From Quercus robur (taxonomy: Eukaryota; Streptophyta; Magnoliopsida; Fagales; Fagaceae): 64,000 nucleotides of DNA. A program made the translations under genes and the position numbers. Under the pieces are notes generated by a model. The model did not search any database. It saw only the letters and a list, made by a program, of their open reading frames with translations, and had not been told where the DNA came from. The stretch is taken from contig NC_065536.1 of the NCBI RefSeq assembly GCF_932294415.1, positions 15,683,974 through 15,747,973 on the forward strand, read 5' to 3'. Below, in pieces: positions 1 through 64,000 of the stretch (within the stretch, counting starts at the first letter, position 1; the number at the start of each line of letters is the position of its first letter).

Positions 1-281
1 ACTATAAAAAGGGAGTAAAGAGAGACAGAGAGGGGGGACGGGGCGGAGACCCCCCAACACGCCGGAGGCATCGAAAAAGGCTCCTCAAACCATGACGAGG
101 ATCAATCCTCTTTGATGAATCTAGTCTGTCTCAACCTGATCGTAAAGAGCACCACGATGACCGTCGTTCATACGCTAAAACCTAGCTCTTTGGCCCATTC
201 TCTACAAATTCATTGTACCGGGCTCATAGGTCTAAAGTCCCATTCATTTTGGGCTTGGCCTGAAAAACGTGACCCTACAAA
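1..281 (+). mobile_element. LTR-like fragment, downstream part of a probable LTR retrotransposon repeat
   Basis: A TATA-like TATAAAAA lies at positions 3-10, followed by a purine-rich then GC-richer stretch unlike the AT-rich flank. The block ends near a CTACA around position 281. A core promoter followed by a compact transcribed leader is how plant LTRs look, but no partner LTR or coding domain is in the window, so this is inference. It is a broken fossil cut by the window edge. The reading frame at 112-390 matches no family I know and I do not call it a gene. Confidence 0.3.
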
Positions 282-380
282 AACCTATGATGATGAGGTG
301 GGTAGAAAAAAAGCTCACCCAAAACGTGTACTGGGCTTTAGTGATTTTTTATGTTCTCTCTCTCTTCTGTGCATGGTATT

Positions 381-1550
381 AAAAAAATAAACATTATTTG
401 CTTAAATTTGCAATTTTTTGTTACTGGTTGATTAAGACTTAAGATAATTTTTTTTAGTTGTGCTTAATGGCTCTTCTTCTATACATGGTTTTCAAAATTA
501 AATTTTATCTGTTTAAATTTGCAATTGTTTGTTTCTAGTTGATTAAGATTTAAGATAATTTTGTTATTATGCTAAACGCAATAGTTAAATATGGGAAGTG
601 AAAGTCATACCATATAGGAATTATTAATTAAAATTAAAATTTTATGATTTTTTTTCAAGATTAATTTTTTAATCATTTTCTTAAAGACTAAGGAGATGAT
701 AATGGATGATTTTATTTAATGAAACAGCTTTTTCAAGCATAACTTTGGTGGGAGATGCTAAATTCTTCATTAATATATTTTGTACATCTTTATAGCAAAA
801 AAATAATTTTTATATATTCATTGGAGTTTTAAAATATTATAATTTATTTAATTTGATAATATTATGACTAACATATGAATTCATTATTTGGCCCCTGTTG
901 TAAATTTTTTTTTACTATGCTCTTGGTTACAATAAAGTCCACTCTATTTGTTTCGATGGAAAACTTTATGTAAATATAGTTTTTCGTGTTTTTTAGTGTT
1001 TGGTAGTATAAAAAAAAAAAAAAAAAATCAATGGAAAACTATATTTGGTCAACAGAAAAATTATGGCTTATTTTTTATTTTTTTGGAAAACAATTCTATC
1101 TCATAGCAAACTAAATAAGGAAAATTAGGAGTTTTTTTTCAACTCATTTAAGGTTGTTACCAAATATAGGAAAATGAGATAGTTTTATAAAAAATATTTT
1201 TTGAAAAATGACTCATTTTCTAGAAAATATTAACGTCAAAACAAACAAAACCACATCACATATTTAAAACGTCTATGAAGTATTATACTCAAAGGTAGTA
1301 AATTTTCTATTAGTGTGTGGTTAGTCTTAAAATCTCGATAGTGTTAGCCAGTAGCAAACTTGTTGAAGTAGAAAAGCCAACACACATGAATTTTTGAAGG
1401 ACGGTGAGAGATTAGCTGATTTTATTTTTTCAAAAAATGAGTTTCATGATTTGTTTAGGTGGAATTCACCTCTTCATTTAAATGAACAACAAATTTTAAA
1501 ATGACTACACAAGATTTAGTATTAAAGAACTAATCTCTTGTAGAGACAAG
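381..1550. other. AT-rich intergenic DNA without a gene
   Basis: I see no coding potential on either strand. The stretch is dominated by A/T runs, including 17 or more A at about 1011-1027. The only structured item is the inverted-repeat element listed at 947-1249. Confidence 0.6.
947..1249. mobile_element. MITE-like element of about 300 bp
   Basis: The left end reads TTTGTTTCGATGGAAAA. The right end, reverse complemented, reads TTTGTTTTGACG, giving imperfect terminal inverted repeats of about 12 bp. The inside is AT-rich, non-coding and carries internal near-repeats (GGAAAACTATATTTGGTCAA and related words). I judge this a non-autonomous DNA transposon from its ends only; no clear target duplication is visible. 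Confidence 0.4.
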
Positions 1551-1558
1551 ATCTAGAA

Positions 1559-3420
1559 AGGGTAGGTTTGAAGTTGGCTGGTTGGAAAGGGAAATTACTC
1601 TCTTCGAGTGGGAAGGAAATTCTCATTAAGGCGGTGGCCCAAGCCATCACCACTTACATCATGAGCTACTTCCAACTTCCGAAAAGCCTTTGTGATGAGC
1701 TTGAAAGAATGATGAGGAATTTTTGGTGGGGGCAAAAAAACCAAGAGTCGAAAATTGCTTGGATTAGTTGGAGAAAGATGTGCAAGCCCAAATCTCTTGG
1801 GGGTTTGGGGTTTTGAAATTTGCAGGCTTTCAATCTAGCCCTTTTAGCTAAGCAAGCTTGGAAAATTCTCACAAATCCAAGCTCACTAGCAGCACGCATT
1901 CTCAAGGCAAAATATTTTCCCTATTGTGATGTGATTAGTGCTAGCTTAGGCAGCAACCCCTCCTATACATGGAGAAGAATTCATAATAGCCTTGAGGTCC
2001 TTAGAAGGGGCACACGCTGGAGAGTCGAGAATGGTCGAAGGATACATATCTAGGATGATAAGTGGCTCCCAACCCCCTCGACCTTTAAAGTCATTTCCCC
2101 CCCTCGGATCATTGAAGACTTCCCCATGGTCTCCTCTCTCATTGACTCGGACACAAGGTGGTGGAAGGCCAATTCTGTTAGAGCTCTCTTCCTGCCTTTT
2201 GAAGTAGATACTATTCTCAAGATTCCCTTGAGCTACAATATGCCTGATGACAAAATCATCTGAATTGGGAATAAAAAATGAGAATTCTCTGTTAAAAGCA
2301 CTTATTTTATTGCTGTCAATCTCCTAGAATCACTTGAGGTTGCAGAGTGCTCTTCGGGTGACCCTAATTCCCCATTGTGGAGGAATCTTTGGAAGTTAGA
2401 GCTCCCGGAAAAAGTCAAAATCTTCGCTTGGAGAGCTTGATTAAATGGCCTGCCAACATTGGACAATATGCAAATGAGGGGTTTGTGCTCCAACTACACT
2501 TGCTCGATTTGTGATGAGGAAGTTGAGTGCTTAACACATAGCTTAATAACTTGTGACTTTGCCTTCTTAGTTTGGGCCCTTTGAAAGGGCTACCCACTTA
2601 GTTTGCTGCTGGAAACTCGAGACTTCAAAGACCTTGCCTTCCATTTTCTTGCAAATTCCCCATTGCAGCGCCTATTGCTTTTCTTTGCCATCTCCTGGGC
2701 AATCTGGCATAATAGGTTGCGATTCCATAATGAATGTTGCCTTTCGCCCCTTCAAACTTGGGAGATGGCTCAAAGATTAGTAGACGACTTCCACGGCGCC
2801 ATTAAGATGGATTTCCCCCTTAAACAACTCAATCAAATGAGCTAGTCTGCCCTACCTCCTGGTGTTTTCAAAGTAAATGTTGATGGGGTGTGTTCCCTTG
2901 AAATGGGAGTGAATTCTAGGGTTGGGGTGGTTATTAGAGATATGTTTGGCAGGGTTATTGCAGCTCTTTATAAGTCTCTTCCATCGCAATTCCCAGTTGA
3001 TTGGACGAATCTTTATGCTTTAGAGCAAGGCATTATGTTGGCGCAGGAAATGGAACTCTCCCAAGTCATCTTTGAATTAGATGCTCTCTTGGCTATCCAT
3101 GCTATTCACCAAGGCATTACTGGGGGTGAAGTTGGGCACTTGGTAGAAGGTATTTTGCAAGCCAAGGCTTCCTTCTCTTGCTACTCTTTCAATCACTTGA
3201 AAAGGGACTACAATAGGATTGCTCATAAGCTTGCTCAGTTCGCTAAGATCAACCATTGTACTCAAGTTTGGAAAGGTGTTTCCCCACCTTTTGTATCTCA
3301 TCTGATTCTATCAGATTTAGAGCCTCCTAATTTGTATCCCTGCTGGTGGCTCTCTGTTGTAATCCTTTTCTTGTTTAATGAAATTGTTTTCCTCTCCCAA
3401 AAAAAAAAAAAAAAAAAAAA
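1559..3420 (+). mobile_element. 5'-truncated L1-type LINE (RT C-terminus, zinc-binding region, RNase H) with poly(A) and TSD
   Basis: One reading frame runs from 1568 to the poly(A). It encodes the reverse-transcriptase thumb region (GWKGKLLSSSGKEILIK, then WISWRKMCKPKSLGGLGF), the zinc-binding segment (SPLWRNLWKLELPEKVKIFAWRA and a Cys/His cluster near 2490-2540) and a plant-type RNase H domain (VGVVIRDMFGRVIAALYKS at about 2920-2980). The endonuclease and the RT core are missing, as in a 5'-truncated LINE insertion. The 3' end is 22 A residues at 3399-3420. ATCTAGAA flanks both sides (1551-1558 and 3420-3427), the likely target-site duplication. The frame has stops at 1814, 2051, 2261, 2279, 2438, 2582 and 2843 but no frameshift, so it is a dead copy. 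Confidence 0.85.
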
Positions 3421-3427
3421 TCTAGAA

Positions 3428-4200
3428 GAAGTTATTTATGCAAAATAAGTTGCAAACAAATAATTATAAAAGAATTATTAAGTAATATGACAAAAAAATT
3501 TCTAAGAACATTCACAATGAGCTCAACTTCCTTTTTATTTTATTTTATTTTTTTTTTTTGTGGTGAACAAAACTCAATGTTTCTTGCTCTAATGAACTAA
3601 TAAATGCCTCATCAATATTTTGGGGAGCAAAACTCAATTTTGCTTTGAACAAAATCAAACTGTGCAGATTTGATATAAAAGGATTGTTTGAAAAAAATAA
3701 AATAAAGAAAGAATATATATATATTTTTTTTGTATAAAAGAATATTTTAATATAGTGGAGAAAATAGAGGCTCATTTGGTACGTGTGTTTAAATAACAGT
3801 TTTCAGTTTTTTTTAGAAATATGTATGAGTGAAAAAGTGTGTGAAAATGTGAATAATATTGTTTAAAAACTGAAAATATATATTTCAAATGATGTATCAA
3901 ACAATCTCAAAAAATTTGTTGAAGGGATGTACTAAAAAAAGATAGGTAATTAAAATAAAACATTAAAAAAAAGGTTTTTTTTTTTAAAAATTTTTTTTAT
4001 AGAAAAAATAAAAATAGGGTTTTTTTTTTTTTTTTTTGAGAAAGAAATAAAAATAGGGTTGGTAACAAAACTAACCTTGATAAATAATAGTAAATCCCAT
4101 TAGATTGGACAAGCTACAAATGTACTGAAGTTACCATTATACCCAAAATGAGTAGGTGTTGGAAAAGTCTAGAAGACCACACTGCCTCATCACTACTTCT
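3428..4200. other. Intergenic DNA and SOD upstream region
   Basis: No gene is visible. The stretch has many A/T homopolymers. At 3504 the sequence TAAGAACATTCACAATGAG resembles one end of the TTA-targeting inverted-repeat elements seen elsewhere in the window, but I cannot find its partner. A small MITE lies at 3767-3908. GTAC tetranucleotides, the core of the plant copper-response element, occur at about 3779, 3929 and 4123, a number compatible with chance. Confidence 0.5.
3767..3908. mobile_element. Short MITE-like inverted-repeat element (about 140 bp)
   Basis: The left end GAGGCTCATTTGGTAC pairs imperfectly with the reverse complement of the right end (GAGATTGTTTGATAC). The interior is AT-rich with paired CAGTTTT and AAAACTG words. 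Size and ends suggest a hAT-like miniature element; the class is inferred. It sits about 300 bp upstream of the SOD TATA box. Confidence 0.4.
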
Positions 4201-4207
4201 CTTTCAC

Positions 4208-4215
4208 TATAAATA
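4208..4215 (+). promoter_or_regulatory. TATA box of the Cu/Zn SOD gene
   Basis: TATAAATA follows CTTTCAC and lies about 110 bp before the end of the first leader exon. Transcription would start around 4238-4245. No coding frame lies between this box and the 5'-UTR splice donor at 4320, which fits a leader exon of about 80 nt. Confidence 0.7.
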
Positions 4216-4304
4216 GGATCATACCCATAAATACAGTCCACCAGATAGTCTCATTTGATTTGTGATCTCTCATCTCTACAATCTGATCATTTTCCACCGT
4301 TTCT

Positions 4305-5739
4305 AAGGGGTGTTCTGAGGTGAGCTCCTCTCATTTCCACTCCTAGTTTCTGAACATGGGCTTAGATTGTTCTTTCATGATCTGGGTTTTGGTTCTTTCA
4401 TCTGTTTCTTAAGGAAAAAAAGGATGCACATTTTCTTTTTTGTTTATAAAAAGGTTGTATTTTTCAGTTATTTCTCAAATTTGGCTTGATTTTTTTGCTT
4501 TAGATTTTGAAGATCTGCTCTTTGTTCTTACTTGTAAACCGGTTGATCTTTGTTTTGTTAAAAGATTTCTCTTTTGGTCAATGTGACTGTTGAGGAAGTT
4601 ATATTTAAGGATCCTGTACTTAAATTTATTGTCTTTTTTTGGGGTTTTTTGGTCCATGTTTGCGAATTTTTATGATGGTTCACAGATCGCTTCAGTTTTT
4701 GGTTCTGGTGAGTTAGATAATGATTTATGATGTTTTGATTATCTGTTTTGTTCTCTTAATTTTTAGTTAGATTATGTGTGTATGTGTGTGTGTATTATAC
4801 TCTATGTTGGGATGTTGAGAGATGAGACGTTGAGAAAAATTAAGAGAATTTAAGATGGGTATTCTTATTTTGACCTAATATTTTAGCTTGTATCTACTTC
4901 ATCCACTGTATCCATGGAAGTTTTTGTTGGCTGACGGTTTAGGGTGTGGATGTAATAGAAATTGGAGTAGATAAAGTAATCCATATGTGTAATATTTGTG
5001 CTCTACTGGTTTTTGAGAATTAAAGAAGAAAAAACAGTGATTGTTCACCTCAAACGAGCCATATAATAGTCATTTGAGCTAAGTTTACTTTTTGTTTTGT
5101 AATGCTATTTGTTGTATATATCAGCTTATTTGAGTTTATGGTGGTTCTGATTCTGCGAAAGCAAGTTGCTTTAGTTTCTAACACGCAATAAACCTGTTTT
5201 CTACCTTTGAAAATATGTAACAAACTTTTAATTTTTGTGAGACCTTCAAAACACTAGCTACTAGAAAAGGATTTAAGATTACGATTACCAATACTAAGCT
5301 GTCTGCCAATTTTATGTTGGTGGTTACATTATACAAGCCTTTATGCTTACATCTGGGTTTTATTTCCCTCAAGTAATTGGCCATCATTACAGAACCTGAA
5401 CATAGTTAGAGTGGTCTAATATCTTTTGAATGTTATTTTCTGTTTTGTTGTGAAGGAATACTGTAATCAATAAACAGTCTTATTATTTCCCACTAGTAAT
5501 TGGCCTCATTACATAACCTGGATGTAGTTGGAGTTGTCTAATATATTTTTGACATTTTATTTTCCTTATATTTATGAAGGCATACTGTGATCAATTAAAC
5601 ATCTTTATCTTACATTACATCGATCGTTTTCTTTATTACTTGTAATATCTTTGCATATCTTCTGTGTTCCTTTTCTTTTCAATGGTTTTTGTATGTTTAA
5701 TATCATATAGTTTTGATAAACTGTTTCATTTAGATCACA
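4305..5739 (+). promoter_or_regulatory. Split miR398-type target site across the SOD 5'-UTR intron
   Basis: The first leader exon ends AAGGGGTGTTCTGAG (4305-4319) before the donor GTGAGC at 4320. The second leader exon begins ATCACA (5734-5739) after the acceptor TTTAG. Joined, these give a 21-nt site complementary to miR398 from memory of that miRNA. There are three non-Watson-Crick positions: a U-U mismatch and a G:U pair near the centre, and one mismatch opposite miRNA base 5. miR398 is the known repressor of plant Cu/Zn SOD mRNAs under copper shortage. The six bases that pair with the miRNA 5' end come from the second exon, so the unspliced transcript lacks a full seed match. Confidence 0.85.
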
Positions 5740-5746
5740 TAGAACG

Positions 5747-7608
5747 ATGGTGAAGGCTGTGGCTGTTCTTGGAGCTAGTCCGAATGTCTCTGGCACTATC
5801 TACTTCACCCAGGAAGGAGATGGTAACTTGAAATTCCTGTATTATTAATAAGGAAATGAAATTGCTATTTTCCTATTTAAATTAATAATTTTCATTTCAA
5901 AATTTTTTCAGGACCAACTACAGTAACTGGAAGTATTTCTGGTCTTAAACCTGGACTCCATGGCTTCCATGTGCACGCTCTTGGAGACACAACAAACGGT
6001 TGCATGTCAACTGGTATATTCCAATGATCATAATGTTTGTATATTTGTTTAGGGGAAAAGTAGAGGGATTACACTTTGTTCTGATCAAATGCCCTTGCGT
6101 GTTTATTTTTATTAATTTTTTTTTAATCTATCTGCATGTAGGACCACATTTCAATCCTGCTAGCAAAGAGCATGGCGCTCCTGAAGATGAGAATCGTCAT
6201 GCTGGTGATCTGGGAAACGTCAATGTTGGTGCTGATGGTATGTCTTGTACTTAATTCTTCAGTCTTAAAGTTGTTTATTGGGGGCTTGAAGTTCCATTAG
6301 ATTCTGTGTTTTTAACTGATAAGAAGGGTTGAGATAGGAATGTATTTTGTATGACACATTTGGGGTACTAACATTCTCACTACATTGTTGTGATACAGGC
6401 ACAGTAAATTTCACAATCATTGACAAGCAGGTATGCTTCATTTCCTAGTTGATTTTAGTGTGTGTGTATATATATATATATATATAATTTTTTTTTTTTT
6501 ATAGTTCCTGTTGACTTATGTATTTTATATCTTTGCAGATTCCCCTTTCTGGACCAAATTCCATTATTGGAAGGGCTGTTGTTGTCCACGCAGATCCAGA
6601 TGATCTTGGCAAGGGTAACTATTTACTCACCTTGGAAACCATCCTAAGTGTTTTTTCCCTCCTAGATAACCGTTGATGACTTGACTGAGCTTTAATGACT
6701 TAGTGACTGTCAATTAAAAACTTGATCTGTGTATAAATTGTATCTTTCTGGAGTAAATAAGAAGTATGAATTGGTGCTTTTGTTTTCGTTTTGGGTTAAT
6801 GGTTGCTATGTCAAGCAAGACATCTAAAAATTTTGGGTAAATATTAGGAACCTGAAGTTTTGATAATCCCTTTGCCCCTCCCCTCTTTCAAATCGAAAGT
6901 TAAATAATACTACTCTCAAGTTATATCTGAAGAAAAGGAGACGACTCTCAAGTTTTTGACATTCAAGTAAAAATTAGCATTGAGCTGGACATGGAAACAT
7001 GTTCCAAAGAGGAGGGTAGGTGACGCTGATAACCCACCTCTTAATTATTTTATTTGAAACCTCTGGATTGTTTTCTGATATTGACTTTTGTAAATGAAGT
7101 TTTGCCTTTCCCCTAGTGCTTTTGAGTTTTGACCTTAATGATCATATTTTTTAAGTTAAAAAAAAAGTTTTGACTTTAATAATCTTATTCGAAAGGTCTG
7201 AATTGTTTTCTGTTTATTTTAATGGTTGATCATAAATTTTTGTGATTTTGCTAGCTAACCCTAATTATTATTACTTTTTTAAATGTTGTCTGCTTTTACT
7301 GGTCAAAAATAGTTTCCTTGTGTGCTTTTACTTGCCATGATAGGTATTGGTATCAATAAACTTACGTTAAACTTTTCTCCTATCTAATCCTTTTTTTATA
7401 ATATATATCCAGGAGGACATGAACTTAGCAAGAGCACTGGAAATGCAGGTGGCCGAGAAGCTTGTGGTATGTAAATTTGTCAGATTACATTGAAATAAAA
7501 TCACTGCATATATTTAAACATGCTATACAACCAAATTGATATATTGCTTAGGGTCCTCTTTATAGTATTTCTAGATTTTAATCATATATATGGTGATACC
7601 TCCCTCAA

Positions 7609-7656
<48 letters not shown>

Positions 7657-7943
7657 CGGATTGTGCAAAACTGAGTAAAATTCTGATAGTTGTACCAAAC
7701 CCAGGTACTTGATGCTCCTTAACTAGTTTTTTGATAAAATTGCTTAGAACTTATGAAAAGGATTTCTAGTTATATTCATTGCTCTCCTTCTCTGAAAACA
7801 ACATATTATCTTTGACAAATGTAAATATTTGTTTGTTTCTCATCTTATCTTGGATTCCATCTCTTTTGTTTTAACTTTGATGTTATAGTTATTGTACTTA
7901 TGTCTTTGTTTCTTGTGCAGGTATCATTGGTCTCCAAGGATGA
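5747..7943 (+). CDS. CSD1: Cytosolic copper/zinc superoxide dismutase, 152 aa, 7 coding exons
   Basis: The enzyme converts superoxide to O2 and H2O2 as a cytosolic homodimer. Exons are 5747-5822, 5912-6013, 6142-6237, 6399-6430, 6539-6614, 7413-7466 and 7921-7943. All introns are GT-AG and the sum is 459 nt including TGA. The start is the ATG beginning MVKAVAVLG, the normal plant cytosolic N-terminus without transit peptide. Copper ligands are His45, His47, His62 and His119; zinc ligands are His62, His70, His79 and Asp82. Cys56 and Cys145 form the intrasubunit disulphide and Arg142 guides the substrate. One oddity is Glu143 directly after Arg142 (GGREACG), where plant enzymes usually have a hydrophobic residue. 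A 5'-UTR intron (4320-5733) separates a TATA-proximal leader exon, and splicing creates a miR398-type site. The symbol follows the Arabidopsis cytosolic isoform and is by family. Confidence 0.95.
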
Positions 7944-7963
7944 ACTGCATCTTCTAATCCCTA

Positions 7964-8278
7964 CTCTGCTGTATGCTTTGCAAAGGACTTGTCGAGAACT
8001 CTTCTAAATAAATAACAAACTTTTGTCCACTCTCTTCAGGTCTATTTTTGTGATCCTAAATTAGGTACTGTACTCTGTCGTATGCTTCGCGAAGGACTTG
8101 TCGAGAACTCAACAAACTTTTGTCCACTCTCTTCAGGTCTGTTTTTGTGATCGTAAATTAGGTACTGTACTCTGTTGTATGCTTTGCGAAGGACTTGTCG
8201 AGAACTCTTCTAAATAAATAACAAACTTTTGTCCACTCTCTTCAGGTCTATTTTTGTGATCGTAAATTGGGTACTGTG
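7964..8278 (+). repeat. Three tandem copies of a 109-bp unit in the SOD 3' UTR
   Basis: Copies lie at 7964-8072, 8073-8169 and 8170-8278, starting 20 nt after the stop codon. Each begins CTCTG(C/T)(T/C)GTATGCTT and ends GGTACTGT. The middle copy differs mainly by loss of a 12-bp segment (TTCTAAATAAAT), giving 97 bp. Otherwise the copies differ at only a few bases, so the triplication is young. It probably lies within the SOD transcript and multiplies AATAAA-like words (AAATAAATAA) that could serve as polyadenylation signals. Confidence 0.9.
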
Positions 8279-9411
8279 TGTCCTTTTGATGTAATATCAA
8301 CCTTTAATTATCAGTGTTGCATAAAGACACTGCTTTCATCCACCTAACCTAAATGCTTTTGGTTCATCTTCTTTCTATTAGAGGTTTAACTTGCCCTTCT
8401 TACTCAAAGACGTGATATCATATGGTCATGAATGCCCATAGAATTTTCAGAGTTAGAACTTATGCTTGCCTTGTGGCATCGTCTAGTGTTTCAAGGACAC
8501 ACGCTTCCACTTCATTGTTGGGCATCCACATATGGTCCTAACCAAAAATGCATTCTCTTGGAATAGGCAACTCTCTAAATCAATTATCTAAATATCTAAA
8601 GAATGTGAAATTGAGTTGCCTTCGGGGCTTCTCAAAAGTCTTGTAAGTTGGGAGATAATGCAAACGAATGAAAGTGAGAGCAATTGATAAAGTAGATGCT
8701 TTGATGCATGTTCTCAAGATGAATACATCTTTTTTTTCGCTGAAAGATGAATACATCTTGAGAACAAGAGAGGGACGACGTATACATCAAGATGAATCTC
8801 TACATTTTTTTAAAAGTTTGGTGGGCTAGAAAAATGTGAATATTAGTAGTTGTCAGGTTAGAGAATCTCTAGCTATATGTACAAGATAGAAATTTTTTTT
8901 TTTTTTTTGTTAAGTACAAGATAGAAATTTGGTCCAACAGAAAAGACAGAAAGAATGACAGACATCACAATTTAAATGAGATTAATATTTTTTTTGGGAT
9001 TAATTTCCAACTTTGTGGGTTCCTGACCAAAATAAAATTGAAGAAAACGGTCAAATCCAAATGAACCCATAAACAACTTTATGCGAGAAATATCACTACA
9101 CATTTTGTCATAAATGGAAACTCAATATTAATTAGACAAAATGATGATTAGACTTTTCCACTCTGGTCTCTTTCAGGAGTCATGGGCAATGTCATGAATG
9201 GATCCATAAGCAACTTTATGCAAGATACATCCCAACATTTTTTTGTCATAAATAGAAACTCAATCAATGTGAACTAAATCCTTATGTGACATGACAAATA
9301 AGATCCAATTTTAAAGATAGTAAAACAAAATGCTAATCTACATAAAACCAATGCAATATATTGTACCTCCAAATTTGTAATTGAGATCTGGAACTCAACC
9401 ATAGTTCTTTA
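8279..9411. other. Intergenic DNA with a degenerate direct repeat and a small hairpin
   Basis: No gene is visible. A segment at about 9063-9133 (CCATAAACAACTTTATGCGAGA onward) recurs at 9199-9270 with scattered differences, a direct repeat with about 136 bp spacing. An imperfect 22-bp inverted repeat lies at about 8709-8765 (GTTCTCAAGATG against CATCTTGAGAAC). The rest is AT-rich. Confidence 0.5.
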
Positions 9412-10388
9412 GAACATTTCCACCAAGGGAAGTAAATTTTTTAGCATATATCACCTCAAAATCCAAAATTTTAGCTTTTAACAACTCATTTTATAATACA
9501 CTCAATATCAAAGATTCTATATTTTTAACCACTTCATTAAATTTTTTTTTTATTATTTCTTTATTCTTCAATTATATTTCTTTCTCTCTCTTCCTCTCTA
9601 TCACTCGCAACAAACCCATACCCACCCCATCCACCACCATCGGAAAAAAACACCAACCACCCATACCCACCTATCTATCCAACAAACTCACACTCTTCCA
9701 TCTTAACCTAGCAAACCCATATCCATCCCAGCCACCAACATTGAAAAAAAAAGTAGATGCAGAAAAACCCATAGAGACCCACAGAGATTCACCACAAACC
9801 CAGAAAATAACAGCATCCATAAAACCCAAAATCGGTGATCGACGGAGACCCATATATTCACCACAAAACCCAAAATCAGACCAAATCTCAGCCACAACCT
9901 TAGCCACCACCGGAGATTCCAGAGAAGAAATCAAATCGAATCTCAACCACAATCCACCAAATCAGACCAACAACATCCATCAAATTGGAGCAAATCTCAG
10001 TCACGATCCACGATCCACCACCACCACGATCCATCGGTGAGAAGAAGGAGAGAGAACCAGTGAGAAGAGAGGAAAAAAAAGAAGAGAGAGAGAGAGAGAA
10101 ACTTGGGTGAGATGGTGAGAGGGAGAGGAAGAAGATTGGGTGAGAATCGTGAGATGGTGTGACAAAGGAGAAGTGAGAGAGGAGAAAGAAGAGACTTGGG
10201 AAGGAGACAAACACGAAAGAGAGAGGGAAAGATATTAATAAAAAATGATAGCATTGTGCTACAATGCACGCACTGTAACAATATTGCAAATTTTTTAGTA
10301 TATGCAATCTTTGATGGAACATGTTTTTGGGTTATAAATGCTAAAAAAAAACATCTTTTAGCATATGCAATCCTTAATGGGAATGCTC
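9412..10388. mobile_element. Non-autonomous PIF/Harbinger-like element, 977 bp, TTA target duplication
   Basis: The left end GAACATTTCCACCAAGG and the reverse complement of the right end GAGCATTCCCATTAAGG form terminal inverted repeats of about 17 bp. TTA flanks both sides (9409-9411 and 10389-10391), the target duplication typical of the PIF/Harbinger superfamily. No transposase frame is present. The middle is a C/A-rich then purine-rich stretch (about 9590-10230) that opens long frames on both strands; these are low-complexity and not genes. Family assignment rests on the TSD and ends. Confidence 0.6.
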
Positions 10389-10391
10389 TTA

Positions 10392-11118
10392 GAAATTAGT
10401 ACCTTTTGTTTTTCAAATCGGGATTTAAGTTTTGGGATGTTTGATGTGCACCATGAAATTATTACAAACAGTGAGTCAAGGATCGGAGTGAACCATTTAT
10501 TTTATATAAAGTAGATATGACATTATAGGAAGGTGGAACATGATCGATAGGAATTGAAACATTGTAAATGGTGCAAAATTCTTAACTTTTAAAACTGTTT
10601 CTTCCTATTTGATTCAACAATCAGAATTATTTAGTGACTCTTCCTTCGTCTTGTAAAAAAGTTGAAATTAAAAGCACCTTTTATTTTCCTAAAGTGTCAA
10701 GGTAATGCTTGCATCATTTTAATTAGCTCCCTATTTAATTCGGACTACTTTCCATTTTCATGTCAAAGTCATAACAAATTATTATTGTCCGCTGCTACAA
10801 AATCATTCATTCCAAAACATTAAAACATGACATAATATGTCAATGGCTTGGTAATTCTTGCCTCAATATTCTTTTGTCTAGAGATGAACTTGTATTATAG
10901 AGAAAAAAACATATTAAATAGTTCTTAAACGCCCCTAATTTAGGTGAATATCATAAAGAGTACATTTTGTATTATGGTTTGCTTTCCCTTTTTTCCCACT
11001 AGGTTTGAAATTTAGTGCCCATTAGATATAGTTTAAGTGTATTGGTTTATTTGACTTGAATATATAGTTTTGTAATGAATGCTGAATGTTTCACTAACTT
11101 TTACTATTTTACACATCT
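10392..11118. other. AT-rich intergenic DNA without a gene
   Basis: I see nothing coding or repeated here beyond short A/T runs. It ends at the poly(T) that marks the 3' end of the next LINE. Confidence 0.55.
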
Positions 11119-13262
11119 TTTTTTTTTTTTTTGATAAGTAAGATGATGTATTACTAAAAAGGCAAATACAACAATTGGGGAACCGGTCCATCAACTTCCT
11201 TACAAAAAACCCATGGAGGGATGGAAGAGATGGGTTGGGGTCCCCAATTTAGAGAAATACACGCCCAACGGGCTAAATGATGAGCAAGCTCATTACAAGA
11301 ACGATAACAAAAGGAAAATTTTGCAACTGAAAAGTAAGGAAAAAGGTTGCGGATGTCTGAGATAATGGAAGAGATTTCCCATGGTGGATCGGAAGATGGG
11401 CAAACTATAGAGTCAATGACAACCTTGGCATCGCCTTCAAAGATCACAAACTTGTAACCAAGATTTATTGTTGTGGACATGGCAAGGAGGGCAGCTTTGG
11501 CTTCGCCCCAAACCGGGGATTGAGAAGGTTCCTTTGCTGTACAAACTGAGATAATCATACCATTAGGATCACGGCCAACAACAGAGATGAAGGTCGCATT
11601 TGGTCTAATGGCAGCGTCGAAGTTGAATTTGATCCAACCTATTGGTGGGGGGTGCCATTGAGAGGCAGTGGTGGGGGATATGGATAGCAAAGCATCAGAA
11701 TGAGACTTGAAAGATCTATTGATGTCAGCAGCCAGCCGATTAGGAGGGTCGAACAAGTCATCAAAGATCAGTTTGTTTCTACTCCACCAGATGCGGTCAC
11801 ACGTGATTGCAGCTAATAGGGAGAAGGATGGGCCAACTGATGGGCAGAGACCAAGGAGACTCACAGGATTTAGGATGGACTTAATCCAATCAGATGCTGA
11901 CTTTGGTGGGATGGAAGATAGATTGATGGGGATACTTGTGTGTCTCCATACAATAATGGCAAAAGGGCACTCAAACAAAACATGAACCACTGATTCTTGA
12001 TGATGATGACACCGGGGACAGGATGAATCCAACCCAGCCATTCTTCGAGCAAGAAATTCTCTAGTGGGGAGAACATCCCACGCAATTTTCCAAATGTGGT
12101 ATTTGAGTCATTCATTGAACTTCATGGACCATAATCTCTTCCATTCAACAGCAGTAAGGGGACCAGAATTTGAAAATCTGGCATTTTGGTCAACAAGGTA
12201 AGCTGACTTGACAGAAAATTTTCCACTTGGACATTTTGCCCAAAAAATGGAATCTGCAACTGGAGTGAAAGGAATGTGGATTTGTTGAATAGAGGAGGCT
12301 GTATCATGGTCGAAGAGGTTGTGGAGAAGAGCTCGGTTCCACTGTCTAGTTTCAGGAACAATTAGTTCAGAAACCAATTGTTGGTCTGGCAGCAAGGTTA
12401 TGTGGGTTGGGGTGAAGGATGGAAGTGAGGGAATCCATGGGTCATGCCAAATGTTCACCGAAGAACCTGATCCAATGAGGTAGCAGTAGCCTTTTTTTAT
12501 CAAAGGAATGCTTTTGTGAATGCCTTTCCAAATGTAGGATGAGTTTTGTTGGAGGGTAGAGGTTAGGAAGGGACGACCACGAAGGTATTTGGATTGGAGG
12601 AGGTTGGCCCAAGGTTTATCTGCACTAGATGCAATAATCCACCCAAGTTTGGATATTAGTGCATTGTTGATGTCATGAGCACGACGGAAGCCCAAACCCC
12701 CAGCAGATTTTGGTTTGCATAAAGAATCCCACGCTTTTGGATAGATATGGTGACCGGAATCAGTAAAACCCCAGAAAAAATCTCTGAGTCTGGCATCAAT
12801 TTTACTGCAAATAGACTTTGGAAGCTTAAATGATGACATCCAATAAGATGGTATTGAGGATAGCACAGACTTTATAAGAGTAGCTTTGGCAGCTTGTGAT
12901 AAAATCTTTGCTTTCCAACCAGAAATTCTGCTGTTGATTTTTTCTAAAATGGTGTTGAACTGAGCTTGGTGACCTCTTTGGATATGAGTGGGAAGCCCAA
13001 GGTAGAAATTCTTGGAAGTTGGTTGGTTCAAACCAATCAGGTTGCGCAGAGAGATTTTGCATGATGGAGAAACATTTCGACTAAAAGTTATTGCCGATTT
13101 CCTCTTGTTGATGGAAAGCCCAGACCAATTCTGAAATTGAGTTAAGCAAGATTGGACAGCCGCAAGGTCATCATGGTTAGCCCGAGAAAATACCACAAGA
13201 TCATCAACAAACATAAGATGCGAGATTGGGGGGCAATTTCTTGCAATTTTGATGCAAATTGC
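11119..13262 (-). mobile_element. 5'-truncated L1-type LINE (RT from the FVDD motif through RNase H)
   Basis: Read on the minus strand, the element begins inside the RT just before the catalytic motif (SHLMFVDDLVVFSR). It continues through the RT thumb, the zinc-binding region (CPRCHHHQESVVHVLFECPF) and an RNase H domain (IKFNFDAAIRPNATF to NELAHHLARWA), and ends at the stop near 11154. A 16-residue poly(A) (poly(T) at 11119-11134 on +) closes the 3' end. The only break I see in about 670 codons is a single in-frame TGA at 12108-12110 between two open halves. It is therefore younger than the LINE at 1.6-3.4 kb. Endonuclease and most of the RT are absent, so it cannot move itself. I could not fix a target duplication. 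Confidence 0.87.
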
Positions 13263-13764
13263 ATCAATTAAAAAAGCATTTGATTGGACTAATAGTACAA
13301 CTCAAAAACACAAAGGAGGGCATGACAAAATTTAATGAATTATTTGGTGTCGAGAGATTTTTCCCTTCAACCTATCATAAGCATGAAATTGTTAGATTTA
13401 CAACATAAAAGGACGAGAGAGTAGAAATGCTTAATTTGGAGAAAAAAAACATTGTAGTTATTACTTGAAAAGAAGTTAGAGGAATATTAACTCAAACACA
13501 CACATGGTCAATCCAACGCCTCATTTTGTTGTTGGTGAACTTTTGACCTCTGATTAGGATTTATGTTATCCTTAAATTCCTTAACTTGATAGTTTGAGGA
13601 AAGAAAAGAAAAAACATCCATGTTTCTAGCAATTTCCATAAACTGCATGCCGTTTAGCACACGTATAGTGAAGTTGATCACTCACAAAAAGCAAAAGTCG
13701 TTACACAAATCCCCTCTTCTCCTACCAACCCTGTTGTCTGGTCTAGGAATTCTCACTTTCCTCC
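13263..13764. other. Upstream region of the FRIGIDA-like gene
   Basis: About 500 bp of AT-rich DNA between the LINE and the FRIGIDA-like start codon. The promoter and 5' UTR should lie here. The last 90 bp before the ATG are pyrimidine-rich (CCTCTTCTCCTACC and similar), as in many plant leaders. I cannot place a TATA box with confidence. Confidence 0.4.
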
Positions 13765-16700
13765 ATGTCCTCCTCGTCCACTTCCTCCTCACTTCCAGAC
13801 CTTCCTCCACTTCCACAACTCCCACACAACCTTCGCAAATCATTCAAACTTCTCAAAACTCATGCTGCTGCTGTTGCCAATTTCACTCTCCAATGGCAGG
13901 ACCTAGAGGACCACTTCCATTCCATTCACAATTCAATCCAATCAAAACTCCAAGAATTCCAATCCCAGCAAAAAACCCATTTGGATTCTAAAGAAACCAT
14001 TTTGATTCCAACCCATGAATCCCAAGTCAATTCCAAAGAAACCCAATTGAGTCCAGCTCTTGAATCCCAAGAAAAATCTGAGGAAACCCAATTCTCAAAC
14101 CAACAAGACCAAGCGGATTCTGAGGGAACTTTGCCTGAAAACAATGGGAATTCTTATGAGATTCCAATAAATGAAGGTTGGAAGGCAGTGTTGTTGTATT
14201 TGAATGATCATTCGAAAGAGCATGAATCTATGCACAACGATTTATATAATGCGCTTAAGGATTATGTGGATCCTGGGAAGCTAGTGTTTGAGGCAGTGAA
14301 ATGGATTCACTCACAGGAATTGGAGAAGGGGAATACAGATAAAGAAATTCGTGTTTCAAGGTGGAGTTGTGCGCTTTTGTTGGAGGAGTTGCTGAGAGTG
14401 AAACCAGTGGTTAAAGCAGAAGTGAGAGAAGAGGCACTGAAACTAGCCTTTGAATTGAAGGGAAATATAAAAGAAGACGATATTGAGAATTCTTGGGAGG
14501 TTTTGGGGTTTTTGCTGCTTGTGGGTGCATTTGGATTGGTGGCTGAGTTTGATGAGGATGAGGTTTTGGAGCTTTTGAAATATAGTTTGCATCGTAAAGA
14601 GACTCCAGAGTTGGTTCGGGCTCTTGGTTTTGCTAACAGGGCCCTTGGTAAGTTTCAACGAATTTTTTATGCTTGTTATTTATAATTTATATATGTGGTA
14701 ATGTGGTATTATTATTGCACTATTTGGAGTGGTAACTCAGTGGCCTTACTAGTTACTAGTTACTAGTTACTACTATTTCCTGTACTTTGTAAGGTCAGTT
14801 GTTCTTATATAATGCAAAAAATGTAATGGCTGAAAGCTTGAGGGGTTCTTACTCTTTAGCTGGTTTGGTTAGTTTGAATGCTTTGATATGAACATGCTTG
14901 ATGCTCTGACAAATAAAAATTCTTCTTCATTTATGGGATTTCTTCTAGGACAGTGAGTCCCATATTTTATCGCATTGTTTATCAGCATTAGTAACATCAA
15001 ATCTTGGTATTGACCATTCAATATTCATTTCGAATCATTATGTTTGAAAGTTGTTTTTTTGATAAGTGATTATGTTTGAAAGTTGTTGCAATGACCATGT
15101 CAATTACCAAAATGTAACCTTTCATGGCTGAATGACTTTTTATGTCTTACACTCAATATCTACTTTTATTCATTTTTTTTAAAAAACTTTATTACTTGTC
15201 TACTTCTAAGATTAAATTAGACTGTTTCAATCTTATTTATTATATGATTATGGTGCTCAGCCACTAGAATTATATAACCATCTTAAAATAGTCACAGTTC
15301 TCTTACTTTTTTGACGTATAATGTTCCTTATTGATGCTTTAAGATTTAGATATAGTAGTCCATAGCTCTTTGGCTCTCTATGGCATTTTATTTTTTCTGC
15401 TGTACTTACACTGCATTTTAATTGAATCTGGAACTTTTCCTCTGTTCTAGTATGAATTTTTGAAATGTTGTGCCATGTAATGTAGAAAAAGAAACGTTTC
15501 TGGGTGTCACAAAAAAGAAAAAAAGAAAGAGATGTATCCTGGTTGGAAATCAGTGTACTTCTGGATCATAGATTTTGATACATTCAGATTTGCCAATTCA
15601 TGAGGGCTCAGGGTAGTCCTTGTGGTTTTGACTGCCTCATGGTAACACTTGATTGCTTTATGTGTAAATTATTTTTATTAAGAGGACTCTGCAAAGGGAA
15701 TTTATGGTAACTGTGCTCTTGCTGTCTTTGTATTGTATTCAGTGCTAGGGGGTTTATTTCTTAGTAAGTTATACAATTTTACTTTATTGTTCACATTTTT
15801 TACCCTCTATTCTTCCCTTCCACAAGTGGAATCTCTTCTTGCTGCATCTGTCACTGTTATTGCCTTGATTTTTAGTCAGGATATTGCTTATTTTGTTGTT
15901 ATCATATTTTACTTCTCTTTTCCCAAACCCTGATGAAGGTCCTTCATTTGTGTTTTACATGTCCTAGATTTTATCCAAAAACTCCTTACAAAGAATAAGC
16001 GACTCGATGCTATCAGATTTATATATGCATTCGAATTAGATGACAAGTTCCCTCCAGGACCCCTGCTCAAAGCCCATTTGAAGCATTCCAAGAAGAAAAT
16101 ATGGAGGAGTATCAGTAGAAACTATGGTTCTATACAACCTGACCAAAAGGTATATTTGCCTCTTGCTTTTCTTTATCACAGTTGCTTTCGATAACTAGTA
16201 TCAAATGGCTGCTTTGCTTAAACTTCAATTCATTAAATTCCTCACAGAATGAGATGGCAAATAGAGAAATAGCTGTTCTAAAAGCGATGTTACGATGCAT
16301 TGATAAGTACAATCTTGGATCCCATTATGATCCTAGGAACCTTGTAAATCGCATTGAGCTTCTGAAAAGGCAGAATCAAGAGAGGAAGGCAATGAAAGCA
16401 GCTTCTAAATCCAAGGCTCAGGTGCAACAGAAGAACACAAATAAACGTACTGCCAATTACCACAAAGCTGGCCGGGATCAGCAGAGCAGATTTAAGCGGC
16501 CTCAGACAGATGAATCTCGTGCATCTGTGAATGCAGCTTTCTCAATCCACTCAGTACAGCCATCTTATCCTCAGCGAGAAGGTTCTTTTGTGGGTCAAGG
16601 TGCAGAATACTTAAACCCACCTGCTGGAATGGCTGTGGCAGCAGCTATTCCAAATGTTTCCGTTGGTACGATCCACTCGAGGCAACTAACTCATTATCAG

Positions 16701-17150
16701 CCAGAAAGCTCATTCACAGCTCAAGATTTACAATACCTAACCCCATCTGCTGGACAGTATGGTTTGGCGCGCTCCTCCCCTGATCCCACACATGTGAGTT
16801 TATCAGGTGCACCATATGGTTTCCCGTACTCCAGTCCCATCCCCCAATATGCAAACTCGTCTGTTGGATATAATGGAATGGTGGGCTCCCAAACTGGCAC
16901 CCCATGGAGCTCATCATCTGGTCAGTATGGGGCAAATATTATTGCAAATGGGAGCACTGAGCAGATTGGATCAGCTGGAACCCAAATAGCTGTAGGCATT
17001 GCTTCTAATTCACATCCAGACAGATCAATTTCTTATTACCCAGGGAATCGACTTAGGAGCCCTAATTATCATGATGATAGGTCAGTGTCTCAAACTCACA
17101 GTAGAGATAAGCAGTCTCAGTGCCCACCACCAGCTATTTATCATCTTTAG
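13765..17150 (+). CDS. FRIGIDA-like protein, 655 aa, 3 exons
   Basis: FRIGIDA-like proteins are plant nuclear proteins related to FRIGIDA, the scaffold that activates FLC in the autumn-flowering pathway; most members have less defined roles. Exons are 13765-14647, 15968-16149 and 16248-17150, GT-AG with phases 1 and 0, totalling 1968 nt. The N-terminus is Ser/Pro-rich, followed by a probable coiled coil (about 25-70: LRKSFKLLKTHAAAVANF, LQWQDLEDHFHSI). An acidic/Gln-rich linker leads to the FRIGIDA core (about 135-420). Core hallmarks include the LLEELLRVKP stretch, WEVLGFLLLVGAFGL, and FIYAFELDDKFPPGPLLKAHLK in exon 2. Exon 3 opens with NREIAVLKAMLRCIDKYNL and then a basic stretch. The last 230 residues are Gly/Ser/Gln/Tyr-rich and probably disordered. 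The first ATG before this conserved start is used. Which paralogue it is cannot be settled here. Confidence 0.9.
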
Positions 17151-17786
17151 ATATTGCTTTTTTTTTTTAAAGTTACATTATAGTCATTACTCTTACAGTT
17201 TTACTTTCATTCTGTCTTCCCTCTCAATGAAATTTAGCTTGTCCATGAATGAACATTTTTGTATATGGCTTGAAGATAAAAAGAACTATTGTTTCAGTTT
17301 AGGCAATCTGAATGTCTTGATGATTGCTCATATCTCTCACTGGCAAATTCGTGATGTGTCATCTTATGCTTTCCGTATATACGAAGCCTTTGATGCTTGT
17401 CCTGTGTTTTTCAATAAATTCACTCATATTCATAATTCATCTAAAAAAAGGGTCTCCAGTACTTTTTTAACTGAGTTCAGTCGTCCCACCACTTGAGCTT
17501 AAGCTCTGGCCAAATCTCTGTAGACTAGCTCAGTTCGACCACAAATAAACTTGTTAGTCCTCCCAGTTACAATGGATTCCCTAATTTGCTTGGTAAGAAA
17601 TAAATTATAAAAGAGCCTTCGAGTACTAGTTGGAAGAGGCAATCATACATTGTGAGTTTATATTAAGGGATAGGAATCAGAGACACTAATGGGGACTGAT
17701 TAAAAATTTCCTGTCCATTTTTCAAGTTTCACTTTATATTTCCACCAATTATATCATATATATATATATATATATTTTTTTTTTTT
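17151..17786 (+). other. 3' UTR and downstream flank of the FRIGIDA-like gene
   Basis: The first 300 bp are T-rich and carry AATAAA-like words (TTCAATAAATTCA near 17410), so the transcript probably ends around 17.4-17.5 kb. An open frame from 16999 to 17496 overlaps the real gene in another frame and is not a gene. A TA-microsatellite at 17753-17775 precedes the SINE. Confidence 0.45.
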
Positions 17787-17801
17787 AACTTTGGGTATTT
17801 T

Positions 17802-17970
17802 GTGGCTTCCAGCTAGCCCAACTGGTAAAGTCTCTGATGGTTGAATAAGAGACCTGGGGTTCAATCCCCGCCTACACCAAAAACTGATTGGTGTCTTGGT
17901 CTGATGATATAGAGTTATTATCAAGAGCGGACGCCATAAGTTGAAACTCTCTCTCAAAAAAAAAAAAAAA
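17802..17970 (+). mobile_element. tRNA-derived SINE with 15-bp target-site duplication
   Basis: The head carries an RNA polymerase III A box (TAGCCCAACTGG at about 17815) and a B box (GGTTCAATCCC at about 17869), spaced as in a tRNA. A short unrelated body and a poly(A) tail (about 17956-17970) follow. AACTTTGGGTATTTT occurs directly before (17787-17801) and after (17969-17983), a perfect target duplication, so the insertion is recent and full length. The tRNA-like part cannot fold as a working tRNA. Minus-strand relatives lie at 50.7 kb and 59.5 kb. Confidence 0.92.
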
Positions 17971-18104
17971 CTTTGGGTATTTTAAGAGAAAATTAATATA
18001 TATAAAATGACAAATTATGATTGGTGAAACATAATGTAAAACACAAAAAGTGGGATGAAGGATTTATATTCTATAAATTTTACTATGTAAAAGATTGATA
18101 TTAA

Positions 18105-18305
18105 GGTTGTGTTTGGTATTAGCTTAAAAAACTACTTTTTTATTATTTAGCTTATTTTTACTATTATTCGTGAGTTTTATTGCACTTTTTGATACTATTC
18201 ATGGATCTCGTTGTACTATTTCAACTACCTTTTAGCTTTATTTACAGTACTTTTAGCAAAAAAATTTCAATTTCAACTAAATAAGCTGTTTCCAAACGGA
18301 ATAAT
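18105..18305. mobile_element. MITE of about 200 bp
   Basis: The left end GGTTGTGTTTGGTATTAGCTTA and the reverse complement of the right end (CCGTTTGGAAACAGCTTATT) form imperfect terminal inverted repeats of about 18 bp. The interior contains the repeated words ACTATTCATGGATCTCGTTG and TTTACAGTACTTTTAGC, typical of widespread eudicot hAT-like miniature elements. No coding capacity. Confidence 0.55.
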
Positions 18306-19228
18306 GGGTACTAAAAATTTTATTATATATGCTTTCAAATTATGACTTTTTTATAATAAAAAAAATTTATAATTCAACAATTACAATGGAGGGAGGAAGG
18401 AGAATTTGAATTCTGAATGTTACTGTTAGAAATGCAAAGATATGTCAACTAGTTGAACTATATAGTTCTTAGTTAAGATGTGACAATTAGTTGAACTACA
18501 TGGTTTTTAGCTGACGAGTCAATTTTTAGATACAACAAAAGAGTAAATAATCAAATTATTTATTATATTGTTGATGGGACACCAATTACATTAAATGTCA
18601 TATTACTTTTGCAGCCATGTATGCATTTTATAAAATCAAATATGGAAGGCCACATTATACATGATTCTACCTATCTTATTTATCTATATAATATTTAAAA
18701 CATGAATATTAGTATTTATTGTTGCTATGATTTTGTTAAGCCATATCAGCGAAACATTTTAGTTTATTATGTCAATTTTAGTCTATTCGGTCCACTTTGA
18801 TCCACTTGGTCCATTTCAGTCCATTCTGGTCTACTTCGATCCATTTTGGACTAATTAGGCCTTGAATTGGTTCTTTTTGTAGTTTTCTCTTTTCAATTTT
18901 GGGCTCAAATTTTTTTTTCTTCTTAATTTCTGGATTTTTTCTTAATTTCTGGGTTGAAAAGTATAAAATTTTATCTTATTTTGCCAAACTTTTTTAGTTT
19001 TAGGCTAAAACATACCAACAAAATAGGCATTCAAAATTAGAGATCATACCCTAAAAAAGCAATAAAATGAAAAATATTTAAAAGATTACTTTAAAATTCA
19101 AGTTTTAATAATATAGGCATTATATTTATATTTGAAAAGAAAAAAAAATGTTATTATTCTAAACTTATATAATAATTTAAACTTAATATAACATGTTAAA
19201 TGTGTTCCATAGAATGTGGGTGTATATT

Positions 19229-19271
<43 letters not shown>

Positions 19272-22200
19272 GGATGTGTTCAAATTAGTCAACTGATTAC
19301 AATATATTTAAAAATTTTCTTTTTCATAACATCTTCTCCATTTATATAAAAAAATATTATAATTATGTGATTTAAATATTTTTTTATTAAATTACATTAT
19401 ATATATATATATAAAAATATTTATTTATTTATTGTTGTTGTTGTTGTTAAATGCAAAATACATTATATGTTTCATTACATAAAACTTATAAAAATAGAAA
19501 ATACTTTAAAATAACAGGCACTATTAAACTACAAATTTTACATTATATTCTTCTAAAATAATTATATTATATTTTCTCATAGAATGTGTAAATTTGCTAC
19601 TACTATATATAACTTATACATGCATTGCGTCTATAAGATTATTTAATTTTATATCAAGTAAATTTTTATGCTAAACCACCAATTTAGTTTAAGCATTTTG
19701 TTAGCAATGACCACATATTTACATCATATTGATTAGAATTAATAATCTCTAAACATTTAAATTCATTTTTTTTGTTAAATAAATTAAAGATTACACTGTC
19801 AAAATATACTAATAGTTTTAAAAATTATGAAACATATAAAAATTCAATCAAAATTTAAATAGTTTAAATAAAAAACGTCCCTTTACATGTCTAAGAACAA
19901 GTCGATATAAGAAAAATATAAAAAGAAAAGCTTTAATTTTCATAGACAAATGCAATAAAAAACTCTAACTTCGTACCACTTACTAATGATTAAATTTGCA
20001 GTTGTCCTTTCTTAATGAAAATACAAGAATACAAACAGAGCTTCATATCTCACTTATCGAATTGTGAGTATTTTTATAAAAAAAAAAAAAAAAAAAAAAA
20101 TTTCGAAAATAAGGATAGTTTCAATTAAAGAGAATTATTTTTTATAAAAGATTTTTATTTATCTATTTTTAGAAACATATATCAAGAATATACTTTAATT
20201 TAATGAGCTAGTTTAAGATAATAAGAATAATAAGATGATGAAAAAAAAAAGCAGTGAAGCAATAACCGTGAGGATGATTATGTTCCACTGTTAATTTAGT
20301 GAGGGTACCGAAGGGAGGCATAGCGTAATTCAGGCAATCATACATCCCTCATATTTTTCTTGCACCTACAACAGTGAAGCTACTACATGTTTGAGGCACA
20401 ATCTCTAAGGAAACATCATATATTTGTAATTTAGGCAGTGTTATTACACACATTTCTTTTTTTGAACGGGGATAAGTTACGATTTCAGTTCAAAAAATAA
20501 ATTGTGTAAGATATGCGCAATAATATGTGTGAACTAACAATTACCCTTGTAAGTTGGGTCCAATGTAGTCATTTACACACCGAGAGAGCCGATAAAAATC
20601 GCACAAAGTCATTTAGTAAGAAAATATTATTTCATGTGAGTTCTACTTGGTGTTACTGTTTACTAAAAAAATAAAAAAATTAGGATATTTATCCCACATT
20701 GGTTGTGTGTGTCTAGAGTCCACTGTTTATAACCCAGTCTACAACTACAAAATAATTGTACTCTGGTTATGTAATGTATTATAAAGCTGGTTTAAGACAC
20801 TAGTATTATTATTTTCGTGTGTATTCTAATAAGTATTACTGTTTACTCAGGAAAAAAAAAAAAAAAAAAAAGTAAGAAATATTAAAGTAACATCTATTCA
20901 CTGTTTGAAATGGGGACTAAGTTTTTTTTGACAATTTAAGAATTTTGTTACTAAAGAGCTACCTCATGAAATGAACACACAAGGTAGCCTAAAAAAATAC
21001 ATCAAGTATTACATGCAAACGAAAGTGAATCAATGAAATCTGTGACAGTACTACTAGAACTAAGACCCATTAAATTTGACCATTCATCAAATTGTCTAAC
21101 CAGGTAACTGAATGTGAGAAAGTTTATTCATTGGCAGGTCTGTTGGACCAATTAAGTGCCATTAATTAGTTTCATACTGTACAAAATAACCAAACTTTTG
21201 GTTGGAATAACCCCACTTGGGTCCGTATCTCAAATTACTAGTGGATATGGCTTAATTAACTCCACAACTTTGACTACAAGATTGCCAAAGGAAAGATGTA
21301 TTTCCTATAAAGCAAACAGAACATCCAGTCATAACCCGTTTGAATGTGAGCAAGGAACAAAAAGTCTGGCAATCACAGTGCTTGGGAGTAAGGCCAGCCA
21401 TACAACGTCTGAAGTCATCAAGCATTCGATCCATTCATCGGCCCCAAGATATTATACTTTACCAAGATTAAGCTTAACATAATTTTTATTTAAAACAAAA
21501 ATTGCTGATATGACATCGACATCAGCTGGATATTGCTTTTCCAACCGCAACAGCAGTAGCACCTTATCCGTTGCCTCACCTGACAAACGGGGGGATGTCT
21601 TATCAATCATCAAATATATGAAAGGAAAAACAAATCGGGAGCCTGAAAAAAAATCTCCTTCTGCTTGTCATGCTCGCAATAACAGGTTGATCAGAGGCCA
21701 AATGCCATCACATCTAAATTGTTGAAAATTGAAGTTTATTTACATAAAGCAGAGTGTTTTGAAGGATGGAGAGCTAGTAACAACAACTTAATTTAATGGT
21801 GGGAAGTTTAGAACACATAAGGGACACACAGGGTGTAGCTGATCCACTATGGGTTTGAAAAATTGCATATACAAAATTGCTCAATTTACAGTGGCATAAC
21901 TTAATCCTCTCTCTCTTGATATATATATATATATATATATTAGGTGTGCAATTATGTATAAGTGTATCTATAATTGTATATATGAGCTTTGTATTTGACA
22001 TTGACCAAATCCATGTTGTGATAATCGAACATGACAGAAGTTTTTATTAAATAGTGGTAATATGTAGTAGGAAGAAGCATCTTCTCAAAGGCTAACTATA
22101 ACAATGAAACCATTCTATAGATAACAGCATAAGGTCTTGAAGAGCAATTATAGAACTACAAATATAACAAAGGAAATCATAAAAAAGTGAAATTTTGCAA

Positions 22201-22750
22201 CTAACCTGACCTTCCATTTGCAGACAACTTTTTCATATTGGATATCACTTCCATTATCATCTATTTGCCATGAGTTGGATGAAAATTGACAGCGAAACAG
22301 ACTTTACTTTTTCCTCCCCATCCTGCTCATCAATATGCAAGATGGTCTTGCAACTGCACTACCAACCAACTCTAATATCTCAGGAGCAGTACAAAGCACA
22401 CCCTTATGCTCCTAGGAAGGCAATAGCAATTTGCTCCAAGTAAATGATTTTGAGTTTAAAAGTCATCAATATGTGTGCATGCATAGAATATAAGTAAGCT
22501 TTAGCTCAGCAATTAGGGATTACCAAATCTTCTACTACAGTGATCATCTCTTACACTTAATATATTTGTAAGATCACATCCTTTGCGCCTCAAAATAGTA
22601 CAATCAAAGGGAGAAAATTTTGGGGACCTGGAAGCAGAGAGAGAAATGTTCCTGATTAATTAATTTTCAATCCATCAACTTCCTTTCTTGTTTGTCATAT
22701 AACCTCCTGGGAGCAAATTATTATCTACAAATTCTTCATTAAATCAGTTC
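18306..22750. other. Gene-poor AT-rich region
   Basis: I find no supportable gene on either strand. The stretch holds poly(A) runs (about 19237-19267, 20078-20100, 20850-20871), TA repeats (19398-19412, 21921-21940) and a short TTG array (19433-19448). The open frame at 21156-21482 on + matches nothing I recognise and lacks codon character. The PPR gene's 3' UTR should occupy roughly the last few hundred bases. Confidence 0.5.
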
Positions 22751-24346
22751 TCAAAGTTCCACTGCTCTGTTTCTTCTTCTGTCTCTCGTAGCCATTCTCT
22801 GCCCATACCTCTCAAATATATCTGCCAAATCAACTGACCCTACCTCTCTCAATTTCTTTGCCACATCCTCAAACATAACAACACCCTCCTCATTTGAATA
22901 ATACTTCAAAAACTTATTGTAATCAAATCTGGGAACCTCAAGCCCTTTCCTTAAACTCCTCTCCACATACTTTGTGGCTTCTAAAGACTTTCCCGCCTTA
23001 ACCAAACCACCAACAAAAATAGTTTCAAAATTCACAAGTGGGTCAGTTCCCTTCCTCCCTCTCTTCCCTAAATGCCCTTGCAATAACATTATGTAGGTAT
23101 GCATTGTCGGCTCACACCCTCTCTTTATCATCTCTCTAAACACTTGTGTTGCTTCACTTGCCCTTCTTAACTTCAAAAGTCCTTTTATCAACCCATGGTA
23201 CACATTGATATCCGGTTTCTCAATCCCTTCCACAATCCTATAAGCCTCTCTAACTCTCCCTCTCGCCAAAAGCCCATATATAAGCGATCCCAATGTTAGA
23301 TTATCAGCCTGAGCCCCTCTCTCACGCATTTCTTCAAACAACATGTACGCTTGTGCAATCTTACCCCTTTTGCACATCCACTCAATCACAAGCCTATAAG
23401 TTGAAAGACCCAAATCATCAATTCTCTTTGTCCTCATCATCTGAAATAACTTCAATGCCTCATCATACCTATTAATCTTGAAGAGGGATTCCATCATTTT
23501 CTCAACCGCATCAATATCAGGCTGGAACCCCTCATCCACCATCAAATTCCAAACCTTTGAAGCCTCAACCAAATCACCCACATCACAAAAACCCTGTATC
23601 AAACACTTATAAGTAACCCCACTTGGCTTTATCCATTCTTTCAACTTGGACACAACAAACTTGGCCTCCTCAACAAGTCCGTTCCCACACAAAGTCTCAA
23701 CCACCTTATTCAAAGTCTCCAAGCTATACTCATACCCACATGCATTCATAGAGTGAAAAAATTCCACACACCTTTTCAACTCCCTCGCTGCTGCCAAGGT
23801 GTTGAGAGCAATCCTAAAAGTCTTCTCATTGACAAGACGACGTCGTCCCATCTCATGGAGAAGCTCCCAGAAAAGCTCAATGTTGCGTGATTTGCCAATC
23901 ACGTCAAGCAACTTGTTGAAGGAGACAGAGGTGTGAGTGAAATGTGAATGTGAATTGGCTTCTGTGTATTGAAAGAAGCGGTAGACAGGTCGCCATGAGT
24001 AAGGGAACTTGTTGCAGACTTGGAGGAAGAACTCAAGGGTGAGGTGGTTGTCTTGGTCGAATTGTGACTGGCAAGCGTGGAGCTTGGAGTGAAGTCTTGG
24101 GTCTGGTGAGTCTTGTTGCTGGTAGAGGATGGTGCAGACTCGGAGTAGGTGATCCGGGTTAGGTGGCAAAATGGTGGTAATGGGCTTGGAAGGTTGTGGT
24201 GTGTGAGTACGGTTGGTGCTTAATAGATGAAGGTGGTGGTGGTGGTGATGATAGATGAGGTTTATGATGGGTTTAGTGGGTGCTATTCGTTTCACTATCA
24301 TTGAGAGAGACTGATCTTGTTCACAATTTGCTGAAGCAGACTGCAT
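22751..24346 (-). CDS. P-class pentatricopeptide repeat protein, probably mitochondrial, about 516-531 aa
   Basis: PPR proteins bind organellar RNA one base per repeat and act in processing, stabilisation or translation. This intronless frame carries about nine degenerate 35-residue repeats, for example VTYKCLIQGFCDVGDLVEA, STYRLVIEWMCKRGKIAQA and NVYHGLIKGLLKLRRASEA. There is no E or DYW extension, so it is P class and not a typical editing factor. The first in-frame ATG is at 24346. However, TTTCAATGCAG there looks like a splice acceptor, paired with a possible leader donor (CCAG then GTGCTATT) at 24867. In that case translation would start at 24301 (MIVKRIAPTKPIINL), a better mitochondrial presequence: basic, no acidic residues, followed by a His run. 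The C-terminus is basic (RDRRRNRAVEL). The target RNA cannot be read from the sequence. Confidence 0.92.
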   Translation of the reverse strand: MQSASANCEQDQSLSMIVKRIAPTKPIINLIYHHHHHHLHLLSTNRTHTPQPSKPITTILPPNPDHLLRVCTILYQQQDSPDPRLHSKLHACQSQFDQDNHLTLEFFLQVCNKFPYSWRPVYRFFQYTEANSHSHFTHTSVSFNKLLDVIGKSRNIELFWELLHEMGRRRLVNEKTFRIALNTLAAARELKRCVEFFHSMNACGYEYSLETLNKVVETLCGNGLVEEAKFVVSKLKEWIKPSGVTYKCLIQGFCDVGDLVEASKVWNLMVDEGFQPDIDAVEKMMESLFKINRYDEALKLFQMMRTKRIDDLGLSTYRLVIEWMCKRGKIAQAYMLFEEMRERGAQADNLTLGSLIYGLLARGRVREAYRIVEGIEKPDINVYHGLIKGLLKLRRASEATQVFREMIKRGCEPTMHTYIMLLQGHLGKRGRKGTDPLVNFETIFVGGLVKAGKSLEATKYVERSLRKGLEVPRFDYNKFLKYYSNEEGVVMFEDVAKKLREVGSVDLADIFERYGQRMATRDRRRNRAVEL

Positions 24347-26879
24347 TGAAATCACATTTTGTAGTGTCAAAATGGAAATTTTATCAAACCAATTATAACA
24401 TAAACTGAAATTGACTTATTAAAAACACACATTGATGTTTGTTACACATAACATTAAGCTATAAAGTTTCTATAATGGCAAAAGTCACCTAAATATAATT
24501 CATGGTAAAAAAAAAACCCTTCTACAAACTAGCATTTCAACTTGTAGAAGCTTCCCTAAAAGAAAGGGGCCCAATGGACATCACAATGCCTATCAGCAGT
24601 CTAAGCTTCCAGTGAGTTTTCAGACCTTGAATGCTTGGAATTGAAAAAAGCCACAGATGGAATCGGACTTAAAAAAATAATGCATAAAACTCTTTCAAAT
24701 TCAAGGCACTTCAATTGGCACACCATTATTAATAACAAAGACAATGTAAACCCTTTAAAATTACCACCATAAGCAAAGTTTGGAAGCTTTTCTTATTGAT
24801 TTTCCTGTGGTTTCTGAGCAACCAAACAAAGGAAACAAATGAAAAAGAGATAGAGGCAGAATAGCACCTGGAAGTAGAACGAGCTTAAAGTGATGGCAGT
24901 TCCATCAACCAATGTAGTTGAGAAGTTGAGCTTGAGAATGATGGCTATGGGGGTTTGATGGTGCACAAAGAGAGAAAGAGAGAGACGTGGCAGAAAATTC
25001 AGTGGGTCAGGTTTTTTTTATTTTATTTAATTTTTAATTTTTTTACTATGATTGATTTCACAGACTAGTGCATTCCCATCATGCTAGTTAAACTAGCATT
25101 TGGGGAAGAAAATAGCTAAACCCACACAAATCTGTAGTGCATCAGCCTCCTCAAACTAGCATAGAGAAGTAGCGTTTGAACTTTGAACATTATCTCATTA
25201 TTATTGTTGAGGGTACAATTAATCGCTATTGTTAAAAAATAAAAAAAAATAAAATCAGCTGTTTATTCAATTGCAGTATTGCATTCTCTCTCTCTCTCTC
25301 AATGTCTGATCCACATAGATTAGCGGTAGTTAAATTGTTGCTGGTGGACCGGTGGTGGTGCAAGGTGTTGGAGGTTTGACTGGTTTATGATTTGGGTTGA
25401 GTTTTGTTGGGTTGCATCTGTAGATGCTGGTTTGCATTCCTTTTACTCATTCTAGGTTTGAAGGTGCATAAGTTGAGTGAGGAAGAGTGTGAATGCTTCA
25501 GAACAAAATGTTTGATATGAGGACAAGATTCCATTCTTTTCATTGAATTAAAAAAAAAAAAATCTTCTTCCTTTTGTTTTCACAGGGCTCTGTTCCTGGT
25601 ACAAAAATCATACCCTATGCTTCTACTAAAGAAAAAAAAAGGCTACAACTATAAATTTTCACTACCAAAGTTTCTCATAGTCATTTCTTCAAACACATTG
25701 CATACAACTTACAGCCTAACAAAAATTGAACAAGTTATCGTAAAACCACAAAATTTATAACTCCCAATACCAAAGTCTCTCATAGTAACTTGTTAGGACA
25801 CAAAGAAACAATCAACAAACACTCACCTCGCAGTAGCTTCCCGATTCTGCTTACTACTTTTGCAACTTCTGCGAAGGTGAAGAAGACTAAAGAGAGAGCA
25901 ATCGGAAATACTCATAAAATCAGAATTTCTAAACGTTTAGCATTTGACACGTCATTTAAAACTAACAACAATTTAACCTAGCTAGTACCAAAGTTAACGT
26001 TAATTTAGTTTTTATACCGTTAATAACTCTAATTGTCGAAGTTAAGGAGGGGAGGAAGAGAAATCTTTGATAATAAATTGTTACTGATTTACTGGTTTTA
26101 ATCGAACATACCACTGATATTATTGCACTTAAAATTTGTTATATTAAATTATTGTGATATATTGTAGCATTTTTATCCAAGTAAATATTCTAAATTAATG
26201 TTGTCAAAAATTTTGTAACTCTATAACATTTTCCTACCAAATTTATTCTTTTTTTTTTTTTTGTGATTTAATGATTTTTTTGAAGCTTTGTCAAGTTTTA
26301 TTGTTGTGCATACATGACTAGAGAGAGTCGATAACGCAGGTGGACACATCTTTCTTGAGTGCATATTTTATTTCATACTAAAATGATAGACTTATAATCA
26401 GGACCGACTCAACAACTTTGAGAGCCTTAAACGAAAAATTTAAATGGAGCATTTTTTATATTTAAATATTAATTAAATAATATTTATTAAATTTTTTATT
26501 TTTATTTAAAATAATATTAATCATTATAATACAAATAAGTTGACATGATATAATCCAAATGGGTAGCATAAAAAAAAGTGGTAAAAGATATAGTGGGCGT
26601 GTGTGTATAAATTAAGTGTGGGTGTGATTGGGTTAGTGTGTGGCTGTGTGGCTGTGTGGCGTGTTGGGCCAGCTGTGAAGTGTGAACTATGGACTTATGG
26701 CCTTGTGCAGAATCAAGATGTGCAGTGATGTGGCTTGTGGGCAAACTGTGCAGTGCTGTGGGCTGTGCAAGACCAGCATAATGTCCTATCAATCAAGCAG
26801 ATTAAAAAATATAATTTAAAATATTTAAATTGAATAAAAAGCAAACTCTTCGATCTTAAATATCTTGGTTTACCGAAAA

Positions 26880-26910
<31 letters not shown>

Positions 26911-28043
26911 TCGAAAAGACAAAGAGCGAGAGAGGGCCAAAATGATTACCTCTGTTATACCCACAAGTTATAATCATGGGTTCAATCTGTGGGCTATAAT
27001 GTAAATAATTATAAATATAGTAATTGTAATTTTGTAAGCAAAACAGCGAACATATTACAAATTGTAGTAAATTACTTGAATAACTTTTACCCAAGCGTAA
27101 TTTAATTAACCATGCACATCCAAGCCCAACCCAACTTAACCTGGGTGTGTGTGAGAGAGAGCCTCACTTGGGTAGGCCCTCCCTTGAGGCAATACCCAAA
27201 GCCGAACGTCTTGATATTTAAACCCACAAAATGTTTACAATCTTTTCAATGTGAGAATGCATTTTCACATCTTCTACAATGTTTAAGTAGGCATCTTAGG
27301 TGTCAATTTTTTCATTGACTCCTTGACGGTTTTGAGGAAGTGGCCAGAAATTAGTTGCAATTTCCGAATACTTTCACGCCATTCCTCTCTATTTTCCCTC
27401 TATCCAATTAGAACATTAAAATTACTTAGAAATTTTTATAAAATATATACATAAATAATTAAAATATATTTATTGACTTATTCAGTTTGGTTTAGTCTAG
27501 TCGATTTGATTTATTTTCTTCAAGATTGAAATAGGGATCGAAATTGATTATTATTTTTTAAATGAAGAAACAGATTTTTTTTTTTTTTTTTTTTTTTACA
27601 TTAATAGTACAATGTAAACTAATAATTAATTTTCTTTAAAAGTAATTATGAAATACCTTGATTCTTTTTTCTTTTTCTTTTTTATTTTATTTTATTTTGA
27701 AACGTGCCAGAAAGCCTTTATTAATGAATAAAAATCAATGAACATCTCAAAGAACAACAAATAAAACATCAAGTGGAATATCTTCTAACTTAGCTTTTCT
27801 TGCTAATCATGTGCAATGACATTATTGCTGAGTTGTAATTAATCCCATCAAATCATGCCATTGCACAATACATAATTATAGCATAGAATGATATACCTTT
27901 GAATGCTCATAAATTTCCCAACAACAAATATTTTTAATATTCTAGTAAAAGCAATGCAATATTGTACTTGTTCAACTCCTTATATATGGTATATACGTTT
28001 TAAGCTAGCTGTTAAAGCCCTCAAATATTATTCACCAAACGAA
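24347..28043. other. Intergenic DNA with microsatellites, no supportable gene
   Basis: The first 600 bp hold the PPR promoter and leader. After that there are A/T runs, a CT tract (25286-25300), a TA tract (26889-26911) and a T run (27571-27597). A GT-rich stretch at about 26595-26780 (GTGTGTGG, GGCTGTGTGGC words) resembles decayed repeat DNA. Short frames at 25790-25981 and 27112-27318 have no recognisable family. Confidence 0.45.
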
Positions 28044-28523
28044 ATGAAGATACAACTCAATATTATCTCATTGGAGTATTCCAATAGTTATTTCGATCTC
28101 TCTAAGAAATTGTGTGATGAGGGAATTTCCGTGAGGGTGGGAATATCCGACACTCATTCTCCACCATATAAGTATACTAAAACAAAATTCTCTACGAGAG
28201 ACAATTATGAAAGCAATATCTTAATGTGGAACTTCCCAATGGAGTTTGAACTTTTAGGAGGATCACACAATAAGATGCTATATTTTGAATTCCAACGCCT
28301 AAAACGTAACCAAGTTATTGAACAAGCTTTCGAATTGGTACCTAATCTTTTCTTCGAGAATATCCCACAACAGTGGAAAATCGACTATGGACTTACAAAG
28401 CCTGCTGATCCACTTTCATTTAGACAGCCAGAGTTCATGCAAATCGATGAACCTTTCAAAGAAATAATGAGACTGACTGATATAGGGTGGTTTAAGTTCT
28501 CATATAGGTTTACTGCAAATTGA
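28044..28523 (+). CDS. Small C2-domain-like protein, 159 aa, divergent
   Basis: The ATG at 28044 (MKIQLNIISLEYSN) opens directly into what looks like the first strand of a C2 domain, as in small plant SRC2/BAP-type proteins (usual pattern: basic-L-x-V-x-I-I-S-A-x-D-L). The strand-like block NILMWNFPMEFELLGG matches the common NPTWNFPMKF-type core, and KMLYFEFQRLKRNQVIEQAF matches the following strand. Acidic Ca2+ ligands are largely absent, so Ca2+ binding is unlikely. Length fits a one-domain protein. No intron is needed and the frame is unbroken. An upstream in-frame ATG at 27903 adds 47 residues with no C2 likeness. It could be a divergent gene, an intact retrocopy, or an unrelated protein; the family call is tentative. 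Confidence 0.4.
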   Translation: MKIQLNIISLEYSNSYFDLSKKLCDEGISVRVGISDTHSPPYKYTKTKFSTRDNYESNILMWNFPMEFELLGGSHNKMLYFEFQRLKRNQVIEQAFELVPNLFFENIPQQWKIDYGLTKPADPLSFRQPEFMQIDEPFKEIMRLTDIGWFKFSYRFTAN

Positions 28524-29980
28524 AGTGTAATATTGTCAAACCCCTAATATTTATCAGGAATTATTTGGTGTTGTTTAGGGGATCGATTAATTTGGATGAA
28601 TAAAATTATATATTTTTCTAGTTATTTCTCTTAAATTTTGTTTAAGTTTTATTGTTAAGTCATTGCTTTTGTTGCTCCTTAATTTCATACCAAGTTTTCC
28701 AATTGAAGTGATAGTTCTTACAATTTGACCTTGCTGTGTACTCACAAATGCAAGATATTATTTGTGTGTTATAGTGCATCAAATGTGAAACTCTATAGAA
28801 TTTTTGTTGTGAAAAAAAAGAAAAAGAAAAAATGCCACAAGAAATATTGAATAAACTCACACACTAGATACTAGAACACATACAATTAATAAAAAGTTAG
28901 GATTTAAACAATTACCTTTAGACACACTAGCAAACTTGAACGGATTATTAATCAACACCAAATAGAGATGCATGCAATTTTCTTTTTATTATACGACATA
29001 AGTTTTAAACTCAATTATTTATAATCCATCAAAATTTAATTTAAAGTTCTTATAAGTTTCAAAATTATTTATTTATGATTTAATTTTGTACTAAATTTTA
29101 TAGAATTTTCCTTTTTCCTACACAATATAAGATTTTGTGTGAAAATTGTCTTCCATGTTGTTATTATTATTTTTTTATATAAGATATAATTTCTACTCTA
29201 GCCTAATCTAAGTGTATATGTGTGTGAAGTTCTCTCCTAGAAACTTGAACTTCGGCTCTTACCCCCCACAACCTATAATTAAGCACTTTATACTTATGGA
29301 GTGACCATCGCACCAAAGGTGTGCGGTGGTGTCTTCCATATTATTTTTAAGTTAGTTCACTTCGGACAATATTTATGGTTGCATGTTGAAAAAATTCCAA
29401 ACCTCCACCGTCCCACCAAATTGGACGCATTAGCTTTAATTTTTTTTTTTATACTAAACTTATAATTTTATTTTATCACATTTATGATTAAGTTTAAAAA
29501 GTACTCCCTATTAGTCTTATAACCCATACAAGAACTTGCAACAAAAATATAAACCATGAAAGTAAATTATAGAAAGTGTCCACTTAATTTACTTTCATGG
29601 TTTATAAGTGGACACTTTCTATAATTTACTTTCATGGTTTATACTTTCTATAATTTACTTTCTATAAGTAGTGTGTACTTTTGATCTATGAGAAAGCTTA
29701 CTAACCATTGACAATTCATAATAATTTAATAATTTGTAAAGTAGGGGTGTTGAACAATATATATTTGGGAGCGAGTGACCAAATTTGGGCTAGTTATAAT
29801 TTTCTTCCTAATACTTTTAAATCTTATATATTGATTTTTATATATAATTAAAAAAAAAATAGAATTATAGGGGGTCACTCATGCATGGCCCCCTTGTTTA
29901 GTTTAGGCTTTAGCTGTAGTTCTGCTGCTACTCGCAGTTATATTGGCTTCCCATATTTGCTTGGTAAAAACTAAAACATA
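28524..29980. other. AT-rich intergenic DNA with an inverted repeat
   Basis: No gene is visible. The main structure is the 38-bp inverted repeat at 29549-29642, listed separately. At 29992 the words TAAGAGCATCTTCAATAG look like one end of a TTA-targeting inverted-repeat element whose other end I cannot find. Confidence 0.45.
29549..29642. repeat. 38-bp perfect inverted repeat with an 18-bp spacer
   Basis: The arms are 29549-29586 and 29605-29642, exact reverse complements as far as I can read. The 18-bp spacer (ATTTACTTTCATGGTTTA) is itself a direct copy of part of the right arm. Partial extra copies (ACTTTCTATAATTTACTTTC) follow to about 29665. A transcript would fold into a long hairpin. 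Confidence 0.85.
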
Positions 29981-30177
29981 AAAGATCCTAAGAGCATCTT
30001 CAATAGACTAGCCAAAGTCATTTTTTGGAGAGCAAAGAAGGATGGACGAAAGCTGGTTCACTGGTGTCTCAATATCTGGATGAATATATATATATATATA
30101 TCTGTTGTGAATTGTGACAGTGAAACCCTCATCCCATCCTACTGTGCTTCTGACTCAAAAAACGTCTGGCATGGGGT

Positions 30178-30560
30178 TTGTTATTTGAAACGAGAGGCAA
30201 TCTGATAGCAGCCCTTAGTAAGAAGCTTAACGCACCCTTGGAAGCTATTGAAGTGGAAGCAAAGGCCTTTGGAGTAGGTTTCCAGTTTGCTAAAGATATG
30301 GGCATTCAGGAAATATTTGTTATGGAGGGTGATTCCCTTACAATGATACATGTCTTGAATGAGCAATCTCCACCTTCATTGTCTGTGACTTCGGTTGTTT
30401 ATGGTATTTTGTCGTTCCTTCTTGACCTTTGTAGAGTTGCCTTTTTTCCATGTTCGCATCCAAGATAACAAATCTGCACACTTTTTAGCTAAAAATGTTC
30501 TAAACATTGATAATTTTTCTGTTTGGATTGAAGAGAATTCTTATTTTTTAGAATACATTT
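30178..30560 (+). mobile_element. LINE RNase H fragment
   Basis: The frame from 30178 reads as the second half of a plant non-LTR RNase H domain: ETRGNLIAALSKKLNAP, EAIEVEAKAFGVGFQFAKD, IFVMEGDSLTMIHVLN. After about 30435 the match continues in another frame (FFHVRIQDNKSAHFLAKNVL to a stop near 30555), so there is one frameshift. The RT part is absent. A TA microsatellite at 30083-30102 precedes it. Confidence 0.65.
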
Positions 30561-31263
30561 TTTTTATTTTATGATATTACAAGTTTTAACTGATTTTTAA
30601 TTTTATAGTTGAATGATATCCATAGTCTTCCAAAATATATATATATATATATAATAAAATAAAATAAAAAAACATATCTCATGCAAGTAAGTTCCGTCAA
30701 CTGTTATGTTCCTAAATCAATGTATCAAATTTTAAACATAATAATAATAATAATAAATAAATAAATCACTTTTTAAATTGTCAGTGTGACACCAATTATG
30801 TTGTCATATCACTTTTGGTAAATATTTGTAGAAAAATTGATATATGGCACATATAATATTTTGGAAGACCACAATTATATACATGAATTTAATTATCTTT
30901 GCGCAATATTCAAAATCGGTTGCAATTAGGGATTAATCAAAAGTAATTAAAGGGAATCAATTTTTTATTGATTGATTTGGGATTACAGCCTTGAATGTCA
31001 GGCATAAAAAATCCGAGCAATCATTGAGCCAAGTTATATATACCTTCTAAGATTGAGTCGGAAATGGAAGAAATAGTAATGACACAGAGAGTGTTTCTTT
31101 ATATTGGCAAAAATAAAACTATAACGGATAGGAAAATTTTGTAATATGCTAAATTCATATATTATATATTACTAGTAATTTTTTTTATGAGAATCATATT
31201 ATTAATAATTCAATTAGTACGCAGAGAAATAATTATTCTAGGTTTTGACTTTTATTATAAATT

Positions 31264-31308
<45 letters not shown>

Positions 31309-32169
31309 TAGTATTTGAGAATTTAATTTGTCTGATTAAAAATGAAAGAAAATATTTATTCCCAGCTTTCACGTGACTCCCCCCACAAAATAGTGAAATA
31401 CCCGCAAACTCTTCTCCCATATATTTTTACATTTACGGTCATAAAGTTTACGTTTTTGGTAATCCTCTTACATATACGGCTAGAAGCAAAGACATGGTCA
31501 TGTGTCTTTAGGGTTTATAAGAATCTAAATTTGGAACAGACACGCATGCAAGAGAGATGAGGAAAAAATTTCGTTTTGTTTTAATTGATTTTAAAGAAAG
31601 GTGTTTCGGTTTTTTAAGTTTGTTTCACCTAAGAAAGAAACATGTACTTTTCACGTGCAGTAGGATATTAATTAAAAAAAAAAAAAAACATAAAAAGGAT
31701 TCAATAAAAAGTTTGTTTCGGTTTTTTAAGTTTATTTCACCTAAGAAAGAAACATAAAAAAATAATAAAATAAAATAAAATAAAAAGAAGATTCAATAAA
31801 TCAATTCAAGATATAAATTAATTTTCAGTGTAATTAAGTATATTCAAACTTAAATCTCTTATTTTATAATAAAATATTTTACCAGTTAAACTAATTGGAA
31901 CCTACTAAAAAAATCCTAAGTTAAAGATATAAATAGCCAAATATGAAATCCTATTTAATTTGAAATAAAATATTTTTATATAAGGATTTATCATTTGGAC
32001 ATCTCAATTAAGTCCTCCATAATTTTTCGTAATAAAAAAGTCTAATGCACCACGTGGCCCTCGCAAGGGAAGCGTGAGGTCATACACACACACACTTTTG
32101 CCTAGAAAGGTCTTCCAATTGGCCACATTGCTTAGAATACCTGTCAAAAAATGCAAATTTACAAAAAAC
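30561..32169. other. AT-rich intergenic DNA
   Basis: No gene is visible. There is a CA/TA microsatellite at 31265-31306, TA repeats at about 30636-30652 and an AAT array at 30740-30758. A direct duplication of a segment reading GTTTGTTTC...CACCTAAGAAAGAAACAT lies at about 31617-31641 and 31709-31753. A degenerate SINE-head-like segment is listed at 31835-31900. Confidence 0.45.
31835..31900 (-). mobile_element. Degenerate SINE head (A and B box remnants)
   Basis: Read on minus, a TAGTTTAACTGG-like A box is followed by an AAGAGATTTAAGTTTGAA segment in the B-box position. The order and spacing match the intact SINE at 17.8 kb. Body and tail are not recognisable. Confidence 0.3.
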
Positions 32170-32690
32170 TAACTAGCAATCTTCCTTAGACAACACCACC
32201 AGATTGATCTTAATCTCACTTTCCATTATCTCTGCAACCCTACCTTTATGTGTGGTGACCAAAATTCTACTACTTAGGGCACCATTCTAGACCATAAATT
32301 AAAGTCTACAGTCCACACATCATCAAAGACAATAAAAACTTTTTAGATTTGCTTAATCAATTCATAATTTTTTGCCATTAGATTTGGAAATTCAGTAATG
32401 TTGGGCGATCACCATCAAAAACTTCAATGATTGCGTTGGCAACCCTACACTGATCAAAAGGTTTGGAAACCCAAATTCCTTTTCCAAAATGGGCATGCAC
32501 ACTAGGATAACTGTAGGCAACTTGGGCTAGAGCCGTTTTGCCAATACCACCCATGCCCACTTTGAAGATGACATGGAGGTTTCTTTATGGCACATCTCTA
32601 CTATTACCCTCGCCCAAAAGGTTGCTCACTAGATCATCCCTATCCTTATCATGTTCAAGAATTTCGACTCCTCAACTAAAAATGTAGTTA
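32170..32690 (-). pseudogene. NLR disease-resistance gene fragment, NB-ARC part
   Basis: On the minus strand the fragment starts near EILEHDKDRDDLVSNLLGEG. It then has the P-loop in VGMGGIGKTALAQVAY (about 32500-32560), the RNBS-A-like HAHFGKGIWV, the kinase-2 motif KVFIVFDDVW (about 32310-32340) and the RNBS-B motif SRILVTTHKGRV (about 32240-32275). NLR proteins sense pathogen effectors through this nucleotide-binding switch. The sequence has an in-frame stop before the P-loop, stops after FQI, and frame changes, and no GLPL or MHD follows. It is a decayed fragment of a CC-NLR of the RGA type. Confidence 0.82.
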
Positions 32691-32879
32691 TTGGTTGCTC
32701 CTCAAAGGTAGGACTTCCATTCAACTGAAATCTATACATCTCTCTCTTTCACTCTCTCTCTTTAGTAATTTTATCTAATTTTCAATTCATTTCTTTTATC
32801 TTGTGAGCAATGTCATGACACAGAACAAGTTTACCAACTTGATGTAGACAACATGAAGTAACAAACTAACAACATCAAT

Positions 32880-33507
32880 TAATTGAACTTATATATACTA
32901 AAAGTTAAAAAATATTTATTACAATGAAAATTTTTTTTGCAATAACATCAAAATCATTGCAATAGTTGATGCAAGGTGTTGCAATAAAATTTGAAGTAAT
33001 AGGTTTGTGCAACCAAAAAAAAAAATCGTTGTAATAAAATTTAGATATTTTAATGACAACGTTGATACAATGATATATTTGTTGTTTAACAAACAATTTA
33101 CTAGTTTGAATATCTTGTAGCAATAGGTTATTACTTTACGAATTTTATTACAATAGATTGCAAATAATTTACCAAAATAATTTGGGTCAAGTTATTGCAA
33201 CGATAATTTTGTTGTAATAGATAATTGTTTTATATTTGTTATTATAATAAATTGTAAAATAATTGATATTGGATTATTGCAATAATATTTTTGTTGCAGT
33301 TTCATATTTTTCATTACAATGACAAATATAAAACTGCAATAGATTGTAAAATAATTAATATTTTGTTATTACAATGACATCTTTATTGCAATAACCTATT
33401 ACTTTGAAATTTTAATTATAATAGATTGTAAAAATAATTGGTATAAAATTATTGCAACAATTTCTTTGATTTAAGTTATTGCAACAAATTTTTCTATTGT
33501 AGTTTTA
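32880..33507. repeat. AT-rich repeat block built of TTGCAATAA-type words (copy 1)
   Basis: The block repeats words such as ATTGCAATAATA, TTGTTGTAATAGATAAT and TAGATTGTAAAATAATTGATAT at roughly 70-100 bp spacing on both strands. The part 33137-33507 recurs as a direct copy at 34199-34535 with many point differences. No coding function is visible. Confidence 0.7.
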
Positions 33508-33539
33508 TATTAAAGAGAAAGAATTTTCAATTTGGTCAA

Positions 33540-34172
33540 GGAAATCAACCAAGGAGACAGTGTGAGGCCCTGTTACTCTTCAATGCATAAACCTTCCAAC
33601 TTTGGAGGCTACTCTAAGGCATTCAAAATTAATACATCCCTCCTCATTCTTTCATCGTCCGACTGTAAGGCATCCCCAAATAATCAATTCCTCTATCTTC
33701 TCTATCCTTCCCTTTCTCAAAAAAGAGAGACAATTAGTTTGCCCATCCCCTACGGTAATTCTATGTACTCAAAAATATTAAGCCAAGTAATCTTCAAAAA
33801 TTATAATTTGCACATATTACAAATGGTTTCAGGCAATTTACCATAGTAGTCAACTATAGATTGAGATACTTTAAATGTATTAAATTATCTATTGTATTCA
33901 AAAGTTCTACTGAATTCTTCAAAGTTAATGCTCGTAATCGTCTAAAATTTTGAAATAAATTAGTGCTACAACCCACAACTTTTTCAATTTTCGATAAACT
34001 TTTTCCAAAATTGGTTTACTATTGTGTGCCCTTAGGGCACACATTAGTAAAATCCAAAAACAAATGCAAAGCATTTGTATAATCTGATTCCATCCAGTTG
34101 TCACTATCTTTCGCGATGCATTCCTTTTTTGTGATTGACTATGCATAGTCATGCATAGTATCATGTGTTTTT
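33540..34172 (-). pseudogene. NLR disease-resistance gene fragment, MHD and leucine-rich repeat part
   Basis: Read on minus, the fragment opens with a recognisable MHD region (TMHDYA, about 34140-34160) and then ECIAKDSDNWMESDYTNALHLF. Leucine-rich repeat segments follow: VELLNTIDNLIHLKYLNL, LPETICNMCKL-like and MGKLI. Several stops and frame changes break it. Its lengths and motifs match the part of an NLR that should follow the NB-ARC domain. Here, though, it lies upstream of the NB-ARC fragment at 32.2-32.7 kb in the direction of transcription, so the two pieces are out of order or come from two genes. Confidence 0.72.
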
Positions 34173-34198
34173 AATCATAAGAACTTAGTACTAGCCTT

Positions 34199-34535
34199 CA
34201 CGAATTTTATTGCAATAAATTACAAATAATTTACCAAAATAATTTGGATCAAGTTATTGCAACGATATCTTTGTTGTAATAAATAATTTTTTTTATGGTT
34301 GTTATTGCAATAGATTATAAAATAATTGATATCAGATTATTGCAATAATATTTTCATTGCAATTTCATATTTGTCATTGTAATAGATTGTAAAATAATTG
34401 ATATTTAACTATTGCAATAATTGCTTTATTATAATAATCTATCACTTTGAAATTTTCATTGTAGTATATTGCAAAAATAATTGTTATCAAGTTATTGCAA
34501 TGATTTTTCAATTTAAGTTATTGCAACAAATTTTT
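34199..34535. repeat. AT-rich repeat block of TTGCAATAA-type words (copy 2)
   Basis: This is a direct, diverged copy of 33137-33507. It shares ACGAATTTTATT(A/G)CAAT, ACCAAAATAATTTGG and AAGTTATTGCAACGATA in the same order. The two copies bracket the LRR fragment at 33540-34172. Confidence 0.75.
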
Positions 34536-34680
34536 GGTACCACTATTACACATACAGGAGTTACATACACATTTCTTACACACAGAATGAAAGAAGTATA
34601 GTATAATGGTGGTACCAAAAATTTGTTGCAATAACTTAAATTGAAAAATCATTGCAATAACTTGATACTAATTATTTTTG
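34472..34680. repeat. Foldback element: 77-bp inverted repeat with 55-bp loop
   Basis: The arms 34472-34548 and 34604-34680 are reverse complements with only about three differences. The arm ends in TTGGTACCACNATTA next to the loop. Two more copies of the inner segment (CAACAAATTTTTGGTACCACCATTATA) follow in direct orientation at about 34681-34745. The structure overlaps the right end of repeat block copy 2. It resembles a foldback MITE but I see no clean target duplication. Confidence 0.85.
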
Positions 34681-35035
34681 CAACAAATTTTTGGTACCAC
34701 CATTATATAAGTTATTGCAACAAATTTTGGTACCACCATTATATCATATACCTTATTACACACAAAAGTTACATACACCTCATTTTTGAATTAAAATTGT
34801 GACTTAACACCCCTTGTGTTTTTATCAAACTCACAGACACTTTGGCCACTCTCACCACTTGAAATTGCTAACCCTAGTTCCATCTCCAACCAACCACACA
34901 TTGACTTAGCTCACAATGCTCTTTACTCAAACCCCTCTCTTTTAGCTTTAACTTAGCTAACACTTTTGGCCTTTAGAGTAGCTTCAAAATGGGCTGAGAT
35001 AATGTTTTTTTTTTTTTTTTTTTTTTTTTCCAAGC

Positions 35036-35390
35036 ATATGACTTTTGACGTTGGTGATGGTGTTTGAGTTAGGTTTTGGCAATGACTCGTGGTGTGCACA
35101 AAATCCTTTAAAGGAGTTGTATTTGGACTTGTTTACTTACTCGGTTAACAAGGAAGCCTCGGTTTCTAATTTGCTGATTACCATTTACCATGCAAGTGGA
35201 GAAGGAATGAGTTGGAATGTTTCCTTTACAGGTTGTTGCATGATTGGGAACTAGATTCAGTGACATCCATCTTTACCCTATGGCGGGAGGGGGTCTTTAA
35301 TTGGGAATGATATTTAATTTTGATGCTTGTTCATTCTATAAGGCTCTTTGTGGTACGGGTGGCATTCCTTTCCTTGAAATAGTTTTTTTT
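35036..35390 (+). mobile_element. LINE fragment (region between RT and RNase H)
   Basis: The translation contains FELGFGNDSWCAQNPLKELYLDLFTYSVNKEASVSN. This matches the LINE pattern of a GNG..-x-FW-x-D-x-WCG-x-x-PL segment that follows the RT thumb. The continuation MSWNVSFT, then a frame change to DWELDSVTSIF, also fits. It is a decayed internal fragment of a LINE family different from the other copies here. Poly(T) runs flank it at 35007-35029 and 35382-35409. Confidence 0.6.
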
Positions 35391-35409
35391 TTTTTTTTTT
35401 TTTTTTTTT

Positions 35410-36156
35410 GGTGAGGACCAGCGCTTGGGGTAAAATCCTTATTATTGATAATCTCATTAATAAGGACTTCTCTTAATGGGTTGGTGTGATTTGTCTAGGG
35501 GCAACTGTGATTTCATTTATGTGTGATGTGAAGTTTTCTTAATGTTTAGAGTTTAATGGGTAATGCTAGTGATAGTTCATCCTTATTATTTGCGTGGAAG
35601 AATTAGTTTGGAAAACATTCCTCAATAGTTTAGAATTTGGTGTCATCGAATTTGATGTGGTTAGTGTGAAGGGAGAGTGCATTTTTTGCATGTTTCAAAA
35701 TGTAGAGACAGTGGCTGAGCCTGGAAGATATGATTTTGGGGGGCAAATAAAAATTTGATGAATAAGTAAATCCTTTTAAATTCCATGTTCCTATACATAT
35801 GGTAATATAAAGGAGGATATAGATTAATTTAAAATATAAAGTATAACACTAATATGTCTACTACAATTTTAAAAAAATTAATAATTAAATTTGATTCGTG
35901 CTTTACCGACTGGGATTAATTTCCTTATGCAAATAGGATTCGGTCAAGGCTTAACCGACTTAGGGCAACATATAGTGGCAATCCAAGCCACACTTGGAAA
36001 GCCACTCACTTAACACTATTCAATACCGAAAAGGAGTAGGATTCTCTTCTTATATAATTTGAATTTCATACACATTCATTCACGCTATTTTGCTTCTCAA
36101 TATCTCTATCTCTCTCATTCCAACGTTGTTTTGCTGCTCTTCTCTCTGTGGAAGTC
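35410..36156. other. Intergenic DNA upstream of the J-domain gene
   Basis: No gene is visible. The last 100 bp before the J-domain start are pyrimidine-rich (CTCTATCTCTCTC and TGCTCTTCTCTCTG), as expected of a leader. TATATAATTT at about 36051 could serve as a TATA box. Confidence 0.4.
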
Positions 36157-36729
36157 ATGACAGACCTTATGTTAAGGTGGGCTGAACACGAATGGATTGA
36201 AGGGAAAGATAAGAATGCCTATGAACTGGCAAAGACGGCGAAATATTTTGACCCATACTTTGAAGGGGTGGACAGATACGTCACTGCGTTATCTATCCAC
36301 CACGCGGGCGAGTTTGACAAGAACAAGCTTGGTTATACCGACCTCTATGCACTCCTTGGCTTCAAGACTGCTGATCACCCATCAATCACTCATAACTCCA
36401 TCAAAGAAAGGTATACTGAGTATGCAATGTTGGTGCATCCCAACGAGTTTTCCTCCCCAATGGCGCATGGGGCTCTCAGACTCATGGACAAGGCGTGGGC
36501 GGTGCTGGGTAACGAGCAAAGGAGAGAGGACTATGACGTTTGTGTTGGTCTACGTAGACCAAAGCCAAAGAATATTGATAAGCCAGAGACCACTACTGAG
36601 ACCTCAATTGCTGCTGCTACTGCCCAAACTGATGATCAGAGGCCAAAGGTTGGGATGAAAAGATGTGCTCCTCTTACGGCTACGGCCGACGAAAACATGG
36701 GTCGGATGGTGCGTCATAGAAGGGTTTAG
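36157..36729 (+). CDS. Intronless J-domain protein with HPN in place of HPD, 190 aa
   Basis: The ATG at 36157 opens MTDLMLRWAEHEWIEGKD. Residues 1-50 match the N-terminal helical segment of the large plant DnaJ proteins that carry DUF3444. A J domain follows at about 61-127 (YTDLYALLGFKTADHPSITH to LGNEQRREDYDV). The HPD tripeptide that J proteins need to stimulate Hsp70 ATPase is HPN (94-96). Helix III and the terminal YD are kept. The C-terminal 60 residues are Thr/Ala/Lys-rich with no DUF3444 domain, so the protein is short. A single exon, pyrimidine-rich leader and open frame suggest either a real small gene or a retained duplicate. Without HPD it is unlikely to act as an ordinary co-chaperone. 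Confidence 0.72.
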   Translation: MTDLMLRWAEHEWIEGKDKNAYELAKTAKYFDPYFEGVDRYVTALSIHHAGEFDKNKLGYTDLYALLGFKTADHPSITHNSIKERYTEYAMLVHPNEFSSPMAHGALRLMDKAWAVLGNEQRREDYDVCVGLRRPKPKNIDKPETTTETSIAAATAQTDDQRPKVGMKRCAPLTATADENMGRMVRHRRV

Positions 36730-36800
36730 ACTAAGGCCAACTACGGCCGACGACAACATGGGTTGCTGGAGCGTCCTAGAAGGGTTTAGCCTAAGGCCAA
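36680..36800 (+). repeat. 60-bp tandem duplication over the stop codon of the J-domain gene
   Basis: CTACGGCCGACGA(A/C)AACATGGG opens copies at 36680-36740 and 36741-36800. They differ at several bases and by one indel. The first copy encodes the last residues and the stop; the second lies in the 3' UTR. The unit is GC-rich against an AT-rich background. Confidence 0.88.
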
Positions 36801-37179
36801 CCCTAGTCCATGATTCATTCTTTTAGTTTTCTTGCAAAAGAAACGAGTTTCTTGGTTTCTTGGTTTCAGTTTACTATGAAGAATATATAGGACTTGAGGG
36901 GTTTCATTATGTGTCTAAAAGATCTGAATATTTTGTAAATTTCCTTTTGAAATCAATGGAATTGTATGGTGTTTCATGTTTCATTTATGTTTTTCTTATA
37001 GAATAGATTTGCCATGGTTTTAATTGCATCATGGTTTTAATTGCATCATTAAAGTGCTGCAATTAATTTTGAGTTTATTTAGATCATATTGTCCATTATG
37101 GAACGGAATAACAGTATAATTTGTCAATGGCCTTGAAATTCGGCTGTACTTTTCTTCAATGTAAAGATGTAAAGATATT

Positions 37180-38155
37180 AGATTGTGAAAGCTCACTTGG
37201 TGTGTAAAACACTAGTGAATGTTTAGATCCCTAATTACAAAATAACCAACACAAACTTATATTCAAACAATGTATGTGTGAAATATGAAATATAAGCAAT
37301 ATGCAATTAAACAAACTATTTTACCACATAATTAATCACAAACACACTGGCAAGTGTTATTGAAAAGGAAACCGAAAAACTCTGCGAAAAATCTCTCCAC
37401 CGCCATCCAAGCCGTAAAATGATCCACTAGAAAATTAGTTGGGATACATGAATAGCAATAGACCCTCCAAGCCTAATCTGTCTGATGCATCTAAGCCCTC
37501 CAAGTTTCTTACTCCAACAGGATTACGCCTAACCTTATCTTCTTTAGGTTTTCGAATCTCGCAATAAGCTCCATATTGCATCTGCCATCCTTAGCATCTT
37601 CCAATGTTTCCCAAACTCCAAAAACACTCTCAACACTCTAAATGTGTGTGAGTTGTGTTTGTGTATAAATCTCCTCTCAATGGATATAACAATGGGAGAG
37701 GGAAGAAGAAGAGACTAGAAAGATTTCTCTTTAAAAATGAGTAGCTCTCTTTGTAATAAAGTTAGTGTGTTGTAGAAACCTTTCTTAGGGTTTTTCTCTC
37801 TATAGTCTCCTCACAATTTCTATGGGTAATGAGGGTATATATAGTATGAGTGATGAAAATACGAAAAGTCACTATTTTCAGTAAAACAGGAGAATTTCGC
37901 GATTCACTCGCAACTGGTGCAAGTCGCGAATCCAAGTTGCAAGTTAATCTCCTGGACAGGCTGTACTAAATTGGACACCTGGCCTAACTGTTCACATTCT
38001 TGCATGTGCTTCTCTTGTGACCTTCAGCTATCTTAATCAAATCTTCACCACTTGATACTAAACCCATTACAAATAAATCCCACAAAAATACAAGAAAATA
38101 AATTTGTTCAATTACAACACTATTTGTCATGAAATAAGCCAACACTAATGTTATG
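37180..38155 (-). mobile_element. Unclassified dispersed repeat, possibly LTR-derived
   Basis: The block differs from its surroundings: it is less AT-rich, has no coding frame, and is bounded by TGTGAAAGC at about 37187 and AGCCAACA at about 38152. These would read TG...CA as the ends of a solo LTR. No target duplication is evident and no partner copy lies in the window, so the class is a guess. It appears broken and old. Confidence 0.25.
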
Positions 38156-38218
38156 AGAGAAATCATAACTTAATCCCCTCATAAATTATTTTCTTTGTTT
38201 ATCATCGTTTATGGTATC

Positions 38219-38463
38219 CAACATCCAGCAAAGGACAAGCGTCTTGTTTTTCGTTAGTAAAATACATATCTTGGTAACTTCCAAAGATGAGGTGCATCCT
38301 CCAGATCAGTGAGAGATTGAGTTTCAATATTTTGGATGTGTCAACATCCAGCAAAGGATAAAGGTCTTGTTTTTCGTTAGTAAAATACATACATTAGTTA
38401 CTTCCAAAGATGACGTGCATCCTCCAGATCAATGAGAGATTGAGTTTCAATATTTTGGATGTG
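38219..38463. repeat. Two tandem copies of a 123-bp unit
   Basis: CAACATCCAGCAAAGGA begins copies at 38219 and 38342. Each ends with TCAATATTTTGGATGTG. About ten point differences separate them. The unit is non-coding on both strands as far as I can see and lies beyond the 3' end of the NHX gene. Confidence 0.9.
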
Positions 38464-38943
38464 CCAAAATGAATATGCTAATCAATCAAATTTGGGCACA
38501 GCTTCGATCGGATCAATCCTTGAAAAAGGACCATCCTTCTACTCTTAAATGGCCCATATGTAATGTAAAAAACACATCAGCCTTAAGATATCAGATATCA
38601 GATATCGCATATCAAAAGATAGGTGGCTTACATTTTAAATCCTAGTGTGCGACAAAAATTACATAAACAATCACAGAAACCATAAATTACAATACATTAA
38701 ACCCTAAGTTCTTTTGTTGACAGCAAAATAATTATGATATCAAAAAATACCCCTCTGGCTTGGGGTATATGCAATCAGCTATACATGGTACATGCAGTTT
38801 ACATTATGGTACACAGCCTTCTCACTACCCTAAAGTCTGATAACAACTTTCACAAGTCGGTTCAAAGGCCTGTGGTGCTTGATCTTCTGGAAGATGTATA
38901 CAATTTACAATATAATATCGTACATCTTTGCTTGGCTGCCTTC

Positions 38944-41861
38944 TCATTCCCCTTCCCCTTGTACGAAACTCCGTTCAGTTGGTGATCCAGGAACAAATGG
39001 AACAAAACCCCGGCCACCAAATACAGGTCGCATGAAGGCATTATCAAATTTACGCCAGTAATAGTGAACTGTGTGTGTAGGGGTGGCCAGGAGTGCACGT
39101 ATGCTGCCCGGTCGTGGTATATCAAGCTCAGAATCCAGCCCCTCCCCAAGAAGTGGCACAGAGACTGATTTTGGAGTCGATGGATCTGACATCACCATGC
39201 TGGTTGTTTGTTTTGAACGAGCCAAGAACCGTATAAGAGGTTTAGTCATCAACCCAAACACCTGACCAGAATTATACATGAAGAGTGATTACCATCATTA
39301 AGAAATATTTCCTACATAAAACCCATTCATATAAAGTAGCTAACATGACTTTTGTAAATAAAACCTAAACTCTGATCAATACAACTCCCGCAAAAGCTAA
39401 AGGGGAGGGGCTGTTGGTTTTCTGGTTCCCCTCAGGAGCATTATAACTAAGACAACAACATAGAAAAAGAGGACGCAGCCAATTACACTGATTTGAACTA
39501 AATGGAGCAATTATATCCTTGGTACACAAGGATAGTTAACACTCTTATAAGTTCTTAACCAAAAGATGAAATAAAAGAACAACCAAAATGGCAAGCATCA
39601 TCATATTCTCTCAACTTTTCTTTTCATTGTAGACCTAGTCAGCTAATTCACAGCAAATTACAAATCCTTGCCATATCAAGAGGTCAAATCACTATATTAA
39701 CATGAATTCATATATAACCAAACTCTGACTACATAAACAAGTTTGAAAATCGAGGGGCCAACCAGATACGCACAAAAATTAGTGCAGCAGAACAAATGGC
39801 TTAAATAATATTTACCGTTAGAGAACCCGTTAAATCCAGTAAAAGCAATTTCATAATCACAAAATAGGCAGAAGATGTTTAGCAAAAAAATAGGGAGGAG
39901 ATGTCTCACCACTGTGCTGAAGAGAACAACAGTTATGGTGCTGGTGATCAAGATTGCATTCGCTCGCAATTGAGTATGCCCTAATCGTGTGAACTGCATT
40001 TTGAAAAGTAAATTTTTTACTGAACAATTTCATCTGCACCATCATCTCTCTCTATCTCAAAAGTATGCACTGTTTTACATGAAATTGTAAGCATGTTCTT
40101 ATTTTACTGAGGATAGTGTAAAGACGAACTGAAATTTCCCACAGTTCATATTATTCTTAACTTTTTTGTGTGACTTCTTATTTAAATTCAAGGTCTTTTG
40201 GCCACAAATAAAACAGCATGTCCATATCTTACCTGATTATAAGCGAGTGCCATAGACACAGCACCTCTCATGAGACCAGCCCACCATATTACCACCTACA
40301 AAAAGAAAATTGTTGGCATGTCTTGGTAGATCAATAAAGTAGGAAAGGAAGAAAATAATACTGTGACAGAAACAGAGCACATACTTGCTTCCTGAGGCTG
40401 AGTTTCTCACTTTGATTTTTTTTAAATAGGTTGATTAAGAATGATAGGGGGAAAACAAAAGCTGCTCTTCCAACCATTATCAGAACTATCAGTATTGAAC
40501 TCACTGCCACTGATGTTCCGGGACTGCAAAAGGCAAAATCAAGCATGCATGCTTTTACATTTTGTTTGAAAAATACATACTATTATTCCTAATAGCTATT
40601 ATGGTTCAATAAATCAAGAAATCATAATTGCAAGGACTTGCTAGTATTTAGATAGTACCTGTCACTAACAAATCTCCACTTTTCAATGTCCAAGGCATCC
40701 ATTCCAACATAAAGGAATATAAAAGTCTCAGCAACAAATGACAGGGTTGCAAAAGCATGCCTGCAATAATTTTTAGACAAAATTGAAGTATTAGGTATAT
40801 GACAAATTGACCTTTCTATACACAGACAAATGGGTTCAAATGGTCAGAATAACTTCTAAGATCACATACTTGGTAGTAACTCTTGAACCTTCAGTTACAT
40901 TGTGCCAGGTGTAATGGGACATCACAATCCCACAAAAGAACACAGTGAGAATGCCACTTAAATAGAACAACTGCAGAACAGATCAAATATACCAGCGTCT
41001 TAGTTATATGACCAATAATTAGCAATCTATCAAATCTACATAGAGCACTTGAAACTTGGAAAGTCAGGGAAGAAAACAAAGAAATGCCATAAAGCTATTA
41101 GAAACCTTACTTCAGCCAACATATATGAAAGGTATGCCATGAGCATCATTAGAGCAACTTCTCGATCAGTTGAGTGCCTGAGTGTCAGATAAAAAATTAT
41201 TTTAGTCAAATATTATACATGATTCTAACATACTCCTTACCTACAGCAGTTTTTTTTTTTTTTTTTTGGGAGGGTGGAGGCCGGGAAGGGGGAGGGGAGG
41301 GGGATCAGGCTGAAAACTAGGGCACCATTCTACGGATTAGTTATCAGTCACCATAGTCTTTGTCATGAAACAGTTTCAATAAAATTCTTATTTTATGTTT
41401 GATTAACTCAACCACTGATCCAACTGACATAGACAAGAAGGCACCTCGTTAGTTTGACCAGTTCCCTTTCAACATAGAAAAGTCAAATGAATGATATAAA
41501 GATCAGAAAAGGCATCTTCATACTATGAGACTTGGCCCAGTTTCAGGATTAACAAACAATGAAATACTATTATCAGAATACTAGTAAATGCAGCATGCCA
41601 ATGAGCTCTAGCTCAACTAGGACATCCTCCCCAGCATCAGGAATTCAAGACCCACCATGTGTGTAAGTTACCAATTAAGCATAATTAAATACAAGTAAAT
41701 GCAGCATGAGATCATTCCAATTCAGACAACATACCTGCCAAAATATAGCTTTTTGATGATGTAAGCACTTAATAGCCCAGTCTGCAAAGGGAAAGAGGTA
41801 TGTCATACCATAGTAGAATAGCACATTAGCAGAACAGTCTTAGTTATTCACCCATACAAAG

Positions 41862-41914
<53 letters not shown>

Positions 41915-44900
41915 GTTACCATCGCCCCTAGCAATGTGCTTGTGGCAAACAAATAAAGGAGGTTTCCAGTGAAATGCAAAGCAATACTGGGGTCAATTTT
42001 AGTGACGTCAAAGCTCTGGATCGCATTGAAAAGCACCACAGATGTGGCATCATTTACAACACCCTCCCCGAATACAAGACTGTAGAGTAAAGGTGTCTCA
42101 TCCTGATTAAGCACCTGCACCATTACACGAGAGGGGTTAAGTTTTTAAGAGTCAGTGCCTTCAACTGTTTGAAAAATCTACTACAATGACAACATCTTCC
42201 ATACCTGCAATGTGCATACAGAATCCGTTGCAGCAAATATTGCACCAATGGCTGAAAGAATAAATGAATATAATAAGGACCAAATAGAGAACAAAGTTCA
42301 TAGAAACAGAAAGGAATGACAGAGGCAGTACCTAGATAATCCCCTATGTCCAATGAACCAATATCCATTTTTTTGAAGATCTGAATAACACCTGAGAGAA
42401 GAATCAGAATTTTACAGTCAGAAAAAGATAATCAAATTTTAAATCACTTAAACTATGTGCTTTTTTGGCTAGGACAAACATACTTTAGCCATATCAAATA
42501 TGTACTTGCAACAAACAGGGGGGAAGATAAATAAACTTGAAAGAAAAAGAATGTATGTATTTATGCTAAGATACTCATCCATTTTGTCCTAAGCAGCTCA
42601 CTTAGATAAATTGAACTTTTAAATGTAAATACATCGCACTCTTTTCACCCTTTCAAACAAAATGAATTACTGACATAGTGCTTCCATAAACCATCTCTGA
42701 ATATAAAGACAAAGTGCCTAGACCAAATCAAACACAAAGATTGCAGAATAAACTGTAAGGATATGAGAATTGCACTTCTTACAAAGTGAAATTTGATAAT
42801 CCAACAATTGAAACACATTCAAATTTATTAATTCCAATAAATAAGCAATGATACTAGTTACCAAGAACCTCCCTAAATGTCCCTAGTTAATTCAACTTAA
42901 CAAGACTATTTAAAGACAGCTAGACATACATTGTTTCTTCTGCTAATATCTTAACAGCACATTCTCTAAAATCATAAGGTATTGGAATGTGATTATTTGC
43001 AGACTTGTACCTTCTGGGACATTAGTCTTGCAAATATCAATAAAATTGATCAGTGCCTATCTCCCTTGGCAGGGGATTACTGCTTATGTGACATAGAGAG
43101 TGAGTCAGAAGCTTCAATGGGGAACAGAAAGACATCAAATGCTAGCATGCAGTTACTCTTCAAGAAAATGTTAGTATGCAGTAGGAAAAGTTTCTAAAAT
43201 GAATCATTTATTTTCACTTGTTGATTTGAAAGACCATATTAAAGAATTGCAAAATTGCTAGAGGACTGTTAACTAGAGAGCAAGAAATAGAGTGAATGAC
43301 AGATCATCATAGATGACTGATTTGATTGAGTAAGAAAAGCAGCCTTTGCAGCCACAATCTATCCTACAATAGAAAGGAACAAACAGCATTTTTTGTAACT
43401 GATTTCTGCATATAAATGATATATCTTAAAAGAATATAAAAGACAAAAATGAGTGAAATGTATCAGCACCAAAAATCTGGCTGATTGTGCTTGAGACACA
43501 GATTTGTGCTGAGTGGGCTTGCTGGTTAGGTTCAAAGCAAGTTACAATTCATTCCAAGTAGATGCTTCCTCCAATAGATTGGTTAATATTGAATACAGGT
43601 GGCTCTCTTACCACTGAAAAAGGGGGTTCAGGTGGTGCTTTGAGGAGACCATGATGGCAGCTGCTCATGAATTTGCAGCCACATTTGGGGCTAGAATTGT
43701 ATGACAGCATGACTTGGAAGTTCAACACTGGTTAGGTTTTAACTGTTCAGAGAAGCATAAGAAGGTACATACTACTGACTCCATGAATGCCAGCCATATT
43801 TTGAATGTGATAAGATGCCTAGCCTAAGAAATTGTACAGGAACTATTGGCTCCCTTAGTAATCTTGTAGATTAGCGATGTTGCCATCTATCAGAGAAGTC
43901 ATAGCTTGGCGGATATACAGCCAATAAATATTACTGTATAGAAAGTAGGATAGACAATTTGTGTTTTATAGAGATTCCAAGAAAGCTTTAGTCATCTTTT
44001 TCTTTTCTTTTTTTTTTTCTTTTTTTTCTTTTTTTTTTTTTGAGAAAAGAAAGCTTTAGTCATCTATGTGAAGATATTAGTCAATGGGCAAAAAATATAG
44101 GTACAATTCCTTAGATACAATGCATTAGGTTCCCCAGTTAAATTCAAACACATGGTTACATTGACCAATAAAACACAAATAATGTTATCTTTTCCAAGAA
44201 TACTTACATCCAATGGAACTATGTATTTAACTTTTTTAGAAGAACTATGTATTAAAATTTAATTGGAGAAACTGATGTATTGCATCAAATTCAAAACTTC
44301 TTTTTTTCATCCCTAAACTTTTAAAACATTACACTTTCTGCCCTTCCGTCCACTTTTGTGAATTTTTATCGTACCTGTCTAACTAGGTAGCACTATTTTT
44401 AGCATTAGAGAATCTAACAAGATCATTACAGTGAAAAATAGTAATAATAATATGTACACACAAGGTGAAAACATATGTATTTAAATTTGTTTCTGTCCCT
44501 AAAGCTTGCATCACATCCAAAAGTTCTTTTTAATACCTAAACTATTAAAACATTACACTTTCTCTCCTTTCGTCCACTTTTGTTAACTTTTATCCTACCT
44601 TTCTAACTATGCATCACTATTTTTAGCAGTAGAGAATCTCACATATCTAACATGATCATTACATTAATAAATAAATAAATAAGCACACACATGAGGTGAA
44701 AACATTTGTATTTAAGTTTGCTTATGTCCCTAAAGTTTGAATCAAATTCAAAAGTTCATTTTTAATCCATAAACTATTAAAATGTTACACTTTCTGTCCT
44801 TTTGTCCACTTTTATCCTACATTTCTAACTAGGTAGGATTAGAGAATCTGACATGTCTAAAATGATTATTACATTTTAAAAAAAAATAGTACATGCATGA

Positions 44901-47707
44901 GGTGGAAACATATGTATTTAAATTTGTTTGTGCCTAAAGTTTGAATCAAATTCAAAAGTTCTTTTTTCATCCATAAACTAATAATACGATACGCTCTCTG
45001 TCCTTTGGTCCACTTTTATCCTATCTTTCTAACTAGTTAGCACTATTTTTAGCATTAGAGAATCTGACATTCTAACATGATCATTAATTTTTTCCTTTTA
45101 GAAAAAATAAATAAAATAAAAACACCCATGAGGTGAACAATTGGCATGAAACCATTGGTCACATGCACGACATGAATGATTTAAAGTTTAGGAACAAAAG
45201 AGAAATTTTTTCAATAGTGCAGTGGTGAAAAAAGATTTTTAAAGTTTTAAGAACAAAAAGTGCAAGGCTTTCAATAGTTTAGGGATGAAAAACGAACTTC
45301 ATGCAAACTTTAAGGTCGAAAAAAATGTTTAGCTATATATACATTCTTCTAACTTCTCATCACTGTATCAATGTCTCTTCTAATAAGATGATGGAACCAA
45401 GAATGTCAACATTTTGAAGAACCCAGACCTCTATAATTACCTCCCTGTGCATGCAATTCTCAGGCAGAAGGCTCAAAACCATCTGTCCCAGGCCCTACAA
45501 GGTAACATCTTACAGTTATCAGAAAACTTTACTCTGTTGTATCCAGCACCACAATAGGAACTATTTGTTCAGTCATAAGGGTCTAGGAATCAATGGGTGA
45601 CCTATAGGTTACCACCAGTCTAGCTTCAGAAGCATTGCTGAAAAGCATGACATAAAATTAAAAATATTGATAATAAGTCCACATAATTTAGATGTTATCG
45701 TCCTTACAAACATCTAATGCAGCAACCAAATCATTTGAGATATGCCACAGTATCCACAAAATCATCTGATTATTATTTAAGATTTTATTACCAATATGCA
45801 TACACATGGAAAAGATTATTAATCAAATTATTGTCAAAGGTAAGTAATCCAAAAATAGTAACGTAGAATGACATAACAATACATATCAAACAATTTATTT
45901 GGAGATAAAACCATTGCCAACACATGAGAGTGCTGTCGAACAGAAAAAGGATGCAGTTTAGCAAACTTGACATATACCTTCTCTTGCCTCTATACTACTA
46001 GAAGGAAAAAATTTAAGTAATAAAAAAACACAAATATAATGTTGCTAGATGTACCTAATGATATGATGCCACAGGATATTAATGTACCAACAGCACCAAA
46101 GAGAATGATAGTCATAAAGTTTTCAAAAAATCGCTTCTTTTTCACCTGAAACCTGGCAAAAATAACAGAGATCAAGATCATATATCAGAAAGGTTGAAAA
46201 ATATATATTAAAAGAATCCATCATTAATATGAGATTAATGGAAGTCATGTGAAGATATAAATTTCAACCATAAAGCACACACACACGCACATATGGCGCT
46301 TAGCTTAATGAAAACATGTTGCAACTATGCGTTATTTTCTTATCGTGTTGGGTCAACAAATCGATTGTTTTAGAATCTTTATTCATCAGATAAGAACAGA
46401 ATGGAGAAAAAGAAGGAATTTGTGTGAGCAGGTCAGAAACAATGAGATTGGTAAAGTTAACTGGAACTCATACAGTTCCGAATGATTGGTAAACAGAAAC
46501 TGTCTGCATGATCCTAAAATCCTAGACTTCTTGAGTTTCTATCATTGCTCAGCCAACATATTTCCCTGTCTATAAATCTTAATTTGATGAAGTTGCCTAA
46601 TTCAATACCACAAGAATCAATATGTACTGAGAACTAGTTTCAGATAATGGACATATCGAAGCTGGAACCTATTAGACATTACATCCTTCTTAATAATCAG
46701 TTAAGCATTTGTGTCTAAAATAACTTCTAATTATCAAAAATATCCAATATTCTGATTCTTGTTTCTAACCTTTTATAAAAAAATAAATAAAAAATCTGAC
46801 ATTCCTTTCTACTTTCTACAAAGCATATTCCTCAATTAGATCATTTCCCACAGTGAAATTTAATTGACATCATCCATGATCTTATCTTCTACTTATAATA
46901 AGTCTTTCACTTCAATGTATTTTGGAAAATCAAACTTGATGAGTCAAATTAAGAGAACCTGACTCACAGTCTCAAACTAAGGCAGTGAAAATGCTGAAAC
47001 ATGTTTTTTGGGTTCCCGAATGCCATAGCACCCAAAGATAAGCAAGCTTGAAAGTCACTTGAGTTCTTTCAGAGAAAAAAAATGGCAACTGTAAATGAAA
47101 TAATTAGCAATATAAGCTACCCACCACAATTTCAAAGGCAACCATCGTCAAACACACTTGTAATCTACAACTTCCCCCCCCAAATCACTCGTAAGCAACA
47201 ATTGATACATAAGAAAAAGCATATCACTCATATTAAACAACAAATTAAGATGCAAGCATTGAATATAAATTAAGAGACTACAAATTTTACCCAGCATTGA
47301 ATATGATAGGCGGCAGAAGGTATATGAAGAAAAGATCTTCACTAAACACTAAAAGATGCGAGCTTTTCCCCCCACTCACGAGCAAAATTACAATTCCAGT
47401 ACACACACCCTGCAACCAATACAACATAAAACAAAACAAAAAAATCCAGATTAAACACTTGCATAACTAACTCTACCAATGCCTAAACTAACATAATAAC
47501 TAACTCAAAAGCCAATATCTCTATAAAACTCACAATCACAAGGGCAGTGATCGACTCGTTAACCCAACGATTCTCCTCTAGAAGATGGCCGATCACAATA
47601 CACGCGCAGAGGAGCGCCACGAAGAGGTTCATGGAGACCACAGAGGCGTGATCAGACGTGGATAGCGATTGCAACTTTGACACAGCATAGCTCAATTCGA
47701 TCCCCAT
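38944..47707 (-). CDS. NHX: Vacuolar Na+(K+)/H+ antiporter of the NHX class I, 537 aa, 14 coding exons
   Basis: The protein exchanges cytosolic Na+ or K+ for vacuolar H+ at the tonoplast and so affects salt tolerance, K+ storage and vacuolar pH. Exons on minus: 47707-47534, 47409-47291, 46152-46055, 42391-42332, 42251-42205, 42114-41920, 41781-41735, 41177-41111, 40970-40870, 40760-40659, 40523-40385, 40295-40233, 39993-39910, 39261-38944. All are GT-AG with phases that close exactly to 1614 nt. The family's amiloride motif LFFIYLLPPI is in exon 2. AATDSVCTLQ and VVNDATSVVLFNAIQSF, carrying the conserved transport Asp residues, span exons 5-6. MRGAVSMALAYNQ is in exon 12. The tail HTVHYYWRKFDNAFMRP to FVPGSPTER is the class I C-terminus. 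About 10-12 membrane helices are expected. Exon 2 begins GVCTGI where relatives have GLGTGV. A leader intron follows a 5'-UTR exon ending at 48460. Confidence 0.95.
41864..41916 (-). repeat. (TG)n(AG)n microsatellite touching an NHX splice donor
   Basis: About 14 TG units are followed by about 12 AG units. On the transcribed minus strand the intron 6 donor GTAAC (41919-41915) runs directly into (TC)n then (AC)n. The tract therefore starts about five bases inside the intron. Confidence 0.95.
44278..45325. repeat. Degenerate tandem array of about 200-230 bp units with inverted ends, inside an NHX intron
   Basis: Four units begin near 44298, 44526, 44756 and 44963. Each carries AAACTATTAAAA-like, TTACACTTTCTGTCC, GTCCACTTTT, TAGCATTAGAGAATCT and AGGTGAAAACATATGTATTTAAA words in the same order. 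The outermost left segment (TTTCATCCCTAAACTTTT) recurs inverted at the right end (AATAGTTTAGGGATGAAAA, about 45275-45295). Terminal inversion plus internal tandem units suggests a non-autonomous DNA transposon, possibly Mutator-like. The block sits in the 3.66-kb intron between coding exons 3 and 4. Confidence 0.75.
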
Positions 47708-48169
47708 TGTTTGTTCCACCAATTTAGTACACAATCAATCTAAGATATATTATATATATATACTTAATTTCAATTATAGAAGACTTCGATTTTCCTTTAA
47801 TAGCCAATAATTAATAGTATCTATGTCTCCGAGCTGTCCATATCATCAAAATCTCGGATCTCAGTAATCAAACAAGCTCTGCATTCAAATAAACCAAACA
47901 AATTAAGCGAACTTCTTTGTATATTCAGTCTCAGAATTGAAAAATACGAAATGCTTCAACGCGGTAAAAAAAAATATTTTAAAAAAAAAAAAAAAGCTAA
48001 AACGCACTTTTCAAAAATTTATTTAAAAAAAAAAAAAACAAATTTTGAGCAAAAATAAGAAAAGAAATGAAAATTACAACAGTGAATTGTTTGGTTGCTG
48101 AGAAAATGTAGGAAACATAACGATCTCTGCCTAAGTTTAGGCGAAACCTTTCTACCGTCCAAAAAAACA

Positions 48170-48220
<51 letters not shown>

Positions 48221-48920
48221 CAAAATTGAAAATCCGTTTCCTTTTGCTTCTCTCAGGAACCAAACAATCGCGAAGGATCGTTTCTGTCTAAGTTTAGGTG
48301 AAACCTTTCTACCGTCCGAATAAACAAAAACACCAGAAATTTAAATAAATAAATAAAAAAAGCTCCAGAATTTATTTTCTTTTGCTTTTCTCAGGAGCCA
48401 CACAACAGCGAAGAATCGTTTCGTTTCGACAAAGTAGTTGAGAAAGGTAAAACGCTTACCAAGAGCGCTTGGGAGGTACATGCAGAGAGAAGAGAAGGCA
48501 ACGAAGCTTTGGAAATCGGTAAACGAAGACAGAGGATTCGAATAACAGAGAAAGAGAGAGAGAGAGCACGCAATCAATCAATCAATCAATCAATCTCTGG
48601 TTCGAAATCCTCGCTGAATGCAAGCAAAAGATCTACGGCTGTACTATTTTCGTTTCCACAAAAAATAAAAAAATGCCACAAAATTTTTCAGTATAGCTCC
48701 TCGAAGCTCAGGCTCGCCAAAATTTATACGTCTGTGTCTCTCTCTGTGTGTGTTTATATATATAGAGAGAGAGAAAGAGAGAGAGAGAGAGACACGGAGA
48801 TTCACGAATCTATTGTAACTGCAAGGCTAGATGATAAGCAAAGTTTCTTAGAGAGAGAGAGAGAGAGAGAGAGGAAATCTCTGGAAAGAGAGATAATTGA
48901 AGAAAGTGGTTAGAGAGAGA
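47708..48920 (-). promoter_or_regulatory. NHX leader: 5'-UTR exon, leader intron and promoter-proximal region
   Basis: On minus, GCGCTCTTG followed by GTAAGCG marks a leader donor at 48460/48459. A probable acceptor (ATATCTTAG) lies about 40 bp before the ATG at 47707. The leader exon and upstream DNA are rich in GA/CT tracts (48769-48792, 48850-48872) and contain a (CAAT)n array at 48571-48595. Inside the leader intron a unit of about 155 bp is tandemly repeated (from 48121 and from 48276), each copy holding CTAAGTTTAGG(C/T)GAAACC and a CTTTTGCTT(C/T)TCTCAGGA segment. Such pyrimidine-rich leaders are common in plant transporter genes; control of expression is not shown by the sequence. Confidence 0.65.
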
Positions 48921-49551
48921 GAGTGAGAGAATCACGGAACTGGAAGATGAAAAAGCGAATGAGGGGACAGAGATGAAGAGAGAGGCAGTGACATGAAATA
49001 GTGGTAATAATTGAATATACTATGATACGGCGATCGTAATCGGAGCCTACGCTGTATCTTTCTTCCTGACCGTTGGATTTGCCAGATGTCACCTTCGTCT
49101 CTGTTCCCTGTTCCCTGACCGTTACTATTATTTTCGCGCTACACTACGTATGGTACGTAGAAACGTAGAAAAAAAAATTATATATATATATATTATTACA
49201 TTATTATAATATTTACGTCATTAAATGATTTTTTTTAAACTAATTAATAATTATAGTCACCTCAAAAAATAAATTTAATAATGATATATATGGTAGAGTT
49301 TCCATGTTGAATTAACTTTGACCCAATGTAATTAATATTATCATATATAGCATCAAATTATCAATATATGATACATTTTAAAAATATATATATTTTTAGA
49401 TAGGATAAAATTTCAACCTTTAGCATTTAGGTCATTATTATTACTTTTATCATCAAGCTATATTATAATGTCAAATTATTAATGTAGTCTTTAATAATTG
49501 AATAAGAGATCTATAATTTAATTCTTACTTATATAAAAAATCTACAAAACT

Positions 49552-49684
49552 TTCACAACAAATTAAAATTGGTAAGTTATTATTGGTTCTAATTCAAACC
49601 TACCATTAAAATTATTTTTTTGCTCACTAGTAATAACTCATAATAACCTGCCACTTATAATTTGTTGTTATGAAAATGTTGTGG
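49552..49684. mobile_element. Short MITE with long terminal inverted repeats
   Basis: The left segment CACAACAAATTAAAATTGGT and the reverse complement of the right segment (CAACAAATTATAAGTGGCAG) are imperfect inverted repeats of about 30-40 bp around a short non-coding centre. Class is not determinable from the ends. Confidence 0.5.
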
Positions 49685-49711
49685 ATATTACATTTCTCAT
49701 CTATTTTTTAT

Positions 49712-49782
49712 GTAAGCAAAATTTAAACCCCATATCTTTTGTTCAATAACAAAATATTTTTCCAGTTGAACTACCTGAAATT
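49712..49782 (-). mobile_element. Degenerate SINE head (A and B box remnants)
   Basis: On minus, TAGTTCAACTGG fits the pol III A box and GGGGTTTAAATT fits the B-box position, spaced as in the SINE at 17.8 kb. The body is not recognisable. Confidence 0.35.
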
Positions 49783-50675
49783 TATATATTTAGACCTTTT
49801 ATTTATGGAAGTTAAGAATTTAAGATTATTAATAAGTATAATGACAGTATATATATATATATATAATTGTAGAGATTATTTATTGTAATGTTGATGCATA
49901 ATTAAAATTATGTTAGTAATAAATCCAGTTGAAAATCATTTTACTCCAATTGTAACAAGTAGTGTGTCAAAAATTGTGAAAAATATTTTGTATCTAACAT
50001 TACTCTAAAATTATCCAAGTCTTTCCACACTTTGACTGAAAGAAGTTAGAACATAAAACAAAACTCCTAATTAAATTTTTTTTTTTTTAAACTTTTTTTT
50101 TTACTGAAACGATAGAACTCCTCAATTTTCAACACGTGATACTTGTTTACTAAATCTGTACGAGAATTTTTAGTTAAAATTATTTATATATGGATCACAT
50201 AAAGATAAAGCTTAAATATTTTGGTATTAAGTAAATTTAAAAAAAAAAAAACATACCTTCTTCAAATATTAATTTCGTTATTTTTATTCTCTCACCTCAA
50301 ATATAGGAAAAGAAGACCGTTAAAAGTGAGATTCTAATGAAAGTATGTATTGCTATTACCAACCAAGTGGAGAGATTAATGTTGCTAGATTCTTGCACTG
50401 GTTGTGTTCTATTTCTTTGTTTTTTTTTCTTCTTTTTTTTACCTCCATCTCCTCCTGTTTTGTAAACCAAACACTCCTGTTTACTTTCTAAAAACAAGAA
50501 AATCAAAAAAGTAATGGGATGCATGCATGAATCATGGCATAATTGGCTATAAAGCAAGCTGTATATGATTGAGAATAAATGAATAACAATGCAAATAGTT
50601 ATTGTCAATGTCGAGGTCAACAGCTTTCCACTTTCCAGATTAGTGGTACAATACAGTGACTTTTATTTTTAGGGT

Positions 50676-50815
50676 GTTTCAACTTATGACATCTGCTCTT
50701 GATGATAATTTTTTATTGTTAAACCCAAACTATAATTGATTTTTGGTGTAGGCAGAAATTAAGTTTCAAATCTCTTATTTAACATTTCAACCATCAAAGA
50801 CTATACTGCCTTGGG
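50676..50815 (-). mobile_element. Old copy of the tRNA-derived SINE
   Basis: Read on +, the reverse complement of the 17.8-kb SINE can be followed: TTTCAACTTATGAC, CTGCTCTTGATGATAA, TGATTTTTGGTGTAGGC, CAAATCTCTTATTT, CAACCATCAAAGACT. It has many substitutions and lacks the tail and clear target duplications, so it is older than the copy at 17.8 kb. Confidence 0.8.
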
Positions 50816-53282
50816 AAGTAACAAATCCCCACGTTCCACTAAAAAAATTGATTGAGCTATACATATATGCTCAAATTACACGGTTTATTATTTTTTCTAT
50901 CATAAAAATAAAAAGTGAGAGAGAGGTTAAATTTTGTTAAACATAGCAAAGAAAACAAATTGACATTTTAAACTAAAAGAAGCATACCCTTAAACTTAAT
51001 TTAATGATGTAAAGCTTCACTTTTGATAAAAGCAAAGTCACACATGTGGTTTTACATTTATAATAAATCAAGCGGTGTTCCGGACTGAAATGCCACTATA
51101 CTTATTATAGGCAATTGGCAGGTTACAAATATTTTTATCCTTTTAATATTAATCTAGGGAGAGTCAAGAAAGAAGAAGATGAAGAAGAAGAATTTCACAC
51201 GCTTAGATGGTGACATGGTGTTCCACTCCATGCATGATTTTTTTTTTTCCTATTAAAAATAGATAGCGTGTGAAGAAAAGATGGGTATGTAATTCTATAA
51301 AATATGCTATTATCATTAAACCAGCACTTAATCCAATCCGTGATTATTTATTTGGTAAAAGGTCTAGATTATACAATAATTTTTGTTTCTTTTTTTTTTA
51401 ATCAAATTTATAATAGTTTGACATAGTTTGTGAACTTATGATTAGTGCATAATAAAAACAATGTCAATGATAAACCGGGAAAAATGGTTGTTTAACCTTA
51501 GTTTTTGAACAATATTGCCAAACAGCCATATTTTCAAATTATGTATCAAAATACTCTTATTTTGAAATTCATTATTTTAGGCAAAACTCAATATTCCTAA
51601 TGTCAAGTTCTATACAAATTTTTTTGAAAAAATCTAAGTGAAAAAATACATAAAATTCAACATTGTTAATGTCAAATTCCAGGCAAAACTCGACCTCACC
51701 AATATCGAATTTCAAAACTAGAGTATTTACTACGAAGTTTAAAAACGAGGTTATTTGACTACATAGGTTTTTTTTTTTTTGGGGGGGGGGGGGGGGGAAT
51801 TGAAAAATTAATGCTAAATAGCCATTTTTCCCATTATAAATCATAAACCCATAGGAGTGATATTATCCCATAGTACTAAATCATGTCAATAATAAAGTTT
51901 CACCTGCCTCCATGATGAGGCAAGTAACGTGAATAATTAGGTAAATAACCCGTGATGTTGATAAGTGATAAGGCTCACGGTATTACAATTAAAGTTCTCT
52001 TACCTTTTCTTTTGTCAAATTACAAATTTATAACCTCTAACTAAAATGGACAACAAATGATTGTTTTTCTGTGGTCCAAATCAACTGGCGCCACCACCCA
52101 AGGCTATGCATATCTAATCCCTCTCCGCACATCTCAATCATTGTTGCCCACAACCACAACTATAATAATTAAATAGATCAAACAATCACAGAAAACTTGG
52201 GAATATGTGTTGAATTTCATTTTGATTCTGTTCTTGCCAATGGATTTATGAAACGATAGGGCCAAATGTGTTAAACATCCTTGTCGTTCCACGTATACAA
52301 GTGGGTTGGAATCTTTTCTAGCATAGAAAATTTGGTCAAGATAGGAAATACAAGCTGGCCATGTTTGACACAAAGATAACAAAGAAAAACAAATGGTACA
52401 AGTAGTTGAAAAATACTAATACTATAACATATTGATCTTTCGAGAATTCATAATATACATTTTGTAATTTTAAAATATGTACTTAAAGCATTTAACAGCA
52501 AGGATGATATGGGTCTGATGTTGGAGTCTTATCAATTAATAGCATTGATTTATATTAACATGATCACCAAAGTTCTGTACATTTTCCATTAATATTAGTG
52601 CAGATAAATCTGATAAGCTTTTTCTCTGCAGATCTTCCCTAGCATTATTGTACGGCAACATGTATTTCAATAATACATAGTGATGTTGACAAATCTAGCA
52701 TGTGATGTGATTGTGAATTGAGGAGCTTCTGTCCATAGCATGTTACCAAGAAACATGTATGCCGAAAAATTAGCTAGGAGACTGACAGTCTTAAAACATT
52801 TTCCCCTTTTATATTGTGGTACTGGGTATGAATTAGTTGAACAGCCATTTTCATTTTTGTCTGCTGCTTTTTTTCTATTTGGCATGTTAAGTTTACTTTC
52901 AATTCCTGTAATAGAAGTGATGAAATCAAAGTATGCTTTGATAGACATCTCATAGATTCCTTTACAATTTCTCTAAAAGAGAGATCATAAGATTGATGAA
53001 ACACTAAAACACTTTCTAGTCTTTTATGTCTTCTGTCCTATGTTACATTTCTGTGTAATGTCTGGTTTACTAGTTTGATCTAAGGGAAACTTTGCAAGAA
53101 TATGGCATGAAAAGTTGCATGAAGACAACATGGTAAATGAAGATGCTATTGCTATATATAGGAATAGGGATAGGATAGGAATATTGTTACAGAAAGGGAA
53201 TATAGAATGGTTGTATGGTTTATGGAGAAAAGATCTTAGGAATAAGGACAAGTTTTGCTAATTGAATATGTCTTTTCCTTCA
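50816..53282. other. Intergenic DNA without a supportable gene
   Basis: AT-rich throughout. It holds a GAAGAAGAT array near 51175-51191, a T13-G17 homopolymer pair (51768-51797), and a locally repeated segment at about 51580-51715 (CAAAACTCAATATTCCTAATGTCAA and variants). The frame at 52740-52955 matches nothing I know. Confidence 0.45.
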
Positions 53283-53550
53283 GCATCTTATCCTCCAGTG
53301 TCAAGCTGATTTTGTCCCTGGACAAAGGGCCTCTGATGATAGTTATAGTTCAAGAAATCGTACACTAAAAAGGCAAATTAGATGTATTAGTTGCAAATTT
53401 TGGTCTAGACTATCTAGAGAAAGCTTTTGACAGATTAGAATGTTGTTCATTCATGATATCTTAATGTCATATAATTTTTTATTGAGCTTGCATCCTTTTC
53501 GGATTACTTATGTCCCTAGCTTGGGTGAAACTGTGAAAGGTATTTGCAAT
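53283..53550 (+). mobile_element. LINE reverse-transcriptase fragment
   Basis: The segment reads, across frame changes, QADFVPGQRASDD, then IIVQEIV, then LEKAFDRLEW and SFIHDILMSYNF. These are the RT motifs usually written QxxFVPGRxxxDN, IIxQEIxH and DLEKAYDRLEW. The catalytic YADD part is missing. It is a short decayed L1-type fragment. Confidence 0.65.
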
Positions 53551-54511
53551 CACACTACTAGAATACCAAATATATAATTATCAATAACAAGCACCAAAAA
53601 ACGCTTCACAGACAATCCTTTCATCAAGATTTCAAGTTCAAAAACCCAAAAGCAGTAAAGAATTCACCATCTCTCTTTATATTTTCCTTCTACTAAGGGC
53701 TAGTTTCACTGCCTCTTCTCTCACCTCTGCTTTAACCACCTTTCTCACTCTCACTCTCATCAACTCCTCCAATGAAAGCACCCAATTCCTCCTTACAACA
53801 CTAACTCAACATCCATATCCCCCTTCTTCAATACTTGTAAATGAAACCCTTTCAATGCCTCAACTCTCAAGCACTAGCCAACAAAAATCCGTCATAATTA
53901 TCAATTAATAGCTGCCATTGATTGATCAAAGTTCTTTACGTGTTCCATTACTTAAATATGAGTAATGCTAGAGTCAAAACTATGTTGCAAATATTTTACA
54001 AATTGTTGATGTGGCATGCTCCACACCAGCTATTAAATACATGCATTATTGTACAATAACAGCTAAGACTAAATTACTCTTCCAATGGCTACCCATTTTG
54101 AAGAAGACCTTGCTAGTTTATGTTCAAGAAGTTTTAGGACCGAGTATCAAATTCAAACTATGTCATGGACATAACATTTATTAATTTCCACAATTAAATG
54201 TTTGCGAAAATTTAAAAATTCCAAACATGCATAACTAAATGAATTTCAGTAATCAGTAAAAACAATTGTGTGTAAATCGCATTTATCACTTTTTGTTAAA
54301 ATTGTAACATGGTAGAGTGCTTCTAACTGTACACTGCAATGCTGTTACAGGTATGAAAGGAGAGAAAAAAATACATATGGACAAGTTTTCTTGATGGTAA
54401 CAGAATTTGCTTTCAATGCAGTATCTATACATGCATGTGGTTAAGTCCAAAGCTCTGTACTTGTTTGTTCAGAAATCTTTCCCCTCAACAAGTATCTTTC
54501 ATATGCTTGCC
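53551..54511. other. Intergenic DNA and 3' flank of the NEDD8 protease gene
   Basis: A frame at about 53575-53908 on + lacks an ATG but encodes a hydrophobic stretch (SLYIFLLLRASFTASSL) followed by a Ser/Thr/Pro-rich segment, like the start of a membrane-anchored protein. It may be a captured gene fragment but I cannot name it. A segment at about 53957-54030 (TATTTTACAAATTGTTGATGTGGCATG) resembles the end of a MITE. The last 100-200 bp are probably 3' UTR of the protease gene. Confidence 0.35.
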
Positions 54512-55264
54512 TCAATCCTCCTTCCTTAAATTTTCAATGAGCTTCAGTAGCTCATCTCTCATTGTCATCTCTAAAGATGCATTAACTTGCCTCTCTATAG
54601 CAGAAATCCAGTTGCTTTCCTTGCCCTTCTTTTTACTTGAATGCCATTGACAGATTACTTTGGCAATGGCAATGACATAAAGTCCACAGTCATATCCATT
54701 CGTTTGTTGTGGTGTATCACATTCTATAAAGGAAGGTTCAGCATCAGCAACTGCCACAGCTTTGGCAGTTGCACCCACATCTTTCTTTTTCTTCATTCTA
54801 CCTTTGGGTGTAGATGATGATGCTGTGTTTGGTTTGGCAGTTGGTCCCATAAATCCCTTGACAGCCTCGTAAAGCTTCATAGCATGAGAATTATTTACTC
54901 CCTCCATGCTGTCATGATGTGAAAATGTATTGCTACTCCTATCATAAACAAGCAAACTCCAATGTGTACCACTATCACCACCACTCAGATCATCATTGTC
55001 GTTCACAGTGAATAGAACCAATTTCTTGCTTGATAATTTGAGGGGTTCTATGATATCTTTGAGAGCCTCCTCTTTGCAATTAGCAAGCCAGAAAGACACC
55101 GAAGGTGGAACAAGAAGGATATCATGCGAGTCACATGAGGAAGACAGATAACCGAAGTAGAATGCAATTATTTGATCATTGAGATAACAGGGTCCTTCCA
55201 GAATATCCAAATCTGACACTCTCAAAACAATATCTTCATATGTCAGAACCTCTTTGTCATTCAT
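54512..55264 (-). CDS. NEDD8-specific cysteine protease (DEN1/NEDP1/SENP8 type), 250 aa
   Basis: This ubiquitin-like-protein protease matures the NEDD8 (RUB) precursor and removes NEDD8 from hyper-neddylated proteins, linking it to cullin-RING ligase control. The single coding exon starts MNDKEVLTYEDIVLRVSDLDIL at 55264, ten bases after a splice acceptor (TTATTTGCAG). Residues fit the C48 peptidase fold: the PCYLNDQIIAFYF substrate-contact segment at 25-37, catalytic His101 (GTHWSLLVYD), Asp118 (HHDSMEG), oxyanion Gln187 and nucleophile Cys193 (QTNGYDCGLYV). A Lys/Ala-rich low-complexity insert (about 143-176) separates the Asp and the Gln-Cys block, typical of variable loops. Length is near the usual 220-250. 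An upstream frame reading MLLVNVASY is intron sequence. The leader exon is near 58.0-58.13 kb. Confidence 0.93.
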   Translation of the reverse strand: MNDKEVLTYEDIVLRVSDLDILEGPCYLNDQIIAFYFGYLSSSCDSHDILLVPPSVSFWLANCKEEALKDIIEPLKLSSKKLVLFTVNDNDDLSGGDSGTHWSLLVYDRSSNTFSHHDSMEGVNNSHAMKLYEAVKGFMGPTAKPNTASSSTPKGRMKKKKDVGATAKAVAVADAEPSFIECDTPQQTNGYDCGLYVIAIAKVICQWHSSKKKGKESNWISAIERQVNASLEMTMRDELLKLIENLRKED

Positions 55265-55274
55265 GATTATGAAT

Positions 55275-58130
55275 CTGCAAATAACAATAGACATGTTACA
55301 TGCATCATAAGAAGCAACATTCACAAGCAGCACAACTCAATATATGCCTCTCTCAAATAGAATACATGTAAAGGAACAATTTTCACCTTTAGGATTTCAC
55401 AAATTCACAATGGCAGATCATGTGTCACATGTCAATATGATCTGTAAAAAACTTTTAAAATGTGGCCATGCCAAAAGAGGAAAAATATGAAATAAAAATG
55501 CTGGCAAATGAGGATTGGCAACAAGCCACTTGTTTCCAATTGGATTAGCGCACATCAAATACCAAATTAGTACAGAAACACTTAAAACAGTTTGAAATAA
55601 AGGGTAGCAATCCTTATGATGGATGGTAACCCAATGAATACCAATGGGGAGAGGGAAAAAAAAAACAGAAAAAACATCTTTTTTGAACAAATAACATTAT
55701 GGGTTGTCTTGAAAAGAGAGAGAGGTTTGTGTTAGATTAGACTAGGGTAGTTGGGGACTTTTAGACCAAGGGTTCAAAAGTAGAATTAAGGCATAAAGGA
55801 AGTTTGATGGTGCACTGGGAAGAGAGATAATAAAAATAAGATAGTGAAACAAAAAAAAAAGCAAAAAAAATACAAAAACAAAAACAAAAAAAAATTCAAG
55901 AAGCAGAAGTAAAAAGACACTATGTAGCCATGGCCAAAAAATACTATACATTTTACCGTAAATCAACTATTATTTTGTCCATTTATTCATAAGGGAAAAA
56001 ACTATACTTTTTTTCCCCTTTTGGATATGGTGAACTCATTTTTAACACTACAAGATTTTACTAGCATACAAAAGCAATCCATAAACAAAATTAATTAGTA
56101 TGACTAAAATAGAGCCTACTCAAGAAAAATCTAAATCTAATAGACTAGAATGAGACCTACAAAAAGTTAAACACATTTTTTGGAATTTTGACAAATATTC
56201 ATACCAAGCTTGATTACAGAAGTACAATTAAAGGGGGAAAAAACTAAAAGTAAATTCCTGTACAAGATTTCTTCTGTTCTGTCACAGAATAAAGAAAGCT
56301 TCAGACCTCATTATTTTATTTTATTTTTTTATAAGTAAATTTTACACCTCCTACACATTGCTGAGACTTTGAAATTTTTTGAGAGACAAAATTTGAAAAT
56401 ACATGCCGCCACCCAAACTAGATTAGTGAAAGGAAATTTAATACCAATCCTAAACCTGACATTAAAATGCACTAACTAAACTTGACCCAATATTAATACA
56501 AACATGACCGGCATATTAATGTCAATCCTATTGGCTGAGTTCAAAGCATACCATAAAACAAAAGCCTAAACCCAGAAAACCTCAAACTTGGGTGCTCCAA
56601 ACACCCATTCTTAGAATCAAAACTTTTTACCTTTGTCCCATAGGATAACCTAACACTCATGTAACTCAAGTAACTCAAGAAACTTTTTACCTTAGTCCCA
56701 CCTCAAAGAGGTTCCAAAGAACTTATCAGGAAAAAAAAAATAAAATAAAAGGTTCCAAATAACTTACATACATAAAACTACTTAAATATAAAATCCCTAA
56801 GAAGGTGCATTCACTAACGCAACGTAAATTTTCGGATTCACAAAAATCAAATTATTATCGAAACAAGGCCAACAAGGCTTATGTCCGTGTTGCCTTTGAC
56901 TTCCAATATTTTCTCTTCTGGGAACTGCTTAGACTTCTTGGATTCTTTGAACTTTTGATAGGTTTTTCTGGTATTTTACTTCTTTTTTGTTTCTTTAGGG
57001 GTTTCACCACCTTTTTTGTGCTTTTTAATTAAATACTATTAATTAAAAAAAAGGGGTTTTTTCTTTTAGGTACTAAACAAAAAAAAATCAAGCCACAATA
57101 AATTCAACCTAGTAAAGTACATGCCAAACAATACTCGCATAAAATTACAATTCAATCCAACCAACCCAATTCAAAACATTTCAGTATTCTGAAGCTGCTC
57201 TTATGCTAACTGGCCACAGGTCCGGCAATTTGAGAAATTCATTTGACTCACCTAGAAAGCCAAAAATCTTGAATTTTATAAGAATTGAGTCAATGGACTA
57301 CCGTATTTATGTGAAGTATACTTACCAAAAACTATATCTATGCTAATTACCACAATATTCTCAGCCCAAAAAATGGTTTCTCTCTAATTACTAGAATTCC
57401 CGAAAGGTGATCGACTCAAATATGGCCCCTGACAGATTTGGGGACTTAATAGGACAATAACCATTCTGTGTAAGGAAATCCATTAGCAACTAAACCCAAT
57501 TCAGATCACAGGACAGCCATGAACATTAGCTTTCATTCTGATCATCTTCGGCTTCCAAGCCGATCTCAATTATTTTATAATGAAATTTCTAATCATAACC
57601 TGCACAGATATCACTCAATAATTTAATACAAATTACCAAAACATGGTCAAACCAATTATCATTTCAACCCGAAATTTGATGCCTATGCTGATACTACACA
57701 TCACATATCAATAAGTTCATCATAATCAAACCATAGAAATATCAAAAGGGTTTATAGATAATTGCCAGAATTTTACACAGCCACAACCTGAAAATCATTT
57801 TACATCAATGAAGTGTACAAAACATGCATACATAACACAATTAGTCAACGAAATAAGATACCTAAAAAAAAACAATTTTTAATGAAACCCATGAAAAACC
57901 CATAAGGAAAAATCAATTGGGTCTAACAAATTAAACAAAACTTTGAAACAAAATCTAAGAATTTTGATTTTCTGAAAAATTAAGGTAACTCGGTTATAAC
58001 AAGTACCTGAAGTTTTGATGTCTGAATCAGGAGCTACAAAAGCGGCATCGATTTGGCACGGACAAGAATTCACGTTCTCAAAGGCTTGGCGATTAAGACG
58101 GAGAGATAGCAGAGTGTGAAGCTAAAGGAC
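55275..58130 (-). promoter_or_regulatory. 5'-UTR intron and leader exon of the NEDD8 protease gene
   Basis: On minus, CATCAAAACTTCAG followed by GTACTTG (donor about 58005) ends a leader exon that contains GTGAATTCTTGTCCGTGCC but no ATG. The acceptor is the TTTGCAG next to the coding exon. This leaves a leader intron of about 2.7 kb without genes. Its interior is AT-rich with A runs and short chance frames. TATA-like tracts (58160-58212) lie just upstream of the leader. Confidence 0.6.
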
Positions 58131-58212
58131 ACTTTTAAGAAGATGTGTAATCTTTGCCGCCATATAATATTATATTATATTGTATTTGTGTGTATATATA
58201 TATATATATATA

Positions 58213-58311
58213 TTTATTTTCTTTTCGTAATTGATTTGGGTTTAATTTTGTAATTTTTAAGTGGTTTAATTATAGAAGGACTTTATTCTTATTAACGTTT
58301 AGTTTTTCATT
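58213..58311. repeat. Source or partner copy of a duplicated segment of about 100 bp
   Basis: TTATTTTCTTTTCGTAATTG to AACGTTTAGTTTTTCATT is repeated at 60490-60588 with one 2-bp difference (TTAATTATAGAAGG against TTAATTAGAAGG). This copy lies just upstream of the NEDD8 protease leader. Confidence 0.92.
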
Positions 58312-59449
58312 TAGTTTAGGACTTTGTGAAACTTTTTTTTACCTTTTAAGATTTTATTTCCTATGGGTTTTTTTTTTTTTTTTCTTTTTGATGGACTCCT
58401 GTGCGTTTCGGTTTTAGGTAAGATTTGGACTTATATTAGGATTGGATTTTAAATTCTTAGCAATTCTTATAATTGTGAGTCTGTGACAGTGACATACAAC
58501 TTCTGAAGAAATAGGCAAAGAAAATACTAAATATTTTGCAAAAAGTATACCATTATTTTCTTAGTTAAACAAAGTTTTTAAATATTTTGCAAAAATTGAT
58601 TGGTGTTTAGTTTGATAATAAGAGTAATCATTATAAAGTGAGGAAAATTATTAAATATTTCAGGAGTATAATAAATGTGTACTCTTCTTTCTCACGTAAA
58701 TTGTGAGTTCTACCATGAATTTAATTAGTGAAACCCATAATTATGTTAGAAGAGTAGAATATGCATTCATGGTATTCTGAGAGTATTCTATAATTACCCA
58801 TAAAGTGAACCCTATTAATTAAAATTTTATTCTATAAATAAATAAATAATAAAGCTTTTAACGTGCTATTGCAAACTGTATTATACTTGAAATTTACGGT
58901 TAAAGAAGAACTAATGAATTAATCAATTTTATTTTTCTGACTTGGTGATAAGTTTTATTATATATTTTGAGATGATTAGTATTTTTTGATGAATCTCTGA
59001 GATGATTAGTAGGGCTCGGTGATTGAGTAAATGTTACATTATTGGTGATTGAATAAATGTTACATTATTTTTTTCAAAATTTGTTTACAAGTGATTTAAG
59101 TGATTTTTCTTATTGTTGTAATTGGCTGAAAAGCCAAAGGCCTTGTAATTGAATTGACACATCTCCATGCACAAAGTGTTTGGTGGACTAGAAAGAAAGG
59201 GTTGGAGCTATAGGCTAGTAGTATATTATAATTATCTCTAAAAAAAAAATAGTTGAGAAAATGGAACATGAGATTAGCCTGATTTTTAACTTGGCAGTGG
59301 CTGGTTGATTCATAGGTTGGCCATGGATGTGGTGTTGGTTGATTCATGGGTTAACCATCAATGTTGGTTTCACAATATGTTTAGTTTTTACAAGGAGTAT
59401 TCTAATGACTCCATACTTTATATATATATATATATATATATATGTATAA

Positions 59450-59575
59450 AGAGTTTCAACCTATGGTATATGGTGTCGGCTCATAATGATAACTTTTTTT
59501 TATCAGACCAATGCACCAATTGATTTTTGATATAATTAAGAATTGAACTCTAGATCTCTTATTTGATGACCCACC
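59450..59575 (-). mobile_element. Decayed copy of the tRNA-derived SINE
   Basis: The reverse complement of the 17.8-kb SINE can be followed through AGAGTTTCAACCTATGG, ATCAGACCAATGCACCAATTG, GAATTGAACTCTAGATCTC and TTATTTGATGACC. The A-box end is lost. A TA microsatellite abuts the tail side. Confidence 0.75.
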
Positions 59576-60257
59576 ACTTAATACTTATTTATATTATAAT
59601 AATGTGACAAAATACGCATGAAGGAATTTTATAATCTAAAAAAAAAAAAAGTTACCTTAAGAATTATAAAGGATCTCAAGTAAATGTTTTACGTCTTTCA
59701 TCACGAATAATTTTTAAATATTCTCAAAACATGAAGAATGATACTCTCTCCTTTCACATTCATGATGAGTTCTACCATGAATGTGCAAAGAGAGAGTACC
59801 AAAGAATTTTCCTCATTTGACACATAATTTTTTAAGATTTTCTTGGATATTATTTAATTTCAATTAATCTTTAATAAATAAAAAACCAAAAATTATATAA
59901 GGATGCAAAAGTAAATTGATTAATTCTAAATTTTTTGGCAAATTCCACTCATATTAAGAATTAAAATCATAGATAAATCTGAAATTCATTGAATGAGTGA
60001 CAGAGTGAGTAACATATAATATATAATATATGAATTTTTTTTCATCTGTGGAATTTTCGCCAAACTCAGCATTTTTCCAAGTTTGTCGAGGTGGTGAAGT
60101 GAATATATTGATGATGGAAAAAATCTTGAGGTCTTTACTATGGTTGTCTGATCTCTTTGATATCAAAAAATCAAATTAGAACTGGTAACAATGCAGTCCC
60201 TATTATTCAAGTCTAATCGAATGCCCAGCTAAACCGGTTTTGGCCAATCCTTCGTAA

Positions 60258-60475
60258 ATTTTTTATGGTGCAATGTTTGAAGAGTCAAGCAAGGGGGTTG
60301 TAATTCGGAATAACCATGGGCTGTTTCTAGCTTCCATGTCTAAAAAGATAATTCTCCCCCTTCGGTAGCTGATGTGTAAATTAACAATGGCAGCTATAAG
60401 AGTTATGGTTTTTGCTTATGAAATTGGTCTGTCTTCCATTATTCTTGAAGGTGATTCTGAAGTGGTTATATGTTT
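60258..60475 (+). mobile_element. LINE RNase H fragment
   Basis: The translation GVVIRNNHGLFLASMSKKI, then after a frame change TMAAIRVMVFAYEIGL and IILEGDSEVVI, is the plant LINE RNase H domain (GVVxRDxxGxxLAAxSK, A.RxGxxFAxExG, xxxEGDSxxVI). It normally sits at the 3' end of a LINE, yet here it lies 5' of the RT fragment, separated by the duplicated filler. The two pieces are therefore not one ordinary insertion. Confidence 0.7.
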
Positions 60476-60489
60476 ATTTATATATATTT

Positions 60490-60588
60490 ATTTATTTTCT
60501 TTTCGTAATTGATTTGGGTTTAATTTTGTAATTTTTAAGTGGTTTAATTAGAAGGACTTTATTCTTATTAACGTTTAGTTTTTCATTC
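60490..60588. repeat. Second copy of the duplicated 100-bp segment, between two LINE pieces
   Basis: Nearly identical to 58213-58311 about 2.3 kb away, in the same orientation. The right edge joins directly to LINE RT coding sequence (GCTTTTCAATTACGG at 60594), and the left edge joins the RNase H fragment through a TATTTA-rich stretch. Confidence 0.92.
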
Positions 60589-60589
60589 A

Positions 60590-62098
60590 AGAGCTTTTCA
60601 ATTACGGCACAAGCTCATCAATGTTAGGGAGGAATTCCAAGTTTGGAATAAGGAAGTGTTTGGGAAGGTGGAGAATGAGATTCACATGAAACAAAACCAA
60701 CTTAAATTGGTGCAGAACTCTATTTCGTCCCTTCAGGATGTTAAGAGGGAGGCTGAGTTAAGGGAAGAGTTGGAAGTTTTGATGCAAAGGGAGGAGGTTA
60801 TGTGGGCTCAGAAAGCTAGGAGTGACTGGATTCTTTTTGGGGACAGAAATACTAGGTTTTTCCAGACTGTTGTAAGGCAAAGGCGAGTTCGGAATAGAAT
60901 CATGCATCTAAAAAGGGGAGATGGTAGCTTTACTGATGACCTAGGGGAAATTGAGGACATTCTTGCTCAGCACTTTAGGAATGCCTTTGAGGACAATGTT
61001 CCTTTATCTTATGACCAGATCCTTGCTGATGTAGGAACTCTACCCTTACCTCAATTGTCTGCTCATCAACTCTCTTCTCTTGATCGGCCGGTCACTACTA
61101 AGGAAATTAAGGATACTGTTTTCCAGCTGGGATCTCATAAAGCCCCTGGTCCAGATGGTATTCCTGCTTTTTTCTATCATGAGTACTGGAGTATTGTCAA
61201 GTTTGATGTTTTTAACACTGTCCTTGCTTTCTTCCATTCAGGTTCTCTGCTTAAGTCTCTTAATTCTACTTATATCACTCTCATTCCCAAAGTTGCTTGT
61301 CCTGATATTGTGAATCACTTTAGACCTATTAGTTTGTGTAATGTGATTTACAAGATTATCTCTAAGCTTTTGGTTAATCGTCTTAAGCCTTTTATGGACT
61401 CTCTTATTACTCCCTTTCAGAATGCTTTTATTAAGGGAAGGAATATTTCTGATAACACTCTCCTTGCTCATGAAATCTTTGATTTTCTTACAAAAAGGAA
61501 GAGGAGGAAAAAGTCTTATGGAGCTTTGAAGATTGATATGACAAAGGCTTATGATAGAGTAGATTGGAAATTTTTAAAGGCTGTGCTTACTTCCATGAAT
61601 TTTAGCCAAAATTGGATACAGTGGATTTTACAGTGTGTCACCACAGTCCAATTTACCCTTCTTGTGAATGGAAGTCTCTCTCAAACTTTTAAGCCCAAGA
61701 GGGGCCTCAGGCAAGGTGATCCTTTATCACCCTATCTTTTTCTTTTGTGTGCAAATGTTCTTTCCCTTGCCCTCATTCAAGCTGAGCAACATAATAAGAT
61801 CCAAGGTATTAGAATTGGTAGGAATGGATGCACCTTCACCCACTTGCTGTCTGCTGATGATTCCCTCTTGTTCTTCAGGAGAGATGCTAAATCTATTGAC
61901 AATATTCAATGCATTTTACAGTGGTACTGCTTTATTTCTGGTCAGAGCATAAATGTTGCCAAGTCTGATTTGTTTTGCTCTTCAAATATGCCAAGAGTTG
62001 AGCAAGAGAACCTAGCTTCGACCTTAAAGGTCAACCTAGTGTCGGAACCTAGCAAGTATTTAGGTTTAAATTTCAAACTTAAGGGCAAGAGAGTTTAG
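60590..62098 (+). mobile_element. LINE reverse-transcriptase piece, open for about 500 codons, truncated at both ends
   Basis: The frame starts upstream of 60656 (AFQLRHKLINVREEFQVWNKEVFG) and runs open to TAG at 62096. It covers the linker after the endonuclease (WAQKARSDWILFGDRNTRFFQ) and the RT core: SHKAPGPDGIPAFFYHEYW, LIPKVACPDIVNHFRPISLC, KIDMTKAYDRVDWKFL, GLRQGDPLSPYLFLLC. The catalytic motif reads SADD in place of FADD (Ser codon at 61850-61852). The RT stops at YLGLNFKLKGKRV and then unrelated AT-rich DNA follows. The RNase H end, poly(A) and endonuclease are missing. Loss of the 3' end is unusual for LINEs and suggests later deletion or partial copying. The lack of stops makes it young. 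Confidence 0.88.
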
Positions 62099-63085
62099 GG
62101 GGTAAAATCCAATCACTCCAAAACTTTAGGGGTATAATTTACAATTTACCCAAACTATAATAATAATTACCTCCAAAATTATTTAATAAAGTATATTAAA
62201 TAAATTTTAACTACATCCTATTTATTTAGAGATCAGAGATAATCAGTTTCTTTAAGATTTTATCCTCACTCCTCGTACGTGTCAAATACTTAGTATATAA
62301 AAAAAAAATAGAGATAAGATTCTAAGTATGAGTTTGGATTGTGTATGGTGTTTGGCATTTAAATAGTGGATCTTATGCACTGTTCATGGGACCTACAATT
62401 ATGGAATTCAGCAAAATTTTCAATAAAACTGGGTCCCATGGCACTATTCACATATTTAAAAATTATTTTATTACAATGTTTTTAGTTTTTTAGTTTTTAG
62501 CAAATAAACGGTATCTAAACATATTCTAAAGGACAAAATTTAGGTACAGTATTTTAGGTACTGTTCTTTAGGTTCCTCTTTTAAAATTCTGTCATGTGGC
62601 TACTTAATTAAAAAATATACTTCCTTCTCATAAGAAAAATATACATGTTAGAATTTTAAGAGGAAAACCTAAGAAACAAGTACAACACCTAAATATTATA
62701 CCTAAGTCTTACCCTATCCTAAATAATATTTTATGCAAAAGGAGGAGTGGTCTTATCGGCTAATGAAAACCGACCGCAGAGGAGTAAAGCCCCGATAAAA
62801 ACTCAAGTCTGCTTCACGTCTCAACTCTCAAACAAAAAGAAAGGGTTTTTAATTTTGATAATTAGGGTTTTTCTTTTCTGATTGTCCCCCCCAAAAAAAA
62901 AAAATTCTCAGTTAAATTCGATTTCAGAAAATAAAAAATTGTTTTTTGGGCTTTTGCAAAATCCCAATTCTGAGATCACAGTTTGACGTGAAATCAATAA
63001 ATTTCAGAGCTTGTAAAGGAGGGAGCGAGTGAGTGAGTGAGAACTAAGAGAAAGAAGAACAAGAAGAAGAAAGAAAGAAGGAAGA
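62099..63085 (+). promoter_or_regulatory. Upstream region and leader of eIF2B epsilon, with a MITE-like segment
   Basis: The first 200 bp are AT-rich DNA after the LINE break. A MITE-like segment occupies 62330-62527 (GTTTGGATTGTGTATGG at the left, CGGTATCTAAACATATTC at the right). From about 62740 the base composition rises and the segment AGAAAGGGTTTTTAATT to the ATG probably contains the promoter and 5' UTR. The last 60 bp are GA-rich (GAAAGAAGAACAAGAAGAAG). I cannot place the start site precisely. Confidence 0.5.
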
Positions 63086-63220
63086 ATGGGTGCACAGAAA
63101 AAGGGTGCAACTAGGTTTTCAGAGGACCCTGAGGAACTGGCACGTGTCCCCTTGCAAGCCATCCTATTGGCTGATAGCTTCACCACCAAGTTCCGACCCA
63201 TCACTCTCGACCGCCCCAAA
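63086..63220 (+). CDS. Translation initiation factor eIF2B subunit epsilon, first exon (gene continues past the window)
   Basis: eIF2B epsilon is the catalytic subunit of the guanine-nucleotide exchange factor that recharges eIF2 with GTP. The 45 codons seen (MGAQKKGATRFSEDPEELAR, then VPLQAILLADSFTTKFRPIT and LDRPK) match the conserved start of the plant protein. The pyrophosphorylase-like nucleotidyltransferase fold begins at LQAILLADSF. The exon ends at CCCCAAA before GTAGTC, phase 0, and the next codon in relatives is Val. The GA-rich leader precedes the only good ATG. The remaining exons, including the W2/HEAT catalytic end, lie beyond position 64000. Confidence 0.9.
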
Positions 63221-63224
63221 GTAG

Positions 63225-63273
<49 letters not shown>

Positions 63274-64000
63274 GTATGTATGTATGTATCTATGTATGTA
63301 TTTATGTATGTTTGTATGTATTTATATGTATCTGTATGTATCTATAATTCTGTGTTGAATTGTGAAATTAATGTACATTGTTTGAAAGCTGTAGTCCTCT
63401 CAATTGGGTCAAGAATTGTGTTAGGATGGTATGGAGTATTAGTTTGATAAAATTTCACTTCTTTTTGTTTGGTTGCTCAATAGGGGTTGTAGTTTTTTTA
63501 ATAAGTTTTGATATTTTTGCTACTTTTGAGGCTTGAATGAGAGTCTAATATGGTTTACTAAGCTTAATTGTATGTGGGTTAATCTTAGATGAGTTAAAAA
63601 AGTACGAGACTTATATATAATGTTCAAATATTTCTCTTCCCCGAGCTACTTCTCTTGTAATAGCAACATGGAGGTTGAGAGGTTGTGTTAGGGGCGGATG
63701 CCCTAGGAAATAACTGGGCAGCTGGTTCTGGTGGGTGGGGCCGGTTGTCCGTAGGTTTTACTTGATGGAAACGAGTCCAAAGGGCTCTTCTTTAGAAAGG
63801 TTTCTTAGTTATCACAAGAATATATGTATTGGTCTTCCCTCAAAATTTTGCACCTAAGAAAAGTTACATTGATGAATTTGATCGAGCATATGTGAACGAG
63901 TAAACAAGGGTTATTCATTTAAGGATTGCTAAATGTTAGGGACTAGGCTAGTTGAATATAAAACAAAAACATCATTACATTGATTAAATTTCGGATAATT
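63221..64000 (+). other. First intron of eIF2B epsilon with CT and TATG microsatellites
   Basis: A (TC)n tract at about 63225-63267 begins a few bases after the donor. A (TATG)n-type array with variants follows to about 63345. The remainder to the window end shows no exon I can support. A GC-richer segment at 63685-63760 (GGGGCGGATGCCC, GGGTGGGGCCGG) stands out but has no recognised family. Confidence 0.6.

Follow-up and report, generated by a model that had tools for sequence, protein, structure and literature searches.

In a 64,000-nucleotide stretch of the Quercus robur genome (hereafter the window, from whose first base positions are counted), the gene for cytosolic Cu/Zn superoxide dismutase (SOD), CSD1, probably carries the known 5′ leader target of miR398, cut in two by a leader intron and assembled by ordinary splicing. 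The first 15 bases of the site, AAGGGGTGTTCTGAG, lie at 4305–4319 on the forward strand (+), with GTGAGC next to them, and the last six, ATCACA, lie at 5734–5739 (+), with ATTTAG before them; they stand opposite miRNA nucleotides 21–7 and 6–1, respectively. Once joined, the 21-mer AAGGGGTGTTCTGAG/ATCACA (RNA AAGGGGUGUUCUGAG/AUCACA; the slash marks an exon border) forms 18 Watson-Crick pairs out of 21 and one G–U pair with miR398. A preliminary description of this DNA had claimed that 15 bases at the end of leader exon 1 and six at the start of exon 2 make up such a miR398-complementary 21-mer, and the letters are as it gave them.

The sequence of miR398a-3p, UGUGUUCUCAGGUCACCCCUU, was taken from the accessible part of a blueberry table (PMC5751366). 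Paired with it, the joined site shows a U–U at nt 5, a G–U at nt 12 and a U–U at nt 13, which gives a score of 5.0 and a duplex energy of −28.8 kcal/mol, or 71% of the perfect duplex; the other miR398 form (ending GCCCCUG) scores 6.5. The strict cut-off for such scores is 4, which the joined site exceeds, and this counts against targeting. miRNA nt 6–11 are all paired, including both sides of the predicted cut (nt 10 and 11), which alignment arithmetic places between 4315 and 4316, inside exon 1. The predicted 3′ cleavage fragment would thus start at 4316 (tags beginning with TGAGATCACATAGAACG), with four exon 1 bases in front and 17 nt in all before the start codon, and the joined site itself ends 7 nt upstream of that codon.

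The seed straddles the junction, with miRNA nt 1–6 against exon 2 (a mismatch at nt 5) and nt 7–21 against exon 1, and only the spliced mRNA is therefore a good miR398 target: pairing in the unspliced RNA scores 11 on the donor side and 13 on the acceptor side, compared with 5 after splicing. The preliminary description had argued that the mature mRNA is targetable and unspliced RNA escapes because the seed pairs with the second exon. Unspliced RNA is indeed a poor target; the reason given for this needs correction, as the seed lies across the border and not on exon 2 alone.

Identity of the gene and its surroundings

The CSD1 coding region, as read from the sequence, spans 5747–7943 (+) in seven coding exons with GT-AG borders (5747–5822, 5912–6013, 6142–6237, 6399–6430, 6539–6614, 7413–7466 and 7921–7943), encodes 152 amino acids and ends in TGA. 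Its protein matches Pfam PF00080 (Sod_Cu) at 6.6e-52, and six distinct sequences among the Cu/Zn SOD chains in the PDB match it at 1e-60 or better. Two of the PDB matches, 8jd8 (3.1e-85) and 2q2l (6.6e-85), extend over all 152 residues; the 323-residue chain 6dtk matches residues 2–150 at 1e-99. These similarities identify the gene as a cytosolic Cu/Zn SOD (CSD1). We searched the genome (785.7 Mb in 42 contigs), in which the window spans C3:15683974–15747973, for the Cu/Zn SOD family by exon-by-exon scoring of the best candidates only. Of the 13 candidates scored, six matches exceeded the curated cut-off, and they fell in four places, namely the window gene and one locus each on contigs C1 (L007), C35 (L008) and C41 (L009). 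By comparison with the window protein, we read these three as chloroplast CSD2, CSD3 and the copper chaperone CCS (CCS-like), respectively. Among the best candidates of this search, the window gene was the sole cytosolic CSD1 found.

Several features were noted around these genes. Just 3′ of the CSD1 stop, a tandem repeat at 7962–8277 comprises three in-register copies of 110 nt; in ungapped comparison with the first copy, the second is 67% and the third 96% identical. TRF describes it as 2.6 copies of 97 nt at 8014–8277. Another tandem repeat lies upstream of CSD2 on C1 (L007, 5479–8248), where three or four copies spaced by approximately 683–698 nt extend up to the CSD2 start; repeat families D1–D4 are 94–99% identical and D5–D7 less so. 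On the other side of CSD1, a LINE probably ends shortly before the promoter: window positions 2846–3448 contain an RVT_3 domain of the reverse transcriptase type, and an A-rich run lies near 3400. Other reverse transcriptase pieces occur at 11154–13301 and 60572–62098, and the neighbors include pieces of a Frigida-like protein (13747–17150, +) and a PPR protein (22751–24415, −).

Predicted leader structure and splice signals

The leader model that places the joined site in the 5′ leader of the cytosolic Cu/Zn SOD was built from a TATA box and splice signals. The TATA box, TATAAATA, lies at 4208–4215 (+), and its spacing suggests a transcription start near 4240. Leader exon 1 would then span 4240–4319 (+; 5′ end approximate) and contains no upstream ATG. 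It is followed by a predicted leader intron of 1414 nt at 4320–5733 (+; GTGAGC...ATTTAG), which holds 29 ATGs, and by the leader part of exon 2 at 5734–5746 (+), up to the SOD start codon. The splice sites read GAG/GTGAGC at 4319/4320 and ATTTAG/ before 5734.

Scored against the nine-position donor consensus, the donor at 4320 agrees at 7 of 9 positions, and the other ten GTs in 4244–4420 agree at 4 or fewer. Three others among the 103 GTs in 4244–5650 reach 7 or 8 of 9 (4583, 4708 and 5373), and all of them are intronic. One of these, at 4708, is at 8/9 better than 4320 at 7/9, which we count against the predicted junction. We infer that the junction 4319/5734 is used in the plant.

MIR398 loci and a proposed course of regulation

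Exact mature miR398 occurs twice in the genome, at C1:17020336–17020356 and C3:65730017–65730037, and the backwards-read miR398 pattern was absent from the same genome search. Both loci fold as hairpins, at −60.9 and −48.8 kcal/mol. Furthermore, CSD2 of the same genome contains GCGGGTGACCTGGGAAACAT within its coding region. This match was identified by eye; we take it to be the usual CSD2 miR398 site, which presumably needs a bulge. The genome thus has the components of the known module, namely MIR398, CSD1, CSD2 and a CCS-like gene. Our miR398 scorer is ungapped and fails on known target types: scans of the CSD2 and CSD3 loci gave no match at a score of 8 or lower, and the CCS-like locus gave 7.0 at L009:6674 (+) and 8.0 at 539 (−). 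As a separate observation, CSD1 6201–6222 (coding AGDLGN) aligns with the presumed coding miR398 site of CSD2 and pairs at −21.5 kcal/mol; it is a possible weak second miR398 site.

On the reading that we prefer, transcription would start at about 4240 and the 1414-nt leader intron would be removed routinely, so that the spliced mRNA shows a 21-nt miR398 site shortly before the start codon. Under copper scarcity, AGO1 guided by miR398 from the two MIR398 loci would cut the CSD1 mRNA between 4315 and 4316, and its translation might be repressed as well; as miR398 falls, CSD1 would rise. Cleavage and copper response of the window CSD1 are parts of this proposal. If the site is used as predicted, miR398 acts on CSD1 only after splicing. 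A site of this kind would go unnoticed in target prediction or degradome mapping on the unspliced genome, since just 4 bases of the cleavage tag lie upstream of the junction.

Splicing as a possible route of escape

The preliminary description also saw leader splicing as a possible switch on SOD control. In this explanation, splicing is regulated, and an alternative or intron-retaining leader induced by stress escapes miR398. The retained donor side, which scores 11, fits this idea, and the principle has precedents. In peanut, AhCSD1-2.2 lost its miR398 site by alternative splicing and bypassed miR398 in drought, according to the accessible passages of a review (PMC9502370, citing Park and Grabau 2017), and the soybean forms GmCSD1a-1 and GmCSD1b-1 have 5′ UTRs without the miR398 site and went undetected by 5′ RACE, as the available text of that study states (PMC7201782). 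Escape of CSD1 from miR398 by splicing is therefore an already published principle. Intron retention as the main route is weakened here by the 29 upstream ATGs, one of which opens a 23-codon reading frame (5682–5753) that overlaps the SOD start. Because of these ATGs, intron-retaining RNA, if exported from the nucleus, would probably make little SOD, and a translatable escape form would therefore need another 3′ splice site.

Three acceptors leave the leader free of upstream ATGs, namely the normal one (exon from 5734) and those with exons from 5711 and 5743. The first of the two candidate alternatives, TATAG/TTTTGA at 5709–5710 (+), would start the exon at 5711 and lose the site (score 12, no upstream ATG), and it is a cleaner candidate for escape than intron retention. 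The second, CATAG/AACGATGG at 5741–5742 (+), lies 9 nt downstream and was rejected as a clean escape, since its score of 7.0 and almost unchanged duplex energy of −28.5 kcal/mol indicate a site weakened and not removed. When each of 64 AGs was taken as the acceptor for donor 4320, only 5734 gave a score of 5 or lower, and eight gave 7 or lower (nine including 5743); several acceptors score this well because exon 1 alone provides most of the pairing. With 5743 at 7.0 and seven other acceptors at 6 to 7, not every acceptor shift escapes, and this argues against a switch. So does the available part of the soybean study (PMC7201782), whose authors report that the effect of miR398c on drought tolerance was unaffected by CSD1 alternative splicing. 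In rice, the accessible text of PMC8068833 describes OsCSD1 as without alternative splicing; for OsCSD4, two forms of the 5′ UTR are described (excerpts of PMC9191229 and PMC8068833).

On these grounds, the suggested switch finds no support in this gene, where a retained intron brings 29 upstream ATGs and probably little SOD, and we regard regulated leader splicing as unlikely. We think that spliced-only recognition follows from where the intron is placed and not from a dedicated splicing switch. The position of the site would also make CSD1 sensitive to small splice-site shifts.

Predicted fold of the mature leader

In the predicted fold of the mature leader, TGTGATCTC in exon 1 (4261–4269) pairs with GAG/ATCACA across the junction. 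The last nine site bases have an unpaired probability of 0.02–0.03 for transcripts starting at 4230–4260, rising to 0.36 when the start is put at 4265 and to 0.42 at 4270, and opening the site in the folded leader would cost 10.5 kcal/mol. The exon 1–site pairing of −19.8 kcal/mol was noticed post hoc and is weak as evidence; it is moderately unusual, with 109 of 5,000 shuffles and 25 of 3,197 window segments pairing at least as strongly. The whole-leader fold is not unusual (z = −0.31; 341 of 1,000 shuffles equally stable). This modelled masking advises caution about how efficiently the site may be cut.

The pairing could accordingly be a remnant, such that CSD1 is not effectively cut here owing to the mismatches and the leader hairpin. 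The score of 5.0 and the paired state of the last nine site bases in the predicted fold are in its favor, as are two reports on other plants: longan DlCSD1a is a predicted target whose cleavage was not detected, which its authors link to low miR398a (available text of PMC3623967), and miR398 cleavage of the cytosolic SOD is described as absent from rubber tree in the accessible part of PMC3821574. The tea gene CsCSD7 is likewise a predicted target, for which the available passages give cleavage ends only outside the site (PMC6786557). Against a remnant, the maize SOD-4A site, called a validated target in the accessible text of PMC4510349, scores about the same as the window site on the same scorer (5.5 and 5.0 with the two miR398 forms), and soybean CSD1a/b are miR398 targets by 5′ RACE and degradome in the excerpt available (PMC7201782). 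The leader as a whole also folds no better than its shuffles. We therefore consider a remnant quite unlikely.

A further model combines splicing and folding. As TGTGATCTC resembles the miR398 5′ end TGTGTTCTC with one difference, splicing might both create the miR398 site and fold it away, with TGTGATCTC as a built-in competitor of miR398, and the acceptor giving an exon from 5711 or an unwinding of the leader would then set the escape of CSD1. We hold this model, which depends on the predicted fold, to be very doubtful.

Expectation by chance

We compared the joined site with all GT-AG junction 21-mers in the window, joining each GT to each AG 70–3000 nt downstream on both strands, with at least 3 bases per side, and scoring against either miR398 form. 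A chance resemblance to miR398 is scarcely credible, since one of 15,782,160 such 21-mers scored 5 or lower, and this one was the claimed junction, at the expected place in the CSD1 5′ UTR. None of the 127,960 contiguous 21-mers on both strands of the window (2 × 63,980) scored 5 or lower, the best reaching 6.5. Dinucleotide shuffles of the 93-nt leader gave a score of 5 or lower in none of 20,000 cases and 7 or lower in 7 of 20,000. The observation of the 21-mer is correct and goes far beyond what chance would give.

The best contiguous target-like 21-mer, at 6.5, lies at 4309–4329 on the reverse strand (−), across the unspliced donor, which means that the pre-mRNA, read in the sense direction, looks like miR398 itself at this place; we take this as chance. 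An Rfam search of the whole window found no family at the gathering score, and relatives sought in viral contigs (6 loci, 49–51% identical) were uninformative here.

Comparison with published CSD1 targets

Plant CSD1 carries a miR398 site in its 5′ UTR, with cleavage confirmed by 5′ RACE, according to the accessible passages of a review (PMC9502370), and the same position is given for rice CSD1 in the available text of PMC8068833. These targets are like the window gene in the gene concerned, the position in the leader and the miRNA. The likeness to maize SOD-4A extends to the letters, as the last 11 site bases, CUGAGAUCACA, are common to both sites, including the nt 5 mismatch (excerpt of PMC4510349). 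Some matches to this shared 3′ part in the literature excerpts searched are the miR398 precursor or star strand and not a target. The tea gene CsCSD4 was cut by miR398 in 7 of 10 clones (accessible text of PMC6786557), and in upland cotton all miR398 sites located in SOD genes fall within coding regions according to the part available of PMC5429560, an observation that weighs against our preferred reading.

In the literature passages searched, most subscription journals being outside their scope, we found no CSD1 miR398 site that straddles a leader splice junction, and the Arabidopsis counterpart of the exon 1 half likewise had no match in the text searched. A comparable gene structure is that of rice. 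The coding region of OsCSD1 starts in predicted exon 4, and part of exon 3 is transcribed upstream (available part of PMC9191229), from which we infer that it has a leader intron, as in the window gene.

For escape, the nearest counterparts are those of peanut and soybean, each as far as the accessible parts of the sources go. Peanut AhCSD1-2.2 is like the window gene in the gene and in the idea of escape; the isoform is reported there, whereas here it is a potential read from DNA alone. Soybean GmCSD1a-1 and GmCSD1b-1 have an alternative leader without the site, as would the candidate leader of the window gene with an exon from 5711. The biology of the window gene would thus extend the reported examples and adds no new kind of control.
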